DNA of 64,000 bases from Halalkalicoccus paucihalophilus (GTDB lineage Archaea; Halobacteriota; Halobacteria; Halobacteriales; Halalkalicoccaceae): contig NZ_LTAZ01000017.1 of NCBI RefSeq assembly GCF_001593955.1, positions 186,001 through 250,000 of the forward strand, read 5' to 3'. The notes beneath the pieces are model-generated. The model saw only the letters and a program-made list of their open reading frames with translations. It ran no database searches and was not told the origin of the DNA. Below, piece by piece: positions 1 to 64,000 of the stretch. Positions within the stretch are counted from its first letter, which is position 1; every line of letters begins with the position of its first letter. The position numbers were made by a program, and so were the translations under genes.

Positions 1-288
1 TGTGGGAATGTCCACTCATTGCTTGTGTGGACTACTCCTGCTGGCTGTGAGCGCTCGTGCCCGTTGCGTGGCGCCTGGCGCGCTGGAACTCGCCGATTGC
101 TGGGTCGGAAGGGGAATCAGCAGTCTCAGCCTGAACGTGGTGGGGGCCCCCTCTTAGCGAGTCGCATTCGCTCTGAGAGACGCTACGGCAGGTCCGACAG
201 CAGTGTGCGCTCGATATTTCGAGATCGGCGAACGCTACGCACGTGTAGTCTGTGTCGGGCGAACAGTTGCACAGTGGTGTCCGCTGCT
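1..288 (-). pseudogene. 3' fragment of the zinc-finger gene of the repeated plasmid module
   Basis: The first 288 bases are a close copy of 25538-25825, the 3' half of the zinc-finger gene at 25569-26240. The minus-strand reading keeps the Cys-rich C-terminal part (a CNCS-like motif, then CCRTC) and a stop near position 32, but the 5' half is missing and the homology ends at about 288. The window begins inside the repeat, so its left extent is unknown. The fragment and the intact copy are in the same orientation about 25.5 kb apart, so they could recombine to delete or duplicate everything between them. Similarity was read by eye. Confidence 0.75.
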
Positions 289-454
289 ATCCAATCAAAA
301 GCATACTTGAGACCGTACTAAGCCACCCAGGAATTAGCTGGGCCTCACGATAGATAATCGGATCGCGAAGAATAACTGTATACAGTTGAACGCCAAACCC
401 GCTGGTTAATCCAATAAGCCCCGACACTCGGAGAGCGTTTGCGAAATTACTCAT
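287..454 (-). CDS. Small hydrophobic membrane protein (55 aa)
   Basis: The minus-strand frame starts at an ATG at 454 and runs 55 residues to a TAG that lies exactly at the edge of the repeat ending at 288. The product begins MSNFANALRVSGLIGLTSGF and holds one or two hydrophobic stretches, including SGLIGLTSGFGVQLYTVIL and WLSTVSSMLLIG, as in small haloarchaeal membrane proteins. I do not recognise a family. Because the stop coincides with the repeat boundary, the original C-terminus may have been replaced when the repeat arrived. Confidence 0.5.
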   Translation of the reverse strand: MSNFANALRVSGLIGLTSGFGVQLYTVILRDPIIYREAQLIPGWLSTVSSMLLIG

Positions 455-484
455 GGTAGATGAATGACTGGAACACTGTGATCA

Positions 485-625
485 GGTACCATCTACGTTT
501 CCTGTGATAATAATTCAAAGACTGCAGTACTTACTACTCTTGATAATGTGGGTGTATCAGTCATTGACTTTACCACTGAAGATGCCTCACTCGAAGAACT
601 TTTCATGAATTATACGACTGATTAG
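485..625 (+). pseudogene. C-terminal fragment of an ABC-2 type transporter ATPase
   Basis: This open frame has no start and follows in-frame stop codons. It encodes about 46 residues ending TLDNVGVSVIDFTTEDASLE then ELFMNYTTD and a stop. That is the usual C-terminal tail of NatA/CcmA-type drug or polysaccharide export ATPases in haloarchaea (pattern: valine/aspartate stretch, then a T-E-D-A-S-L-E-E-L-F signature). All nucleotide-binding motifs are absent, so this is a relic. Confidence 0.65.
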
Positions 626-941
626 CCGAATCAGTTGGGCAAAGCAAATTCGGAAATGAGCCAGTCACGAAAGGCGATTATTGCACAGGGAAGGATATCA
701 GAGAATGATCTGACTGACTTGATTTCACGCCAAACTTCGGCGACCATACTGATACGTAGAACGTGCGAATCTAACGCGCTCACTCCATCAACTAATAAAG
801 TTATGATTGAGCCACTGCTGAATATACATCGCGTACCTCTCAGGGAGGCAACAATCTCGCGACAGGAAATGGTTCACAGAGATCGCGAGGTACACACAAT
901 AGAAGGGGGTTTTACTCCGGAGACGGTACTCCACGTGGACA
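626..941. other. Intergenic region, no gene recognised
   Basis: I see no convincing coding sequence between the ATPase relic and the MFS gene. The AT content drops towards the MFS start. The promoter of that gene should lie here, but no clear TATA box stands out 25-30 nt before the start. Confidence 0.4.
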
Positions 942-2207
942 ATGGTCGTTCTACGCAGACGGGGGGATGCCGCTTACGTTATCGCCGTCGTGTCCGGGGC
1001 TCACTTCGTCTCGCACATCTTTCTGTTGGCGTTTCCACCGCTGTTCCCGTTGCTCGCCCGGGAATTCGGGCTTTCGACGGCTCGACTCGGCCTCCTGATT
1101 ACGGCAATGTACGTCCCCACCCTGCTGTTTCAACTCCCCGTCGGTGACCTCATCGACCGGATCGGCGCACGGCGCGTGCTCGCGAGCGGCATCGCGGTGA
1201 CTGCACTCGGAATCGCGCTTGCGGGGCTCGCCCCGAACTATCCTGTACTGCTCGCCTGTGCGTTTCTCTCTGGGATGGGACAAACCGTCTTTCATCCCGC
1301 CGACTACGCGCTGCTCAGCACCGTCACTGAAGCCTCTACCGAGGGAACCGCGTTCAGCATCCATACTTTCGGGGGGTACGCGGGCTTCGCCGCCGCACCC
1401 GTTGTCGTCGGGGGCGTGGCGCTCGCGATCGGCTGGGAGATCGCTCTCATCGCGGTTGGATTGATTGGGGCCGGGTACGCAGTGGTCGTTCACCTGACGG
1501 TAGAGGCCGTGCACACTCGGACGATCCGAGCCCGCAGGCCCGACGAGCCTGGATCGTCTCCCGACGCCAGCGAATCAGTACGGGAGACGATCGGGGCGTT
1601 GCTGACGTTCGCTCGACGGTCCAAGATGCTCCTGGTATTCAGTTTCTACCTGGTGACCATGATGGCATTCGTGGGGTTCCAGTCGTTCACCACGGTGCTC
1701 GCGGTCGAGACCTACGGCTTCGACGAGTCAACGGCGAACAGCCTGCTGACGGCGCACCTCACGGCAACCGCCATCGGCGTCCTCGTCGGCGGGCCCCTGG
1801 CCGACCGCCTGCCGGTCCGCGAAATCCTCGTCGCGATGCTCCTCTCAGCCGCGCTCAGCGTGTGGGCCCTTGTCATCACCGGCGTCTCGAGCCTTCTCCT
1901 CGCGGGGGCGCTGTTGTCGATCGTCGGGTTGCTGCTCGGAGTCTCGCTTCCCTCCCGGGACAAGTTCGCGAACGTCGTCGCCGACCGCGGTGCAGCAGGG
2001 AAGAGTTTCGGCTTCTTTTTTACGGGGCTCTCGTTGGGTGCTGTGGTCAGTCCTGTCTTCCTCGGGGCGGTCATCGATCGCTCCTCGCCGTCGGTCGCGT
2101 TCCTCTTCGTGGGGGGGTTCCTGATCGTGGCCGTCGTGGTCGTGGTCGCCGCTCACGTTACGGGAATCGGCCACCCGGTGCAGGAATCGACTCGGAACGA
2201 CGATTGA
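942..2207 (+). CDS. MFS transporter, 12 TM (421 aa)
   Basis: Major facilitator superfamily exporter of the cytoplasmic membrane. The sequence shows about twelve hydrophobic segments, the loop 2-3 signature (GDLIDRIGARRV, around residues 68-79), a second copy of that motif in the C-terminal half (GGPLADRLPVRE), and a charged central loop (RARRPDEPGSSPDASES) between helices 6 and 7. Length is normal for MFS_1. The substrate cannot be deduced. It lies 21 bp upstream of a cbiL relic and may have been co-transcribed with it. Reading starts at the ATG that precedes the first helix. Confidence 0.85.
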   Translation: MVVLRRRGDAAYVIAVVSGAHFVSHIFLLAFPPLFPLLAREFGLSTARLGLLITAMYVPTLLFQLPVGDLIDRIGARRVLASGIAVTALGIALAGLAPNYPVLLACAFLSGMGQTVFHPADYALLSTVTEASTEGTAFSIHTFGGYAGFAAAPVVVGGVALAIGWEIALIAVGLIGAGYAVVVHLTVEAVHTRTIRARRPDEPGSSPDASESVRETIGALLTFARRSKMLLVFSFYLVTMMAFVGFQSFTTVLAVETYGFDESTANSLLTAHLTATAIGVLVGGPLADRLPVREILVAMLLSAALSVWALVITGVSSLLLAGALLSIVGLLLGVSLPSRDKFANVVADRGAAGKSFGFFFTGLSLGAVVSPVFLGAVIDRSSPSVAFLFVGGFLIVAVVVVVAAHVTGIGHPVQESTRNDD

Positions 2208-2228
2208 GACGAGTGACTTCGGTGAACG

Positions 2229-2893
2229 ATGACACTCTACGGAATTGGACTGGGGCCGGGTGCGACCGACCTGCTCACCGTTCGCGGGGAGCAACGACTC
2301 GAATCGGTCGACGTCGTCTACTCGCCAGGACGACTGTCACGGCGCGTCGCAGCCGAGTACGTTCCCGAATCGAAACTGAGTGACCTCGAGTTCCCGATGA
2401 CGACCGATTCCGATGAACTGCAGGCGGCTTGGAAGACGGCAGCTGCGGAAGTCGCCCCGAAAGCCCGAGACGCCGACGCGGCCTTTGTCACGCTCGGCGA
2501 TCCATGTATCTACTCGACGTTCGGACACCTGCGTCGGACGCTTCGTGACGAGCATCCTGCTGTCGACGTCGAAGTCGTTCCCGGTGTTAGCAGTGTGACG
2601 GCGTTCACCTCGGTCCTCGGGGTTGACATCGACGCCGGCGCGGAGTTGACACTATGCGAGGCGACCGACGGTGCAGCACCTACCGGTCCGAATCGGTTGA
2701 TCTGTTCAAAGTGACCGACGCACCGACGACCCACGAAAAGCTGACTGCGGCAGGGTATGAGGTGACGTTCGGTCGGCGACTCTTCAGGGATACGGAAGAG
2801 ACCCTCGTTACGAACGATCCCGGTGATGTGACCGGTCAGGACTACTACACGCTTGCCTACGCCGAGAAACAGGAGTCGACCGGATCTAAGTGA
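2229..2893 (+). pseudogene. cbiL: Frameshifted precorrin-2 C20-methyltransferase
   Basis: CbiL methylates C20 of (cobalt-)precorrin-2 in cobalamin synthesis. The first frame (161 codons) has the family's N-terminal MTLYGIGLGPGATDLLT, the SAM-site loop FVTLGDPCIYSTF and VVPGVSSVTAF. It then runs into a stop at about 2714. The rest of the family sequence (LFKVTDAPTTHEKL to the end at 2893) continues in another frame. Inserting one base near 2700, so that ATC-TGTTC reads ATC-CTG-TTC, restores a single protein of about 221 aa, the normal length. A one-base deletion or a sequencing error explains the break. No other cobalamin genes are nearby. Confidence 0.8.
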
Positions 2894-2940
2894 TGCGCGA
2901 ACGCTGTCGGTCGTCCGAGTGGGATCAATGAGAGACGGCC

Positions 2941-3075
2941 TCAGGCGGTGACGCCAAGGGTTTCTAGGTCTTCGGCGGAGTATTCAGCGCGGAGTTCTTC
3001 CGTCGAGTGTTCTTCGAGAACCTCCGCTCGCTCTTCGTCACTCATCTCGGTCAGGTCGCTGAAGCAGTGGCACAT
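2941..3075 (-). CDS. Small acidic CxC protein (44 aa)
   Basis: The minus-strand frame opens with ATG at 3075 and ends with TGA at 2941. The product begins MCHCFSDLTEMSDEERAEVL and ends EDLETLGVTA. It has a Cys-His-Cys cluster at residues 2-4 and a helical Glu-rich body. A TATA-like element (rc TATTTAG, about 3100-3106) sits about 25-30 nt upstream of the ATG, as expected for a leaderless haloarchaeal transcript. It is divergent to the metal importer. The N-terminal CHC could bind metal, but that is inference, and no function is known to me. Confidence 0.6.
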   Translation of the reverse strand: MCHCFSDLTEMSDEERAEVLEEHSTEELRAEYSAEDLETLGVTA

Positions 3076-3259
3076 TGCAACCGTATCTAGGTGCCACAGC
3101 TACTAAATACCTTTTAGCACACTTCTCGGGTTTATGTAATACGGAATCTGAGGTAGCAACGATTAGCAATTCTAGGGCCCACATTAGTTGTTCCGACACT
3201 GGTTAGTAAAGGATACCTCCACGTAGTGAGTCTTTATTAACTCCACACCATAAAATCAT

Positions 3260-3295
3260 AGCTCTTATTATCTATATCGCTAGTGTTAATAACAG
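3260..3295 (+). promoter_or_regulatory. Promoter and candidate operator of the metal importer operon
   Basis: An AT-rich box (CTCTTATTATCTATAT) lies about 20-35 nt before the lipoprotein start. It is followed by TGTTAATAACA at 3284-3294, an inverted repeat of 5-bp arms around one base that abuts the start codon at 3296. A metal-responsive repressor of the DtxR/SirR or Fur type would be a plausible reader. This is inference from position only. Confidence 0.4.
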
Positions 3296-4372
3296 ATGCC
3301 TCGATACACCCGACGACGCCTCGTCGCAGCCGGAATCGGATACACCACTATCGGCTCTCTCGCTGGCTGTCTCTCGAACGACGCCGCCTCCACTGATTCA
3401 GGTAGAGACGGACCACAGGCCCAGTCTTCGTTCTTCGTGTTCGGGGAACTCGCTAGTCAGGTCGCGGGCGACATCGCGACGGCTGAGACACTCGTCCCGA
3501 TCGGCCAACACGGCCACGGATGGGAACCCGGCCCCCAGATCCAGGGAACGGTCCTCGACTCGGACCTCTTCGTCTACGGAATGGAAGGGTTCCAGCCGTG
3601 GGCCGACGACCTCGTGACGAGTCTCCGTGACGACGATACCGGCGTCGACATCGTTGCTGCCGGTGCTGGTATCGACCTCATCGAAGGCGGGCGCAGCCAC
3701 GATCACGGTCACGACGAAGGCCACGACGGTGACGGAGAACACGACCACGAGGAAGGCGACCACAGCGAACACGAAGGTGAGGAGAACGACACCGGCCACG
3801 AAGGGGAGGGTGGCCACGACCACAGCCATGCTGGCGGGGGGGACCCGCACTTCTGGCTGGACCCAATACGAGCGAAGCAAGCCGTAGACAACATCCAGAG
3901 CGGGTTCGCCGACGTGGACAGCGATAACGATAGTACCTACGGCGAGAACGCCAACGCGTATCGGTCCCGACTCGATGAACTCGACGAGTCGTTTCAGTCC
4001 GCGCTGGAGAGCGCCTCGAAAGACGTCGTATTCGTCGCTGGTCACAACGCCTTCCAGTACCTCGGCCAGCACTATGACTTCGAAGTGCAGACGCTGACAG
4101 GACTGTCACCGGACGACCAACCGACTCCGAAGGACATCGAGCGGGCCCAGGAGATCATTGCCGAGCACGACCTCCAGTACGTCTGTGCGGATCCGCTTGA
4201 ATCCCAGACGGCGGCGAACCAGCTCGTTGAAGAAACCGACGCCACCGAAGTCCTGCCACTGACGCCGATTCCCGGACAGACCCAAGAATGGGCCGACGAG
4301 GACTGGGGCTACGTCGAGATCATGGCAAATGTCAATCTCGAGACGCTGAAGCAGGCACTCGACGCAGAATGA
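3296..4372 (+). CDS. znuA: Zinc/manganese ABC transporter substrate-binding lipoprotein
   Basis: Cluster A-I (TroA/ZnuA) binding protein that delivers Zn2+ or Mn2+ to the permease. It has a twin-arginine motif (RRRLVAAG) and a lipobox (SLAGC, Cys25), so it is exported folded and lipid-anchored. Histidines in GQHGHGWEP (about 71-79) and DPHFWLDP match metal ligands. Between them, from about residue 134, lies a long His/Asp/Glu-rich loop typical of zinc-specific ZnuA. Length is 358 aa. Its stop overlaps the next start (ATGA), so it heads a four-gene operon with the DUF7511-like, ATPase and permease genes. Confidence 0.9.
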   Translation: MPRYTRRRLVAAGIGYTTIGSLAGCLSNDAASTDSGRDGPQAQSSFFVFGELASQVAGDIATAETLVPIGQHGHGWEPGPQIQGTVLDSDLFVYGMEGFQPWADDLVTSLRDDDTGVDIVAAGAGIDLIEGGRSHDHGHDEGHDGDGEHDHEEGDHSEHEGEENDTGHEGEGGHDHSHAGGGDPHFWLDPIRAKQAVDNIQSGFADVDSDNDSTYGENANAYRSRLDELDESFQSALESASKDVVFVAGHNAFQYLGQHYDFEVQTLTGLSPDDQPTPKDIERAQEIIAEHDLQYVCADPLESQTAANQLVEETDATEVLPLTPIPGQTQEWADEDWGYVEIMANVNLETLKQALDAE

Positions 4373-4590
4373 GCGACACCACGTCTGGAGACACGGAATT
4401 GGAGTGGGACGGGAACGCCGAGCCCGGCCCGTCAGAGAGCCCTCGTTCGGGATTGATGGCACTGGTCGTCGGCCCGGCGGAGAGACCCGTCTGTACGATC
4501 TATCCGCCGGACGTGGCCGTACCGTATCGGACGATGACCTGGATTACGGCGTACGGGAATGCGTTCGTCGACCTCGACGACTACCGATGA
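4369..4590 (+). CDS. Small DUF7511-like haloarchaeal protein (73 aa)
   Basis: Translationally coupled on both sides by ATGA overlaps, with the binding protein upstream and the ATPase downstream. The product has a disordered acidic N-terminus, then ALVVGPAERPVCTIYPPDVA and ends TWITAYGNAFVDLDDYR. This CTIYP...TWIT..FVDL pattern matches what I remember as the haloarchaeal DUF7511 family. Function is unknown. Its place inside a metal-importer operon suggests a linked role but proves nothing. Confidence 0.7.
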   Translation: MSDTTSGDTELEWDGNAEPGPSESPRSGLMALVVGPAERPVCTIYPPDVAVPYRTMTWITAYGNAFVDLDDYR

Positions 4591-5231
4591 CGACAGTAAT
4601 GACGGAGAAGGAACCGTCGGCGGAGTCACTCATCAGTGTCGACGTTGTCACATTCGGCTACGGAAATGTCTCGGTTCTCGAGTCGGTGTCGATCGACGTC
4701 GAATCCGGGTCCTTCCTCGGATTGATCGGGCCGAACGGGAGCGACAAGAGCACGTTGCTCGATCTGATGCTCGGACTTCGTCGACCAAGCGAGGGAACGG
4801 TTTCACTGTTCGGCGAACCCGCCCACGAGTTCGATGCCGGTGAGCGAATCGGATACGTCGCACAGGACGCGACAAAGGTGGCGCGCGATACGTCGGTCAC
4901 GGTTCAGGAGGTTGTCGAGATGAGGCGTTACCCGTGGCGGCTCTTCGGCCGATTCTCGGTAGAGGACCGGCGAGCGGTCGACGAACCGACGGTCGGCGTC
5001 GATGCCGAATCCAGAGAGGAGTTCTACAGCCTCCTGGCCGGCCTAAATGCAACCGGGTTGACCGTCATCCTCATCGAGCACGACATCGGCGTCGTCACCA
5101 CCTACGCAACGGATATCAGGTGTCTTAACCGTCAGCTGTATTTCGACGGTGACCCGAGCGCGTTCGTCGAAACGGACGCTCTCGCGCAAGCGTACGGAAC
5201 TGACCAACATGTCCTCTACCACGACCACTGA
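4587..5231 (+). pseudogene. znuC: Metal ABC transporter ATPase with internal deletion
   Basis: Start chosen at the ATG overlapping the previous stop; an upstream extension in frame would run through the DUF7511-like gene. Residues 1-131 look like a ZnuC ATPase, but Walker A reads GPNGSDKST with Asp53 in place of the invariant Gly. After RRAVD (about residue 132, base 4980) the sequence jumps straight to EPTVGVDAESREEF. The LSGGQ signature and the hydrophobic Walker B strand, roughly 45 residues in the family, are missing, while the frame stays open. The product is 214 aa, against about 250 usual. ATPase activity is very unlikely, so the importer is probably dead unless another ATPase serves it. 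Confidence 0.85.
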
Positions 5232-5233
5232 CC

Positions 5234-6286
5234 ATGATACAATCCTCCTCTCTGGACGCCAACGTGCTGTTCGATGAAGTGACCACAGTCCTATGGATCG
5301 GTGGCATGCTTCTCGACGGCGTCGAATGGTTCCTTGAGCACGTCTTCGGCGCCGGAATGGACGTGCTGGCTGATCTGCTCGGCACGCCGATGCTCGGGTA
5401 TCCCTACATGCAGCGAGCCTACCTTGCTGCGGTGTGTATCGCCGTTATCGGGCCGGTCGTCGGTACGTTCCTCGTCCATCGAGAAATGGCGATGATCGGC
5501 GACACCCTTGCACACACTGCTTTCGCCGGTGTCGCCGTTGGGTTGTTCCTTAATTCGGCCCTCTCGCTCACGCTGTCCCCGCTGCTTACCGCGTTCGTAG
5601 TCGCAGTCGTCACGGCACTACTCGTGGAGTTGCTCGTCGAACACGCCGGGGCATACAGCGACACTTCGCTGGCAATCGTCCTGACAGGGGGGTTCGCCGT
5701 CGGCAGTATCCTCATCACAGCAACCGACGGTGGCATCGCGGTCGGCATAGACGCCTACCTGTTCGGCAGTCTCTCAACCGTCTCGACAGAGAACGTCGGT
5801 ATCCTCATCCTGATGAGCATCCTTGTAGGCGGTCTCGTCACGATAGCATATCGACCACTGCTGTACGTTACATTCGACGCGGTCGCCGCACGAGCGGCGC
5901 GGCTGAACGTCAGTCTGTACAAACGCCTCATGGTCGTGCTCACAGCACTTGTTGTCGTTAGTGGGATGCAGATCATGGGTGTGATCCTGGTCGCCGCGAT
6001 GCTCGTCGTTCCAGTCGCCGCCGCAACAGAGGTAGCACGCAGTTTCAAACAATCCATCCTACTCGCGATACTAGCCGCCGAGTTCGCGGCGATAACCGGG
6101 GTTACACTATCGTACGTCTATGGAATCGCTGCTGGTGGTTCAGTTGTTATTGCGGCAATCAGCGTGTACGCCATCGCTCTCGCTTCCCAGAAACTGACAT
6201 ACTGGCTGCCAAGTGTACGACGCAGTAGACACCGACCTGAACAGTCTCAGAAGGAACTTGGAGCCGATGGAGGCAAGCAAGAATGA
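5234..6286 (+). CDS. znuB: Metal ABC transporter permease (ABC-3 family)
   Basis: Integral membrane subunit of the zinc/manganese importer, starting 2 bp after the ATPase stop. The 350-residue protein has an N-terminal extension of about 50 residues, then eight or nine hydrophobic helices with the ABC-3 hallmarks YPYMQRAYLAAVCIAVIGP and the cytoplasmic loop REMAMIGDTLAHTAFAGVAV that contacts the ATPase. It looks intact. With the ATPase broken it may be a passenger of a decaying operon. Confidence 0.88.
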   Translation: MIQSSSLDANVLFDEVTTVLWIGGMLLDGVEWFLEHVFGAGMDVLADLLGTPMLGYPYMQRAYLAAVCIAVIGPVVGTFLVHREMAMIGDTLAHTAFAGVAVGLFLNSALSLTLSPLLTAFVVAVVTALLVELLVEHAGAYSDTSLAIVLTGGFAVGSILITATDGGIAVGIDAYLFGSLSTVSTENVGILILMSILVGGLVTIAYRPLLYVTFDAVAARAARLNVSLYKRLMVVLTALVVVSGMQIMGVILVAAMLVVPVAAATEVARSFKQSILLAILAAEFAAITGVTLSYVYGIAAGGSVVIAAISVYAIALASQKLTYWLPSVRRSRHRPEQSQKELGADGGKQE

Positions 6287-6306
6287 CCGCGGGGTGACTA
6301 TCTTGC

Positions 6307-7416
6307 TTAGAGTAATTGATCCCGTATCCGACTGAGACGAGGCAGATGATCCCCGCCGATTTCGATGAGCCCTACATTGTGGGCTGCAAGGTAAACGAAG
6401 AGCGCCCCAAAAAAGGTCGCCGGCGTCAACAAGAAATGCCAGAGGAGAGTGTTGGTCGCCTCAATGCCAATTTGACGTAATGGGACGTCTGTGCGCTCTA
6501 GTACGTACAAGACGGCGGGATGGACGACATAGATGCCGACAGCGTATTTCCCCCATGATGGTACTGACGTAGATCGGCCAAGATTGGGCCGTGAGAGAAG
6601 AAAGAGGAACAACGAGAAAGTAAGGAACGCAGTACTGATTGTGTAACTCGCCGTATAGGTTCCCTGGGCAAGCGTCTCACCGGTAAGGACATAGCCAAGA
6701 ACGTATCGTTCTCCGATGTGAAGGATACTAACCAAGATAGTGGCACCGAGGTAGAATGAACTGTGCGCAGAGTTCGGTTGCCAATCGGATGCAGCAATCC
6801 AGTAGCCGAGACTAGTATAAAAGAATCCAAAGAAGAGTGCATCTCGAGTCTCAACGGGAATATCGACGAACATTGTATAACTCGCTCCCAGTAAGCCGAT
6901 GATATGAAGGGCCATTGAGAGGGGCAGAAGGTATTTTGTCGTCTTCGAGAGAATAGCGAGGTAGATAAATCCAAGCGAGAACAGTAATGCGGGAAGAAAC
7001 CAGAGAATCACTGAGATAGAGGTGCCATAGTAGAGCAGCTCAAGCGGTGAGATGAACTCGCCGATTCTGAGCAGACTACTCTGGACTAACGCTTCGGTGT
7101 CAGTTTCTGTGCGACTGACAGTTCCAGCGAGAAACACAGGAAACGCAAGCAAGAGTCCGAAGATGTATAGTGATGTGATCGTGGTCGCTCGCTTGATGAA
7201 ATACGTCGTTGGGTCACGGTGGACTGCTTTAAGCGCGAAAAAATACCCGGAGGTCACGAAGAAGAACGGAACTGCGAATCGCGCTGTACTGTCTATAAGG
7301 AAGTTGAGGGTGTTGCCGTAGACTCCTAATCCTCTAAATGGGTCTGTATGGATCGAGACAATGAAGATCATCGCGATTATTCGCATCGAATCGATACTCC
7401 ATATTCGATCGGCCAT
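6307..7416 (-). CDS. Membrane O-acyltransferase, acyltransferase-3 family
   Basis: Acyltransferase_3 (OafA/YrhL-like) enzymes move acyl groups from acyl-CoA onto sugars or other acceptors at the membrane. The 369-aa product starts MADRIWSIDSMRIIAMIFIV with the conserved His23 in IHTDPF, followed by the second conserved region PFFFVTSGYFFALK and about ten TM helices. Its AT-richer sequence differs from the GC-rich metal operon next door, and the two converge tail to tail with 20 bp between. The substrate is unknown. A surface-glycan role is usual for the family. Confidence 0.85.
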   Translation of the reverse strand: MADRIWSIDSMRIIAMIFIVSIHTDPFRGLGVYGNTLNFLIDSTARFAVPFFFVTSGYFFALKAVHRDPTTYFIKRATTITSLYIFGLLLAFPVFLAGTVSRTETDTEALVQSSLLRIGEFISPLELLYYGTSISVILWFLPALLFSLGFIYLAILSKTTKYLLPLSMALHIIGLLGASYTMFVDIPVETRDALFFGFFYTSLGYWIAASDWQPNSAHSSFYLGATILVSILHIGERYVLGYVLTGETLAQGTYTASYTISTAFLTFSLFLFLLSRPNLGRSTSVPSWGKYAVGIYVVHPAVLYVLERTDVPLRQIGIEATNTLLWHFLLTPATFFGALFVYLAAHNVGLIEIGGDHLPRLSRIRDQLL

Positions 7417-7677
7417 AGGTTGAGAGGAGACGATTCTGGTTGTGGGCTTTTCGGTTCATTGGATAAGAGTTAAATTATCATGTGGAAAGTGGGCAGGTCG
7501 TTCAAGGTCGAAGCTGGAAAAGAGATAATAATAATATAGAGTTTCAAATATAGCTTCTGGAATGTGAACTCCTAAATGAAGTCACTGAGTCACAGGACCA
7601 ATCGTAATGGAAATGACCGCAACAGTTACATCTTCTTAGCAAGTCTACACACATGGTGATATGTGATATATTAACAC
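7417..7677. other. Intergenic region, no gene recognised
   Basis: AT-rich spacer holding the promoter of the acyltransferase (minus strand) and possibly that of the Arg-rich reading frame downstream. A GTGATATATTAACAC stretch at about 7664-7678 is TATA-like, but it is too close to the next ATG to serve it as a normal leaderless promoter. Confidence 0.4.
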
Positions 7678-8013
7678 ATGTCACAGGGTAATATGGTAGT
7701 AATCAAACCGATGAAACCGATTGGCAAAGTGATCAAGACAGTTGGGAAGGTCATGTCGTCTGTTGACAAGGCAGTGCGGCGCGATGGACGCCAACGGGAT
7801 CAAGACAATCAGCGAGACAGGAAACGGCGGAACAACCGGCGAGAGAGAGGGCGACAGGACAACCAAAGGGACCACAGACGGCGGGACGAGACACCACCGC
7901 CACGACGGCGAGATCACCGAACTGACGACCGCCAGCGGGGGCGAAATGAGCGCGACCGAACACAAGTGCGTAGCCGCAGGGGGAGCAAAGCTAAGCGAGA
8001 CGAAAGCAAGTAA
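7678..8013 (+). CDS. Arg-rich low-complexity protein, doubtful
   Basis: A frame of 111 codons. The N-terminus MSQGNMVVIKPMKPIGKVIK could be an amphipathic helix, and the rest is dominated by Arg, Asp and Gln repeats. Such basic composition is very unusual for a haloarchaeal protein, and the frame may be open only because of biased sequence. Two other frames are also open here. I keep it because the start region is plausible, but I would not be surprised if it is not expressed. Confidence 0.25.
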   Translation: MSQGNMVVIKPMKPIGKVIKTVGKVMSSVDKAVRRDGRQRDQDNQRDRKRRNNRRERGRQDNQRDHRRRDETPPPRRRDHRTDDRQRGRNERDRTQVRSRRGSKAKRDESK

Positions 8014-8082
8014 GGGCAACGCTAGATCTCTCCTTGAGGTCGGCTACAGTATCACCTATCTCTTGGCCCCATGCCGATACAC

Positions 8083-8933
8083 TCACGTAATCGATTCAAT
8101 CAGCTCAAAACCGTCTTTGAACGTGATCTGGTAAGTGAATCCTGCTGCTTCAACGGCCGTAACGACCCCCTGACCAGCATCGGTGTCTGTCGTTACAAGA
8201 CATACTGATGGTGCCGATCCCTGGAGAAGGAGTTGGACTGCGACGCCTGCGAGTGCGGTGTCTGCCCGCTCGATTTGGTCTTCAGGCCGATTGGACGAAT
8301 TGGCGATGTGACATCCTCCCCGCCGTGAACGACGGGGCTTCCCACAAGACCGACCTTGCTGAGTTGGGTATTTGCAGGGTCGCACACCGACGAGGTGCTG
8401 GCACTGCCACAGTGCCGTTACTCCTATCCCTGAGCCGCAGTCGTTTCGGTCGTTTCGGTTCCGACCAAACGCGGTTCCACTCGGGTTTTCGGGATTCAGA
8501 GGTACCTGATTCTTTAACGTCGGATAAACACAGATACCCCCCCCCCGAAAGCACCTAAGCCTACCGATTCGGGGGGGTTTGCGAACCGCGCGGCGATTCA
8601 CGCCCGCCGTAAACGGCGGGATTCTCTCGCCTAAGAGAGATAGCTTTGTGTCCTATCCATCACCGTTGCTATCGTGCTGTTTGTATAGTCAAGTTCCTCA
8701 GAAACAGTCACCCAGCCACTCGTGATTGCACTGTCAATCGGTATCTGTCCCGGTGTACTCTGTGCTGGTGCACCGGTGAGCTCCTCGTAGACGTGCTGTG
8801 GAACGACGAACGTGATCTGGTTGTGCGTTGCAAAACGTTCAAGAGCAGTGTATTTGGTATTCTCTTGGCGGCCACATGCAATGAACAACCCTGAATCAGC
8901 AATCCAGGCAGTACTATCGGACGGAGTACTCAT
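8083..8933 (-). pseudogene. PIN-domain protein gene split by an IS605-type element
   Basis: The 5' part (8933 to 8640) encodes an N-terminus with the PIN-like IADSGLFIACGRQ and YEELTGAPAQ motifs. The 3' part (8307 to 8083) encodes NSSNRPEDQIERADTALAGV, then LVTTDTDAGQG and the end. Removing 8308-8639 joins AGC-TAT to ATC-GCC in frame and gives a continuous protein of 172 aa, with late acidic residues (TDTD) as PIN nucleases have. The gene lies 14 bp after a winged-helix protein gene and was probably the ribonuclease half of that pair. As it stands only a truncated protein stopping at 8631 can be made. Confidence 0.8.
8308..8639. mobile_element. 332-bp non-autonomous IS200/IS605-family element
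   Basis: Boundaries come from the clean reconstruction of the PIN gene on both sides. The right end begins GTGACATCC and carries a CCCCG/CGGGG hairpin. That start equals the right end of the TnpB relic at 19586. Near the other end is a perfect hairpin at 8603-8620, 8-bp arms CCCGCCGT/ACGGCGGG with a 2-nt loop. A further run of cytosines at about 8540 can pair with a guanine run at about 8570. No transposase frame remains. Subterminal hairpins and the lack of target duplication fit the family. Confidence 0.7.
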
Positions 8934-8947
8934 AGAAACAGGCCCAT

Positions 8948-9541
8948 CTATGAATCGCGATTAGCTGCTTCAGTCCGAGCGTTTCGAATCTGGTCGAAAT
9001 AGGGATCGTGCGTGCGCATGTCCTGAATGACCTCCCGGAGTGCGTGCAAAACGGCGATTCCAACTGCCGGTTGGAGATCGAGCTCACGAGCAGCGACCCG
9101 TTCGGTCATCTCGCCGTCTACATATAGAACTGCGTACGTTACCGCAGCAGCAAGTTTGCCGAGGCCGTATCTCTCGACCACAAACGCGAGATCCCGATCG
9201 TTCGACGTGCGACCAACGGCTTCGATAAGTGTGGGGGTAATCGTATATGTATCCCCGTCAAGGTTCGTGGTTAGCCTGATCGGGGTTGCCGTGTAGGTGT
9301 GGGTTTTCTGTGATTCATCACGCGTGAGCAGTCCTAGATCGACGAGTGTTCCTGTATCAGCGTATACTGTCGTGCGTGGTGTCTCCAGGTCAGCGGTGAT
9401 TGTATCAATCGTTGCCTTGTCCTCGCGAAGGATATACGTATAGAGGCGGGCGAGGCGTGGCTCTTCGAGTACGTGAGCCACAGAGAGGAGCCTATTGATC
9501 GCTCGTTCCGAAGCGCCGATAGCCTGTGACATACAATTCAT
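8948..9541 (-). CDS. Winged-helix regulator, partner of the PIN gene
   Basis: A 197-aa product from the ATG at 9541; ATG 9532 is also possible. The N-terminal half (LEEPRLARLYTYILREDKAT to GTLVDLGLLTRDES) reads as a winged helix-turn-helix. The C-terminal half (LAFVVERYGLGKLAAAVTYA) is a helical region seen in a haloarchaeal family often found before PIN genes (DUF7437-like, from memory). It overlaps no neighbour, and the PIN gene starts 14 bp after its stop. It probably represses its own operon through the palindrome just upstream. Whether it also neutralises the toxin is inference. Confidence 0.65.
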   Translation of the reverse strand: MNCMSQAIGASERAINRLLSVAHVLEEPRLARLYTYILREDKATIDTITADLETPRTTVYADTGTLVDLGLLTRDESQKTHTYTATPIRLTTNLDGDTYTITPTLIEAVGRTSNDRDLAFVVERYGLGKLAAAVTYAVLYVDGEMTERVAARELDLQPAVGIAVLHALREVIQDMRTHDPYFDQIRNARTEAANRDS

Positions 9542-9555
9542 GATTTGTGTATTGA

Positions 9556-9572
9556 GTAACAACTCTTGTTAC
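9556..9572. promoter_or_regulatory. Palindromic candidate operator of the regulator/PIN operon
   Basis: GTAACAA-CTC-TTGTTAC is a perfect 7-bp inverted repeat with a 3-nt spacer, located 15-31 bp upstream of the ATG at 9541. This is where a TATA box would sit, so a bound dimer would block transcription. It fits autoregulation by the winged-helix protein. Confidence 0.55.
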
Positions 9573-9625
9573 GGGAAGTGCGGTATGGCGTCGTAACGAA
9601 AGCAGACAGTAGAATACTATGAGGC

Positions 9626-9669
9626 CTTGTGCAACGGGATGCATCAGAGGAGGAGAGTTGTTGCACAAG
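9626..9669. repeat. CTTGTGCAAC/GTTGCACAAG inverted repeat, copy 1
   Basis: Perfect 10-bp arms separated by 24 nt. The same arms with different interiors occur at 49283-49325 and 62166-62206. Copies 1 and 2 directly precede the conserved non-coding repeat of the plasmid module. It could be the fused ends of a lost insertion sequence, a protein-binding site or a transcription terminator. Confidence 0.7.
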
Positions 9670-9911
9670 GCGCTGTCTAATTGATCACACCGTGGTGTGA
9701 TATACTTCCGAAGGTAGAACCAGCAAAATCATTTCTACTCCTTCCACTACTACTAATCCAAGGGAAGGCTGCTCGGAGTTGTGACTAGGAGCGGAGGGCG
9801 TGCCCGGGGTGGTTGTCGTCGACTATGCTCCTTGTTGTTGTCCCGTTGTTAGGACATCACGCTCTCTGCGGGGGGTCGCTCAATATCCCGATCACAACGA
9901 TCGTGATAGCG
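9670..9911 (-). repeat. Module repeat R1: conserved non-coding block plus 20-codon gene relic
   Basis: Bases 9670-9848 match 17911-18081, 24478-24649 and 49326-49504 closely. They contain the 8-bp-arm palindrome ATCACACC-GT-GGTGTGAT and a second GTAGAA...TTCTAC pair (mismatched here by one loop base). Bases 9849-9911 are the last 20 codons (RYHDRCDRDIERPPAESVMS) of the coiled-coil gene seen intact at 24650 and 49505. Homology stops sharply after the RYHD codons. It forms the left border of the PGA cassette. Confidence 0.8.
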
Positions 9912-10095
9912 CATAGTCGCCTTTAACCTATGAAGGTATGATTTCTTCCTACAGCCTCTGTCTGCTTGATTCCACCCTTTTAGAACTTCTTTGAGCAGTT
10001 TGAGAAGAGATGTCTTACCCCGTTCGTTTGGGAAAGCCAGCATTATAATATATATGTTGTAAATAAATTTATGCATTCTGATAGTGATATTCTAA
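9912..10095. promoter_or_regulatory. AT-rich promoter region of the first PGA hydrolase
   Basis: Runs of A/T around 10040-10075, including TATAATATATATG and AAATAAATTTATG, lie 20-55 nt before the GTG start. The T/A-rich block at about 10062-10070 is at the right distance for a TATA box of a leaderless gene. Confidence 0.4.
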
Positions 10096-11064
10096 GTGGC
10101 TAATAAGAATACAGTCTCACGGCGGCAGGTGATGAAAGCAGTAGGAGGAGGAATAGGTCTCACAGTTGGTTCAAATGCTTTTGCTACTAGAGCAAAGGCA
10201 GTAGACTCTGTTACAGTACGCCAGAACAATCGTGACTTGCGGGGTCAACAAGAACGCTGCATAATCAGCGAGGATCTCCATTCCGCGCTGAAAATGACAA
10301 TAAATGGACAAGTACGTGTCGGAGGACAGAATGATGAGACAAAATACGAATCCGGGTTGTATACAGTTACGGAGACCAGTCTTGAATCGACTACAGTCGA
10401 GATGAGTAAAGACGGATTAGACCGGCTTGGCTTTACGAACAATTCATCTGGATTTGTTGATCCGAATGCACCCCACCCAGAATATGAGACGAGAAGGATG
10501 GCGGACAAAAAAGATGAATACGTCGAGATACTCGTCGACAATGAGGAGCAGTCAGACCTAGTTGCGTGTGCACCTCATGGGGGTTGGATCGAATACCGAA
10601 CTGATGCGCAATCAGCATACGTTGCTACTGCATTAGACGTAACTGAATGGTCATGTGCAGGTTACAACAGTGGAGGAGGAGCATATGACCGATGGCACAT
10701 TACGTCAACAGCGATTGATAGACGGTCGTTCCCGAAGCTAGACAGTATTAGCGATCGAGAATTCACGCACGCAGTGAGTTTCCATGGGTTTTCCCGCTCG
10801 GGAATCGTAATCGGTGGCAATGCAGATAATCACCTCAAGAAGAAAGTGCGTGATAAAATAGACTCACTGACTAATGGGAAGTATGATATCACTCTCGTTG
10901 ATAGTGATAGTCCTTACTCGGGTACTTCCTCCGAGAATTTCGTCAATTGGCTCACTAAAGACGGAAATGGACTTCAAATAGAGCAAGGGTGGGAAGCACG
11001 GACTACTGATTGGAAAACGATTGCGACAGCGGTTGCCAAGGTATATAGAAATGAGATTGGGTAA
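10096..11064 (+). CDS. Exported poly-gamma-glutamate hydrolase 1
   Basis: Poly-gamma-glutamate hydrolase family (PF05908-type zinc hydrolase that cuts gamma-glutamyl bonds of PGA). A GTG start gives MANKNTVSRRQVMKAVGGGI, a Tat signal with cleavage near residue 35. Family motifs are visible: APHGGWIEYRTDAQ (zinc-binding His), VSFHGFSRSGIVIGG (second His), and Glu in the C-terminal LQIEQGWEAR. The sequence is 322 aa and AT-rich relative to the other PGA genes. It opens the PGA cluster, so it may set chain length or release the capsule. Confidence 0.85.
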   Translation: MANKNTVSRRQVMKAVGGGIGLTVGSNAFATRAKAVDSVTVRQNNRDLRGQQERCIISEDLHSALKMTINGQVRVGGQNDETKYESGLYTVTETSLESTTVEMSKDGLDRLGFTNNSSGFVDPNAPHPEYETRRMADKKDEYVEILVDNEEQSDLVACAPHGGWIEYRTDAQSAYVATALDVTEWSCAGYNSGGGAYDRWHITSTAIDRRSFPKLDSISDREFTHAVSFHGFSRSGIVIGGNADNHLKKKVRDKIDSLTNGKYDITLVDSDSPYSGTSSENFVNWLTKDGNGLQIEQGWEARTTDWKTIATAVAKVYRNEIG

Positions 11065-11320
11065 ATTCTGATAGAATATAATATGATTTTACTATTCTAC
11101 TAAGAACATTCTTTATTGAAGTTTTACGTGTGAAATGGCATATCATTTGACTATCTATAGTGTTATCAATGCACATCTACCGTTAGACATCCCAGCGACT
11201 AAAACAGTTCAAAGCATAGGAAGCCGATACGATGATCAGAGGGAGGGGGAAAGTAGATAGTGCCAACAAGGTAACGTATAGCTTCAGACCAAGCATTCTC
11301 TTTCGGAGAGAAACAGAGAA
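11065..11320. other. AT-rich intergenic spacer
   Basis: 256 bp between the hydrolase and the biosynthetic genes, with no coding signal that I can support. It probably contains a terminator for the hydrolase (T-rich ATGATTTTACTATTC just after the stop) and the promoter of the pgsC-pgsB pair. Confidence 0.4.
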
Positions 11321-12481
11321 ATGATTGCCGCGGTTGCAATTACAGTCCTTGGATTACTGCTTGGAATCGGAATCGTACAACGAACAGGACTACGCGTAGG
11401 GGGGGTTATCGTAGTTCCGCTGCTAGCTGTTTACTCGCTATATACGATCGCGGCATTACCACTATTTGTTCTTAGTACGGTGATAGCGTATATCGGCGTT
11501 GGGCTAATCCGGAGTCGGACGTTGATTCATGGCCGGCAATTGCTTCTGGCAAGTCTGGGCGTCGGGGTTACTGTCCCATTAGTCTCAACAGTCGTTTTTG
11601 AGATCTGGCCACTATTCGATAGTCTTGCTGAAATAGCCTTTATTGGAACTATTCTCCCTGGGATTGCTGCCTATAACTTCCACAAAATCGGTACAGAAGA
11701 TCGCCTAACGGATATTGCGGTCAGCTTTGGTGTTCTCGGAGGTCTAATGATCTTCGGTGCAGCCCTTGTCAATCCGACGCTCGCAACATCAGTGAGTCCC
11801 GGACTGACATCGATCTTGTTCACACCCAGCTCCGATATTGCTCAGTTCAACGGGGCTGTCCGAGGTGCAGTTGCCTCAGCAACGTTCCTACCTCGAGAGC
11901 CAACCGTTCTTTTGCTGTTAGCGGGACTAGTTGCCTCTGAGAGTGCACATTCACGGTGGGGTGTTCGAACTGGTGGTTTGATCGCTGTTCCACTATTAGT
12001 CGTGCTGGCGTTGACCAACGTGTGGACAATCCCAGTATATCTTGGTGGACTTGTGGTTGTCTATGGTGCGATCAATCTAATTCATCGACAGACACTCTTG
12101 TATGGCCGTGTGCTCCTTAGCCTCGGACTTGTTGTATCAATGCTCTACGTCAGTGTTGTTGCGGCTGTACTCAGCACTGTCACTGGATTTCTCCTGTATT
12201 TCACAGCGATTCTGGCAGGTGTTGGGGCCTACAATTATCACATGGTCGCACCGGCTGAGCGTCTCGAATCGGCTGTACTCGCAGCAGGATTGTTCAGTGC
12301 ATTAATCGCGGTTACCCGAGTGCTCGTTGAGCCGACCGAAGTTGGTGCGCTTGCAACGGTTTCCTCAATCCATATGGCGGTCCTTGGAGGGAGCGTTATC
12401 GGGGCTTGCTATGCAATGTATCGACTCGAACAACGACGCCGTCCGGTCGCACGGCACCATAGTAGAGGGATGAACATTTGA
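11321..12481 (+). CDS. pgsC: PGA synthase membrane subunit, double-length PgsC/CapC
   Basis: CapC/PgsC is the small membrane partner of the PGA ligase. A normal PgsC is about 150 aa, but this protein is 386 aa and carries the domain twice. The first copy has QRTGLRVGGVIVVPLLAVYS and ends with GIAAYNFHKIG (about residues 1-150). The second has SRWGVRTGGLIAVPLLVVLA and GVGAYNYHMVAP (about 195-345). About ten or more TM helices are present. It ends one base before the pgsB start, so the two are translated as a pair in the membrane. Confidence 0.85.
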   Translation: MIAAVAITVLGLLLGIGIVQRTGLRVGGVIVVPLLAVYSLYTIAALPLFVLSTVIAYIGVGLIRSRTLIHGRQLLLASLGVGVTVPLVSTVVFEIWPLFDSLAEIAFIGTILPGIAAYNFHKIGTEDRLTDIAVSFGVLGGLMIFGAALVNPTLATSVSPGLTSILFTPSSDIAQFNGAVRGAVASATFLPREPTVLLLLAGLVASESAHSRWGVRTGGLIAVPLLVVLALTNVWTIPVYLGGLVVVYGAINLIHRQTLLYGRVLLSLGLVVSMLYVSVVAAVLSTVTGFLLYFTAILAGVGAYNYHMVAPAERLESAVLAAGLFSALIAVTRVLVEPTEVGALATVSSIHMAVLGGSVIGACYAMYRLEQRRRPVARHHSRGMNI

Positions 12482-12482
12482 G

Positions 12483-13796
12483 ATGGCATCCAGAAATCTT
12501 AATCAATCCGAATCAACCACCGAACCGCTCCGACAGCGAATCGCAAACCTCGTTGAGACGATTACGACGGGCTGCACTCGTGGACGCCACCACCAGAATC
12601 GGCTCGATGAAATCGACCCGAAAATCGTTGTTTCAGGTACAAGAGGGAAATCCAGCCTCACACAGTGGCTCTACGAAATCCTCCAGTCGCGTGATTACAA
12701 TACGTTCGCGAAGATCACGGGCAACCGACCAGTCACGGAACATGGGGGAGAGACGTACGACATCAAACGAGGCAATCGTGTCACATTATACGAGAACGAA
12801 CGTGAGCTTCGAAAGCATACCCCTGAGGACGCAATGGTCGTCGAGAATCAGGCGATCTCGTCGTACACGACTCGGATGGTCAACCGGTCATTTACAGATG
12901 CTCGCGTCGTCGTTCTTAGCAACGTTCGAGAGGACCATCTTTCGACGCTTGGTAGTGACCGCTATCAGGTTGCTCGAGGACTCGTCCGTGCGATTCCAGC
13001 AGGAACGCATGTCGTAAATGCTGAACGGGATCCACATCTCCGATCGTATCTTGAAGAAGAAATTCATCGGCGTGGAGCGACCGTTTCGCATGTCACTGTC
13101 CCTGAAGAATACGAATCCATTCCGGGAATCGAATCGATTTATGCGCTGAATCACGTGCTTGCGGCGATCGGTGAAGCGCCCCTCACAGAGGATTCATTGG
13201 AAGCATATCGTGATGAGATGCGTGTCGAATGGACGGACCTTCCAAACGGGAAAGTGTACAATGCTGCAGAGGTCAACGACGTGCAGTCGACCGAGATGGT
13301 CCGTCAGGCTCTCTTGGGTGGAAACGAGACTACAGAGGAAACACCTGTTACACCGTTTCTCTACTTGCGGGGTGATAGACGTGGAAGGACGGTTTCGTTC
13401 TTGTACTATCTCAACGAGCTCTACGAGGAGAACGAGCGCGCATTCGAGACGGTGCATGTTGGTGGCGAGACGACTGAGGTATTCAAACGAAAAGCCCAGT
13501 TCCCGGTTGAGATCCACAATACCGATGTTGAGAGTGCTGGAGAAGTATTGGATGCGCTGCTTGAGACTGGATATCCCGCATTTCTGATGGGCAATACAGT
13601 CGCGGAATTCATGCGCGAGTTCGAAACTGAGATCGACCGTCGCGAGAGTGTCACACAACTCGATGTTCAGTCCCAACAGACGGTTGGAGATATGGCCACC
13701 ACTATCACTGATGGTGGATATCCTAGAGAGGAGCTTCCGGGGCCTCCAGTACCATCTCCCCAAGCCAAGAACGAATCTAATCACGACGGAGAGTGA
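12483..13796 (+). CDS. pgsB: Poly-gamma-glutamate synthase catalytic subunit
   Basis: PgsB/CapB is a Mur-ligase-like amide ligase that adds glutamate to the gamma-carboxyl of the growing chain using ATP. The P-loop is VVSGTRGKSSLTQWL with Lys57. Further Mur-ligase-like motifs include MVVENQAISSYTTRM and VVLSNVREDHLSTLG. It has 437 aa, close to family length, with a disordered tail. It starts 1 bp after pgsC. Confidence 0.9.
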   Translation: MASRNLNQSESTTEPLRQRIANLVETITTGCTRGRHHQNRLDEIDPKIVVSGTRGKSSLTQWLYEILQSRDYNTFAKITGNRPVTEHGGETYDIKRGNRVTLYENERELRKHTPEDAMVVENQAISSYTTRMVNRSFTDARVVVLSNVREDHLSTLGSDRYQVARGLVRAIPAGTHVVNAERDPHLRSYLEEEIHRRGATVSHVTVPEEYESIPGIESIYALNHVLAAIGEAPLTEDSLEAYRDEMRVEWTDLPNGKVYNAAEVNDVQSTEMVRQALLGGNETTEETPVTPFLYLRGDRRGRTVSFLYYLNELYEENERAFETVHVGGETTEVFKRKAQFPVEIHNTDVESAGEVLDALLETGYPAFLMGNTVAEFMREFETEIDRRESVTQLDVQSQQTVGDMATTITDGGYPREELPGPPVPSPQAKNESNHDGE

Positions 13797-14023
13797 TGGT
13801 ATCTACCCTCGGAAGGCCCACTATCTCGGAGACGGTCCGTGAGAGATCGGCATATACCTCCCCGATAGCGGGTTGTCTCCGGTAACCGTGAGTGGATGCG
13901 ATCTAAGGGGGATTCCGCCCCCTCGATAGCCCGTTTTACGCAGAGAGGGTGCTGTGCGATGGGGCTCTCTCGAAGACGGGCTCGAATTGAGCGAGAAAAA
14001 CAGGCAGTATACACACGCATATA
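13797..14023. other. Intergenic region before the second PGA hydrolase
   Basis: No coding sequence supported. The stretch CAGGCAGTATACACACGCATATA just upstream of the ATG at 14024 is AT-richer, but there is no sharp TATA box at the expected distance. Co-transcription with pgsB is possible. Confidence 0.3.
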
Positions 14024-15136
14024 ATGGCAAAAGATACGACCAATTCAAAGCAGTCACGACGCGGATTCCTCGGGGGGTTAGTTGCAACACCCGTTTTACT
14101 GGGTGGGGCAGTCAATGCCTACGAATCCTCCGCTCGTGATGAATCAGTACAGTCAGTCAACTCTCGAGCGATCGATCGATCGGGTAGTCAGACAAGCGCG
14201 ACACTTGGCTATCCGATTGATGACGAACAGTTCAATGCAGAGACGTTCACATACGTCTCCGCTGATAGCGACCTGCTCGGTGAGGTCGGTCGAACGGTTG
14301 GTGAACAAATTCGCCTTCGACGTACCGACGAGGACACGAAAAACGAGTACGCCGTCTATACGGTGCGCGAAGAGAAAAACGAAGGCGAGCAACTCGTTCG
14401 ATCGAACGATGCCGGACGTGCCCGGCTCGACATCGCAAATACCTCGTGGGTCCAGACAGGTGATCGTCGGTTGTTTTGCCCGCGGCCACAGCAAGATGCA
14501 CCGATCAACGACGAGGACGAAACGACCATCGAAGTCGATCCAATGGTCGTCCATCCCGAACTCGATGAGAGTGAGGCACGCGAGCAAAACGAATATATCG
14601 AATTCGGTGATCAAGCCGGCTCGAATGCGATCATCCTTGCACCACACGGTGGAGACGTTCAACCTGAGACGGATCGTCAGGCCGAACACGTCTCGAGTCT
14701 CCTCGGGGAGGATGTCTCCCTATGGGGAACCAAGGGCTATCGAAAGGGTGGCGGTGCATTCATCCGCTGGTACGTGCCGTCCTACAACATGTCGTATACC
14801 TCGTACCCGTTCCTTGCCGAGATGGCAGAGACGGAGTACGAATACGCTGTCGCGTTCCACGGAACCTGTACCAAGAACGTCCAAATCGGAGGACAGGCAC
14901 CGGAAGGCTTCCGGGTAGAAATCCGAGACGCAATAAACAGTGTCCTTGAAGAAAAGAATGCACAGCAGCGTGCAGTTCTTGGAACCGGCGAGCATCGTGT
15001 TGATGGCGATAACACGCTCGCCAACCGTCTTGCAACTCGGTGTGGCGTCTGGATTGGTCAGGACGAAACAACGCGTGCGAAACACGGTGAGGAAGTTGCT
15101 ACGGCAGTTGCGGATGTCCTTAACTCGCGCGTCTGA
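14024..15136 (+). CDS. Exported poly-gamma-glutamate hydrolase 2
   Basis: Second member of the PGA hydrolase family in this locus (370 aa). The Tat signal reads SRRGFLGGLVATPVLLGG. Family motifs: LAPHGGDVQPETDRQAEHV, GAFIRWYVPS, and AVAFHGTCTKNVQIGGQA, with late acidic GEEVATAVADV. It shares layout with the gene at 10096 but is clearly diverged and has a longer N-terminal half. Two exported depolymerases around one synthase suggest active turnover of the polymer at the cell surface. Confidence 0.85.
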   Translation: MAKDTTNSKQSRRGFLGGLVATPVLLGGAVNAYESSARDESVQSVNSRAIDRSGSQTSATLGYPIDDEQFNAETFTYVSADSDLLGEVGRTVGEQIRLRRTDEDTKNEYAVYTVREEKNEGEQLVRSNDAGRARLDIANTSWVQTGDRRLFCPRPQQDAPINDEDETTIEVDPMVVHPELDESEAREQNEYIEFGDQAGSNAIILAPHGGDVQPETDRQAEHVSSLLGEDVSLWGTKGYRKGGGAFIRWYVPSYNMSYTSYPFLAEMAETEYEYAVAFHGTCTKNVQIGGQAPEGFRVEIRDAINSVLEEKNAQQRAVLGTGEHRVDGDNTLANRLATRCGVWIGQDETTRAKHGEEVATAVADVLNSRV

Positions 15137-15190
15137 GTATAGGATCTTCCCCCATTTGGTACTCGAACGGAGTTAGTTACACTCCGTTTT

Positions 15191-17386
15191 TTATTCGCTG
15201 CTTGAATCCAGATTGCTTGTTTCTTCGGCAAGTGGCGACCAACTGACTTCCTGATTAGCTTCGCCCGAGGGCTGATTGGCTCTAAGGTCAGCTGTTATTT
15301 CCCCATCCAGATAGAGGTGATCGTACTGACGGCCACCGGAAATAGAAGGGTCAGCCCACTCAATCAGTCGAATATCGTCGAGGAGAACTTCACGAATGCC
15401 GCCTTCTTCCGGTGGCTCTAAGAAGAAGAACATATCAATGAATTCGGCGTTTGTTGGCGGATCGAGATGCCAGACGAGTCGGTGCCACTCTCCAGTGCTC
15501 GAATCCGGTTCGAGTGATTCAGTCGTGAAGGAATTACCCCGACTCTCGTCATACCATGAAACGAGAATTTCGAAGTTCGCGTTCTCGGAATACTGATAGA
15601 GCAGACTGAGTGTATACCCCTGTTCATTCTCCAGAACCGGGAGGCGGTATCGGGGAGACAAGAGTGTTCGATCCTCATTACCCTCATGCCGAGTTAATCG
15701 GGCACCAGCATGGCCGTTGTGACCGATATTCGGCGTTATCGTGGGATCTGATTCCCGCCCATAACGCCAAAGAGGACCTTCAAACCGTTGTCCGTCGATA
15801 GTTGTGTCCTCAAAATCACCCGTAAGAAGACGATCACGACCGAGTTGAGCGTCCCCACTCGATACCGATATCTCCTCGATCCAACCCTGCTCCCGAGTAT
15901 AGATTGATTCGGTACCCTCGAACGAACGCTGTTCCTGGTTAGTAATGGGATTCTCATCAGATTCGAAGGCTGGGCCTGTCGTCCATAGTTGATGCTCGGA
16001 TAGATGTACGGTGTCTGGGGAGTGACCGGCGGTAGTTTGGAGAACGTGATCTCGCGGACGTCCGGTAATACCTTTTGGGAGATAGCCTTCCAGAAGGACG
16101 GGTTCGATCGATGTCTCGACGACACCATCTGCAGTCACGTGAGCGGTAAAGACATAGGAATCAAGCGTTTCCCAGAGTTCTTGATCAAAGACAAAGTTAC
16201 CTAAGCTCCATGCGATTGTCCCATCCTCATATGATTCAATTCCACCGGCTACGTGAGGATGGTGATTAACGACTAAATCGGCACCAGCCTCGATTGCTTC
16301 TTCGCTTAGTGTTCGTATTCGCTCATCGGGATCGCGTGCATACTCATCGCCACCATGGATCTGGACGACGACGGCATCAGCGTTCTCCGTTGCTTGTTGG
16401 ACGGCTGTTTGAAGACGATCGGACGTTGGCTCTGCAACCCCAATCGAAGCAGGGAGTGTCCGTTGTTCACCGTTGTGTTCGAAACGGTGTTGACTCGTCT
16501 CACTCTGGTCAGCCGACCAGTCAATCTCGACACTCTCGCCAACGATCGTTGTGCAGGAGATATAGGCGACTGTTAGTCCATTCTCTTCGATATAGGCCGG
16601 CTCCCATGCCTCGTCACTAGAAAATCCCGCACCGGAATAGGCAACGTCGTGTTCATCCAGCGAATCGATTGTATCTTCTAATCCAATATCAAGGGCGTCA
16701 AAAACGTGGTTATTACCGAGTGCAGTATATTCAATACCCGCTTCAGCAAGTACTTGGGCTGCAACGGGATGGCTGACATATGAGTATGTTTTCTCGGGAT
16801 GACGGAGGTCAGTAGTCGTAAGCGGTGTCTCGAGATTGATCGAAGTAATATCGCCTGCTGCCAGAAGGGGTTGGATCCCCTGTAGTATTTCACGGTGGTC
16901 TTCAAGCCGTGTTTCAGGGTTGATCTGATAGCGAGGGGAAAGCGAATCGTGGTTTGGCTCGTAGAATCGCCGTCCAAACATCACATCGCCGGTAAATTGG
17001 AGCGACACTGCTCCTTCTCGTTCAGTCACTGTCTGGGTAACTGTCTCACCAGGACCGACAGCCTGCATTTCAGTTAGATACTCCTCGTGCCCAATTCGGA
17101 GCCACACTGGTCGCTGAAGGTCAATCGAGAAAGATCCGTCTTGGTCGGTCGTCGTGTCTGCAATAGTGGTATCCCCCTCCCGAATTGCTGTAATGGTTGC
17201 GTCGGTAATCGGATCGCCGCTTTGTGTAGTAACGGTACCACTTACCGGACTTGAATCTGGGAGTGACTCGTCGGATTCAGCACCTCTATCGGTTAATCCA
17301 AGATCTGATACGCAGCCTGCTGTACCGGCACCAATACCGGCCCCTAGTCCCCCCAGAACAGCCCTCCGATTAAACCCACTACCCAT
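15191..17386 (-). CDS. pgsA: CapA/PgsA-family lipoprotein with extra domains (731 aa)
   Basis: CapA/PgsA proteins have a calcineurin-like metallophosphatase fold and are needed for PGA assembly or export. Tat signal with lipobox (GTAGC, Cys25). Residues about 48-115 form a carboxypeptidase-regulatory-like beta sandwich (SGTVTTQSGDPITDATITAI). The CapA domain runs from QFTGDVMFGRRFYE (about 128) through INLETPLTT, ALGNNHVFD and VNHHPHVAGG to about 430. The C-terminal 200 residues (LLTGDFEDTTIDGQRFEGPL on) look like a jelly-roll carbohydrate- or cell-wall-binding domain. It is convergent with hydrolase 2. It is much longer than bacterial PgsA (about 380 aa). Confidence 0.88.
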   Translation of the reverse strand: MGSGFNRRAVLGGLGAGIGAGTAGCVSDLGLTDRGAESDESLPDSSPVSGTVTTQSGDPITDATITAIREGDTTIADTTTDQDGSFSIDLQRPVWLRIGHEEYLTEMQAVGPGETVTQTVTEREGAVSLQFTGDVMFGRRFYEPNHDSLSPRYQINPETRLEDHREILQGIQPLLAAGDITSINLETPLTTTDLRHPEKTYSYVSHPVAAQVLAEAGIEYTALGNNHVFDALDIGLEDTIDSLDEHDVAYSGAGFSSDEAWEPAYIEENGLTVAYISCTTIVGESVEIDWSADQSETSQHRFEHNGEQRTLPASIGVAEPTSDRLQTAVQQATENADAVVVQIHGGDEYARDPDERIRTLSEEAIEAGADLVVNHHPHVAGGIESYEDGTIAWSLGNFVFDQELWETLDSYVFTAHVTADGVVETSIEPVLLEGYLPKGITGRPRDHVLQTTAGHSPDTVHLSEHQLWTTGPAFESDENPITNQEQRSFEGTESIYTREQGWIEEISVSSGDAQLGRDRLLTGDFEDTTIDGQRFEGPLWRYGRESDPTITPNIGHNGHAGARLTRHEGNEDRTLLSPRYRLPVLENEQGYTLSLLYQYSENANFEILVSWYDESRGNSFTTESLEPDSSTGEWHRLVWHLDPPTNAEFIDMFFFLEPPEEGGIREVLLDDIRLIEWADPSISGGRQYDHLYLDGEITADLRANQPSGEANQEVSWSPLAEETSNLDSSSE

Positions 17387-17645
17387 GGTACTAAGCTAGA
17401 GAAGGAAATTCAAGACAGTTCGCTTCTCTGATCCCTTTGCTAGTGATTCTGTAGTTGTGTGTCGAATAGATCCAATCAGACGATATCCGTTCGTCTCATG
17501 TACTGCGTTATATTACAACTAGAATATCGAATGATAAAGGAACGAATATAGTGGATACAAGCCTGCGTTCTTCTTATGCTTGATAAATTCTAGTATTTTT
17601 GTTCCTTGGTAAAGCATATGTGTGATTAGCGTAAATTCACTACAA

Positions 17646-17909
17646 ATGAAATGGCTGCAGGAGTGGTTACCCTCTGTTTCGTTTGAGAATGTACGTGCGC
17701 GAAATTTCGAACGCTGTGTAGAGCAAGGGGCAGGAACACGGATTGTCGATCAACAATCAACTGCCACTGGACAACGGGTAACAGTCCGTCTTGCCCCGGA
17801 TTCCTCGATCGATCAAGATCTCCTACAACTCATCAATACATCGAGTGTCGAGATGATCGGTATATCTACTGAAGAGGGTTCAACCTATCTTAAAGTTGAG
17901 ATAGACTGA
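17646..17909 (+). CDS. Hypothetical protein (87 aa)
   Basis: Starts MKWLQEWLPSVSFENVRARN; an in-frame GTG at 17622 is an alternative. The remainder has a mixed alpha/beta pattern (GQRVTVRLAPDSSI, TSSVEMIGISTEEGSTYLKV). I do not recognise a family. A TATA-like TTCTAGTATTTTTG lies about 55 nt upstream of the ATG. It sits at the end of the PGA locus, directly before repeat R2, and nothing links it to PGA by sequence. Confidence 0.5.
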   Translation: MKWLQEWLPSVSFENVRARNFERCVEQGAGTRIVDQQSTATGQRVTVRLAPDSSIDQDLLQLINTSSVEMIGISTEEGSTYLKVEID

Positions 17910-17910
17910 C

Positions 17911-18285
17911 TATCTAATCACACCGTGGTGTGATATGGTTCCGAAGCTAGAACCAGCAAAATCGTTTCTACCCCCTACACTACTACTAACCCAAGGTACG
18001 ACTCTTCGGAGTTGTGACTAGAGGAGGAGGGCTTGCCCGGGGTGGTTAGTTCGAACTGTGCGCCTTCCTTTTGGTCCGTTGTTAGGACATCACGCTCTCT
18101 GCGGGGGCGTGTTCGATATCCCGGTCACAACGATCGTGATAGCGGTCGGCTGCATTCTCATCGACCACCACGAGCTTCTTCCCACGTCGTTTGGTCTGTT
18201 CGATGTCGTCTTTCCCAAGCTTTGCGAGGAAGTTCATGACACGGGCCACAGTTTGGGTGTGGGGCTTCGTTCCCTCTGCAGCGGT
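17911..18285 (-). repeat. Module repeat R2: non-coding block plus 67-codon gene relic
   Basis: Bases 17911-18081 are a diverged copy of the conserved block, with the ATCACACC-GT-GGTGTGAT palindrome intact. Bases 18082-18285 encode the C-terminal 67 residues of the coiled-coil protein (TAAEGTKPHTQTVARVMNFL to AESVMS). The residues that precede TAAEG in intact copies (PAGLVLDSQTIAKV) are found 1.9 kb away at 20165-20212 in the same orientation, so a cassette has been inserted exactly here. It forms the right border of the PGA region. Confidence 0.8.
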
Positions 18286-18373
18286 GAATCCGGACGAGTA
18301 ACGAACTAGTACCTCAATCGACGGCTGGTTGTTCGGGGAGACACCCTGGCTGCGACATGAAGAACGGAAACCG

Positions 18374-18784
18374 TTAGCGCTCGGGTCGCGGAGCGGTCTC
18401 GTATCGTTTGATGTCGTCTGTCTTCTCCACTCGATCGTAGATCTCGCGAAGCGTGTCTTGTGCCCGGAGGAGCTTGTGCTCATCGAGGAACTGCCGACCA
18501 CTCTCACAGATTCCGTAGAACTTGTACGGGAGGTTATTCTTCCGGCGATCCTCGGGCAGGAGGACTTCCTCGACGATGCCAGCGTTGACGAGCTGCTGGA
18601 GGTGCTGACGAATCGTTGTCTGGCTCTTACTCGGGTTGACGTAGTCGAGTTCTTTTAGCGTCGGCAGTTCCGACGGATGCCCGAGGATGTCCTGGAGGAG
18701 CGCGAATCGCGTCTCCTGGGTGACGACATTGAGCCGCTCCCGAACGGACTCCAAGTCGCTTGGCGGATGATCGGATGTACTCAT
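18374..18784 (-). CDS. Winged-helix transcriptional regulator (136 aa)
   Basis: ArsR/MarR-like haloarchaeal winged helix: VTQETRFALLQDILGHPSEL, recognition region KSQTTIRQHLQQLVNAGIVE, and wing EDRRKNNLPYKFYGICESG. The C-terminal helix may dimerise. It is divergent from the gene at 18906, and the shared 120-bp gap probably holds both promoters. This divergent pair is one I associate with haloarchaeal genomes generally, so the regulator may control that neighbour. Confidence 0.7.
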   Translation of the reverse strand: MSTSDHPPSDLESVRERLNVVTQETRFALLQDILGHPSELPTLKELDYVNPSKSQTTIRQHLQQLVNAGIVEEVLLPEDRRKNNLPYKFYGICESGRQFLDEHKLLRAQDTLREIYDRVEKTDDIKRYETAPRPER

Positions 18785-18905
18785 TACACCACAATTCGTG
18801 TAGTGCGTGCAAAAGTGTTTCGCTCAAATGCGAATCGGTCTATGGCGATACGGTGGCCGATGTATTCGCTACATTGAAGCAGAGTACGGGAGAACGCTAG
18901 GTGAA

Positions 18906-19502
18906 ATGAGTGAGGACCCGGTCACTGTCGATGAACTCGCCGCGAAAGCCGATGAGTATCTGCACGAGGCCTCACTTACACCGGAGGAATACGAAGCGCT
19001 CAAACAGAGTGTTGCGGAGCTCACACCGATCTTCTCAGCTGAGAATTCGTACTTTGTTCTCGGCAGCTACGGAAAACCCGAAATTCGTCGTCTCCAGCTG
19101 GTGAAAGATCGATTCAACCGGCAGCCCGGTGCATACGCGTTCCTGATGGTCGACATTCGAAGCGAATGGACGAATACCTACCTCAAATTCCGGCTGCTTG
19201 CCGATTACACTGACATCATCGTGGGCATCGCCGAACACGCCCAGGGCGGCTTCCTCGTCGAGCAGGGCTACTTCACAGCCCTCGAGAAGTACTTCGCGAA
19301 GACTCACGTGTTCAAACGCGAGTACAACACAGTAGATGCGGACGCGATTGACACGAACGTCGATGTCGAGAATCCCTACAGTGGAATGCAGACCGCGATC
19401 TTCGAGATGCTCGACGATGCTGGGCGTCTCTGTCAGTGGACAACTGAGGACGACCTCATCAACTGTGCCGAGGCTCTCGTGAGTGATCAGGAATACCGGT
19501 AG
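18906..19502 (+). CDS. Haloarchaeal protein of unknown function (198 aa)
   Basis: The ATG at 18906 (MSEDPVTVDELAAKADEYLH) is preferred to upstream starts. After a helical N-terminus comes SYFVLGSYGKPEIRRLQLVK, AYAFLMVDIRSEWTN, DYTDIIVGIAEHAQGGFLVE and QGYFTALEKYF. Alternating beta strands and a Gly-Gly-x-x-x-Glu turn suggest a Rossmann-like nucleotide-binding fold, as in SLOG/TIR-type or nucleoside deoxyribosyltransferase-like proteins. From memory it resembles the haloarchaeal DUF7509 group. A signalling or defence role is possible, but nothing in the sequence fixes the reaction. Confidence 0.55.
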   Translation: MSEDPVTVDELAAKADEYLHEASLTPEEYEALKQSVAELTPIFSAENSYFVLGSYGKPEIRRLQLVKDRFNRQPGAYAFLMVDIRSEWTNTYLKFRLLADYTDIIVGIAEHAQGGFLVEQGYFTALEKYFAKTHVFKREYNTVDADAIDTNVDVENPYSGMQTAIFEMLDDAGRLCQWTTEDDLINCAEALVSDQEYR

Positions 19503-19585
19503 ACAGAGACGAATCGGTAGCTCACATCCCCGACGTTACTGTCATTTCTCCACGAAATCCTGTGTACCGATGGCCCAGACACCGA

Positions 19586-20164
19586 GTGACATCCTCCCCG
19601 GCCTAAAGGCCGGGGCTTCCTACAAGGGAAGGCTTCTTCGAGGTTTCAGGACTGTAGTCCGCAAGCGTCGTCTGTCGGGGTTTCCGACTCGGCGAGCGGT
19701 GTCCTGTGGCACTGTCACAAGTGCTCCCGTCCTGTGGAGAGTCATCGGTGTGCGGTTTCAGCGCGCACCTCTCTCCCCACGGGTTGACGCGGTCGGCGAT
19801 GTTCGCCGCCGCGTTGATGTCTGCTTGATACTCCGAAACCCAACACTCCGAGTTCGTACAACGGAACTCGGCTTGAGAACCACGCCGACCGATGTGTCCG
19901 CACGCGTGGCACGTCTTCGAGGTGTACGCCGGGTTGACGAACCGGACCGGGATGCCTGCGTCAAGCGCCTTATCCTCGATCCTCCCGGTAAGGCGAGCGA
20001 AGGCCCACGCGTGAAGGCGTCGGTTCATGTACTTCCCGTAGTCGAGTCGTTCCCGGATGTCCGACAAGTCTTCAAGGACGATTACGGGGTCGTCGAAGGT
20101 TTCGGCGTATTCGACGGCACGCCGAGACGCCTTCTCAACGATGTCCGTTAAGGCGTTTTGGTAG
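19586..20164 (-). pseudogene. tnpB: 5'-truncated TnpB with right end of an IS200/IS605 element
   Basis: Only the C-terminal part of TnpB survives. It includes the RuvC-II Glu (IVLEDLSDIRERLDYG), the zinc finger CHACGHIGRRG...FRCTNSEC and the RuvC-III Asp (YQADINAAANIA). The N-terminal half with the first catalytic Asp is gone. The frame is cut at about 20164, where a piece of the coiled-coil gene begins. The right end is at 19586 (GTGACATCC), followed by a perfect hairpin at 19596-19615, CCCCGGCC-TAAA-GGCCGGGG. It is inactive, but the hairpin end matches that of the 332-bp element at 8308. Confidence 0.85.
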
Positions 20165-20428
20165 TACCTTCGCAATCGTCCGACTATCGAGCACGAGTTC
20201 AGCAGGCGTGTGCTTGACGCTCGCTGTAACTGAATTGGGACGTACCCCAACGAGATTGCCGACGAATGAACTGCACTGTCTCATTCCCTCGACGAGTGCC
20301 AGACCGTCTAAAGAGAAACGGTTGAACGGTCGGTGAGAATGCTTCTGAAAGTGTCCCCACACTCCCGGAGTCCCTCTCAGAACCCATTTAGTGAGCTCCG
20401 CACTGTTCACTTTCACCACGGTTGGCAC
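20165..20428 (-). pseudogene. Relic containing a piece of the coiled-coil module gene
   Basis: Bases 20165-20212 encode HTPAELVLDSRTIAKV, equivalent to APAGLVLDSQTIAKV in the intact copies at 24650 and 49505. The rest of that gene lies at 18082-18285. The upstream part of this frame (GVWGHFQKHSHRPFNRFSLD and following) does not match the module gene, and I cannot place it. A chimeric, decayed sequence is the best reading. Confidence 0.55.
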
Positions 20429-20657
20429 GTGCTTTTGACGGTAGGAGACCTGTAGTCAATTGGAGCCTGTCACACGCTCCATACCCGTCGATACTACCGC
20501 CAGATCACCTCTCAGAGCAACTGAGCAGTCCAATCTGTGAGTAGTGATTCGGAGCGAAAGTTCCCGAGCACGGACGAACTCGTCCAGCACAGGCGGGGAG
20601 ATGAACGGGCGTTGGTTACTGTCACTGCGCGCCACAAGCGATTCAAACTAATTAGAG
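20429..20657. other. Intergenic region, no gene recognised
   Basis: No supportable gene. The segment just before the small zinc protein (CAAACTAATTAGAGATGAGC) contains the short AT-rich box TAATTAG immediately ahead of its ATG. Confidence 0.35.
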
Positions 20658-20840
20658 ATGAGCACATACGCAAAAACACCATCATCTAGAGAACAGACGC
20701 CCGATCACGATCACGACCAGCGGGTCTGTCGTTCCCCGAACTGCTTTAGTCGCGAGGACGTGCAGCTCGTGCAGGCGTTTGGCGAACCATCTCCGCTCTG
20801 TCGCTCCTGCCGCCGGCTCTATTTGGGGGTGAGTTCATGA
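20658..20840 (+). CDS. Small Cys-rich protein (60 aa)
   Basis: Begins MSTYAKTPSSREQTPDHDHD, then two Cys pairs: CRSPNCF and CRSCRRLY. This looks like a small zinc ribbon with about 25 residues between the pairs. Its last codons overlap the start of the next small gene (ATGA), which supports both as genes of one transcript. Function unknown. Confidence 0.6.
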   Translation: MSTYAKTPSSREQTPDHDHDQRVCRSPNCFSREDVQLVQAFGEPSPLCRSCRRLYLGVSS

Positions 20841-21019
20841 GCTCAGAAAAGCTGTTGTCTGAGCAAACGGCACTTGAGCGCGTACCGCGGTGGGAGCAAC
20901 AAGCAGATCCTCGCCCAGCGGACTGTGAGTGTCTCCCGACGTTCGACGATCTCCCCTGTTGGCCCTGCTACCGAGACGGCTTCAGGACACCAAATCCCGA
21001 CGCTGAATCGGATGCATGA
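20837..21019 (+). CDS. Small Cys-containing protein (60 aa)
   Basis: Starts 4 nt inside the previous gene. The product (MSSEKLLSEQTALERVPRWE, then DCECLPTFDDLPCWPCYRDG) has four cysteines in CEC...CWPC spacing and could bind zinc. Family not recognised. Translational coupling with the preceding mini-protein is the main support. Confidence 0.55.
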   Translation: MSSEKLLSEQTALERVPRWEQQADPRPADCECLPTFDDLPCWPCYRDGFRTPNPDAESDA

Positions 21020-21128
21020 GGGCAGTGTTCAGTTCTCATCTCGACCAATGATAGACTTCTATTGAATGGTATCCTATCAAGTCAACTAGCCAGTTCTTTC
21101 TGACCAGCCTAGCACTGTCGAATGATTC

Positions 21129-21665
21129 TTGCGAATAGGTATTGATATACCAGAGGTGGACCGGTTCCAGAACACACGACAGCCCGATTGGGAGTGGTGG
21201 AGCAGACTCTGGCCAACACCCGGCGCAACCCTCCGTCGTCTCGGGATCGAGCCCGGAACCTCACTTGCAGAGGTCCCCTGTGGTAACGGCTATTTCGCAC
21301 TGCCTGCAGCCCGAATTACCGATTCAGGCGTCGTGTATGCACTTGATCTTGATGAAGAATTACTTAATGAACTCGAAACACTCGCCGATCAGCAAGACAT
21401 CGAGAATATAGTGCCGATCCACGGGGATGCGCGGACACTCACAGAGTATCTTCCGGAGCCCGTTGATACGGTATTGATGGCGAATACGTTTCATGGGATT
21501 GAGGATAAAGAACCGTTCGTCCAGCAAGCCTTCGAAGCCCGCCATTCTGATGGACGGTTTATTATCGTCAACTGGCTCGACTTACCGCGTGAAACCACGA
21601 CGGTCACCGGTGAACCCCGTGGCCCACCAACCGACCTTCGACTCTCACCCACTGAAACGGCGTAG
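21129..21665 (+). pseudogene. SAM-dependent methyltransferase, probably truncated
   Basis: Class I methyltransferase core: motif I reads LAEVPCGNGYFALPAARIT (a variant of the Gly-rich loop), then VYALDLDEELLNELE, HGDARTLTEYLP and VLMANTFHGIEDKE. After LRLSPTETA a TAG stops the frame where the family normally continues another 30-40 residues with the last beta strands. The only in-frame start near the N-terminus is TTG at 21129. Both ends therefore look damaged, although the core could still fold. Confidence 0.6.
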
Positions 21666-21786
21666 TCCTTCATGTCTCGAATGGTAAAGATCCATAGAGA
21701 CAACGGACTCTCCAAGGTGGCGGTCTATCTGCCAGCTCCGTTCCACCCAGGCACGGATTTAAGCGTACTGCCGTTCAAATCAGTGT

Positions 21787-22038
21787 ATGGCCGCAGAACT
21801 CTCCGAGCGGGTTCGTGAGATCGCACAAGCACGTGATCTCTCCGAGTCAGCGGTCTTCGAACAAGCGCTTGAACGCGGACTCGAATCGATCTGGGAAGAC
21901 GTTGTCCTCTCGGCATACTTTACTGGTGAGCTCTCGAAAGAAGAGGCCATTGAGCATCTTGGACGAGCGAAAGTCGAACGGGCAGACCGTGAACAAGAGA
22001 TCGTTGAAGAAGACGTGGCGTGGGGACTTAACGGGTGA
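21787..22038 (+). CDS. Antitoxin-like UPF0175/ribbon-helix-helix protein (83 aa)
   Basis: MAAELSERVREIAQARDLSE, then SAVFEQALERGLESIWEDVV gives a ribbon-helix-helix-like N-terminus, followed by YFTGELSKEEAIEHLGRAKV, the UPF0175-type conserved segment. A GATTTAAG box is about 25-30 nt upstream. Its stop overlaps the GTG start of the PIN relic (GTGA). In haloarchaea this family pairs with DUF3368-like PIN toxins, which is what follows here. It looks intact although its toxin is broken. Confidence 0.75.
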   Translation: MAAELSERVREIAQARDLSESAVFEQALERGLESIWEDVVLSAYFTGELSKEEAIEHLGRAKVERADREQEIVEEDVAWGLNG

Positions 22039-22286
22039 GTACCGTCGCGGTTGTGATACAGGCCCTCTCATTCATCTTGCAGAGATTGACGCCTTAGGCC
22101 TGCTAGAGACAATCGATGAGTTGCTTGTTCCGGAAACAGTCTATGAAGAACTGACAGCAGGCGGACTTCCCACAGGATTTGACTCGATTGGGACGACTCG
22201 AGTAACAGCTGATACTGATTCGATCGAGGCGGACCAGGTAAACGACCACGGGCGCGGTGGCCCGTGGCTTTTGTTGTTCCCTCAGC

Positions 22287-23603
22287 CTATGCCGATAGCA
22301 CTCCACGCGAAGCGATTTCGCGGGATGAGGATGGGCGGTTTACAGAGCGCCCCGACCCAGACAGGCTCACCTTCCGAACAAATGGTTGGGTTTTGCGAGT
22401 CCGGTAATTAACCGATTCAACATCTACGCCAGCGTGGTTCGCCCACGCTCGCCACGCCACGTTCACACTCGCGTTCCGGTCAGCATGGTCTTGCTGAACC
22501 TCACACGAATCATTCGTACACCGGAACCGCCGACCTTGACGGTATCCACGGTGTCCACAACACGAACACGACTTCGAGTTGTACGGTGAATCCACCGTTT
22601 CACACGGAATCTGGTTCCACGTTGCTTTGTAGCGAACCTGTTGCTCGAACTTGTGGAACGGCAGTTTGTGCAGACGCCGATTCATGTATGTTCCGTACTT
22701 GATGGCGTCTCGAATCCCACTCAAGTCCTCAAAGACGATGACTGGGTTCGAGAACTGTTGGGCGAACTCCACCACGACACGGGACATTCGGTGAAGAATC
22801 CACTCTGTGTAGCGTTCTTCTTTCTCTCCGATTTGGTGGTGGATGGAGTATTGACCGTATTCTTGACAGCGTTTGGTGATGGTGTGGTAGCGTTGGCGTT
22901 CGGCTTTCACCGAGCCGTAGTCAAGCACGAGCGTTCCGAGTGTGTCCATCGTTTCACGGTTAAGAGCGGTGAGGGCGATGTTTCGCTCGTTAATATCTAC
23001 GCCGACGAGTGTGTCCGTGTCTTCGGGTTCAGGTATTTCGATTTCTGTTTTGACCGTGACGTGTAGGTAGTACACGCCATCTCGGTACAGAAGTTCGGCC
23101 TGCCCTAACGACCACTCATCTTCAGTCAAGGCCGATTCAATCAACGCGAGGTCTTCCGGTCGTCCTCGAAGGTGTCCTTTCACCTTCTTGTACGGCTTTG
23201 GACTCACACGGAACGCTACTCGGCCAGTCTCGTCGTTGTAGGTGAGGCGGTAGCCTTCGGTGTGCGCCATAACAAGTGGGTAGGCTCCTTTCTTGTCCGT
23301 GGCTGGTGGCGACGGTTTCCCGACGTTGGTGTCGTCTTGGTCGTACCACCAGTTGAGGAGTTCTTTGTAAGAGTCCCACGCTTGCAGAGCCTTAGCGACG
23401 ACCGCGCACTTGTTGTTCCGAAGGAAGTTGTCGCGGTCAACCTCGCGTTGAATCTCGGTCTTGTTATAGCCGTCTTGTTTGAGTCGGAGTGTGTCGTTGG
23501 AGATGTCTCGTGCGGTGAAGCGGGCATCTTTGAGCCACGACCGCTCACCAGACTCTATACAGAGCCGGGTGCGTGCGGTCTTCGTGACTTCTTCGATACC
23601 CAT
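22287..23603 (-). CDS. tnpB: RNA-guided nuclease TnpB of the IS element (438 aa)
   Basis: Ancestor-type relative of Cas12, which cleaves DNA next to the element's target motif with a guide RNA from the element end. Catalytic residues are present: Asp in VGVDINERNIALT (about residue 201), Glu in VFEDLSGIR (about 290), zinc finger CSCCGHRG...FRCTNDSC, and Asp in DHADRNASVNVA (about 374). The tail RTRKTQPFVRKVSLSGSG is typical of haloarchaeal IS1341-type TnpB. Starts MGIEEVTKTARTRLCIESGE, and the tnpA start lies about 45 bp away in the opposite direction. Confidence 0.9.
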   Translation of the reverse strand: MGIEEVTKTARTRLCIESGERSWLKDARFTARDISNDTLRLKQDGYNKTEIQREVDRDNFLRNNKCAVVAKALQAWDSYKELLNWWYDQDDTNVGKPSPPATDKKGAYPLVMAHTEGYRLTYNDETGRVAFRVSPKPYKKVKGHLRGRPEDLALIESALTEDEWSLGQAELLYRDGVYYLHVTVKTEIEIPEPEDTDTLVGVDINERNIALTALNRETMDTLGTLVLDYGSVKAERQRYHTITKRCQEYGQYSIHHQIGEKEERYTEWILHRMSRVVVEFAQQFSNPVIVFEDLSGIRDAIKYGTYMNRRLHKLPFHKFEQQVRYKATWNQIPCETVDSPYNSKSCSCCGHRGYRQGRRFRCTNDSCEVQQDHADRNASVNVAWRAWANHAGVDVESVNYRTRKTQPFVRKVSLSGSGRSVNRPSSSREIASRGVLSA

Positions 23604-23646
23604 ACTTTGACTATTGGATTTAGTATTAATAAAAGTAGGGATTAGG

Positions 23647-24045
23647 ATGGAGGAGTACAGGAGCCATGCACATTCGATTAGTTTGTGTAAGTATCACTTT
23701 GTGTGGTGTCCGAAGTACCGACACCTCGTACTGGGACTTGTCAAAGACGAGGTGACAGAGTTGTTCACGGAGACAGCCGACCACTTCGGACACGAGATAC
23801 TTGCGTTGGAAATCGCGGATGTCCACGTACACTTGTTTATCCAGACTGACCCAAAACACAGTCCGTCTGATGTTGCTCGGCAATTCAAGTCGTACTCTGG
23901 GAAGCACATTCTTGAACGGCGTCCAGAAATCCGCGAGTCGTATTTCTGGGGCGGTGGATTTTGGAAAGTAGGCTACTACGTCGGGACAACTGGCGCGGTA
24001 TCAGAGGAAGTTGTTCAGCGGTACATCGAACAGACAGAACATTAA
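23647..24045 (+). CDS. tnpA: IS200-type Y1 transposase TnpA (132 aa)
   Basis: HUH single-strand transposase. The HUH pair is His60-Val-His62 (ADVHVHLFIQ), the N-terminal strand is YHFVWCPKYRHLVL, and the catalytic Tyr is probably Tyr126 in VVQRYIEQ. ATG 23647 (MEEYRSHAHSISLCKYHFVW) is chosen because family members begin about 15 residues before the first strand. The AT-rich stretch at 23610-23640 probably serves as a two-way promoter with tnpB. Confidence 0.92.
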   Translation: MEEYRSHAHSISLCKYHFVWCPKYRHLVLGLVKDEVTELFTETADHFGHEILALEIADVHVHLFIQTDPKHSPSDVARQFKSYSGKHILERRPEIRESYFWGGGFWKVGYYVGTTGAVSEEVVQRYIEQTEH

Positions 24046-24477
24046 GCAGAGTGTCGGACTTCACCCCCGCGTCCGGTGACGCGGGGAACTCGCCCTTGAA
24101 ACCAGTTAGATCCGGGCGAAACCGCCGCTCTTGCAGTTGCGACTGCACACGATGCGATTCTATTGACTGACGATCTTGCGGCTCGCGACACAGCGACGTC
24201 AGTTGGTATTGAGGTCCACGGATCAATTGGGATTATCGCTCGTGGGTACGCGGAGAATCGTCTCAGCCAAAATGAGGCAGCGGAGTTAATGCGAGCACTT
24301 CAGCATGAGACGAGCCTCTTTCTCACCGATGCTATCGTTGAACAAGGGATTGCGCTACTCAGAGGCGACAGTAATGACGAATAGGAACGGATCCACTCTT
24401 CGTAGATAGTGGACGAAAGAACAGAAAGGGAGGCTCGTCACTTCTGCACTTTTTTGGAAAGAAGTGGTCGGCGTTGT

Positions 24478-24649
24478 CTGACTAATCACACCGTGGTGTG
24501 ATATACTTCCGAAGGTAGAACCAGCAAAATCGTTTCTACTTCCTCCACTACTACTATAACGGGAGGAGGCTGCTCGGAGTTGTAACTAGGAGCGGAGGGC
24601 TTGCCCGGGGTGGTTGGTTCGAACTGTGCGCCTTCCTTTTGGTCCGTTG
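24478..24649. repeat. Module repeat R3: conserved non-coding block
   Basis: Sits directly after the stop of the coiled-coil gene. Contains ATCACACC-GT-GGTGTGAT at about 24484-24501 and the GTAGAA...TTCTAC pair. It keeps the GGCGTTGTCTGAC flank found next to the CTTGTGCAAC inverted repeat in R4, but the inverted repeat itself is absent. Confidence 0.75.
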
Positions 24650-25402
24650 TTAGGACATCACGCTCTCTGTAGGGGGTTGCTCGATATCCCGATCACAACG
24701 ATCGTGATAGCGGTCAGCTGCTTCCTCCTCAACCACGACGAGTTTCTTGCCACGTCGCTTTGTTTGCTCGACCTCGCCCTTGCCCATCTTCGCGAGGAAG
24801 TCCATGACACGGGCCACAGTCTGCGTGTGGGGCTTCGAACCTTCTGCGGCAGTAATCACCTTGGCGATCGTCTGGCTATCGAGCACGAGCCCAGCAGGTG
24901 CCTTCTCGGCGTAATCGCGAACGTCCCGAGCAATGAAGCGAGCGCGTTTCTGGTTGGTCGTGAGCTCGCGATCGGCGACGTGCTCCGGGAGGGCACAGAT
25001 CCGCTCAAGCGGAGTGTTGGTCTCGTACGACTCCGCCGTGTCCGTTTCCGCCCCTGAAGTACTGTTGTTGGAAGTGACCGCTTCTACGTTGTCGAGTCGA
25101 TTGTGGGCTTGATCTGCGTTCTCTGTCGTGTTTTGGAGGATCGATCCCAGCGGAATCCCAGCGACCCAGATATCCGTGAGGCCCGCAGTGTCGCCGTCTG
25201 ATTTGATCTCAACGGGAGTGTGTTCATGTTGGGCTTCGAGCTGCTCGATGCGCTCGTCTTTGCGTTCGACTTCGGCCTCGAGTTCTGCGACGCGGTCGGT
25301 GAGCGTTTCCAGCTGTTCACAGACGGCCTCGAGGGTTAGTTCCTCAGTCGTCGGCTGGTCAGTAGCGGTACTCTCAGCAGTCGTGGATGTGGGTTCAGTC
25401 AT
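24650..25402 (-). CDS. Coiled-coil plasmid-module protein, copy A (250 aa)
   Basis: An acidic Thr-rich N-terminus is followed by a strong coiled coil (EAVCEQLETLTDRVAELEAE, VERKDERIEQLEAQ), a variable linker, then a well conserved 110-residue C-terminal domain (PLERICALPEHVADRELTTN; FIARDVRDYAEKAPAGLVLD; TVARVMDFLAKMGKG; RGKKLVVVEEEAADRYHDRC). The C-terminal part alternates helices and a basic turn and could be a winged-helix DNA-binding domain. The partner zinc-finger gene is 166 bp upstream on the same strand. Module copies occur elsewhere in this window, so a role in plasmid maintenance or in a mobile unit is likely but unproven. Confidence 0.7.
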   Translation of the reverse strand: MTEPTSTTAESTATDQPTTEELTLEAVCEQLETLTDRVAELEAEVERKDERIEQLEAQHEHTPVEIKSDGDTAGLTDIWVAGIPLGSILQNTTENADQAHNRLDNVEAVTSNNSTSGAETDTAESYETNTPLERICALPEHVADRELTTNQKRARFIARDVRDYAEKAPAGLVLDSQTIAKVITAAEGSKPHTQTVARVMDFLAKMGKGEVEQTKRRGKKLVVVEEEAADRYHDRCDRDIEQPPTESVMS

Positions 25403-25568
25403 CGGAAATATGGTGTGTCGCGAGTGAGACGATCGCGTCCGTCTCGTGGCTAATAGCGGACGATACGGACGCGTGGCTGATTGGAGTGGATACGCTGGAG
25501 AGAGACGAGTCTCTCAGTCTGTAGCGAGCGCTGTCGCTGTGGGAATGTCCACTCATTGCTTGTGTGGA

Positions 25569-26240
25569 CTACTCCTGCTGGCTGTGAGCGCTCGTGCCCG
25601 TTGCGTGGCGCCTGGCGCGCTGGAGCTCGCCGATTGCTGGGTCGGGAGGTGAATCAGCAGTCTCAGCCTGAGCGTGGTGGGGGCCCCCTCTTAGCGAGCA
25701 GTGGTCGTTCTGATAGACGGTGAGGCAGGTCCGACAGCAGCGTGCGCTCGGTGTTTCGAGATCGGCGAACGCAACGCGTGTGTAGTCTGTATCGGACGAA
25801 CAGTTGCACAGTGGTGTCCGCTGCTCGTCGTCGCGCTCGATATGGTAGGTGGTGTTTGTGAGTTCTGGTAGGTCGGCGGTCGGAACGAGTGCTACTGGCC
25901 CGTCAGTGATGGCTGATCCCTCGCTTGGCGGGCTTGTTTGGATCGTGTGGACGTCCGAAAGGATGAGGGCCCCGTCGTTTGAGTGTGCTGTTGTCGTGAG
26001 GCGGGTCGCAAGGAGGTACTCACTGTATCCGAGTGTCGGTGAGGAGATGGTCTGATGGGCACAACTAGGACAGGAGAGCCCCGAGAGTGTGTAAGCTGAT
26101 GCGCCCTCTGGACAGATTGCAAGCAGACTACAGCGATCGTCGGCGTCAAATGAGTGATTACAGTGGATGCATGTTGACTCTGACGGGAGGCGAGTGCCGG
26201 TGAATAGTTGGGCGAGGCTAGTGTCGATCTCGACTCGCAT
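25569..26240 (-). CDS. Zinc-finger module protein, copy A (223 aa)
   Basis: Cys pairs at CIHCNHSFDADDRC, LSCPSCAHQ, LCNCSSDTDY and CCRTCLTVYQ suggest several zinc sites. It is paralogous to 50388-51143 and partly duplicated at 1-288. MRVEIDTSLAQLFTGTRLPS at the N-terminus matches MLTEISTDTTQLFAGARLSQ of the paralogue. It is transcribed towards the coiled-coil gene. A perfect 12-bp palindrome AGGTGATCACCT (26242-26253) abuts the start codon. Function unknown. Confidence 0.7.
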   Translation of the reverse strand: MRVEIDTSLAQLFTGTRLPSESTCIHCNHSFDADDRCSLLAICPEGASAYTLSGLSCPSCAHQTISSPTLGYSEYLLATRLTTTAHSNDGALILSDVHTIQTSPPSEGSAITDGPVALVPTADLPELTNTTYHIERDDEQRTPLCNCSSDTDYTRVAFADLETPSARCCRTCLTVYQNDHCSLRGGPHHAQAETADSPPDPAIGELQRARRHATGTSAHSQQE

Positions 26241-26241
26241 T

Positions 26242-26253
26242 AGGTGATCACCT
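26242..26253. promoter_or_regulatory. 12-bp palindrome AGGTGATCACCT at the module start
   Basis: Perfect dyad located 2-13 bp upstream of the zinc-finger start codon. It could be an operator. The AGGTGA part also resembles a Shine-Dalgarno core at slightly long distance. Confidence 0.4.
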
Positions 26254-26640
26254 CGCCGATCTGGTGGTTTGCAGGCGGTGCTATATGGTCAGCTGGTACC
26301 GTGAGAAAGCATTTATCCTCAGGGTACCGTGGTTTTGATGGCGTCATACTGGGTTGCCTTGGGTGGTCTGTACAGGACCAGGCAGCCATCGACGCTCTCC
26401 GCTGTGACAAGGGACTGCTCACATTCAATGTGGCACTTGGGTTGTGAGCGGTCCTCTATCTGCGGAGTGGAATAGGCCATCGACGAGCTCAGAACTTCCC
26501 CGAGTCGTACGTCGATTTGCCCTCAGTCATGTACATCCAGACCGAGTAGTCCCAGGGATATAGTTGCATTCCGTGACACAGTGTAGGAGGGGGTGCAACA
26601 TTCTGTTAACCGAGTTACAATAACCACGAAAACAGCACTA
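26254..26640. other. Intergenic region, no gene recognised
   Basis: I find no frame with family resemblance here. It holds the upstream region of the zinc-finger gene on one side and the 3' side of the regulator at 26641 on the other. Confidence 0.35.
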
Positions 26641-27444
26641 CTACGCGGACGGCTCGTTCATGAAGTCTGAGACAGGAACTGCATTATCACGATACTGGTT
26701 GTACATCGTTTCTACCCAGTCGAAAAATTCAATGGTATCCCCAGTTAGTGCTGCACTCAGATGTCCCTCCGAACCGTGAGCGCCAAACATTGCATGCAGA
26801 TCCCCAAACATAGCGATCCCTACGTCGATAGATTCTGGATGAATCAGTAATCGGAAGTTATCCGCCTCGATCCCACGCATGTAATCGTCGTTATATTTCG
26901 TCGCGATATTCTTCAGGACCGTTGGATCAATAATCAGCTCGACTTCCGTTCCTTCTTCTAACATTCGTGCTGCATGCGTATTCATCACGGGACTTACGAT
27001 CGGCAGCATTCCCCGGAGAGTATCTACTTCAAGCATACTGGCTTCAATGAAATCGTTCAAAACTGCATGCGGATCGTACTCTGTTGCCGTTGCTAGTGTT
27101 GAGGATTCAAGCACTTCAACAGGGATTGAGACATCATCATCCTGGAGTTGGTCGAATAGCTCCTTTTTCTCTGTAACTTGTTCAATATTCTCCTCAAACG
27201 TGTCGTAGTGACTGATGAGTAACTCTCCCGTTAGCGTGAGTTCAAATTCACGCGTGCTTTGCTCTTCTACCCATCCAGCTTCCTCCATTGCCTCTAATGA
27301 GCGATGAACGGTCGAGCGCGCGAGGTCACACCGTTCTTGTAACTCATGTTTACGGGCAGGTCCAGTAGAAAGAGTGCGCAACAGTTCGATACGGCTTCTT
27401 GAGGAGACCAATTTTGAGATATTTTCGTATGGGTTCGGCTTCAT
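26641..27444 (-). CDS. Helix-turn-helix regulator next to P450 (267 aa)
   Basis: Start MKPNPYENISKLVSSRSRIE is preferred over an ATG 15 bp upstream. The N-terminal winged helix runs IELLRTLSTGPARKHELQER, CDLARSTVHRSLEAMEEAGW, VEEQ. The C-terminal domain (VLNDFIEASMLEVDTLRGML; VELIIDPTVLKNIATKYNDD; HAMFGAHGSEGHLSA) is the sensor-like half typical of the large haloarchaeal family of ArsR-like/DUF1724-type regulators. It is divergent from the P450, with 139 bp between the start codons, so it is the obvious candidate to control it. Confidence 0.8.
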   Translation of the reverse strand: MKPNPYENISKLVSSRSRIELLRTLSTGPARKHELQERCDLARSTVHRSLEAMEEAGWVEEQSTREFELTLTGELLISHYDTFEENIEQVTEKKELFDQLQDDDVSIPVEVLESSTLATATEYDPHAVLNDFIEASMLEVDTLRGMLPIVSPVMNTHAARMLEEGTEVELIIDPTVLKNIATKYNDDYMRGIEADNFRLLIHPESIDVGIAMFGDLHAMFGAHGSEGHLSAALTGDTIEFFDWVETMYNQYRDNAVPVSDFMNEPSA

Positions 27445-27583
27445 CGCGTCTCTCTTCATGAGGATCCCACCAAAGAATTACGCTCTCCGTCGTAATTTTG
27501 TCAATATAGAGAATGGTACTACAGTGCAGTCCGGTGATTGACTGCAAGCGGGACATATAACCGCATCGTCTCCCTCGTATCCT

Positions 27584-28945
27584 GTGATGGGGTCCGATCA
27601 GCCACCGGGTCTTAGCGCTCCTCTTGGTATCCGAAATCTCCTCGAGGTATATCGAGATCCGTTCGATATTTTTCCAGATTGGAACGACAAATACGGCGAC
27701 TTCGTGAAAATTGAGACGAGTAAAGGCCCCCACTATCTTCTCTTTCATCCATCGTACTTCGATCAAGTACTAGTCGAGGATTTTGAACGCTATGGCAAGG
27801 GGACGATCCAAGAAGAAATTTTCGAGCCAATTACCGGTTCGAATAGTCTTCTTCTCTCCTCTGGAGATCAGTGGCACGAACGTCGCGAGATGATGCAGCC
27901 AGCATTCCAACGTGAGCAAGTCGCGACGTACGTTGATACGATGGCGTCCTATACAGAGGACCATATCCAGAGCTGGACTGCAAAGCAGACAGTTGCCATC
28001 GATAAGGAAATGACCCAGCTCTCACTTGCAATTCTCGGACAGACGCTCTTTGGAGAGGATATCCGAAATCGCGATGGGCCCATTCGCGAGGCTGGTGAGG
28101 CGATTGCTGATAAGACGGATGGATCCTCGATCAATTTCTATCTCCCAGATTGGCTGCCAACTCCAACCAATCGGCAGTTCGACAGTGCGATTGAGGCATT
28201 CGATCGCGAACTTGAGCAACTTATCAGAGAACGAGAGGAGGCGTTACAGGAGTCTTCAGCCTCTACCGTTGGGGACGATTTACTAACGAAGTTCGTCCAA
28301 ATCCGTCAACGGGAGGGCGGTGAAGTGATGGATATTGCGACGATTCGGGATAACCTCAAGGGGCTTGTACTCGGTGGCCGGGATACCGCTGCACTTGCAC
28401 TTACCTATACATTGTATCTTTTAGCGCAGCATCCAGCAGTCGCTGATCAGGTCTATCGGGAGTGCCAAGAGGTTCTTGGGGACGAGCAGCCAGATATCGA
28501 AGCACTCGCCGATCTTGAATATACGGACGCTGTAATCAACGAATCGCTCCGTCTCTATCCTCCAGTGTATGGTCTATTTCGGGAGCCTCGAGAACCAACA
28601 GAAATTGAGGGGTATAATATCTCCACAAATGCAACAGTGGTTCTCCCTGTATTTGCCGTGCAGCGCGATGAGCGGTGGTATGAGGATCCAGACACGTTTG
28701 ATCCGGAGCGATGGCGAGGAACGTCGGATATCAAAGCAGAAAATCCGAACTTCGCGTACTGTCCGTTCGGTGGTGGACCGAACGTGTGCATTGGAGAAAC
28801 GTTCGCAAAAGCCGAGCTCAAAACAGCGCTGGCGGCGATCCTTCGTGAGTGGGAACTTCGACCAGTAACGGAAGAGTTCGAACGGGCAATCGCGATTACT
28901 GCTCAACCTCGGGAAGAGCTGCTTGTTGAGGTTACTGAGCGGTAA
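27584..28945 (+). CDS. Cytochrome P450 (453 aa)
   Basis: Heme monooxygenase. The I-helix region is LVLGGRDTAALALTYTLYLL (canonical AG-x-D-T here GG-R-D-T), the ExxR motif is Glu320-Ser-Leu-Arg323, PERF-like DPERW follows, and the heme loop is FGGGPNVCIG with Cys402 as thiolate ligand. No transmembrane anchor is seen. It resembles the CYP174/CYP102-like soluble group reported in haloarchaea. The substrate and redox partner are not encoded nearby. An unrelated zinc mini-protein gene follows 102 bp downstream. Confidence 0.93.
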   Translation: MMGSDQPPGLSAPLGIRNLLEVYRDPFDIFPDWNDKYGDFVKIETSKGPHYLLFHPSYFDQVLVEDFERYGKGTIQEEIFEPITGSNSLLLSSGDQWHERREMMQPAFQREQVATYVDTMASYTEDHIQSWTAKQTVAIDKEMTQLSLAILGQTLFGEDIRNRDGPIREAGEAIADKTDGSSINFYLPDWLPTPTNRQFDSAIEAFDRELEQLIREREEALQESSASTVGDDLLTKFVQIRQREGGEVMDIATIRDNLKGLVLGGRDTAALALTYTLYLLAQHPAVADQVYRECQEVLGDEQPDIEALADLEYTDAVINESLRLYPPVYGLFREPREPTEIEGYNISTNATVVLPVFAVQRDERWYEDPDTFDPERWRGTSDIKAENPNFAYCPFGGGPNVCIGETFAKAELKTALAAILREWELRPVTEEFERAIAITAQPREELLVEVTER

Positions 28946-29047
28946 TCATACAAAAGATACTACAGTAATTTCTTCGCCGAAGATAGAACAGACGGTTTTT
29001 TTCAGAAATATAGAAGAACTATATGGCCTATCAAGAGAGAGGTAGCT

Positions 29048-29236
29048 ATGACGAATCGTCTCGATCGGCCGGGTGTCGATCTCGTCCTTGGATTCGGCGA
29101 GCGGAATACACCCCGACCATGTGCGACCGATGACTGTGAGCACGATGCCGACTACTACATGCTGACTGATGACGTACTCTCGGAGTACGTCTGCGAAGTG
29201 CATCTTGAGCGGACTGTCGAACGAGCACAGGCCTGA
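29048..29236 (+). CDS. Small Cys/His-rich protein (62 aa)
   Basis: MTNRLDRPGVDLVLGFGERN, then PRPCATDDCEHDADYYMLTD and YVCEVHLERTVE. Cys-x4-Cys and Cys-x2-His pairs suggest one zinc. A duplicate with a nonsense codon lies at 62407-62595. Between the copies the pattern DDVLS-Y-CE-HLE-TVER is conserved, which supports it as a real protein. Function unknown. Confidence 0.65.
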   Translation: MTNRLDRPGVDLVLGFGERNTPRPCATDDCEHDADYYMLTDDVLSEYVCEVHLERTVERAQA

Positions 29237-29680
29237 ATTCCCTTCTTGGTCAATAACGGAGTCCTATTCACTCCGTTTAGCTCAATAGCGACTGAGCGGT
29301 TCAGTGGTCAGTTGCTTTGCCATTCTTGATCGCCGTCGCACTCAGACAGTTGGGACAGCCAGAGAGCGTCCCGTCGTTAACGGCGAATACGACTTACTGT
29401 CTGATATCGATAGGAGTCCTGCGCTTCGGCCTCGCCGCTGATGATCCCTCGCTCACGGTCTGTTAGCAACGCTCGTTGTTTGCTTATGGTAGTCTATCCT
29501 ACCATACTCTATCTTGTATATACGGGAATATAATATCCTCTCCATTATTAACGTTATATCAATATAATAGATTTAATAAATTGTAGATATACTATACAAA
29601 TAGAGATATCCGATGCTAGTGGGCGTAAAGTCGCCCCGGTGGTAGAGATACCGAGGCCGGGTTTCTAGGGATCAAAACCC
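29237..29680. other. AT-rich intergenic region before the SWIM gene
   Basis: Bases 29480-29610 are strongly AT-rich (for example ATTATTAACGTTATATCAAT and AATAGATTTAATAAATTG) and contain TATA boxes. A GGGTTT-10 nt-AAACCC inverted repeat at 29659-29680 directly precedes the ATG at 29681. Such a block could be a promoter or part of a former replication origin, but no iterons were seen. Confidence 0.4.
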
Positions 29681-30234
29681 ATGAGCACGAAAAACGCCGA
29701 CACAAAAGAAGGTATCGACAAACGAACGCGCCGGACGGCCGTCGAAAGCATGAGCATCGACCGCCACGCCGGCGAGCCCAGCGAATTCGATGTCTACAGC
29801 GAGAGCGGGACCGTCTACCAGGCCTGATCACCGAGACGTGCGAGTGTCCCAATGCCACCTATCAGGACGGCGCGTGCAAGCACCAGCGTCGCGTCGAGAT
29901 GGCACTCGGCCAGCGCGACGTGCCCGATCTCGACGAGGAGACGGACGTCGAGATGATGATCGCCGCTCGCGAGCAGTACCGCGGGCTGGGTGATTCGACA
30001 GTCGAGCACCGTCCGGCCGACGATGCCGTAGTCCTGACCGACGGCGGTGTTGCGACCGAGACCGCCTCGCAGGACACTGACGTCGATGGGCCAACCATTA
30101 CCGGGCCGTGGACGGAACCGGCCGAGCAGGGTGGTGCGGAGTACTGGCGGTGCGAAGACTGTGGGCGAGAATCGCTGCGACGTGGGGATGTCGAGCGCTC
30201 GGAGTTCCACGCCAAGGAGTGCACGCTCCGCTGA
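29681..30234 (+). pseudogene. SWIM zinc-finger protein, frameshifted
   Basis: The first frame encodes MSTKNADTKEGIDKRTRRTA to ESGTVYQA and stops at about 29827. The continuation in another frame reads LITETCECPNATYQDGACKH, the SWIM motif (CxC...CxH), then QRRVEMALGQRDVPDLDEET and a C-terminal zinc finger YWRCEDCGRESLRRGDVERS ending at 30234. A small deletion near 29822 (YQ-[VD]-LITE expected) explains it. A second, shorter relic of the same family lies at 34555. SWIM proteins bind DNA or proteins; this family is common on haloarchaeal plasmids. Confidence 0.8.
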
Positions 30235-30447
30235 GTTCCCAAGACGGCTCATCGGAACTAGCGAACGAATCCAGCCAGTGGTTCTCTTACTCGCCGACAC
30301 CTGTCAGAAACGACGTGCGAGTTAGTATAGAAGGGAACGGCATAGCGGGGTGGTTGCGGGATACACCGATTTCGGAGGTAAGTAATGTGCGTGCTGGAGC
30401 ACAGTCAATCTCTTTTATGGCTCGTTGGATACGGCTGGAATAGTAAG

Positions 30448-30621
30448 ATGCGTAACTACTGCGTAGTGTGTGAGTGGTCAGCCAACCCACAGAATAGGGC
30501 GACACAGCAGGGGCATCCAGCTATTGAGCACTTCCTCGCGACCGGCCATTCAATTGCCTCTGACAGACAGAGCTCGGATTCCTGCGACAGCAACTACCAA
30601 ATACAGCACGTCTTGAAGTAG
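30448..30621 (+). CDS. C2H2-type zinc mini-protein (57 aa)
   Basis: MRNYCVVCEWSANPQNRATQ, then QGHPAIEHFLATGHSIASDR: Cys-x2-Cys followed by His and His-x4-His spacing, a pattern I know from small haloarchaeal zinc proteins. The 3' end (IQHVLK and stop) is inside the left edge of a 330-bp block that is repeated at 33.6 kb. Confidence 0.65.
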   Translation: MRNYCVVCEWSANPQNRATQQGHPAIEHFLATGHSIASDRQSSDSCDSNYQIQHVLK

Positions 30622-30945
30622 CGCCTCAGACGCTCGTGTCCAGACGCGTTGCAGGTGCGACGGGAGGGGTAAATTCCGCAATAATTATTGTCTGTTTGAC
30701 ATTATACCCTGGTGACCAAGTGGGTGATTGACATGGTATCGGATCGAAGTGACTGATGGACCATTACACTGTGCACTCATGGCGTGATGGGTCCTAGGGA
30801 GGAGGGCGACGTTCCGACTCAGACTGCCTCTGACATCACCCTGAGTCGCCTCGTGGATGAGCTCATCCTCCCCTTGCTGCCAATTTCGTACTTGAGGGGG
30901 AGGGGAGGATAGTTGTGCCTCTGACAACCGGTCCCTACCGGCAGA
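30590..30945. repeat. Block repeat copy 1 (about 330 bp)
   Basis: Matches 33563-33895 imperfectly throughout. The best conserved parts are CTCATGGCGTGA, TCTGACATCACCCTGAGTCG, TCGTGGATGAGCTCATCC and GTGCCTCTGACAACCGGT. No frame is shared between the copies, so the conservation is not coding. CTGACATCACC and similar motifs might be protein sites or an RNA. Confidence 0.7.
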
Positions 30946-31298
30946 CTAGTATAGAGTCACTAACACATAGACCCTTCGTAGACTACCTCAACCAGTTATA
31001 CCAAGTAGCAAAACATCACCGAATCGAGTCGCATTCACTATCGGACATCGTGGACACCACGTCTCTTCAGAAGAGAGACTTGGTATCATACATTATAGCT
31101 TGGTGGACCAGGCTATTGGTTCATAGGTATAGGCGGAGTAACACGATATGGACATCATCTTCAGACGCGGATCACGGTGAGAGACGGTCCTGGGACCTGA
31201 TGTCCGGGCCTCTGACAGCCATTGGAGCGACACCGTCGCTCCACACGCCGCTCTCATTATTCCTTTGCACCCGATAACGAACACTCACAGCAACGACG
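30946..31298. other. Non-coding region with GGTATACC-like half sites
   Basis: No supported gene. It contains GTTATACCAAG (30995-31005) and ACTTGGTATCATA (31078-31090), degenerate forms of the TGGTATACCA site found upstream of the HTH_10 regulators. Confidence 0.4.
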
Positions 31299-31964
31299 CT
31301 ACATCTCCGGTGTTTGCGCACTGGAAAACTGGACCGTATTCGAGGCGAGGGTTACGATCGCCCGCCGAAGCCGTTCGGTGATCGCTTGATCCGATACCCC
31401 GAGTTCCTCCGCTAACTCGAGCGTCGTACACTGGCGTGGGATCTCGTAGTAGCCCCGCTCAATCGCCAGTAAGAGCGTCTCCCGTTGGACTGGCGTCAAC
31501 CCGAACCACGGACCACTGTCCGGGCGCGTTGGATTGTAGATGCGCGCGACATCCAATGCGATCTGCGCTTGGTTACAGTAGCGCTGGAAATCCGACAGCG
31601 ACTCGTGAGACGGGAATCGGAGTTCGAACTCCCACTCGCGTGGGGTACCCGTCGCACTCAGGACTTGCGCTCCCTGTTGTTGGATCGCTTGAAAGAGCTG
31701 GTCCGTCTCACCGTTCCATTCCAGCGCGTACAACGTCTTGTTCTCGAGGGTGTCGATTTCCGAGATTTCGTTGACAACATCTTGATCGGTGAGATTGGCC
31801 GTGAACGTATCGCGATGAGAGTTATGCACCCAGAAAAACGGGATCGCGGTCTCGCCCATCGGAACCATACTCTCGAGCTCGATGGCGATTCCGGAGACGA
31901 CCTCGAGAGCTTGCCCTAACCCGAAGTCTTCCCCAGGCACTGAGAGTTCGGCAATGACACTCAT
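31299..31964 (-). CDS. HTH_10 (Bat-type) transcriptional regulator 1 (221 aa)
   Basis: Haloarchaeal regulator with an N-terminal bacterio-opsin-activator-like beta-rich domain (MSVIAELSVPGEDFGLGQAL; WEFELRFPSHESLSDFQRYC) and a C-terminal HTH_10 (LTPVQRETLLLAIERGYYEI; TTLELAEELGVSDQAITERL). It is paralogous to 32439-33089 along its full length. The gene is divergent to that operon, with two TGGTATACCA palindromes between them, which suggests auto- and cross-regulation. Confidence 0.85.
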   Translation of the reverse strand: MSVIAELSVPGEDFGLGQALEVVSGIAIELESMVPMGETAIPFFWVHNSHRDTFTANLTDQDVVNEISEIDTLENKTLYALEWNGETDQLFQAIQQQGAQVLSATGTPREWEFELRFPSHESLSDFQRYCNQAQIALDVARIYNPTRPDSGPWFGLTPVQRETLLLAIERGYYEIPRQCTTLELAEELGVSDQAITERLRRAIVTLASNTVQFSSAQTPEM

Positions 31965-32013
31965 GTAACGTCCTTGAGAACCGTATGTGGAGAACGCCTA
32001 AAAGTAGGCGACT

Positions 32014-32063
32014 TGGTATACCACCCTATCATACTAGCACTTTATATGGGACATGGTATACCA
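32014..32063. promoter_or_regulatory. Twin TGGTATACCA operators between HTH_10 paralogues
   Basis: Perfect 10-bp palindromes at 32014-32023 and 32054-32063, start-to-start 40 bp, which is close to four helical turns. TTTATATGGG between them is TATA-like. Related sites are at 33386 (TGGTATGCCA), 33907 and 33927, so the regulators probably read this motif. Confidence 0.6.
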
Positions 32064-32216
32064 GGTTAATGTAGGTTATTAGACCATAGTCATATAGGGG
32101 CCGGGCTCGGAGGGAGTACACGGACCGGATGAGAAGGTCACACTGGTATCGAGAGGAGACACGCTTACTCCACAGACAGGGGTCGATCAGCCTGGCCACT
32201 CAGATCATACCGCATC

Positions 32217-32435
32217 ATGGACGATTTTGAAACAGGAGCTGAAACGGTCACCACAGAGGAAGCGTTCACTACCGCACTGCAGAAGCTTGTTCAGGCAGCC
32301 TACGCAAACGGGGTCGACATCGAGGGAGGGTGGGAGTGTCGGACCACAACCGATGATCCGGACTGGGAGATCATGATTCTCGAACTCGCGAAAAAAGGCT
32401 CCCATGGACGGGACGGTGCTGACGGTGGTGGATGA
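32217..32435 (+). CDS. Small acidic protein in HTH_10 operon (72 aa)
   Basis: MDDFETGAETVTTEEAFTTA, LQKLVQAAYANGVDIEGGWE, CRTTTDDPDWEIMILELAKK. Ends 3 bp before the HTH_10 start, so it is one operon. A relative is found on the minus strand at 33159 (VPIRSTWVCRYDDRPDLEVM). The pattern W-x-C-R...D-x-E-x-M-x-x-E is shared. Function unknown; it may bind the regulator. Confidence 0.65.
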   Translation: MDDFETGAETVTTEEAFTTALQKLVQAAYANGVDIEGGWECRTTTDDPDWEIMILELAKKGSHGRDGADGGG

Positions 32436-32438
32436 CGC

Positions 32439-33089
32439 ATGAGCGTCATCGCTGAAATCCAGATCGAGGGCAATTTCGTCCTCAGTGAATTGCTCGCGGA
32501 GCTGCCCGACGTTCCGATCCAACTCGAACGGGTGGTTCCAGCCGGGGAGCGAACGGTGCCCCTGATCTGGATCCATACGGACGAGCCCGAACCAGTCGAA
32601 CAGCACCTTCGTGAGCATCGGTTGATCGAGTCGATCACCCAACTTGATGTCTTTGAGGATCGAGCATTGTATCGCATCGAGTGGACTGAAGAGCCCGATA
32701 GTATCTTCAATGAGATCCAGTCGAAGCGAGCGGATCTCCTTGATGCAGTAGGGATGGGCAGTACGTGGACGTTCGAGCTCCGATTTCCGAGCCATGAGGC
32801 GCTCTCGGAGTTTCACTCTCATTGTAAAGAGGCAGGCCTCCCGCTGTCAGTCAATCGTATCTATCGGCCGAGCAGTGCTGAGTCACCCGAACGCTATGGA
32901 TTAACTGATATCCAATATGACACACTCCTTTCAGCGCTGAAGCAGGGTTACTTTACGGTTCCGCGGGAGATAACCTCCAAGGAGTTAGGGGCGCAACTCG
33001 GGGTATCGGATCAGGCGGTGACCGAACGGATCCGCCGCGGGACCACGAATATCCTGTCCCACATTCTGGTCTCACCAGACGACACCTGA
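32439..33089 (+). CDS. HTH_10 (Bat-type) transcriptional regulator 2 (216 aa)
   Basis: Same domain plan as the gene at 31299: MSVIAEIQIEGNFVLSELLA; FELRFPSHEALSEFHSHCKE; C-terminal LTDIQYDTLLSALKQGYFTV and TSKELGAQLGVSDQAVTERI. The second gene of an operon with the 72-aa protein. The duplication and the divergent arrangement suggest the pair arose by an inverted duplication. Confidence 0.85.
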   Translation: MSVIAEIQIEGNFVLSELLAELPDVPIQLERVVPAGERTVPLIWIHTDEPEPVEQHLREHRLIESITQLDVFEDRALYRIEWTEEPDSIFNEIQSKRADLLDAVGMGSTWTFELRFPSHEALSEFHSHCKEAGLPLSVNRIYRPSSAESPERYGLTDIQYDTLLSALKQGYFTVPREITSKELGAQLGVSDQAVTERIRRGTTNILSHILVSPDDT

Positions 33090-33158
33090 CTGAGCGAGCA
33101 GGGGCACTATCAGTGGGGTCGGGTACCGAGCCACGAGAACTCACTGTTGCAGGTGTAC

Positions 33159-33380
33159 TTACGAATGGCTCACTTCTGGCGATGATGGAGCAATCTCGTA
33201 GACCATTACCTCTAGATCAGGTCGATCGTCGTACCGGCAGACCCAGGTGGATCTGATTGGCACGTTATTCCTCTCGGCGGATCGGAAGAGCCGACACAAC
33301 TCCTGTGCTAACTCCTCTTCACTCTGAATCTCAGTGGGCGTGATGATAAAACAACTACGTGCTGACGCCGCATAGTCTAC
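33159..33380 (-). pseudogene. Relic of the 72-aa HTH_10-operon protein
   Basis: Open minus-strand frame with no start codon. It reads ITPTEIQSEEELAQELCRLF, RSAERNNVPIRSTWVCRYDD, RPDLEVMVYEIAP and stops at 33159. It aligns with the protein at 32217. A TGGTATGCCA site (33386-33395) is just upstream, in the place where its promoter should be. A frameshift near the ATG at about 33367 may have destroyed the start. Confidence 0.5.
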
Positions 33381-33562
33381 TGACTTGGTATGCCACTGAG
33401 ATTCGAGACTCGAAATTCTTCCTCATACAGTCGAAACGTGTGTCTCAGGCAGAAGGGCGATAAACCCTGCCGGATCGCGCCGAAGGTCGACCGCCATGTG
33501 ACACGCCGAGAGCGGGATACGACTACCGAGTGGACGTCGTCGCGGGCGAGTGCGAGATCAAA

Positions 33563-33895
33563 TACAGCATGTTTTGAAGTGAAGCCTCAGAAACTCATGT
33601 CCAGAAGCGCCGCAGGTGCAATGGGAGGTTTAAATTCCGAAATATTTATTATCTGTTTGAATAGTAAGCTTGGTTGACCAGGTGGAGGATTGGTATGGGA
33701 TAGGGCCGATAGGGTAAATGGTCCGTCACACTGTGCGCTCATGGCGTGACGGGTTCCAATTGGGAGAGGGGGATTGCGACTCAGATTGCCTCTGACATCA
33801 CCCTGAGTCGGCTCGTGGATGAGCTCATCCTTCCTCTGCTAATAATTTCTTGATCGTGAGAGGGTTATCCGTGCCTCTGACAACCGGTACGTATC
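33563..33895. repeat. Block repeat copy 2 (about 330 bp)
   Basis: Direct-orientation copy of 30590-30945, about 3 kb apart, bracketing the HTH_10 pair. It begins with ATACAGCATGTTTTGAAG, matching the 3' end of the zinc mini-protein gene of copy 1, and ends near GTGCCTCTGACAACCGGT. Confidence 0.7.
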
Positions 33896-34118
33896 GAATA
33901 GACACGTGGTATCATATAACACCCTTTAGTATACCAAGCCCGATCACTATCAGCATAGCCGACCAATAGAGAGTTACATCAAAGAATTACATTCTCCGGC
34001 TATTTCGAACCCGGCACCCGAGCCAAGACCGAGGGTAGCTTCCACTGCACCTCCACAGGATAAGCGAGCTCGCGGCCTGCCTCCAGGGAGTGAGTCTGAC
34101 GACGAGACAGCCCGTTCT
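33896..34118. other. Region with GGTATACC-like sites, no gene supported
   Basis: TGGTATCA at 33907 and TAGTATACCA at 33927-33936 are variants of the operator motif. A start-less open frame runs from about 33930 into the next entry. Confidence 0.35.
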
Positions 34119-34379
34119 GTGTCGAAGTTGTATCAACAACAGGTACTAACGACGTTGCAACAAGCCATTCAAACCGACTACAACGGGGTTGATATCGTTC
34201 ATCTCGACCAGGAGTCGAGGGCGGGATTCAGTCTGACCACGTGGCAGGCAACCAAATGGGAAACAGAACCTCCAGCCCCAGCCGCATCCGCAGACGGGTG
34301 CCAGAGATATGATTTTCGCTACTACGATCGCGACACGCTTCTTTCCTCTCTGTCGCACGGGAAATGGCCTGGTCCATGA
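34119..34379 (+). CDS. Hypothetical protein (86 aa), doubtful
   Basis: A GTG start gives MSKLYQQQVLTTLQQAIQTD, then YNGVDIVHLDQESRAGFSLT. The frame is open for another 60 codons upstream with no ATG, so the true start is unclear or lost. No family recognised. May be a damaged relative of the small regulator-operon proteins nearby. Confidence 0.3.
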   Translation: MSKLYQQQVLTTLQQAIQTDYNGVDIVHLDQESRAGFSLTTWQATKWETEPPAPAASADGCQRYDFRYYDRDTLLSSLSHGKWPGP

Positions 34380-34554
34380 AGTGCTGCAGGTGATCCGACC
34401 ACCTCTTCCAGTTTTGGAACGATCCACGAAATCCTGACCACAGAGCGTATTGCCGTGTTCTACGAGGTGATAAGATACGAGTTTCTCAGTCTGTACGGGA
34501 GACAGCGCGGTGTTCAGTTGAGCCGCTCAGAGAGATCGCAGACAGGATGAGCGC

Positions 34555-34760
34555 CGCGATCGAGCACTGACTAGCCGACGATGCCGTGGTCGTGACCGAC
34601 GGCGGTGTTGCGACGAGACTGCCACGCAGAGCGATCAGAAGGCTCGAATCACCGGCTCGAACCTCGAGCCGCCGGAGCAGGGTGGCGAGACATACTACCG
34701 GTGCGAGGACTGCGGTCGGGAGTCGCTCCGTCGTGGGGACGTCGAGCGCTCGGAGTGATA
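34555..34760 (+). pseudogene. Fragment of a second SWIM-family gene
   Basis: Reads ADDAVVVTDGGVAT, then after a frameshift ETATQSDQKARITGSNLEPP, EQGGETYYRCEDCGRESLRR, GDVERSE and a stop. This equals the C-terminal third of the gene at 29681. The SWIM motif itself is missing. Confidence 0.7.
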
Positions 34761-34777
34761 CCTGAACGGGAAGATTC

Positions 34778-35431
34778 TCACACAAGGTGGAGGCGGTCTT
34801 GGTCGGGCGAGTAGATCTCGCCTTTGTCGTGGAGCTTCTGGATCTCGTGTTTGGTGCGCTTCGGGGGCATGCCCTCCTGCCCGGCACGCTGGTAAACTTT
34901 TTCCTTGGGAGCACCGCACTCGCCGTCATACATTTCCTGCAGTTCGTGGACGATCGTCTTGATCGCCTTCACGTGTTCGCGAGCCGTCTTCGCTCGTCCG
35001 GTCTCGATTACCTCAACGTCATATTCACCCACCTCCTCCTCAGTGGCGACGCCGAGTTGCCCGAGACAGTCCTCGATTAGTTCTACTACGTTGGTGAGGT
35101 GGCTCTCCACGACTGTTTCGGAGGAGGTGAGACGGGCGTTCGCCTCGGTTAATCGCCGCACCGCGTTAGGATGGATTTGCAGCGGGACGCCCACCTCCTT
35201 GATGGACTCGTTTATGTGGTGAGTGGAGGCGGCGATCTCCTCAGCCAGTGTATCGGAGACTGTCGGCGTGATCATCCGCACGGTGCCGAGATACTCTGCA
35301 GCCTCATCGACAGTGAACGCCTCAGTGTCGTACGAGACTGGCTGGGGCGAGGAGCTCGCCGCGACGAGGTCGACCTTTGAAGGGAGCTCACCGTATGGTG
35401 AGATTTGCTCAACCAGCGGCTCATACGAATC
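34778..35431 (-). pseudogene. mcm: C-terminal relic of a plasmid MCM helicase
   Basis: The open minus-strand frame lacks a proper start. DSYEPLVEQISPYGELPSKV then DLVAA resembles the MCM arginine-finger region (family: Y-E-P-...-L-S-R-F-D-L), but the catalytic Arg is replaced by Lys. MITPTVSDTLAEEIAAS follows, and then the C-terminal winged helix of MCM (APKEKVYQRAGQEGMPPKRT; KHEIQKLHDKGEIYSPDQDR). Walker A and B are absent. It is a remnant of a plasmid replication gene, useful as evidence of a former replicon here. Confidence 0.65.
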
Positions 35432-35434
35432 TCA

Positions 35435-35697
35435 ATGGCCGATTTCGGCGTATCAATTAGGAGGTGACTTGCGTGGTTTTCCACGTCCTCGTTCGACGCC
35501 TGTGGTGCCTCTCCCGCTTTAGCGGTAGCGTTCCCAGTGTTGGTTTGAATAGGCTCAGGATTAGGTGGAGAACTGCTCTCATTCTCATCGTTTTCTCGGG
35601 TGAGCAGCCACGTCGTTGCCCCGCTTACGGTTATGCCTACGGTTGTTGCTACACTGGCAATCGTACCTCTCCGCTTCGTCGTTCCCTGCTCATGCTT
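35435..35697 (-). pseudogene. Relic with one membrane segment, unrecognised
   Basis: Minus-strand frame without a start. RGTIASVATTVGITVSGATT is a likely TM helix, followed by an acidic Pro-rich linker (ENDENESSSPPNPEPIQTNT) and DVENHASHLLIDTPKSAIEI. It runs into the MCM relic in another frame. I cannot name the family. Confidence 0.35.
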
Positions 35698-35727
35698 CTA
35701 CGCTCATTCAGGTCTTACCGGTCGATG

Positions 35728-36162
35728 TCAGTTCGGGTCATAGGGATTTGTCGCTGTGTCGAGCCGATATACATCCTCTATAGCATCGAAATCATCATCG
35801 AACGCATACAGATAGCCAAGCCCCTCGGTTTGCATATACGCGATAATACAGGAATCAACGAACGAGAGAGGCTCGTGCTGTCGGAACAGGGCTTTTCCCG
35901 TCGCGAAAGCGTCAGCGTTGAGTGAGTCGATATGGAAGCAACTGTTCTCCTCTATTCGGTCCAGAAGGTCGACAGCAGCGTTGTGACCTGCATGGGTCGT
36001 GAGCCCGTTGAGAGTTTCCGCGAGGACGTAGTCGAGAACGACCGCTTCGGGGAGAGACCCTCTATCGGTACCTTTGAGGATGGGGAGTGCAGCCTCATGT
36101 GAACTATCCCGCCGATACACCGCTGCGAAGAGGACCGTTGTATCGATCAGTGCACGCGGCAT
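35728..36162 (-). CDS. vapC: VapC-type PIN-domain ribonuclease toxin (144 aa)
   Basis: PIN fold with the four acidic sites visible: Asp7 in ALIDTTVLFAAVYR, Glu in LAETLNGL, Asp in SFVDSCIIAYM and Asp in YAFDDDFDAIE. Starts MPRALIDTTVLFAAVYRRDS. The antitoxin stop (TAA) is immediately followed by this ATG. Unlike the two other PIN genes in this window, it is intact. Confidence 0.85.
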   Translation of the reverse strand: MPRALIDTTVLFAAVYRRDSSHEAALPILKGTDRGSLPEAVVLDYVLAETLNGLTTHAGHNAAVDLLDRIEENSCFHIDSLNADAFATGKALFRQHEPLSFVDSCIIAYMQTEGLGYLYAFDDDFDAIEDVYRLDTATNPYDPN

Positions 36163-36414
36163 TTACTCAACGTCGACGCCCCAGACGTCGTGATCCTTCC
36201 TCACATCAGTCGTCTCCTCACCATCGTAGCCGTCGAATTCCGCAAATGTTCCCGTTTGCTGTTGTACCACTCGGATTCGGGCAGTCCCATCTGCTTCGAG
36301 GTGCCACCGAAGTTGGTCGCCGTCATCGATTCCAAGTTCACGCCGAACACGAGCGGGAATATTCGCTTGATTCCCCGAGACCTTGCTTTCGGCGTCGACT
36401 CGATCGCTGCTCAT
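36163..36414 (-). CDS. vapB: AbrB/SpoVT-type antitoxin (83 aa)
   Basis: Swapped-hairpin DNA-binding domain: ESKVSGNQANIPARVRRELG, IDDGDQLRWHLEADGTARIR. The acidic C-terminal tail (FDGYDGEETTDVRKDHDVWG) would occupy the toxin active site. It is the first gene of the operon. A perfect palindrome at 36446-36465 is the likely autoregulatory site. Confidence 0.85.
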   Translation of the reverse strand: MSSDRVDAESKVSGNQANIPARVRRELGIDDGDQLRWHLEADGTARIRVVQQQTGTFAEFDGYDGEETTDVRKDHDVWGVDVE

Positions 36415-36434
36415 ATCTCTCAGTATGAGATCAG

Positions 36435-36465
36435 CCGTGAAAAGCCTAGTGTGTCATCACACTAG
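36435..36465 (-). promoter_or_regulatory. vapBC promoter with perfect 8-bp inverted repeat
   Basis: CTAGTGTG-TCAT-CACACTAG at 36446-36465. The T-rich box GCTTTTCA (minus strand, about 36437-36445) lies 22-32 nt before the start codon at 36414, as expected of a leaderless promoter. A bound VapB dimer would cover the upstream BRE region. Confidence 0.65.
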
Positions 36466-36956
36466 ACCCGGTGCATAGATTCATTGGTTGTCTAGTCATG
36501 ATACGTTCTCGCACTTGACCATCTTCCCGGGCTTGTTGGAGGGGGTCTCGTAGATTTGCTGAAGCGCCTCCTCAGCGACGAGCAAATTTGATCGTTGAAA
36601 AACTCACGACCACTGGAGGCGGTGTCCGTCGCGATAGAGGAAGAAGGCGAACGTCAGTGCGAGCGTCATATGCAGCAATCTGGTCGAGATTGCGCCGAGC
36701 CTCAGAGCACCACGTTGATCCCCTGTTCGGCTTGTGAGAGTTGTCCCATCCGGCTGGGCCGGTCCACAAGTTGCGGCAGGTTCTGGATGGCTCTGGCGAG
36801 CGACTGCTGATTGCCCGGCAGGCGCTCCAGCAGCACGTTCACCGTCTCGGAGCCGACGGTCGCGGTTGAATTGTCGGACCGCGACGAACCCAGTGGCTAT
36901 CTAGTCAAAGAGCGAACATCTCTTGGAGACGAGAAGAGCATCGAGGTAACTTGGAA
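36466..36956 (-). pseudogene. Decayed plasmid sequence, family not recognised
   Basis: Short minus-strand stretches look formerly coding: VGSETVNVLLERLPGNQQSL, ARAIQNLPQLVDRPSRMGQL (about 36730-36870) and LVAEEALQQIYETPSNKPGK, MVKCENVS (about 36500-36590). They are separated by stops and frame changes. I cannot assign them. Confidence 0.4.
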
Positions 36957-37547
36957 TCAATCATATACAGCAGCGGATGCTTCACTCTCTTCACGCTCGC
37001 CGATCCGATAGCGTGTCTCCAGAGGGTAACCTTCGTAGCGTGCAAGCGCAAGATGGAGGGCGACTGCAACGGCGAGCAAGCCGAAGTTCCAGATAGGAGA
37101 GTTGTAGTAGATGACGTCGATGATTATGTGTTCGGGGTAGACTGGCCAAAACGGGGCGAGCGGTGCCGCGATGTCGGGCGCAGAGAGCAAGTCCGCGAAG
37201 ATGTGACTGACGCCCCCAGTGAGTAACCCAGCCGTGGCGAAGAGGAACACCGTCTCTGTGGGGATTGTCGTGCTTCTAATCCATCGATGAGTATTGAAGT
37301 GGGCAGTAAGCCAGCGTGCGGCAACAGCCCCACTGAGAACGCTGACGAGTGCAACGAACAGCACGGTATGGGTCACGCCGTGATGAGAGACTGGGAGATA
37401 GTGTTGAAGGACCAAGTCAGAGTCTGGCAACATCGCCGTCACCAACGTGAACCCGGTAAATCCGAGGGCACCACGATGACCCCAGAGGACCCACGCAGGA
37501 GCGGCGAACAACAGTGCCATCGCGAAATGCCCACTCACGTCTACCAT
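36957..37547 (-). CDS. YdjM-type membrane-bound metal-dependent hydrolase (196 aa)
   Basis: PF04307-like protein: MVDVSGHFAMALLFAAPAWV with His7, LPDSDLVLQHYLPVSHHGVT HTV with the DxD and HHxxTHT motifs, and GGVSHIFADLL with a late His/Asp pair. Five hydrophobic segments. The family is thought to bind metal at the membrane, but its substrate is unknown. Length is normal. Confidence 0.85.
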   Translation of the reverse strand: MVDVSGHFAMALLFAAPAWVLWGHRGALGFTGFTLVTAMLPDSDLVLQHYLPVSHHGVTHTVLFVALVSVLSGAVAARWLTAHFNTHRWIRSTTIPTETVFLFATAGLLTGGVSHIFADLLSAPDIAAPLAPFWPVYPEHIIIDVIYYNSPIWNFGLLAVAVALHLALARYEGYPLETRYRIGEREESEASAAVYD

Positions 37548-37662
37548 GCCTCAAGAACAAAGGGGTCGGGAGTATACGTATTCTGGTTTGTAGGGCTCCC
37601 TCCTCAGGAGAGAGGAATGGCCTTGTTGACACCCTTCATCGACGACAGCCTTGTGAGGTGTT

Positions 37663-39432
37663 TCACCCCAGACAGGAAAAGTCGTCAGAGCTGGGCTCCT
37701 CTCCCTCCGGCCAGGCCTCCATACTAGCATCTTGAGGGTAGTAGAGACTGCCACTGTTATCCCAACCCCACCCAGCATCTTCAAGAATTTGTCGTGCTTG
37801 ATCCGTGTCCGATCTCTCGCCTGCGATTTCGGTCAGAACTTCCTCGTTGTACCACGGGTGTTCTTGGGAGTTGAACGTAGCATGAGTCACCACCTCTGAT
37901 TCGCCAAATGCATATGTTGCATTTAGCGTCTGTCGGTCGATCATGTGGGAGAGAGCCTGCCGGAATTCAGGAAACATCCCCGGTGCGTATGACATCTGAG
38001 GCATCACTCCGAACGGCAAATGCGCCACGCCAGTGATGACCTGCACACTGTCGCCCATCTGTTCCTGCAACTGTTGACCCGCCTCCGGGTGAAGGGCGAC
38101 GGCTACGTTGAGTTCTTCATTTTCGAACGCACGGACTACCCCATCCGTACTATCGTACAGTTGTAGCAGGATCGGTGTATCGGTTTGGTAGGTTGGATGT
38201 CCGTCATGAGGTTCAAGCCGCATATTTTCCTGATTGTTATATGCCGTGATTTGATAGGGACCTGCGCCAATCATCGGATCCTCGAAATCGGTTGGATTAT
38301 CTTCAATACCCGCATCGACATAGGGTGCCTGCGGGAGGACTCCATAAATCGAAAGGCTCGCTGTGAGCAGTGTTGGGGCCGGATCTTCAGTGTTGAAGCT
38401 CACTGTACTGTTATCGATAATTTCGACAGTAAGATTTTCTGGAAGATTCGTCCACTGATAGTTGCCAGCGTGGTACTGTTCAGCTAGGAATTCGTAAGTC
38501 CATTTGATATCTTCTGGTGTAACAGGATCACCGTTATGGAAGGTTGCTTCACGGAGGTTAAATGTAGTAGATGTTCCGTCCTCTGAAACTTCCCAATCTT
38601 CTGCCAGAACAGGTACAAGCTCATAATTAGAATTATACATGAGAAGTGGCGAATGAGTTAAGCTTGTATACAGACCCATGGAGTCACCATCAGCCACAGT
38701 TGGATAAAAGCTGCTCGTCAGATGCTCTGACGGTAGATTAGCGATAAGACTGTCTGTACCACTTTGAGCACTTACACCTGCTTCTACGAGTGCGGCCCAA
38801 TGAGTATCAGTCAGTCCGGCCGAACCAGTTTCAATGGATTGAATCTGGGAAGTGTTAATGGCAGCGGTCGTTGGACGCTCAATAGTTGGAATGAACGCGA
38901 TATCCGATGAAAAAACACTCATTGCTTCACCGACAACTTGTTCTCGCTCCTCAGTGGTACCTGTAGAGGCCTGTTGCGCAGCAAATTCAGAAAATTCACA
39001 GCTGGCATAGTTTGTTGGATTGTAGTTGCCATTTGCACCTGCAAAATCAATACTATAATTGGTCAACAGTTCGTTTGGATCAAGTCGCCCTGGCGAAGGA
39101 CCATGGCTATTTACTGCAATGTGAAAGCCACGACTATCGTTAGCGACTGCATCCAATCCTTCAGCTGTGGTCATCGGCATTGTTTCAATTTCAATACCGA
39201 GCTCATCGGCAGCAGTTCGGATATTTGAGATCGTCTCTTCAAAGAGTACGGTCGGTGGGCCTTGGTCGGACCAATACTGGAACGTTAGTGTAGGAACACG
39301 CTCGCCCAGATCTTCTGTACCACCCCCGCCAAGACAACCAGCGAGAGCAGCACCAGAGGCTGCCCCAATTGTTTGTAATACTCGGCGTCGACTGACACTT
39401 TGCTCCGAATCTCGCTTGCCATTTGGTGGCAT
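37663..39432 (-). CDS. Dipeptide/oligopeptide ABC transporter binding lipoprotein
   Basis: SBP family 5. Start at MPPNGKRDSEQSVSRRRVLQ is preferred; a second ATG 15 bp upstream is less likely. Tat signal with lipobox (LAGC). Family features: TFNLREATFHNGDPVTPEDI, KWTYEFL, FGVMPQMSYAPGMFPEFRQA and LSHMIDRQTLNATYA. The region with repeated asparagines in the N-terminal lobe is AT-rich compared with the C-terminal end. Last gene of the C-D-F-B-A operon, with 167 bp between it and the permease. Confidence 0.9.
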   Translation of the reverse strand: MPPNGKRDSEQSVSRRRVLQTIGAASGAALAGCLGGGGTEDLGERVPTLTFQYWSDQGPPTVLFEETISNIRTAADELGIEIETMPMTTAEGLDAVANDSRGFHIAVNSHGPSPGRLDPNELLTNYSIDFAGANGNYNPTNYASCEFSEFAAQQASTGTTEEREQVVGEAMSVFSSDIAFIPTIERPTTAAINTSQIQSIETGSAGLTDTHWAALVEAGVSAQSGTDSLIANLPSEHLTSSFYPTVADGDSMGLYTSLTHSPLLMYNSNYELVPVLAEDWEVSEDGTSTTFNLREATFHNGDPVTPEDIKWTYEFLAEQYHAGNYQWTNLPENLTVEIIDNSTVSFNTEDPAPTLLTASLSIYGVLPQAPYVDAGIEDNPTDFEDPMIGAGPYQITAYNNQENMRLEPHDGHPTYQTDTPILLQLYDSTDGVVRAFENEELNVAVALHPEAGQQLQEQMGDSVQVITGVAHLPFGVMPQMSYAPGMFPEFRQALSHMIDRQTLNATYAFGESEVVTHATFNSQEHPWYNEEVLTEIAGERSDTDQARQILEDAGWGWDNSGSLYYPQDASMEAWPEGEEPSSDDFSCLG

Positions 39433-39614
39433 ACACCAAACACACAAGTCAATTGAGAAAAAGATTTCGGTAAATATCTTCCTGCTGGCAGCTACTATCT
39501 GGTCTAATCATGCGTCGAAGTACAGATATCTTATGTGTAAATATAAACTGATGATCCAACACCGATATAGTGATAAACTTGATTTATTTTTGAAATTAGT
39601 AGAATTATTGTGTA

Positions 39615-40616
39615 TTATTCATTGTTATCATTTCCAACAGATACGCGGGGATCGATAACTCCATAAAGCAGATCCACAAGGAAATTACCTAGAATAACCC
39701 ATACAGCTGCGACGAGGAAAACAAATTGGATAACAGGGAAGTCCCTCGCTAATACAGAGTCAACTAACAATCGTCCAATCCCAGGCCAATTAAAGACGAT
39801 CTCTATTAGGACAAGCCCACTGATGGAACTGGCTAGTGAAATTGGATATAGCGTCACGACTGGGAGCGAAGCATGTCTCATGAGTTTGCGCAGTAGTGCT
39901 GGTCGTGGGAGTCCCTTCAGCCGGTGATAGTGAAGAAATTCTTGATTACTTACCTCCACGACACTGTTACGCATGATAAGTGCCGGATACTGCATGAAAT
40001 AGAGTGTGATTGTGGCAAAGGGTAGTGCATAGTGCATCCAAAATTCCTTCAGGAAAAATCGGTGCCAGAAGGGTTCACCTCCGATCATAACCGCAGTTTC
40101 TGTTGAGAGCATGCCTGAAGTCGGAAAGATGTTTATCGTTTGGGAAAACGCTGCGATCAGCAGGATACCTAGGAAGAAGTCCGGAATCGAGTGGAATACC
40201 GAGACGGTAATAATGCTTGATTTTTCAAAGAGGCCACCCCGATATCGTCCGATAACCGTACCAACTAGACTACCGATAATATATGTCGCTGTTATTGCTG
40301 GGAACACTAGAATAGCTGAATTGATAATACGGGGGCGAACGAGGTCCCAAACTGGCGCATTATGCCGAAATGATTGACCAGCATCTGCAGTCAAGAGGTT
40401 CGTTATGTATCTAACATACTGTTCATGAAGTGGTGCGTTCAGGCCCCATTTCGCCTCTAATCGAGCAATTTGATCCGCATTCATCCCCTGTTGAACAAGC
40501 AGGGATGAATAATCACCCGGCATTAATCGGAAAAACACAAACAATGATGAAGCGACTAAGAAAATGAGTGCCACTGTAATAGCTGTCCGGTGAGCAAAAT
40601 ATCGGAGACGACTCAT
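39615..40616 (-). CDS. Dipeptide ABC transporter permease, DppB-type
   Basis: 333 aa with six TM helices. N-terminus MSRLRYFAHRTAITVALIFL is typical of DppB, and the EAA-type loop is HYHRLKGLPRPALLRKLMRH. It contains the DppB-type periplasmic segment YITNLLTADAGQSFRHNAPV. It follows the ATPase gene with an 82-bp gap. Confidence 0.9.
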   Translation of the reverse strand: MSRLRYFAHRTAITVALIFLVASSLFVFFRLMPGDYSSLLVQQGMNADQIARLEAKWGLNAPLHEQYVRYITNLLTADAGQSFRHNAPVWDLVRPRIINSAILVFPAITATYIIGSLVGTVIGRYRGGLFEKSSIITVSVFHSIPDFFLGILLIAAFSQTINIFPTSGMLSTETAVMIGGEPFWHRFFLKEFWMHYALPFATITLYFMQYPALIMRNSVVEVSNQEFLHYHRLKGLPRPALLRKLMRHASLPVVTLYPISLASSISGLVLIEIVFNWPGIGRLLVDSVLARDFPVIQFVFLVAAVWVILGNFLVDLLYGVIDPRVSVGNDNNE

Positions 40617-40698
40617 GATACTTCTCCTTCAATTCCCGTAATCACTGATAATCGACTATTATCCACCAATACATCGTAACTGATGTTAGTATGCGGTT

Positions 40699-41730
40699 TC
40701 ATTGTGCTTGCTCCGTCTTTTCGGTAGAATGATCATAGTAGAGATGACATGCTACTGTACGATTAGTATCATCTGAAAGAGCCACATCCATTGGTGTCTG
40801 ATCACAGACGTCCATCCGTTCGGGGCAGCGATTTTTGAACCGACATCCCGCAGGCATATTAATCGGATCACCCGGTTCACCGCCAACAGCTGCCCGTTCA
40901 CGTTCATAGTGTGGGTCTGGAATCGGAATAGACTGGATGAGTGCCTGCGTGTAGGGATGTTTAGGCTCGGTTAACAGTTGTTTAGTCGGCGCTTCCTCTA
41001 CAACTCTACCAAGATACATCACATTGATTTTGTCACAGATATACGAAACCGTCGAGAGATCGTGAGAAATATACACCATAGAGACACCAAATTCATCAGT
41101 AAGTTTATTTAGAAGGTTTAGAATCTCTGCTTGAGTCGACACATCAAGCATTGATGCTGGTTCATCTGCTAAAATGACGTCCGGTTTGGTGATGAGTCCG
41201 CGTGCAATAGCAACACGCTGTTTCTCACCGCCTGAGAGCTGATTGGGAAACCGACCAAGATACTTTTCGGCAGGTGTCAGTCCCACTGATTCTAGCATTT
41301 CCTTGATTTGACCAATATCATAGGCGATACCGTGTATTTCAAGGGGTTCAGCTACTGTTCGACGGACACTGAACTTTGGATCTAATGAATTGAATGGGTC
41401 TTGGAAAACAATCTGGACGTGCCGACGAAATTCCTTCCACTCTTCTTTAGTGAACTCTGACACTGGGTCTCCGTGAAATAAAAGTTGGCCATTGGTTGGT
41501 TTATAAAGCCCGATAAGTGTTCGGAGTAATGTGGTTTTCCCACAGCCGCTCTCACCGATAACGCCCTGTACCTGATTTTCCCACAGCTGCATGTTCACAC
41601 CATCAACAGCTTGGACAAACGTTGGGCTCTTTCTTGTAATTCGGTTTTTAACAGTATCGAGAAGACCCGATGATGTGTTAAAGTACTTTTCTAATCCTCG
41701 TAGTTCAAGGACTGGTACATCGCTACTCAT
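40699..41730 (-). CDS. Dipeptide ABC transporter ATPase, DppF-type
   Basis: Walker A GESGCGKTT, signature LSGGEKQRVAIARG, Walker B VILADEPASMLD, and His in YISHDLSTVSYICD. The C-terminal oligopeptide-type tail CRFKNRCPERMDVC holds four cysteines, a probable iron-sulfur or zinc site seen in this subgroup. Overlaps the DppD stop by 4 nt. 343 aa, complete. Confidence 0.92.
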   Translation of the reverse strand: MSSDVPVLELRGLEKYFNTSSGLLDTVKNRITRKSPTFVQAVDGVNMQLWENQVQGVIGESGCGKTTLLRTLIGLYKPTNGQLLFHGDPVSEFTKEEWKEFRRHVQIVFQDPFNSLDPKFSVRRTVAEPLEIHGIAYDIGQIKEMLESVGLTPAEKYLGRFPNQLSGGEKQRVAIARGLITKPDVILADEPASMLDVSTQAEILNLLNKLTDEFGVSMVYISHDLSTVSYICDKINVMYLGRVVEEAPTKQLLTEPKHPYTQALIQSIPIPDPHYERERAAVGGEPGDPINMPAGCRFKNRCPERMDVCDQTPMDVALSDDTNRTVACHLYYDHSTEKTEQAQ

Positions 41731-42770
41731 TGAATGTCCTCCAAAATGCTCCTTCCTTCAGCTGGTTTTGTAAGGTGATCCGCTGCCAGTTCATCCATTT
41801 CATTGGCTCTGATACACCATGCTTGATGGTCCTCATCACCCTCAACTGATTGAGGGTCCGGGGCACCCTCATAGCATTCTGCAATAGACCACGGACATCG
41901 ATCTGCAAACGTACAGAAATCAGGCTTTTCCCGCAACTGTGGGGGATGTCCCTCGATGACGGCTAACTCTCGATCAGGATATCTCACGTCCGGGAATGCG
42001 TTCTGAAGCAGGATAGCGTAGGGATGACGCGGTCGGTCGAAGAGATCGACGACATTGCCTGCTTCCGCAATTTGCCCACCATGCATTACTGCCATTGTAT
42101 CGCAGTTCTCGAAAACGACTGAGATATCATGGGTAATCATCAACATGCTAATTTCCCATTCTTCTTTCAAACTATTGATGTGGTCGAGGATCTGGTCCTG
42201 CATAATCACATCGAGCGCCGTTGTAGGTTCATCTGCGATGATGAGACTAGGCTGGAGAAAAAGCGAGAATGCGATGATGGCCCGCTGTTGCATTCCACCA
42301 GAGAATTGATGAGGGTAATCATGGATCCGTGATTCCGAGAGTCCGACCACATCGAATAGTTCGCGGAGACGATCAATCGCCTCGGCTTTGGAGAGGTCAG
42401 TATGGTACTTTGCTATCTCAACGGCCTGCTGACTCAACTTCATAACTGGGTCAAGACTATTCATTGACGACTGGGGAATAACCGATATCTCCTTCCAGCG
42501 AATTTCCTTGTTGAACTGTGATTCCGAATAGTTCTGAATTTCCGTTCCCTTATATCGAATCGTGCCAGAAGAAATCTCACCGTTGTCGTCAAGGCCACCG
42601 ACGATCGCGTCAGCAATGGTGCTCTTGCCACAACCGCTTTCACCAACTAACCCGAAATAATCATGCTCGTCAATAGTAAATGTGGCATCATTGACTGCGT
42701 GAACGGCGTTATCTCCACGGGTTTGATACTCGATATCGACGTTGTTGAATTCAAGAATTGGATCAGACAT
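41727..42770 (-). CDS. Dipeptide ABC transporter ATPase, DppD-type
   Basis: Start at MSDPILEFNNVDIEYQTRGD, just 1 nt after the permease stop; an extension upstream of it overlaps the permease and is rejected. Walker A GESGCGKST, signature FSGGMQQRAIIAF, Walker B LIIADEPTTALD, switch His in ITHDISVVFENC. The C-terminal Cys cluster is FCTFADRCPWSIAEC. Pairs with DppF as a heterodimer. Confidence 0.92.
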   Translation of the reverse strand: MSDPILEFNNVDIEYQTRGDNAVHAVNDATFTIDEHDYFGLVGESGCGKSTIADAIVGGLDDNGEISSGTIRYKGTEIQNYSESQFNKEIRWKEISVIPQSSMNSLDPVMKLSQQAVEIAKYHTDLSKAEAIDRLRELFDVVGLSESRIHDYPHQFSGGMQQRAIIAFSLFLQPSLIIADEPTTALDVIMQDQILDHINSLKEEWEISMLMITHDISVVFENCDTMAVMHGGQIAEAGNVVDLFDRPRHPYAILLQNAFPDVRYPDRELAVIEGHPPQLREKPDFCTFADRCPWSIAECYEGAPDPQSVEGDEDHQAWCIRANEMDELAADHLTKPAEGRSILEDIQ

Positions 42771-42771
42771 C

Positions 42772-43677
42772 TTACACCACCACCTCATCATCCCCGCTCG
42801 TACCTTCATAGCCCCGACCGAGAAGATACAGCGATAGTACTGTAAGCGAAATCATGATTCCTGGCGGGAATGACCACCACCAAGCATCAGCGACACGACC
42901 CGATTGGTGTGCATTCCGTATCATTATCCCCCAAGTTGGTGTGAACGGATCAGTAACGCCGATAAATGACAAGCCGGCTTGTTCAAGAATCGCTAATCCG
43001 ACTCCCATAGCAAAGAAAAGTGCGGCCATATTGGCAATATTCGGTAGAATATGTTTTCGGATGATCCATGGGGTGCTAGCTCCAGAGGCTTTGGCCGCCA
43101 TGATGTATGGTCGTTGTTTTATTTGTAGTACTTGAGAACGTATCACTCGTGCAATAAAGCGCCAGAGAACTAATCCGATAATCGCGATCGTGGTGTAAAA
43201 GCCTGCACCGAAGAAGGTGATAAGAACGATAGCAAATGGAATGAACGGAATACCATACATGAAGTCCACAAAGCGCATTAGCACGCTTTCCGTCTGACCA
43301 CCGATATAGCCCGCTGTAACGCCAATAGATAACCCGAGAACTAGCATCAGGCTTCCGGCCAGTAGTCCAGTGATGAGGGTGGCTCGCGCTCCAACGAGGA
43401 GCCGTGAAAGCACGTCTTCACCCCGATCGTTCGTCCCTAACAGGTGGTCTGCCGACGGTGGCGAATAGCGGTCTAACTGTCCATCTGCAGTGAGTTGTTG
43501 CTCATTGTAGTCATATGGTGCAACTAATGGTCCAATAGCACCTGTAAATAGAATCAAGATTAAGCATGCGAATGCAAGTTTAGTAATTCGCTCACGTAAT
43601 AGGTTTTGTAATGTCTTCTTTGCAAGGATGCTAAGATCGCCGCTGGCAGATTCCTGTACTTTTCTTACTATATTCAT
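42772..43677 (-). CDS. Dipeptide ABC transporter permease, DppC-type
   Basis: 301 aa, N-terminal TM then the OppC_N segment GPLVAPYDYNEQQL, HLLGTNDRGEDVLSRLLVGA, and the EAA loop AAKASGASTPWIIRKHILPN. It is the first gene of the operon. Gene order C-D-F-B-A differs from the usual A-B-C-D-F and suggests a rearranged operon. Confidence 0.9.
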   Translation of the reverse strand: MNIVRKVQESASGDLSILAKKTLQNLLRERITKLAFACLILILFTGAIGPLVAPYDYNEQQLTADGQLDRYSPPSADHLLGTNDRGEDVLSRLLVGARATLITGLLAGSLMLVLGLSIGVTAGYIGGQTESVLMRFVDFMYGIPFIPFAIVLITFFGAGFYTTIAIIGLVLWRFIARVIRSQVLQIKQRPYIMAAKASGASTPWIIRKHILPNIANMAALFFAMGVGLAILEQAGLSFIGVTDPFTPTWGIMIRNAHQSGRVADAWWWSFPPGIMISLTVLSLYLLGRGYEGTSGDDEVVV

Positions 43678-43821
43678 ATTATCTTAATAGTACACTTATT
43701 CAAATCATATCCCGTACACCCAAAACAATGATTTACATTTTCGTTTACCATAGAGATATGCGTTAACAACCAACAACCAGCGATCCATATTAAGTATTTC
43801 GTTAGACGAGGTCGTCTCCGT
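43678..43821. other. Upstream region of the dpp operon
   Basis: AT-rich spacer holding the operon promoter. TATATTCATATTATCTTAATAG-type sequence lies within 10-30 nt of the permease start. No gene seen. Confidence 0.4.
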
Positions 43822-44298
43822 CTTTAATCAGCGAGGGAATCCCCCCTTCGGAAAGAGCGGGAATCGCGTACGTCCTACTACGCACCCGCCGGAATTGTCA
43901 GGTGTAGGACCCTACGTCCCGTAGCTACGCCCGTCGCAAGAAGGTGGCAGAATAGTCACTGATGCAGATGGTCGGTTGCGCAACCACAGGACGTCTTAGC
44001 AGGGTAGATGAATTGAACGCAGTTGCAGTCGCCACCGTTCTCAGTGGGACCACGCGACTGTTCTTTGTTGAGACGGGCCAACAGTCACTGGCGTCTGGAA
44101 TTGGGAACGATGCCCCGACTCGTCCGAGACGGACCGTGTGAAACCTTATATGGGTGCGTAGCAGGGCTGGAGCGTGAGAACACCGGTAAGAAGATGCTCC
44201 GTTGGTTTGGTACTCTAACAGGCAAGCCCTTCACAGCAGGGTGGGTGACTTCAGTCATATAGTGAACTATCCCGCCCTAAAGGATGGAAGGGAGTCAC
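43822..44298 (+). mobile_element. Degenerate IS200/IS605-family relic
   Basis: The left part (CAGCGAGGGAATCCCCCCTT then GAGCGGGAATCGC) resembles the left end of the 332-bp element at 8639, which reads GGCGAGAGAATCCCGCCG and GTGAATCGC. An open stretch at 43970-44140 (VDELNAVAVATVLSGTTRLF, FVETGQQSLASGIG) resembles the C-terminal tail of haloarchaeal TnpB. The right part has GAACTATCCCGCCCTAAAGG, a typical IS605-end hairpin. Most of the gene is lost. It could not be mobile on its own. Confidence 0.5.
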
Positions 44299-44978
44299 CT
44301 TTTGCACTTGGCCAGTTCCGCTTTGATAGCACGGCAACCCTGGTTCCCATATAACCGTGTCTCAACGGTCCCATTGCGCATAAATAGTAATACAGGTCCC
44401 GCAGTAACCTCATATTCACTTATTAAGAAGTCTTGATGATTTGGCCCATACACCGCAAACGGCATTACTTCGTGAGTACCTGTAAAAATCGATTCAAGGT
44501 CCGTTTTCGTCTTATCACATGGAGGGCACTCATCAAGCCAAATATAGACGATCGCTGGAGAATAGATCACTGTCAAGTGTGGAATGTGCGGTGCTGGTAT
44601 CGGTATAAATGATTCAGGAACTCCTTCTAGTAGCGTCTCTGTATCACGGAATAAGTATAATATTGGCAGCAATGATAACCAACTATCAACTGGTGATCTC
44701 ATTGCCGTACCAGCAGGATCCAGATGATCATAGAGCGCACATAATTCAGCGATAGATCGGTGATCCTCAGATTCAAGATTCAGGAATGGTTCGACAAGTA
44801 ATTCCTCTTGGATTCGATTGTTGATAATACCGGACAGTTCTTCTGGTAGGAGTCCCCGTGTTTCACGACTATATTTCTCAACTGTGGATTCAAACTGGTC
44901 TGTTGTTGTGATTCCTCCATTTTGTAGGGTCAGTACCCCGGTAGTGAACAGCAACTCGCTGGTACTCCCTTTATCCAT
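44295..44978 (-). CDS. Thioredoxin-like protein with CPPC motif (227 aa)
   Basis: The N-terminal 130 residues are helical and unrecognised. The C-terminal thioredoxin fold is clear: AIVYIWLDECPPCDKTKTDL (active-site CPPC), MPFAVYGPNHQDFLISEYEV, TAGPVLLFMRNGTVETRLYG, with the cis-Pro in AGPV. No signal peptide, so cytoplasmic. The family is haloarchaeal and recurs near transporters. A disulfide or redox-sensor role is inferred only. Confidence 0.75.
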   Translation of the reverse strand: MDKGSTSELLFTTGVLTLQNGGITTTDQFESTVEKYSRETRGLLPEELSGIINNRIQEELLVEPFLNLESEDHRSIAELCALYDHLDPAGTAMRSPVDSWLSLLPILYLFRDTETLLEGVPESFIPIPAPHIPHLTVIYSPAIVYIWLDECPPCDKTKTDLESIFTGTHEVMPFAVYGPNHQDFLISEYEVTAGPVLLFMRNGTVETRLYGNQGCRAIKAELAKCKR

Positions 44979-45032
44979 GATTATTCATATTATACTAGTG
45001 GTATAAAGAGTTCCCCCCGAATCAGCTATTGC

Positions 45033-46475
45033 TCACATCGGGTAATCATGTATCCAGGGACGCTCCCGTTCTATGGCTGCGCTGATTGCCAGTACATCGT
45101 CATCTGCATGTCTGCGGCCTACTACTTGCATTCCAATGGGGAGCCCATCCTCTGAAAGTCCTGCAGGAACAGCCCCAACGGGGTGACCCGAGAAATTGAA
45201 TGGCTGAGTAAGCAGCCAGCCTCGAAGCGGTTCGATCTCGATCCCATCGATCATTGTTGGAAACTCACCGTGTGGAAACGGCTGGACACCGAGCGTCGGA
45301 GTTATGAGGATATCGTACTCCCGGAGGAGATCAACGATTCCCTCATATACTGTTGTTCTCGTCACATCTGCGCGCTTGTACTCTTGAGTTGTGACTGACT
45401 CACTCTCTAGAATGGTTTTGACAGTAACTGGTCGAAGTTTCTCTTTATCTGTGCCACGTGGGTCTAGTCCGTAGATGGTTTCCAAGTTGTCAAATAACGA
45501 TTCCCAGAGTACCTTGGCAAACGTATAGAAGGCATCAAGAACGTCGGTTTGTTTGCAGTCAAACTCCGGATTAGCGTATTCGACTACGGCACCTGCATCG
45601 GACAATACCTCGACGGCCTCATCCACGACATCCCGGACAGTTGACTCGACTGGGTAGATCTGTAGATCAGGGCTGTAGGCCACTCGAAGGTTATCGATCG
45701 ATCGCTCGGTGGCCGCGACATAGTCCGTTCCATCATCCGGAAGACTGAATGGATCATCTGGATCTGGTCCTGACATTACATTAAGCATTAAAGCTGCATC
45801 CGCCACTGTTCGTGCCATTGGACCGGTGTGTGAAAATGGTGTATGATCAGAGAACGCATTGGGTCGACTCACACGTGGAACACGGCCAAACGATGGTTTC
45901 AGGCCAAACACACCACAGCAAGAAGACGGAGTACGAATCGAGCCACCGGTATCCGAACCTTGGGCAAGCGGGACTAATCCGTCTGCTAATGCTGCACCAG
46001 CGCCGCCTGAGGAACCGCCGGCGATTTTTGTTGGATCAAACGGTGTCCCTGTCGGCCCAACGGTGAGATTGTCTGTAGTACAGCCAAGACCAAACTCGGG
46101 GGTATTTGTCTTACCAATCACAATAGCACCAGCTGCTTTGAGTCGTCGTACAAACTCATCATCTTCTTCAGCGATATGGTTTTCAAATAATCTTGAACCA
46201 AATGTCGTCCGAATATTTGCGACATTATTCAGATCTTTTATAGCTACCGGGACACCATGAAGGGGCCCCAATGCGTTCCCTTCTACTACAGCACGCTCGG
46301 CTTCTTGGGCAGTTTGTCGTGCCTGTTCGGCAGTAGTAGTGACAAATGCGTTTGTTCGATCATTGTATCTATCAATGCGATCCAATAGTTCGTCAACGAC
46401 CGTCACTGGGGAACGATTACCGGTACGTATTTCTTGGGCAAGGTGGGTGGCCGAAAGTGTGTGTGTTTTTGGCAT
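45033..46475 (-). CDS. Amidase-signature-family amidase (480 aa)
   Basis: Start at MPKTHTLSATHLAQEIRTGN. The Ser-cisSer-Lys triad is visible: Lys80 (VPVAIKDLNN), Ser155 in AGGSSGGAGAA and Ser179 in GSDTGGSIRTPSS. Covers the whole amidase signature fold. It is divergent from the aldolase-like gene at 46584, with 108 bp between, and ACCAT-TAT-ATGGT (46476-46488) abuts its start codon. Acts on an unknown amide, probably the substrate imported by the adjacent dpp-type system. Confidence 0.9.
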   Translation of the reverse strand: MPKTHTLSATHLAQEIRTGNRSPVTVVDELLDRIDRYNDRTNAFVTTTAEQARQTAQEAERAVVEGNALGPLHGVPVAIKDLNNVANIRTTFGSRLFENHIAEEDDEFVRRLKAAGAIVIGKTNTPEFGLGCTTDNLTVGPTGTPFDPTKIAGGSSGGAGAALADGLVPLAQGSDTGGSIRTPSSCCGVFGLKPSFGRVPRVSRPNAFSDHTPFSHTGPMARTVADAALMLNVMSGPDPDDPFSLPDDGTDYVAATERSIDNLRVAYSPDLQIYPVESTVRDVVDEAVEVLSDAGAVVEYANPEFDCKQTDVLDAFYTFAKVLWESLFDNLETIYGLDPRGTDKEKLRPVTVKTILESESVTTQEYKRADVTRTTVYEGIVDLLREYDILITPTLGVQPFPHGEFPTMIDGIEIEPLRGWLLTQPFNFSGHPVGAVPAGLSEDGLPIGMQVVGRRHADDDVLAISAAIERERPWIHDYPM

Positions 46476-46488
46476 ACCATTATATGGT
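46476..46488. promoter_or_regulatory. Palindrome ACCAT-TAT-ATGGT before the amidase
   Basis: 5-bp inverted repeat around TAT, directly upstream of the amidase start codon in the divergent amidase/aldolase region. TATA-like TTTTTGAG lies further upstream at about 46500-46508. Candidate operator for the divergent pair. Confidence 0.35.
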
Positions 46489-46583
46489 GAGGTGAATCGC
46501 TCAAAAAGGTTTCTGAATTGGTAGCGTATCACACGAGAACAAATAGCTTATTATGTCTCGATCACAATTCCTTGCTTCATTCG

Positions 46584-47267
46584 ATGGTTATCGTACGTGA
46601 TTTCGATCGCCCGTCAAAAGAGGTGATCAGTGAACTTTCGGAGTACAGTACAGCTGACATCCACGAAGCACTGGGTAAAACGAATGCCATGGCACCCGAT
46701 ATTGGTCCCATTAGTGGGGAGGAGACCGTCTGCGGACCTGCATGCACTGTACAGGTCCCACCTGGCGACAATATGATGGTCCACGCGGGGGTTGATTATG
46801 CGCAGAAGGGAGATATACTTGTAGTCGCGACTGCCTCTGACCGTGCGGCAGTATGGGGGGAACTGTCGACTCTGAACGCTCAGAAACAAGGGCTCGCTGG
46901 TTTCGTTTCCGATGGTAACGTTCGTGATTCAGCATGGCTTGCGAATAACGAGTTCCCAGTATTTGCGCCCACGATCTCTCAGGCAGGTGCAGTCAAAGAG
47001 ACACCTGGATCGGTAAACGTTCCTGTTGCTGTTGGTGGTGTTGTCGTTTCACCGGGAGATATTCTCAGTGGCGATTCCGATGGCATTACCGTAGTCCCGC
47101 GTGAAAACGCTTCTGAGATCTTAGAAGCTACAAAAGCAAAAGCTGACCAGGAGGACTACCTACGACGACAGATACACGAAGGGGAGTCTCTCTACGAACT
47201 TCTTAATCTTGATAAGAAAATCGCTGAGCATGACGTACAAATTGTTGATTCTGTCAATGAGGGATAG
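46584..47267 (+). CDS. RraA/HMG-aldolase-family protein (227 aa)
   Basis: Start ATG 46584 (MVIVRDFDRPSKEVISELSE). Family motifs: STADIHEALGKTN, GPACTVQVPPGDNMMVHAGV, GDILVVATASDRAAVWGELS, GLAGFVSDGNVRDS (metal-binding Asp/Arg), and VVVSPGDILSGDSDGITVVP. In this superfamily catalytic members are 4-hydroxy-4-methyl-2-oxoglutarate aldolases or dicarboxylate decarboxylases, and non-catalytic members inhibit RNase E. Archaea lack RNase E of that type, so an aldolase/decarboxylase role is more likely, especially with the FAH-family gene next to it. Confidence 0.85.
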   Translation: MVIVRDFDRPSKEVISELSEYSTADIHEALGKTNAMAPDIGPISGEETVCGPACTVQVPPGDNMMVHAGVDYAQKGDILVVATASDRAAVWGELSTLNAQKQGLAGFVSDGNVRDSAWLANNEFPVFAPTISQAGAVKETPGSVNVPVAVGGVVVSPGDILSGDSDGITVVPRENASEILEATKAKADQEDYLRRQIHEGESLYELLNLDKKIAEHDVQIVDSVNEG

Positions 47268-47330
47268 AACAAGTGAATATGTATGCAGTTCAATAATGTT
47301 CGACAGATAGCGTCCATTACGCTCTAGAAT

Positions 47331-48104
47331 CTATTGATTTGGAACAAAGTCGTGCGTTTCATCACCAGAAAACTTGCTCGCACGATAGTCGTTTTTGAGC
47401 GTTCCAATACCCTCGATTTCCACCTCAACCACATCTCCACCACTGATCGGGCCGACACCTTCTGGTGTTCCCGTAGCGATAATATCACCCGCTTCGAGTG
47501 AGATTAGTTCGGTGATTTCAGCGATGAGTTCCGGGATATCAAAAATAAGGTCGTCAATAGATGACGATTGTTGTACCTCGCCATTGAGTCGAGTTTCGAC
47601 AGTTGCACCATCTGGCAGATGTTCAGGTGTTGCCAGTACCGGGCCAATTGGTGCAGAGTTGTCGAACGATTTTCCGCGTACCCAGTTTTGTTCAATACGC
47701 TGATCATCGCGATTCGAGAGATCATTAACGCATGTATATCCTGCAATAACCTTTTCTGCATCTTCTATGGAAACATTTCGACATTGCTCGCCAATAACCA
47801 CCCCAAGTTCACCCTCAAAATCGACACGGTCTTTGGATTCCGGAAGGGTAATTGTATCCCGATGGCCGGCGAGAGTATTGGGTGTTTTGAAGAACAACAA
47901 TGGCCGTTCTGGAATATCTGAATCTGTCTCCTTAGCGTGATTCGCGTAGTTCAATCCAATACAGATAATTTTCGAGGGGTTTGTTGGTGGAAGCAGAGAC
48001 ACATCCTCAAGATCGAACCGTTGATTACCGAATTCAACTGAATTGCCGTTCCACTCACCAGTTCGTATACTGCCTGCCGGATCTAGGAATCGTGCAGTTT
48101 TCAT
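47331..48104 (-). CDS. Fumarylacetoacetate hydrolase-family enzyme (257 aa)
   Basis: C-terminal FAH fold with metal ligands: Glu in DRVDFEGELGVVIGE (Glu-x-Glu pair), IGLNYANHAKETDSDIP, GYTCVNDLSNRDDQ (Asp), WVRGKSFDNSAPIGP and ISLEAGDIIATGTPEGVG. Members act as 5-carboxymethyl-2-hydroxymuconate isomerases, oxaloacetate decarboxylases or acylpyruvate hydrolases. It is convergent with the RraA-like gene. Together with the amidase it suggests a short pathway that ends in pyruvate-like products. Confidence 0.88.
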   Translation of the reverse strand: MKTARFLDPAGSIRTGEWNGNSVEFGNQRFDLEDVSLLPPTNPSKIICIGLNYANHAKETDSDIPERPLLFFKTPNTLAGHRDTITLPESKDRVDFEGELGVVIGEQCRNVSIEDAEKVIAGYTCVNDLSNRDDQRIEQNWVRGKSFDNSAPIGPVLATPEHLPDGATVETRLNGEVQQSSSIDDLIFDIPELIAEITELISLEAGDIIATGTPEGVGPISGGDVVEVEIEGIGTLKNDYRASKFSGDETHDFVPNQ

Positions 48105-48179
48105 ACCAAGTCATATGCTGGCACAGTACAATATAAATGTATCTAGATTTTACAATAATCCTACATTTGACAACCCAGT
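48105..48179. other. Short intergenic spacer
   Basis: Carries the upstream region of the FAH-family gene (minus strand). No gene recognised. Confidence 0.3.
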
Positions 48180-48496
48180 TGGCAGCCTCGTTCTTTTCCT
48201 TGTACTCAAGCCAGCAAGTTCTTCGAGAAGGTGCTGAAACGTTCGGCGGCTGGTTCAAAAAGCGCAAGAACTGTAACTCAAACGCAAATCCACCCGTTAC
48301 TAGAAGTGTGGCGACCACCCACGCTTTCCCGTAACGAAGTAACAGAACAACATCAAACACTCTTCTAAGCACAGCAAACACCGTCTCTCCGAAGACTTCA
48401 ACGCTTAAACAACACCGCTCAGACTTCATCCTCGCAGAATACGAGACGCGACCGGACGTGAACGACGCGATGAACATTCGTCAAATGATAACATAG
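48180..48496 (+). pseudogene. tnpB: N-terminal relic of a TnpB gene
   Basis: Frame-broken plus-strand segments match the N-terminal half of haloarchaeal TnpB: GGWFKKRKNCNSNANPP (family: GWFKKRKNDDSANPP), then QHRSDFILAEYETRPDV. The zinc finger and catalytic part are missing. This is the fourth IS605-family remnant in the window. Confidence 0.7.
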
Positions 48497-48653
48497 AATC
48501 CTCTGACAGAGGATATGGTAACAGTCAGCTGGCATGGCTAGTAATCTACCTGTTCAATCAAACTTCGGGATATTTCATATCAAAATAATATAAGGAAATA
48601 AACTATACTCTCCTTACACTTGAAATTTCCACGTCTTCAGGCGCAAGAGACGG
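48497..48653. other. AT-rich spacer, no gene recognised
   Basis: Contains AATATAAGGAAATAAACTATA-like sequence. No coding support. Confidence 0.3.
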
Positions 48654-48959
48654 TCAATGATTATTTTCGATATAATTCTCGAGTTTCATTGTGTCAAGTT
48701 TGTCAGCTATTGTCTCAAGTCGTTCATCAAGATACTCAACAAATTCTGCAGTATGCTCGGTCACAGTTGCTCCCTGCGGAGAAGGCTCGATAAGTTCACT
48801 TTTTTCGAGAATTCTAAGTGAATAGCGGACCTTGTGATTCTTATATCCACCCTCATTCGACAGCTTTACGATCCCGATAGGCTCATTTTCAATGACTCTA
48901 CTCAGAATATCTATATGCCGTTCGATAATTATCATCTCTTTTTCTAATTGATTTAGCAT
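48654..48959 (-). CDS. Small winged-helix regulator (101 aa)
   Basis: MLNQLEKEMIIIERHIDILS, then VKLSNEGGYKNHKVRYSLRI, LEKSELIEPSPQGATVTEHT gives a winged helix in which LRILEKSELIEPS is the wing. The Glu-rich C-terminal helix (LDERLETIADKLDTMKLENY) probably dimerises. Haloarchaeal one-domain regulators of this type are common. Target unknown. Confidence 0.75.
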   Translation of the reverse strand: MLNQLEKEMIIIERHIDILSRVIENEPIGIVKLSNEGGYKNHKVRYSLRILEKSELIEPSPQGATVTEHTAEFVEYLDERLETIADKLDTMKLENYIENNH

Positions 48960-49282
48960 TGTTCCACTTCTATGTCACTCTAAACTATAGTGTTTGGTAT
49001 TCTCTCTCATCCGTACATGCGAGCTGCTCATGGTACGCGCCAATCACCACAAGGCAGCCAACGCCTATGCGGTCGCGCGGACTTCGAGGACCTCGTGCGG
49101 GTCTCGCTCAAACCGGTATCAAGTAATTTTGATCATTACGATCGTCAGTAGTGGTTCGCTCAGTATTGCCGCCGCGTCGCCGTTCTCGAAGTTCTCCAGA
49201 AGATCCACTAAACCGTACAGCGGTCAGTCCGGCTGCGCTAGCAACGAGTCTACCTAAAACAGAATCAGACGGAGTATCGAGT
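48960..49282. other. Non-coding region, no gene recognised
   Basis: A possible small coding relic (VRANHHKAANAYAVAR) at 49030-49080 could not be assigned. The rest looks random. Confidence 0.3.
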
Positions 49283-49325
49283 CTTGTGCAACAGTCCCTA
49301 CTGGAGAGCCACGATGTTGCACAAG
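49283..49325. repeat. CTTGTGCAAC/GTTGCACAAG inverted repeat, copy 2
   Basis: Perfect 10-bp arms, 23-nt interior. Directly followed by GGCGTTGTCTGAC and repeat R4. Confidence 0.7.
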
Positions 49326-49504
49326 GCGTTGTCTGACTAATCACACCGTGGTGTGATATACTTCCGAAGGTAGAACCAGCAAAATCGTTTCTACTCCCTC
49401 CACTACTACTACACCAAGGGAAGGCTGCTCGGAGTTGTGACTAGGAGCGGAGGGCGTGCCCGGGGTGGTTGTCGGAAGCTCTGCTCCTTGTTGTTGTCCC
49501 GTTG
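49326..49504. repeat. Module repeat R4: conserved non-coding block
   Basis: Closest to R1. Contains the ATCACACC-GT-GGTGTGAT palindrome at 49340-49357 and GGTAGAA...TTCTAC. Lies downstream of the coiled-coil gene copy B on the minus strand. Confidence 0.75.
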
Positions 49505-50212
49505 TTAGGAAATCACGCCTCCTGCGGGGGGTTGCTCAATATCCCGATCACAACGATCGTGATAGCGGTCGGCTGCTTCCTCATTGATGACCACGAGTTT
49601 CTTCCCGCGTCGTTTCGTCTGCTCAACCTCGTCTTTTCCGAGCTTTTCGAGGAAGTTCATGACACGGGCCACAGTTTGCGTGTGGGGCTTCGTTCCCTCC
49701 ATCGCAGTCAAGACCTTCGTGATGGTTCGACTATCGAGCACAAGGCCAGCAGGCGCTCTCTCGGCGTAGTCCTGCACGTCCCGAGCAATGAAGCGCGCGC
49801 GTTTCTGGTTGGTCGTGAGCTCGCGATCGACGACGTGCTCGGGAAGCGTACAGATCCGCTCTAATGGTGTCTCCGTAGTCGTGGTCTGGGAGGCTCCGTT
49901 CTCCTCGGCGTCAACGGTGGTGGTCGCTGTGGGCGTCTCCTGGAGTGTCGTTTCGAGCTCTTGGGTCTGGTCTTCGACCTCGGTGATCCGTCCGCGAACG
50001 TCGGCAAACTCCGAACCGGCAAAGCGCTTGTACTCGGTGAGCTCTGCTTCGAGTTCCTCGATCCGGTCGTCTTTGCGTTCGACTTCGGCCTCGAGTTCCG
50101 CAACGCGATCGGTGAGCGCCTCGAGCTGTTCGTAGACGGCCTCGAGGGTTAGTTCCTCAGTCGTCGGCTGGTCAGTAGCGGTACTCTCGGTAGGTGTGGT
50201 GGTTTCATTCAT
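49505..50212 (-). CDS. Coiled-coil plasmid-module protein, copy B (235 aa)
   Basis: Same layout as copy A: acidic N-terminus, coiled coil (LEALTDRVAELEAEVERKDD, RIEELEAELTEYKRFAGSEF), linker, then the C-terminal domain ending DRYHDRCDRDIEQPPAGGVI. N-terminal 40 and C-terminal 110 residues are nearly identical between the copies while the middle is quite different, which suggests recombination or selection on the ends. Partner zinc-finger genes lie upstream on the same strand. Confidence 0.7.
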   Translation of the reverse strand: MNETTTPTESTATDQPTTEELTLEAVYEQLEALTDRVAELEAEVERKDDRIEELEAELTEYKRFAGSEFADVRGRITEVEDQTQELETTLQETPTATTTVDAEENGASQTTTTETPLERICTLPEHVVDRELTTNQKRARFIARDVQDYAERAPAGLVLDSRTITKVLTAMEGTKPHTQTVARVMNFLEKLGKDEVEQTKRRGKKLVVINEEAADRYHDRCDRDIEQPPAGGVIS

Positions 50213-50387
50213 CGGAAATGTGGTGTGTCACAAATGAGACGATCGAGCCCGTCTCATGGCTGGCAAGCGATTCGACCGCGTGGCTCAGCGGGGTGACTCC
50301 ACGCAGGACAAGAGGTGCTACAGGCAGGGCTCTCGGTGGGCGTACAGTGCTGGCGCTGTGCGAGAGCCCGCCCATTGCTGGCGCGGG

Positions 50388-51143
50388 TTACTCCTGGCGC
50401 TGGTGGAGCGGTGTACGAGCGCCCGTGCGTGTGGCCGGGCTCGTGGCACGCTGGGTCTGGGTGATCGCAGGGTCGCCGTCGGGATCGGTCTCCTCGGCGG
50501 CGTCGGTCGGATCACCCGTACACGCCCGGACGTGTTGGGGCCACGCACTCATCCCGATCTGAGTACTGCAGTGCGGGCAGGGCTGGGTTGCCTGTTCGCC
50601 CTGGCAGGCGATTTGGCAGTTCCCGCACTGACGGGCCGTACTCGCCTCGGCTTCCGCGAGTGGCACGGGCGTGTACTGGGCGTCGCTCGTGCAGTTACAG
50701 AGGGGCTGACCCTCGCCGTCATCGATGTGATAGACGGCGCTGGCGGGATTCTGGATGTGGGTATCCCGGAGGAGGGCTGTCGGGGGGTCTTCGTTGTGGG
50801 CTTCGGCCGTGCCTTGGCTCGGGGCGCTTGCATCGAGTGTCGTGATTTCGCCGAGTGTCTGAAACTCGCCCTGGGTGCAGACGTCCAGCGTTCGAGTGAG
50901 CCGAGACTGGAGGAGGTGTTCGCTCAGGCCCAGCGTCGGGCTGGTGAGCTTCTCGGGGGTGCACTCGCGGCAGTAGATGCGTTCGATCGCGAAGGTGGGG
51001 GCGTCCTCCTGGCGGGCAGCGTAGATCGTGACCTGTTCGCCTTCTCTAAGCGTTCGGTTGCAGGCGGTACACTCGGGATTGGTTTGTGAGAGTCGCGCGC
51101 CGGCGAACAGTTGGGTGGTGTCGGTGCTGATTTCGGTCAGCAT
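50388..51143 (-). CDS. Zinc-finger module protein, copy B (251 aa)
   Basis: Four or five Cys clusters: CTACNRTLREGEQV, IYCRECTPEKLTSP, LCNCTSDAQYTP, RQCGNCQIACQG and PCPHCSTQIGMSAWPQHVRA CTG. A C2H2-like finger in the C-terminal third is missing in copy A, so this is the longer form. It overlaps the small zinc protein upstream by a few bases. Function unknown. Confidence 0.7.
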   Translation of the reverse strand: MLTEISTDTTQLFAGARLSQTNPECTACNRTLREGEQVTIYAARQEDAPTFAIERIYCRECTPEKLTSPTLGLSEHLLQSRLTRTLDVCTQGEFQTLGEITTLDASAPSQGTAEAHNEDPPTALLRDTHIQNPASAVYHIDDGEGQPLCNCTSDAQYTPVPLAEAEASTARQCGNCQIACQGEQATQPCPHCSTQIGMSAWPQHVRACTGDPTDAAEETDPDGDPAITQTQRATSPATRTGARTPLHQRQE

Positions 51144-51343
51144 CGGTCGGCCACCTCACAGTCCTCGGCGTGGAAACCCTCGCGGTGAAGATCCTGCTCG
51201 CGGATGGATTCCCGTTCGCAGGCTTCACAGCGCCAGTAGGTGGTGGCGTTAGCGACTGTTGGGGGTTCGATGTGAGGACCGGTGATTCGGGTAGTTTGTT
51301 CGGAGGCGATACTGTTTTCTGGGGCTGAGTTGCTAGTGCTCAT
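51137..51343 (-). CDS. Small zinc-finger protein of the module (68 aa)
   Basis: ATG 51343 (MSTSNSAPENSIASEQTTRI) is preferred, because the minus-strand TATA-like GCTATAAG at 51446-51453 abuts the alternative GTG at 51445 and could not serve it. C-terminus YWRCEACERESIREQDLHRE, GFHAEDCEVADRC is a treble-clef-like finger also seen at the end of the SWIM protein at 29681. Overlaps the next gene by 7 nt. Confidence 0.6.
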   Translation of the reverse strand: MSTSNSAPENSIASEQTTRITGPHIEPPTVANATTYWRCEACERESIREQDLHREGFHAEDCEVADRC

Positions 51344-51452
51344 TGCTTCTGTTGGTCCAGAAGCGCGGTCCGGTGTCTCTATCACCGGGCCAGATTGATT
51401 CTGGCGACTTTTGCGCTTCCAAGTTTGATTATAATCGACTGGCACTTATAGC

Positions 51453-51501
51453 TTTGTATTACAAACTGCAATAAGAAACGCAAAATGATTTGTATTATAA
51501 A
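51453..51501. promoter_or_regulatory. Twin TTTGTA-T-TACAAA-like sites in the divergent promoter
   Basis: Perfect dyad TTTGTA-T-TACAAA at 51453-51465 and near copy TTTGTA-T-TATAAA at 51489-51501, 36 bp apart. They lie between the module genes (minus) and the wHTH gene at 51525 (plus) and overlap probable TATA boxes. They are likely operators of the small winged-helix protein. Confidence 0.55.
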
Positions 51502-51524
51502 CGATAAGATACTATGTATCACGT

Positions 51525-51779
51525 ATGCGTATTCAGGTCCAGCAAATGGTTAACGAGGATTACGAACCTACTGAAAAAGACGAACTCATCCTAGAGGCTC
51601 TAAAAGACGGAAGAAAGGAAAAAAAGCCCTGGGGACGAGCAAACCCCACTTGGCTTATCGAAAAAACAGAACTCGATAAGGGAAATGTCGAGTTTTGTCT
51701 CCGTAGTCTAACGAGTGCCGGGTGGATAAAACGGACTGCTCGTGGTCTCTATGAGTTTGTAGATGACCCTCGAGAATAG
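51525..51779 (+). CDS. Small winged-helix regulator, divergent to module (84 aa)
   Basis: MRIQVQQMVNEDYEPTEKDE, LILEALKDGRKEKKPWGRAN, TELDKGNVEFCLRSLTSAGW, IKRTARGLYEFVDDP. This is a winged helix typical of small haloarchaeal phage or plasmid repressors. Its position next to the twin dyads suggests it controls both itself and the module genes. Confidence 0.75.
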   Translation: MRIQVQQMVNEDYEPTEKDELILEALKDGRKEKKPWGRANPTWLIEKTELDKGNVEFCLRSLTSAGWIKRTARGLYEFVDDPRE

Positions 51780-52083
51780 CGAACTATACTCAAAGACCCC
51801 CGTAGTTTTCAGCCAACAGGTACCTAATCAGCTCCCGTCGCGCTTGTTATTCTTCATGACGCTTCGCAATCAACAGCCTGCGTAAGGGCGATATACAGAA
51901 GCACCTCCAAGTAGCACTGATTTTGTCATCTCGCATTACGAGGGTCACCGTTGGCATGCAATCCAACCAGATATTAGTCTCAGGGATGGTCAATGTATTG
52001 TCAGAATTGCTTAGCAACCTACTTCTGATCAAGCTGATTTCAAAGCCATCAATTTATTACGTAGGTAGAAGAGATAATCTCCT
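51780..52083. other. Intergenic region, no gene recognised
   Basis: No coding support on either strand. AT content rises towards 52050, where a TTTATTACGTAGG box lies 30-40 nt before the next start. Confidence 0.35.
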
Positions 52084-53109
52084 ATGGAATTGGGGGAACA
52101 GGAGCCATTCACATATGATGGCCGATTGGTTTTTAACGGCATTTATACCACAAAAATTATCAATTCTGATTTAGATTTTCAGGAAGTAATCAGTAACGAC
52201 TTGACGAATTTTTCCGACGGTTCTATTGATAACCCTGGGCACGGTTATCAAGTTCTTCCATTTTCTCAATTCATGGAAGATACCTCTGTTAGCCCTAAGA
52301 TTGAGCGTGAATTAGGTGAGATCCATGGTTTCAGATACTTGGAAGAAATATGGGAATACCATGAAGTTGCTATAAATGGGTCTACTGAGAACCGACCTAC
52401 TTTAGCCAAAAATTCATCCTTCGATGCATATTGGGCTTACCCTGACTATTTCTTTATAAAGGGTAATAAAACTGAAACTCGAAAAGCAGAAGAACTAGTC
52501 CAATATGCCTTAGATGATTACATACAAATCAAAGAAATCAGTTTCCATCCTGAGTTCTTACTCTGGCTTTTCTCGAAGGAGAAAAACGGAGATGATCTTC
52601 CTGGAAGTATATCAATCAATATGCTGACCGACGCAGAGATTAGTGGTGAAAGTCCGGATCTGCTTGGACAGCATAGTAAAGTGACTGACTCAATAGATAT
52701 TACTAAATCTGCCCTCGTGTTAATCGGAGTGCTTCAACAGAAAGGACTTGTAGCCTTAGAGGGAGTATTCGAAATAGGTGGACAATTCGTTCGAGCACGT
52801 ATCTCAACTGATGGACGAATCCACATCAAAGCCGATCATGCAATTAAAGGGTCATCCGATTTTGAAAGAATCATCTTATCTCTCGCCTTTATGAGGAGCT
52901 TTACAGGTCTTTATCAATATTGGGAGGACCTTGATGCTGAAAATCGTTATCCACCTGTTGAGTTTTTCATAGATCTCTACAATGAATGCGATAGACAAGG
53001 GATTGAAATCAATTTCTCTATAGATGATGTTATAGGAAAATTCAGGAAAAAAGGAAGCACAGAGGAGTATGAACAGTATCAGTCTGGGCTGGCTGATTTT
53101 AATAGATAA
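52084..53109 (+). CDS. Unknown protein, first of an AT-rich operon (341 aa)
   Basis: MELGEQEPFTYDGRLVFNGI to GLADFNR. No signal or TM helix. Features seen: SSFDAYWAYPDYFFIKGNKT, a charged EELVQYALDD helix, FLLWLFSKEKNGDD, and FERIILSLAFMRSFTGLYQY, which is a hydrophobic helix. Base composition is clearly more AT-rich than the flanking genes and codon choice is unlike them, suggesting recent transfer. I do not recognise a family. Neighbours at 53168 and 53813 follow in the same direction with short gaps. Confidence 0.7.
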   Translation: MELGEQEPFTYDGRLVFNGIYTTKIINSDLDFQEVISNDLTNFSDGSIDNPGHGYQVLPFSQFMEDTSVSPKIERELGEIHGFRYLEEIWEYHEVAINGSTENRPTLAKNSSFDAYWAYPDYFFIKGNKTETRKAEELVQYALDDYIQIKEISFHPEFLLWLFSKEKNGDDLPGSISINMLTDAEISGESPDLLGQHSKVTDSIDITKSALVLIGVLQQKGLVALEGVFEIGGQFVRARISTDGRIHIKADHAIKGSSDFERIILSLAFMRSFTGLYQYWEDLDAENRYPPVEFFIDLYNECDRQGIEINFSIDDVIGKFRKKGSTEEYEQYQSGLADFNR

Positions 53110-53167
53110 CTAGTTATGAGACCAAATCCTATACTCTATGAGCATGGAGATAGAGAGGTAAACTACT

Positions 53168-53803
53168 ATGGCCGTCGCTAACCTACGCAGAGCGGATACG
53201 GCCGGCCCTACTTGGGAGGGTCTCTTACCAGAAACTTCTACAGAAAATCTTTCAATTGAATTTGTCGAATCTGAACCAGCCGAACCCCTCTGTGAGAATT
53301 ATCCGTTCGATCAGCAGATTCACAAAGGCACAGCGATCTACAAAGAACCATCACAATACACTTCTGGACGCAATATATCTCTTGATTTTGAATTTAGAGA
53401 TGGATCAAATCTACTTATCATTGAATTGAAAACCGATGTTACGTCTATTGATTCAATTTATAGCTCTTTAGCCGATATAGTTCCTACTGAGATAACCATC
53501 TATCGTAATCTTCATGCTGCAGAGGATTCTCTTTGGGATTTCTTTTCCCAAGCAGATAGGATTCTAAAAATCCACGTTCTCGACAATGGATTTGAGGTTC
53601 CATATCAAGAAATTGAGGGTGTCGATAAAGAAGATGTTATCGGCAATTACGCTATTGAGACGGCAACAGTCGGATTTCAATATCAAGACGAGTCAATTCT
53701 TGTCAAATATGACCAAGGAAAACTCCAGATTGAAGCTTCTTCTGAAGAAGGACGAGAATACATCATACAAGTTTTTGAACGTGAAGTGCTAGCTGATAGT
53801 TAG
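53168..53803 (+). CDS. Unknown protein, second of the AT-rich operon (211 aa)
   Basis: MAVANLRRADTAGPTWEGLL, then FVESEPAEPLCENYPFDQQI, GRNISLDFEFRDGSNLLIIE, LKTDVTSIDSIYSSLADIVP and AEDSLWDFFSQADRILKIHV. D-x-E-F then I-I-E-L-K is reminiscent of the PD-(D/E)XK nuclease core (Asp, then Glu-x-Lys), but the context is too weak to claim it. Starts 58 bp after the previous gene. Confidence 0.7.
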   Translation: MAVANLRRADTAGPTWEGLLPETSTENLSIEFVESEPAEPLCENYPFDQQIHKGTAIYKEPSQYTSGRNISLDFEFRDGSNLLIIELKTDVTSIDSIYSSLADIVPTEITIYRNLHAAEDSLWDFFSQADRILKIHVLDNGFEVPYQEIEGVDKEDVIGNYAIETATVGFQYQDESILVKYDQGKLQIEASSEEGREYIIQVFEREVLADS

Positions 53804-53812
53804 CTCAATTTC

Positions 53813-54445
53813 ATGGCAAGCGGAGATATCTCTTATAGATCATCTATTCTCCTTTCTACTAGAAAATTCATATCTCACTATAGGGCAACGAATGCACAAT
53901 ACGTAGCAGTTACTGGTGCATCTATTATTTTTGGGCTCTCAGGCCTTCCATCACTCCAACCTCGCCAAAATTTACTAGCTATACTCGCTCTGTTATTTAT
54001 CATTATTTCTATTCTATATCATTATATCTCTGGCAGACCTTTCGGTATTGATCTTTCTTGTACACCGACTCACTTAGTAGATGGACAGCGTCAGCCAGAC
54101 AAAATTGCAGAGAACAGAGATCTGTTACTCCTCCAAGATGGATCTTGTACTCTTCATGGACACATTCAGCTATCAAAGCTCATTTCACAGTTCAACATTC
54201 AATTTTCGCCCTCTAATGAAATTAACGCTGATCTCCGAAATAAGCCTAAACGAGAACATACATATTTACCACAAGACGGCATTCTAAAGTGCGAAAAAGT
54301 TTCTGAGAGAAACTTTCCTTGGGTACTTGAAATCTATTCTAATAGTTCGGTATCTACCAATGATCGGTATCATAAATTGGAGCTTATAGATCTGGATAGT
54401 AATCGGACTTTAGCCAGATTTGATGTTATAGATGTGTCGTATTAA
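53813..54445 (+). CDS. Membrane protein, third of the AT-rich operon (210 aa)
   Basis: Two adjacent hydrophobic segments (AQYVAVTGASIIFGLSGLPS; LLAILALLFIIISILYHYIS) at residues about 27-67 form a likely TM hairpin, followed by a soluble domain (GIDLSCTPTHLVDGQRQPDK; IQLSKLISQFNIQFSPSNEI; NDRYHKLELIDLDSNRTLAR). Starts 9 bp after the second gene. Two TM helices plus a soluble tail behind unknown cytosolic proteins is a plan seen in some anti-phage effectors. Confidence 0.7.
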   Translation: MASGDISYRSSILLSTRKFISHYRATNAQYVAVTGASIIFGLSGLPSLQPRQNLLAILALLFIIISILYHYISGRPFGIDLSCTPTHLVDGQRQPDKIAENRDLLLLQDGSCTLHGHIQLSKLISQFNIQFSPSNEINADLRNKPKREHTYLPQDGILKCEKVSERNFPWVLEIYSNSSVSTNDRYHKLELIDLDSNRTLARFDVIDVSY

Positions 54446-54531
54446 ACCCACTTACCATAATTGCTATCCCCAATCTACGTTAGCATGGTAAGGTTTCTGT
54501 ATGACCAGGATACCACCAGACCGTACTTCTT

Positions 54532-55146
54532 CTACTGCTCGACGAGAACCTGTATAACGATCCCGAGGCTCGTGAGCAGAATAGCCAGGAATAGTACACC
54601 ATTCAGTAACCCTGTCAGTGCATATTTGAATCGAGCCGAATTTTGGCGCACTACTCGCTTGTTCTGGTAGATCGCGTCGCTGTACGTCCTAAGCATGATC
54701 TCCGCATAGAGCTTCTCGCCAATATCGTGATCCGCAATGTCCTCGGCAAATTCCCGTCGTGGCCCGTACTGAAACACGCTCGAGAGATACGTGATAATCG
54801 AGAACACTACTGAGACAGTCAACGCCAAGAGTCCCAGTACCAACGTCGTGAACAACGACAGTTCGGAAACGAATCCATCTGCAACTCCGACATCGAGCAC
54901 GAACGACGCACCAGTAAACAGAAGCGCAATAAGAATCGCCAAGTAACGAGTGAGATACTCCGCTTTGTTATCGATGTCATTGAGCGTCTGAATTTGGACG
55001 TCAATCATACGCTCGTACCGGTCAAGAGCATCCAACTTCTCACTTGCATTCGTCTGCGTATGTGGTGTGACGGAAGCGGTAGAACCCGAAGTATTGGTTG
55101 TAGTCGCACCCTCCTCACCCTCCGTATGGTCCTCTGGTTCGGTCAA
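54532..55146 (-). CDS. Three-TM membrane protein, SLATT/Pycsar-effector-like (204 aa)
   Basis: A disordered Thr-rich N-terminus, then IDVQIQTLNDIDNKAEYLTR just before TM1 (66-85), TM2 (97-125), a cytosolic helical loop, and TM3 (174-201). The D-x-K-A segment directly before TM1 followed by two closely spaced TM helices resembles SLATT/PycTM effectors that kill infected cells by breaching the membrane. That is inference from layout. It is coupled to the phosphatase upstream with a 2-nt gap. Confidence 0.65.
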   Translation of the reverse strand: MTEPEDHTEGEEGATTTNTSGSTASVTPHTQTNASEKLDALDRYERMIDVQIQTLNDIDNKAEYLTRYLAILIALLFTGASFVLDVGVADGFVSELSLFTTLVLGLLALTVSVVFSIITYLSSVFQYGPRREFAEDIADHDIGEKLYAEIMLRTYSDAIYQNKRVVRQNSARFKYALTGLLNGVLFLAILLTSLGIVIQVLVEQ

Positions 55147-55148
55147 TG

Positions 55149-55631
55149 TTATACTCCTAGTTGTGTCCAGTATTTGCGGAGATACGAATCAACACCGTTA
55201 CCGGGTGCGAAATCCGGATATCGTTCACTGAATGCCGCCTTCGCTGTCGCGTAATCCTCATTCGGAATGACTTCTTCGCGCTTTGCGAGATACAGTAGTG
55301 CAAGTGCCGGTGATCGTGATTGCCCTTGGTTGCAATGAATGAGGACCTCTCTGTCTGGCAGATGCGTATCAATGAAGTCGAACGCTGCTTCTATGATTGG
55401 TTCTGTGTACTCGTGGGAAAGCGGTCGGTTCATATCGACGAGGTTGAGATAGAGGTCTATTTCCCGGTCGGCAACGAGGTATTCTGGATGATCGGATGAA
55501 AGCGATCCGCGATATCCAACAGCATCCTGATGACAGCTGTGTTTGCAGGCGTGAACGACAGCCCAATCCGACGGAGCAGCGTGGCAATCTCGGTCGTCAC
55601 CAACGTAGAGCCCGTCATATACTTCTTGCAT
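55149..55631 (-). CDS. Dual-specificity-type protein phosphatase (160 aa)
   Basis: ATG 55631 (MQEVYDGLYVGDDRDCHAAP) is chosen. Catalytic P-loop HCNQGQSRS: Cys100 and Arg106 of the CX5R motif, followed by PALALLYLA. Asp65 in NLVDMNRPLSHE may be the general acid. 160 aa is normal for small DSPs. Operon with the three-TM protein. Cys-phosphatases are rare in haloarchaeal accessory DNA, so the pairing is notable. Confidence 0.8.
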   Translation of the reverse strand: MQEVYDGLYVGDDRDCHAAPSDWAVVHACKHSCHQDAVGYRGSLSSDHPEYLVADREIDLYLNLVDMNRPLSHEYTEPIIEAAFDFIDTHLPDREVLIHCNQGQSRSPALALLYLAKREEVIPNEDYATAKAAFSERYPDFAPGNGVDSYLRKYWTQLGV

Positions 55632-55694
55632 ATAAGTATATATTCTATATTGGCGGTAATAACGTTGGGACAAGTTCGTTCATCGCTCTGATTC

Positions 55695-58600
55695 TTATTC
55701 TGCATCAATCCAGTTGTCTGCTAACTCGTCGTATTTCTCCAGCACCAGATCGAAGTAGTCATCAGTCATCAATCGCGGGTTCTGTACTCGGTGGAAATCA
55801 TCACAGACGAACTGAGTCTCCTCCCTATCCAATCCATAGGCGTGGAACGCGGCCGCGTCGATCTCCGCCTGCAGGCGTTTCCGCTCCTCGGGGTCAGTGG
55901 CGGGGTTAATCCCACCAAGGCGCTCGCGCATCTCCACGAAGGCCTCCCCGTAGCAGTTTAACCGCGCGGCGCGCGAAGATATGTACTCGAACCAGTCATC
56001 GCCCTCCGTGAGGCGGGGCATCTGGGATTCGGTGAATTTGTAGCGGACAATATGAGTGTCAACCTTGGTCCGCATAAGGAAATCAAATGGAAGACTGTTT
56101 AAGAGACCTACGAGTACGAACAGTTCTCTGTCGCTGTATGCTCGTTTATACGCACTATGTAGGGGGCAATCGCTGAGATTCTTTTCTTCGATCTCGATAT
56201 TATAAGCTGGAAACGTCTGAAGCGTATGTACGCAAACGATGCCTTTCGGTATAACTGTCGCAATCATAGTACGCTCGTTTGTAGAATTACTAATGTCTCG
56301 GTAGACAGCTCGGTATTCAGTAAAATCAGGTAAGACATCTGCTTCTGAGAGTGACTCTTTTCGATATTCAGAAAGCAGGTCGTTGACAAATTGTTTCTGC
56401 GATTTGTTCGTTTCTGTACCACCGAACTGTTCGTAGATGGCTCGTTTTAGGTTCCCGTTATTAAATAAACGCTCCCGAACTCGATATTTTGCACTTTTAT
56501 CTGGCTGATTTTCCTCAACACTCCATAATACAGGTGGTTCAATCTCTTCCGAGAGTTCGGATCCATGATGGAATTGATGAATGTTTTTACCACCATAGAC
56601 TGGATAATGCCCCTCGGATTTTTCGACAAACCGGTCAGAAGCGCGAGCACGGTCGAGTTCTCGACGTGGAATACCACTCCATTTTTCTGAAATATTCTCC
56701 CCAAGAGAGGGATAAGACAGTATTTTCCGTAGGACATCGACTTCCTCTTTACTTTTTACGAAAGGGAAGGACCGAGCTTCTGGGGAATATTCTTCTAATA
56801 CCTGTCGAGGTATTTCCAATCCTTGTTGATCGAGATCAAATAGAACGCTAATGTCTCGTTGGTCGAATAAACCTGTCAGTACATCTGTTGTTCCTGAATT
56901 CTCGAAGACCGCTATTCCGAATTTGTACTGAGCATGCAATCCTTCAAATATTCCGTGATTTTCAAATTGTACAAGTGCTCTAATATTGGAATCGTTTAGC
57001 ATCTTCAAACGGAGCTCTTTCGAGAAGGAGCCATTGAAAATTACACCGGGAAGGACCTGCGCGACAGATCCGTTCTCCTGAACAAGATTGAACACCCGCT
57101 CTAGAAACAGCGCAGCCAAATTGTTCTCATTCGGGTCTTTCCGTCCTGCGACTACTGGCTTCTGTAGCTCATAGGCTGATCCATCTGTGAAGTACCGCAT
57201 CTGGATCTCAATGTTCCGCTGATGATCCTTCCAACCCTCTGCAATCCGTTCATCCGACAGCAGTTCCTCTTGTTTCGCGTCTTTGTCCGAAGGCATTCGG
57301 GTTCTGAACCGCTCGTCGAATCGGGAGAAGTAATCGTCCCGACTCGGACGTAGCTGGTCCCACGGCGGATTCCCGACCACCACGTCGAACCCACCATCCG
57401 CATACACCGAAGCGAACTCCAAGACCCAGTGGAACGGCTCGAACTCCCGAATCCTCTCCAAATCGATGTTTTCCACGCCGGCCTCCTGGAAGTCCGCAAG
57501 CACCTTCTCGTCGAGGTCCACCCGGTACTCCCCTAACAGCTTCTCGGCCTCCCGGAGGTAGCGCTGGGCCTCCTCGGTCGTCTCCGCACGCTTGTGCTCC
57601 GAGACCTTTGTAATGATATTCCCGTACCGCTGGCGCACACTATCAGGCCCCCACGCCGATAACCGGGCCTGATCCCCATCCCCACTCGTTTCCATCAGAT
57701 CCGTATAGCCGATTAGACTGTTGCCCTGCCGGACGTTGAACACAACGTTGGGCAACGCCAACTCGTCCTCGCTATACTCCCTAACCTCCTCAATATTGAC
57801 TTCCGCAATGATCGATAACCAGAGCCGAAGCTTCGCGATCTCCACCGCAGGTTCAACAATATCAACGCCGTAGATATTCTCTACAACGGTCTGCTTGCGC
57901 AGTTCCCACTCATCGGGCTCTTCCTCTTGGCCCTCATACAGTGCCTTCCGAATTCCAACGATCTCCGCCTGCACAGAAGTAAGGAAATGCCCACTCCCAC
58001 AGGCGGGATCAAGCGCCCGAAAGCTCTCGATCTCCGCCAATAGCGACTTGATCACGTCCATGTTCGAATCAGGGACGGCCTCGATCAACGCATACACGTC
58101 ATCATAGTCGGCCATCTCTTCAGTCCAGCCCCACTGCTCGATCATCACTTCCTCAAACCGCTCTTGCAGTGCAGGCCGAACCGTCTCCTCAGCACAGAAC
58201 CGAGTAATCTCGTCAGGCGTATAGTAGGCTCCAAGCTCCTTTTTCTGGTCGCCCGCATCGCCGGTAATGTGGTTGATCGTCTTCTCGAAGACATTGCCCA
58301 GGATACTCGGATCCAAATCTGTGGGCCCACCGTCCGCCGAGAAGGTATACCGTTCGAGTAGATTGATAATCGAGCCCAGAACGGAATCACGAACGTCGAA
58401 ATCCGTATCATCAATGCCACCCTCTCCGGTCTCAGTCGGCCGGAATAGCCCACCGTTGAGGTACGGAATGTCCTCATAGAGGGCCATCCCACGGACTCGT
58501 TCGGGACGCTCACTCGGGCGTTCATCGAGCACGCCGAAAAACAGGGGTTCCAGGAACGTCTTGTAGAAACTATCAGGGTGCATCCCCTGACTGTGAGCTG

Positions 58601-59570
58601 TCTGCAGACTCCGGAGGAGCCCTGAGTCGACAAGCTCCTTGTCCTCGAGGAACTTGACGAAGATGAGCCGGTTCATCAACTCGACGGCGAACAGCCGGAT
58701 ATCATCGCCGGTCGCCTTCGGTGGTGCAACAATCCCCTCACCAATCAATGACCGCGATCGGGGTTCATCCTCGCCGTCACCGATCCCGAAAACCCGCTGA
58801 ACGTACTCATCATAGAACTCGTCGGTAATCGCTTGCTTGCGTTCCTTGATGACCGTCGGGGCATCCCCAGCAATCGAGAGGAAGTTCTCGAATTCGAAGA
58901 CACGGGTGAACTCCTCAATTATGGAGCGCAGCTCATCGTCAAGCCATACGTCGGTGGCTTCGTTCGGACCGACGAGATTTTCGAAGGCCGCAAGCACCAC
59001 AGGCTGCAAATCAACTTCCGCGATCGTGTCGTGCGTATAGGTATCCCGATCGTACTTGATGAAAATCCAGCGGAGGCCGTCGGTTGCCATGCCGAGATTG
59101 GCTTCGAACTTGTCCTTCTCGAGCCAATCCTTGACTTGGCTGAGGCCGTGTTTCGATTGATCGAGGCGTTTGTTGACTGGCTCCGCTTCGATCAACAGTC
59201 GGTTCGAGTCGATGTCAGCGTACTCGTTGAGAGAGGCCGCATAGTCGGCCTGCTGACCGCGTTGATCGGAGAGGTCACCAGCTTCGAGAGAGAGTGTTGG
59301 GTAGTTTAGCGCGTCAAAGAGCGGCTCAATGAAGACCTGCTGGGTGAGCGGTTCGGGGTCACTCCGTTCGACCGAGTCGGCTTCCCGAAGGACGCGGGAC
59401 CGATTACGGAGAAGCTCCTCAATCAGATCATCGTCACCAATTGCTCGCCGGAGTGAACGCACAATCTCCTCGATCTCGCGAGCGAGCTGTGTTGTAGTTT
59501 CCTCCGTGACGCTGGTTTCGAATTCCTCAGCGACAAACTCACGTTGTGTTGGGGTAGCAGATTGGGACAT
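55695..59570 (-). CDS. Type IIG restriction-modification protein (1291 aa)
   Basis: Single-chain enzyme of Eco57I type. The N-terminal region (FEANLGMATDGLRWIFIKYD; RLLIEAEPVNKRLDQ) looks like the nuclease/helical domain. The MTase core has motif I ALDPACGSGHFLTSVQ (about 519) and motif IV VVGNPPWDQLRP (about 731), giving an N6-adenine methyltransferase. The C-terminal 350 residues (TRAVYRDISNSTNERTMIAT; YKFTESQMPRLTEG) are the target-recognition region. Family length is about 1000-1300 aa. Convergent with or head-to-tail with its neighbours. The recognition site cannot be deduced. Confidence 0.88.
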   Translation of the reverse strand: MSQSATPTQREFVAEEFETSVTEETTTQLAREIEEIVRSLRRAIGDDDLIEELLRNRSRVLREADSVERSDPEPLTQQVFIEPLFDALNYPTLSLEAGDLSDQRGQQADYAASLNEYADIDSNRLLIEAEPVNKRLDQSKHGLSQVKDWLEKDKFEANLGMATDGLRWIFIKYDRDTYTHDTIAEVDLQPVVLAAFENLVGPNEATDVWLDDELRSIIEEFTRVFEFENFLSIAGDAPTVIKERKQAITDEFYDEYVQRVFGIGDGEDEPRSRSLIGEGIVAPPKATGDDIRLFAVELMNRLIFVKFLEDKELVDSGLLRSLQTAHSQGMHPDSFYKTFLEPLFFGVLDERPSERPERVRGMALYEDIPYLNGGLFRPTETGEGGIDDTDFDVRDSVLGSIINLLERYTFSADGGPTDLDPSILGNVFEKTINHITGDAGDQKKELGAYYTPDEITRFCAEETVRPALQERFEEVMIEQWGWTEEMADYDDVYALIEAVPDSNMDVIKSLLAEIESFRALDPACGSGHFLTSVQAEIVGIRKALYEGQEEEPDEWELRKQTVVENIYGVDIVEPAVEIAKLRLWLSIIAEVNIEEVREYSEDELALPNVVFNVRQGNSLIGYTDLMETSGDGDQARLSAWGPDSVRQRYGNIITKVSEHKRAETTEEAQRYLREAEKLLGEYRVDLDEKVLADFQEAGVENIDLERIREFEPFHWVLEFASVYADGGFDVVVGNPPWDQLRPSRDDYFSRFDERFRTRMPSDKDAKQEELLSDERIAEGWKDHQRNIEIQMRYFTDGSAYELQKPVVAGRKDPNENNLAALFLERVFNLVQENGSVAQVLPGVIFNGSFSKELRLKMLNDSNIRALVQFENHGIFEGLHAQYKFGIAVFENSGTTDVLTGLFDQRDISVLFDLDQQGLEIPRQVLEEYSPEARSFPFVKSKEEVDVLRKILSYPSLGENISEKWSGIPRRELDRARASDRFVEKSEGHYPVYGGKNIHQFHHGSELSEEIEPPVLWSVEENQPDKSAKYRVRERLFNNGNLKRAIYEQFGGTETNKSQKQFVNDLLSEYRKESLSEADVLPDFTEYRAVYRDISNSTNERTMIATVIPKGIVCVHTLQTFPAYNIEIEEKNLSDCPLHSAYKRAYSDRELFVLVGLLNSLPFDFLMRTKVDTHIVRYKFTESQMPRLTEGDDWFEYISSRAARLNCYGEAFVEMRERLGGINPATDPEERKRLQAEIDAAAFHAYGLDREETQFVCDDFHRVQNPRLMTDDYFDLVLEKYDELADNWIDAE

Positions 59571-59603
59571 GAAATCCGGTGAGGCCGTTATGCTCCGCTT
59601 GTC

Positions 59604-60137
59604 TCATCCATGAGTGATTAACGATTCGGTGTCACTGTCACCTATGGTGAGCTGACAGTCGCCACAACCCACAAAAACCTGCTCTCTACAACCCGAGTTC
59701 TCCCGAACGTAGGCCTCAGTAAGAATCCCACTCTCAACAAAGAAATCCTGCAGCCCAACACCCTGATACCCACCAGGACCAAGCCGAAACTCCGGGTCCC
59801 GAAGAGAGTTCTCAAGCAGTTCAATAACGGCGTTAGCCTCGAGCAACCGGACCTCCCGAATCGGCGTCCGGATCTTCAGCGCACGAATTTCTTCACGAGC
59901 CTCATCAACGAACGACCCCGGGATAACGACGAAATAGATGTTATCGATGCCTCGCCGTTGAAGCTTGCCAATATGCTGATTGATGTAATCCTCAAACTGC
60001 CGTTCGTTTCCCGTTCGTAGCCGATACGGTTCAGCACTCGATTTGGCATCGTAAATAACCGCGTAACTACTGTCATTCCCCCGGTAGATGGAAATTCCAT
60101 CCGGATTACGGCTACTCCCTTGCCCGAAATATCGTCA
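59604..60137 (-). pseudogene. 5'-truncated PD-(D/E)XK restriction nuclease domain
   Basis: Open minus-strand frame from a TAG-TGA pair at about 60138 down to 59604 with no start codon. It encodes FGQGSSRNPDGISIYRGNDS, SYAVIYDAKSSAEPYRL, then RQFEDYINQHIGKLQRRGID and NIYFVVIPGSFVDEARE. PD...DAK is the catalytic PD-(D/E)XK set of FokI/AlwI-like type IIS nucleases, here preceding the type IIG gene on the same strand. About 178 aa remain. The DNA-recognition domain is lost, so this is a dead or orphan cleavage domain. Confidence 0.7.
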
Positions 60138-60292
60138 CTAGCCTTAGTCGCTGCAACTGCCGCGTCAAACTAAGCCATTTGATCAAGATAACACCTAGTC
60201 TCTGGGATAAATAGTCAAGATAGGAGTCAAACAGGGGACGCTAAATCAGTCAACATGGGTTCTTAATATCTCGCTCCGTAATCCAAATAGAT
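60138..60292. promoter_or_regulatory. Promoter region of the GmrSD-type gene
   Basis: TTCTTAATATCTCGC (about 60260-60274) lies about 25 nt before the ATG at 60293, as expected for a leaderless TATA box. No gene seen. Confidence 0.4.
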
Positions 60293-61945
60293 ATGAGTGA
60301 GTCAATCGAGCAACTCTTGAACAAAATCGAAAACAGAGAGTTAGTGCTCCCTGAATTCCAGCGTGAGTTTACATGGTCACATGAGCAAGCAAAACTGCTA
60401 GTGGATTCTCTCATGGAAGGCTATCCGACTGGCTCACTTCTACTATGGAAAACCAATGAACCGCCTGCGTTGAAGAATATGCCTGACTATGAGCCAGATG
60501 GCCGTGTCGAAGTGTTACTGGACGGGCAACAGCGACTAACGGTCCTCTATCTTCTAGTCAAAGATAAAATTCCACCATACTATGCAGACCTTCCGAAAGA
60601 TCCGCGGAATCTCTACTACAATCTGGCTACTGGTAATCTCAAGTACTACAAAAAGAGTGAGATGAGTGGGGATCCACGGTGGGTACGAGTAGCAGATTGT
60701 TTTTCCTCGGAGAACGAACCAAACGTCAGTAGCATTGTCGATAACTTATTTGACGAAGACAAATTCGAGAAGTACACTAAATTCGATGAGAACCTCAATC
60801 AGTTAGAGGACATCATCGAAGAAGAAGTGCCGGTCATGTATGTGAAGGACGACGCTAGTCTAAAAGCTGCTTTGACGGTGTTCGATCGGGTCAATAGTCA
60901 AGGGACTCCACTTACCGAATCGGACATTGCGCTTGCTCATATGGTTAGTTCCTGGCCAGAAACGCGCCGTGTTTTCAAAGAGAAGCTTCAAGATTTGGAA
61001 CAAGAGGGCTTCGAATTTGATCTGCCGTTTTTAGCAAGAGGAATGAACGCAGTTATCAATTGCCGAGCGGAGTACAGCCAACTCCACGAGGTAAGTGAAG
61101 AGAGTTTGCGAAATGGGTGGGATGAACTTACGGAAATTCTGGACTATCTCATCAACATCCTTCGTCATCACGCATACATCTACACAACAGACGATCTCAA
61201 TACACCGAATGTTCTTATTCCGATGATAGCACATCTTTCCCGCCATAATAAGGAGTTCCGTTCAGAGAACGAGCGCAACATGATGTTATACTGGATGTAC
61301 GGAGCGCTACTTCTCCGTCGGTATAGTCGTTCTGTAGATGCTAATTTAGCACAAGATTTGAATGCACTTTCAGAAACAGAACCGCTCAAAGCCCTTGTAG
61401 CGACTCTCAAAGAAGAGGAAGGGGAGCCGACTGTGACAGCATCTAATTTAGATCTGCGTGCCGTCAATCACCCCCTGTACAATATGATGTGTATTGTTAT
61501 TCGTAGCCGAGGCGGTGTCGATTGGCGGAATGGGCTTGATCTATCCGAGCCCTATGGTAACTCGTATAAGATTGAACGGCATCATATCTTCCCGCGAAGT
61601 CGGTTGTCTGAGGCAGGATACGATACAGGCGATAACCATTACGACAAGAAGCGAGTGAATGAGATTGCTAATCGTGTCCCACTTACCAAATCCGGAAATA
61701 TCGGCATATTCAACGATCATCCGATCGACTATCTTCCGCAGGTAGAACGGAATTATCCTGATGCATTGGATACTCATATGGTACCTACTGATAGGGATCT
61801 CTGGGAAATAGACCAGTACGAAGAGTTCCTTGCTGCACGCCGAGATCTGATTGCAGCAGGAATTAATGACTATCTGGAGTCGCTTATTGGTGGAATCAAA
61901 CCGATAGAAGCAGAAACAATTGTGGAGACACCAGCCGATAGTTAG
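60293..61945 (+). CDS. GmrSD-type DUF262/HNH restriction-like protein (550 aa)
   Basis: N-terminal DUF262 (ParB-like NTPase, GmrS type): IENRELVLPEFQREFTWSHE, MEGYPTGSLLLWK, and the active DGQQRLTVLY (Asp77-Arg81). The C-terminal HNH nuclease (DUF1524/GmrD type) carries KIERHHIFPRSRLSEAGYD with HH-IFP, then NEIANRVPLTKSGNIGIFND. Fused S+D enzymes of this kind are type IV restriction systems that cut modified (for example glucosylated) DNA. Complete and intact-looking. It flanks the type IIG protein and strengthens the defence-island reading. Confidence 0.88.
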   Translation: MSESIEQLLNKIENRELVLPEFQREFTWSHEQAKLLVDSLMEGYPTGSLLLWKTNEPPALKNMPDYEPDGRVEVLLDGQQRLTVLYLLVKDKIPPYYADLPKDPRNLYYNLATGNLKYYKKSEMSGDPRWVRVADCFSSENEPNVSSIVDNLFDEDKFEKYTKFDENLNQLEDIIEEEVPVMYVKDDASLKAALTVFDRVNSQGTPLTESDIALAHMVSSWPETRRVFKEKLQDLEQEGFEFDLPFLARGMNAVINCRAEYSQLHEVSEESLRNGWDELTEILDYLINILRHHAYIYTTDDLNTPNVLIPMIAHLSRHNKEFRSENERNMMLYWMYGALLLRRYSRSVDANLAQDLNALSETEPLKALVATLKEEEGEPTVTASNLDLRAVNHPLYNMMCIVIRSRGGVDWRNGLDLSEPYGNSYKIERHHIFPRSRLSEAGYDTGDNHYDKKRVNEIANRVPLTKSGNIGIFNDHPIDYLPQVERNYPDALDTHMVPTDRDLWEIDQYEEFLAARRDLIAAGINDYLESLIGGIKPIEAETIVETPADS

Positions 61946-62108
61946 ACAACCTAACTCCCAGTCTACCAATAGCTGGTTTTGTTACTCAGACTACCCGCGA
62001 ATCCTTCTTGAACTCCGTGAGCGGAATCCAGGCAAGTTCGATCTCCGGACTGTCGAGAAGGTGTATTACCAGCAGTATCGAGATGCGTACGATGTCGGCC
62101 GCTGGTAA
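61946..62108 (+). pseudogene. C-terminal fragment, family not recognised
   Basis: Reads FCYSDYPRILLELRERNPGK, FDLRTVEKVYYQQYRDAYDV, GRW and a stop at 62108, after the stop of the GmrSD gene. It looks like a conserved charged C-terminal segment, but the start and N-terminus are missing. Confidence 0.4.
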
Positions 62109-62165
62109 GGAGCGTATCCGTTGATTAGGATAACAGAGGGGAGTCGCTCCTCAAGGAGAGTCTAC

Positions 62166-62206
62166 CTTGTGCAACACCTCGTACCCAAGGATGTTTGTTG
62201 CACAAG
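62166..62206. repeat. CTTGTGCAAC/GTTGCACAAG inverted repeat, copy 3
   Basis: Perfect 10-bp arms around 21 nt. It lacks the module repeat that follows copies 1 and 2, so the element can occur on its own. Confidence 0.7.
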
Positions 62207-62406
62207 GGCGACTACGCCAAGAGATAGCAGTCCGTGCGCACAGCCAGAGACGGGACAATCAATAGCTCTGTTGAATCATCAGACATAGTGTGGTTGGTCG
62301 ACGTTATTTAGTGACGAGACGGAAATGTGAAGGCGAGTTCGATCGGATATAGTCTCTTCCAGAGATATACCGAAACACTATCCGTGTGATGACTGGATGA
62401 GTTACT

Positions 62407-62595
62407 ATGGTTGAACGTCTTGAGCGGCCTAGTGTCGATCTCGTTCTCACGCTTGATGATCGGAACACGCCTTGATCGTGTGTCGGCGATGGCTGTGACG
62501 CTGATGCCGACTACTACGTGCTGACTGATGACGTGCTCTCAGCGTACACCTGCGAAGAGCATCTTGAGGGAACAGTCGAGCGGGTACAGGCTTAG
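62407..62595 (+). pseudogene. Nonsense-mutated copy of the 62-aa Cys/His protein
   Basis: MVERLERPSVDLVLTLDDRN, then a TGA at 62473 where the homologue at 29048 has Arg (CGA), then SCVGDGCDADADYYVLTDDV and LSAYTCEEHLEGTVERVQA. A single CGA-to-TGA change explains the break. Length and reading frame are otherwise kept. Confidence 0.8.
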
Positions 62596-62630
62596 GGGGC
62601 CGTTTTATCCGGAAAAGGAATACTAGTAGG

Positions 62631-63869
62631 CTACGAATCAGCCTCCTCAAGCGCCAGTATGACAGATTCATCAGCAAGTATTGAGTGTTTCTCAACCAAC
62701 ACAAGACCGTTGGTAACAATGGGATCGGAAAACTCCGTGTCCTCTGCGTCATCGACTTCCCAGCGAAGGGTGCCATCGTCGGCATCGAGTGCAATCGCTC
62801 TCCCCGCTTCTACGGTCCCGCGCTCGCTGAGGAAATCAGCAAATCCAGCTACGTGACTATAGAGGACACCATCAGCAACCGCTGGTGCCCCAACGACAAT
62901 GTCGCGCTCGAACAATGTCATCCACTGCTCGGTCCCAGTAGTCGCAGAAAGCGCGTACATCGCCGTTGCATCCTCACGGGCATAGTCGGTCAACCCGAAG
63001 TAGATCGTTTTATCGACGATTGCCGGTGCTGACGGAAACGCATACTCAGCCGGCCGATCGTTAACGGTAGCGACGTACTCCCATTGCTCAGAGCCATCAC
63101 TCGCCGACAGCGCACGCACGCCTGGCGAAAAAGTCACATAGACCGTGTCGTTCGCTACAGCGGGAGTCCGTCCACTGTCAGGGTTCCGCCACATTTCTTC
63201 ACCATCTGTGTCAATCGCGACCACCTCAGAACCGCCGATAAAGATGGTATCATTGGCAACTGCTGGTGCACTCGGTTCCTCCATATCGAGTGGTTGGGTC
63301 CACTGAACCGTTCCATCGGCCGTAGAAAGAGCAACTAACGATGAGGACGTCTCCTCGTCGTTAGCGTCAGATTCCTCAATGATCGAATACAGGTCGTCAC
63401 CAACCGTAGGCACGAATATCGATTGGAACTGTTCGTTGCGCCATCGTTCAGTGCCATCAGCTATTGACAGCGCGAGGAGACTCGACCAATTATTGCCGCC
63501 GACGGCAGCATAGATCGTTTCATCGCCGGCAGACAAACTCACTCTCGACCCTGCAGTCTGCACTCGCCACCGTTCGGATCCGTCTGCAAGCCGGATGGCT
63601 CGAATAGTGCCGGAATCTCCAATATAGGCACAGTCACCGACAACAACACCGCTACTGTTCCCTGTTACCGACCAGCGGGTTTGTACCGTATCTTTCGGTC
63701 CACTTGCGGCCGTAGAGGCTGTACGTGCGGCGTTGGCCCGCGGCTGAGGCCAGTCCGCACTTGGGTCTGCACTCGCGGTCCCGATGAACGCGCTGGCGGC
63801 AACGGCACCTCCACTCAATCGAAGGAAATCACGTCGATCAATCTTACTAACTGGCAGTTTTTGGCCCAC
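62631..63869 (-). CDS. Exported PQQ-type beta-propeller protein (412 aa)
   Basis: Tat signal (IDRRDFLRLSGGAVAASAFI) and repeated propeller blades with the PQQ-repeat pattern: AIRLADGSERWRVQ, ALSIADGTERWRNE, ALSTADGTVQWTQ, ALSASDGSEQWEY, ALSATTGTEQWMT, ALDADDGTLRWEV. About seven or eight blades, BamB-like, so a surface scaffold rather than an alcohol dehydrogenase, since no catalytic or calcium-binding motif is seen. TATAAATAAACTT-type promoter 15-30 nt upstream of the ATG at 63869. Confidence 0.85.
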   Translation of the reverse strand: MGQKLPVSKIDRRDFLRLSGGAVAASAFIGTASADPSADWPQPRANAARTASTAASGPKDTVQTRWSVTGNSSGVVVGDCAYIGDSGTIRAIRLADGSERWRVQTAGSRVSLSAGDETIYAAVGGNNWSSLLALSIADGTERWRNEQFQSIFVPTVGDDLYSIIEESDANDEETSSSLVALSTADGTVQWTQPLDMEEPSAPAVANDTIFIGGSEVVAIDTDGEEMWRNPDSGRTPAVANDTVYVTFSPGVRALSASDGSEQWEYVATVNDRPAEYAFPSAPAIVDKTIYFGLTDYAREDATAMYALSATTGTEQWMTLFERDIVVGAPAVADGVLYSHVAGFADFLSERGTVEAGRAIALDADDGTLRWEVDDAEDTEFSDPIVTNGLVLVEKHSILADESVILALEEADS

Positions 63870-64000
63870 GGTACTTCGATTCTCTCTATATAAATAAACT
63901 TAATCTTCAAATAGCTAAGGAATTACTGACGCGTCTTGCAATCCATAGCGCTCCCTTGTTTAGTCTGGAAGGCGTCAACCGTAACGTGAAGAACGTAGCC
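63870..64000. other. Promoter region and window end
   Basis: CTATATAAATAAACTTAATC at 63887-63906 is the TATA region of the propeller gene on the minus strand. Nothing else recognised before the window ends. Confidence 0.45.

Follow-up and report, generated by a model that had tools for sequence, protein, structure and literature searches.

The three genes that we call A, B and C recur as a unit across the Halobacteria and encode two divergent proteins of the RdgC fold together with a protein that carries an N-terminal membrane hairpin. We put the chances at about even that this trio is a haloarchaeal Rex-like exclusion module, in which a predicted heterodimeric clamp would sense DNA and C would be triggered at the membrane. 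The window, by which we mean the whole stretch of 64,000 nucleotides from Halalkalicoccus paucihalophilus that was analysed, holds all three genes on its + strand: gene A (52084..53109, 341 aa), an RdgC-fold protein and the predicted first subunit of a DNA clamp; gene B (53168..53803, 211 aa), a second RdgC-fold protein and the predicted second subunit; and gene C (53813..54445, 210 aa), the predicted membrane partner or effector, in which an N-terminal two-helix hairpin is followed by a C-terminal soluble part.

The original prediction had described a compact operon of three unfamiliar genes with low GC content, and that description holds. The open reading frames are real, share a strand and are separated by 58 bp (A to B) and 9 bp (B to C); their GC content is 0.39, compared with 0.52 for the window, and one of 617 sliding windows of the same length is as low or lower. 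None of the three proteins matched a family in NCBIfam or in PADLOC-DB 2.0.0 at E up to 1. Pfam has no family for A and offered sub-cut-off matches only for B (E 0.11 and 0.18) and for C (EMP70, E 0.017), which we set aside, and PHROGs gave nothing for B or C and a best match of E = 0.1 for A, so that no match in these four libraries rises above chance. When the PDB was searched by sequence, the A profile found no match, and the B and C profiles found weak ones only (E 0.14 and above). Recurrence of the trio as a unit in other haloarchaea had been proposed as a check; it was found, and it indicates that these genes are more than chance open reading frames.

Gene A is present in 33 of 391 Halobacteria genomes and in 23 of 86 genera when its own genome is counted (protein search), and a profile search of 392 genomes of the phylum found it in 8, one of which shares the phylum only. 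An independent profile search located gene B at 28 places in 27 of the 391 genomes. All 28 coincide by coordinates with A-B loci, and B lies directly behind A in every one; the 29th A-B locus is a plasmid record, and two plasmid records carry A and B. The gap between the two genes is 32-95 bp in all 29 loci. Neither phage records nor two viral-contig scans, which are sensitive to close relatives only, contained an A homologue.

The surroundings of A fall into a small number of cassette types. Open reading frames around the loci were sorted with profiles built from those same loci and, after the duplicate locus L048 (identical to L032) was dropped, 45 A proteins were available. The next gene is B for 29 of them, a C-family gene for 7, a member of a Schlafen AlbA_2 cluster for 7 (so named from the one member scanned; PF04326, E 7.9e-13) and none of these for 2. 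In 26 of the 29 A-B loci B is followed by a C-family gene, at a distance of -4 to +11 bp; the third genes of the other three loci (L041:10175-10615, L042:6992-7579 and L055:7216-7716) are missed by the C profile and have no membrane segment. Six loci have the two-gene form, with an A of 279-300 aa and a C-family gene behind it, and one more, L062, has a longer A. The four cassette types can be placed on the tree of A proteins with 4 changes, against a minimum of 3 and an average of 15 for shuffled labels. Three nearly identical A proteins (L051, L052 and L053) come from genomes of two different families, which speaks for transfer. A-Schlafen cassettes were also seen adjoining A-B-C cassettes in L047, L053, L054, L065 and L066, as if two modules of the same family were travelling together.

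AlphaFold2 gave good models of A and B, with a pLDDT of 89 and a pTM of 0.87 for A (44 homologues) and a pLDDT of 86 and a pTM of 0.83 for B (28 homologues). When the A model was compared with the PDB by Foldseek, the top three matches were chains of E. coli RdgC (2owl_A, E 2.2e-8, TM 0.45/0.50), followed by 7pkn_L (E 1.6e-5), a chain of the human inner kinetochore (CCAN) that we take from its chain letter to be CENP-L, by 4je3_A from an Iml3-Chl4 entry (3.9e-5) and by Iml3 itself (4it3, 1.0e-4). A separate search with the B model again placed RdgC first (2owl_B, E 2.1e-4; 2owy_A, 6.4e-4), with Iml3 (4it3, 4.1e-3) and the archaeal TBP 1mp9_A (1.2e-2) next. The TM-scores to RdgC are moderate, at 0.45-0.51 for A and 0.29-0.41 for B, with rmsd values of 7-11 A. 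In a comparison of A with a viral library, nine of the first 11 rows were named, six of them as recombination-associated or RdgC proteins and three as exonucleases.

Since RdgC came first in both searches, and since the two models show the same 13 strands and helices in the same order, starting from residue 80 in A and from residue 50 in B, we conclude from the models that the two proteins share one fold, of which they are divergent members. Their sequence profiles show no link (hhalign probability 0.4%), so the kinship of the two proteins is one of modelled structure. We infer from their obligate linkage, and from the known dimers of this fold, that A and B pair with each other. They are like E. 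coli RdgC (PF04381) in fold, as modelled, but the trio differs from it in having two such genes and a membrane partner, and the Pfam RdgC model matched nothing in the 30 A-bearing genomes searched, A and B included. The CENP-L/CENP-N pair (Iml3-Chl4) likewise consists of two non-identical subunits of the same fold, and both A and B have Iml3 among their best matches in the PDB; CENP-L and CENP-N, however, are eukaryotic centromere proteins without a membrane partner, and we see no evidence of direct descent. The similarity of Iml3 to RdgC and TBP has itself been published (PMC5095916).

The transmembrane hairpin and soluble domain that had been ascribed to the third gene are both recognizable. 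By hydropathy, C has two hydrophobic segments, at residues 31-47 and 54-70 (the hairpin, residues 31-70, is encoded by 53903..54022 on the + strand), and a soluble part comes after them. Among the 33 proteins of the C-profile family, from which one duplicate had been removed, 28 have two hydrophobic segments within the first 125 residues, three have more and two have one; two or more segments are present in 31 of the 33, and four of the 33 have one further, later segment.

The trio had been described as lying beside restriction genes, and these are there. Behind C, on the opposite strand, lie a protein with a weak PycTM match, a dual-specificity-phosphatase-like protein and a type IIG restriction-methylase, and a 550-aa GmrSD_N protein is encoded downstream at 60293-61945 on the + strand (best PADLOC match HEC-05, E 2.5e-55). 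The gene upstream of A (51525-51779) has only sub-threshold matches of the helix-turn-helix type. At other loci, C is followed after 62 bp by an annotated Shedu SduA (L032), after 85 bp by a TmtA protein on the same strand (L051) and after 66 bp by an unscanned gene of a size similar to that of TmtA (L052). A second TmtA is oriented towards C in L038, and in L037 the opposite strand carries a DrmD-like helicase upstream of A. Further neighbours are a cytochrome P450 in L053 and a beta-propeller gene in L050. TmtA is a PADLOC name, and it was absent among the matches listed in a literature search. In a non-random sample of ten neighbours, chosen by size and position and in one case for an existing Shedu annotation, five matched PADLOC at E up to 1e-4 (one of them weakly; mad8, 1.4e-5) and five had no match.

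Searches for enrichment near A covered 30 of the 33 genomes that carry it, G107, G182 and G242, with weak matches only, being left out. Nine integrases lie within 15 kb of A among the 150 matches listed of 315, compared with 1.2 expected. For N6-methylases the enrichment is weak: in a list of 86 matches that lacks the window's own methylase, 3 lie within 15 kb (0.7 expected) and 6 lie within 30 kb, two of these being pieces of one protein (1.3 expected). As a control, the 64 ABC-transporter matches listed on A-bearing contigs include none within 30 kb of A. A gene cluster designated c4 occurs in 13 loci, and the one member scanned matches a phage integrase in PHROGs. In L043, a short A-C pair begins 10 bp before the end of a pleolipovirus-type Rep gene (8486-10441, - strand; 53% to Haloferax virus Halfgib1 and 41% to Halorubrum pleomorphic virus 6), which suggests that a provirus-like element carries the pair. 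Because of the integrases near A, the integrase match of c4 and the Rep overlap, the cassettes give the impression of being mobile, and at some of the loci they stand in the company of defence genes. It is therefore reasonable to read the trio as a mobile defence-type module with a predicted antiviral role, given that it recurs, that it matches none of the family libraries searched, that integrases lie nearby and that defence genes stand near several loci. To that extent the defence operon envisaged in the original prediction is supported; a nuclease in the second gene is not.

Within this broad reading, the mechanism that we favour is Rex-like. A and B, as different members of the RdgC/RexA/CENP-L fold, would assemble into a heterodimer, a clamp or ring with non-specific affinity for DNA. 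This complex would sense foreign replication or recombination intermediates, or proteins on these, and would signal to C, whose membrane hairpin would in turn damage or depolarize the membrane or stop growth, so that the infection is aborted. We prefer this mechanism because the A-C cassette has the layout of RexA-RexB, to which the A-B-C cassette adds a second clamp subunit. RexA of phage lambda is described as a non-specific DNA-binding dimer of the RdgC fold whose partner, RexB, is a membrane protein of four helices, and the RdgC/RexA fold as related to the IML3-CHL4 heterodimer (PMC11077077). The RexAB system of Pseudomonas putida is reported to abort infection via membrane damage, and overexpression of its RexA to cause a growth stop and membrane damage that depend on RexB (PMC12894663).

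The resemblance to the RexAB systems (those of lambda and P. putida, RexABpp, and those of CarolAnn, Sbash and Butters) extends to several features. Like the trio, each joins an RdgC-fold protein to an adjoining gene for a membrane protein, and RexAB and the archaeal cassettes alike occur in prophage or mobile settings. RdgC, whose fold RexA is reported to share (PMC11077077), is the top PDB match of both the A and the B model, a C-family membrane-protein gene adjoins the clamp genes in 26 of the 29 A-B loci, and the short A-C cassette has the same two-gene make-up as RexAB. There are also clear differences. The archaeal trio has two different RdgC-fold subunits. RexB is built of four membrane helices, but C combines two such helices with a soluble part, and 28 of the 33 members of its family have the two N-terminal segments. 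We detect no sequence similarity between A and lambda RexA: hhalign found nothing with the A profile (probability 0.2%), and lambda RexA is absent among the 50 PDB matches listed for A and likewise among the 50 listed for B. What argues against a Rex-like working is this lack of direct similarity, together with the way in which C is built and the absence of a hairpin from the third gene of three loci. In those three loci the active component may be the soluble part or else the clamp, as in Butters, for which the effector is described as a cytosolic RexA-like protein (PMC12894663). It should be added that DNA binding by RexA in vitro is reported to show no correlation with exclusion (PMC11077077).

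Other explanations start from the same proteins. The original prediction saw a weak PD-(D/E)XK pattern in gene 2, and B could on that basis be a nuclease effector, a reading that is almost certainly wrong. The window's B protein does carry the letters DFEF and ELK, but the motif is not conserved among its 28 homologues, of which 2 have lysine at position 88 and 16 have Glu or Asp at position 86; the residues that are invariant (Q49, R77, S80, Q201 and E204) fall outside it, and the matches of the B model to RdgC, Iml3 and TBP speak against a nuclease. If B is instead taken as an RdgC relative, A and B might be RdgC-type modulators that limit RadA-mediated recombination for the benefit of a mobile element, with C as an accessory. 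That RdgC is the best match of both models, and that phage recombination-associated proteins top the viral matches of A, would agree with such a role. We nevertheless judge it unlikely, since we know of no membrane partner for RdgC, whereas a C-family gene stands behind B at most A-B loci; RdgC, moreover, is described as forming ring-shaped homodimers (PMC11077077).

We give a small but real chance to the idea that the trio tethers DNA to the membrane in the maintenance or partition of a mobile element, A:B holding the DNA and C serving as the anchor, much as Iml3-Chl4 sits on centromeric DNA. It would account for the Iml3 matches of the A and B models and would suit the two plasmid records, the integrases near A and the short A-C pair next to a viral-type Rep gene. 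What counts against a tether is that different A cassettes stand side by side in several loci, that A is also paired with a Schlafen AlbA_2 protein and that 3 of 29 third genes have no membrane segment; the sporadic presence of A (33 of 391 genomes) and the restriction, Shedu and DISARM-type neighbours of some loci are further points against it. A chromatin or architectural operon seems very unlikely. The comparison here is with the RdgC-histone operon, a set of histone, RdgC-like and transmembrane protein genes reported for Halobacteria and Bacillus, which likewise places an RdgC-like and a transmembrane protein in one operon in Halobacteria (PMC11390915). By its published description, that operon begins with a histone and its transmembrane protein has a winged-helix domain (PMC11390915), and it is set apart from the trio, where a second RdgC-fold protein lies between A and C. 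No Pfam histone match was found in A, in B or in the 10 upstream genes scanned, the window's included; 8 of the 29 A-B loci have no same-strand open reading frame of at least 60 aa in the 400 bp upstream of A, and the sparse distribution near integrases does not favour an architectural role.

Because an operon that starts with a histone and also encodes an RdgC-like protein and a membrane protein has been described in Halobacteria (PMC11390915), the trio is not wholly new in kind. A literature search, conducted at the level of listings and covering few subscription papers, found neither a prokaryotic clamp made of two RdgC-fold subunits nor any Rex-like systems reported from archaea. A 2026 paper describes lambda RexAB as the first abortive-infection system to be associated with anti-phage defence, states that the way in which it is activated is not yet known and puts the number of RexAB-like systems at only five, the named ones all bacterial or phage (PMC12894663). 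If the Rex-like working of the trio holds, it would extend the Rex system to archaea, with two different clamp subunits replacing one, and an archaeal family with separate clamp subunits, swappable partners and a two-gene minimum would allow sensor and effector to be tested separately.

It is possible, though doubtful, that the cassettes together make up a modular archaeal immune family built around an RdgC-fold sensor, in which the A:B clamp is wired to a membrane effector and A elsewhere drives a membrane partner alone or a Schlafen-type protein. As part of that same doubtful reading, A:B would be a prokaryotic counterpart of the two-subunit CENP-L/CENP-N clamp, and mobile heterodimeric clamps would be a candidate kind of source protein for the kinetochore pair. 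A prokaryotic heterodimer of the RdgC fold would also provide a useful comparison for CENP-L/CENP-N.

Proteins related to A are not confined to the Halobacteria. In another class, 2 of 237 genomes (G594 and G799) have similar loci in which a gene for a protein of about 220 aa, with two membrane segments near its N terminus, is followed directly by one for an A-like protein of about 300 aa; the A-like protein of G594 matches A (hhalign E 2.8e-5). We considered whether the three-gene cluster of G594 is the same trio and rejected this, as its other two genes match neither B nor C. What we claim for G594 and G799, whose other genes match neither B nor C, is therefore limited to an A-like protein next to a membrane protein with two helices, and that combination is wider than the trio.

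Other genes close to these loci are worth recording. A gene designated c6 (222-257 aa) lies 6-73 bp upstream of A in 10 of the 29 A-B loci (for example, L042:9501-10193), and is well conserved, with a mean column identity of 51%. Pfam has no match for the c6 members scanned, one of which matches phrog_18169 (function unknown); hhalign gave P 0.038 with A and 0.4 with B, and we do not count c6 as a third member of the RdgC fold. In the window, the pair of genes at 54532-55673 (- strand) encodes a 174-aa protein that matches PF00782 just under the curated cut-off (E 8.8e-8) and a 204-aa protein of membrane type with a weak match to the Pycsar PycTM family (E 4e-4), and the phosphatase-like and PycTM-like proteins may form a further small defence module. 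The window also encodes four related proteins or fragments of one family, which we call cluster c9, all on the - strand (9849-10076, 18082-18507, 24650-25402 and 49505-50212), and relatives of them occur in L037 and L059.
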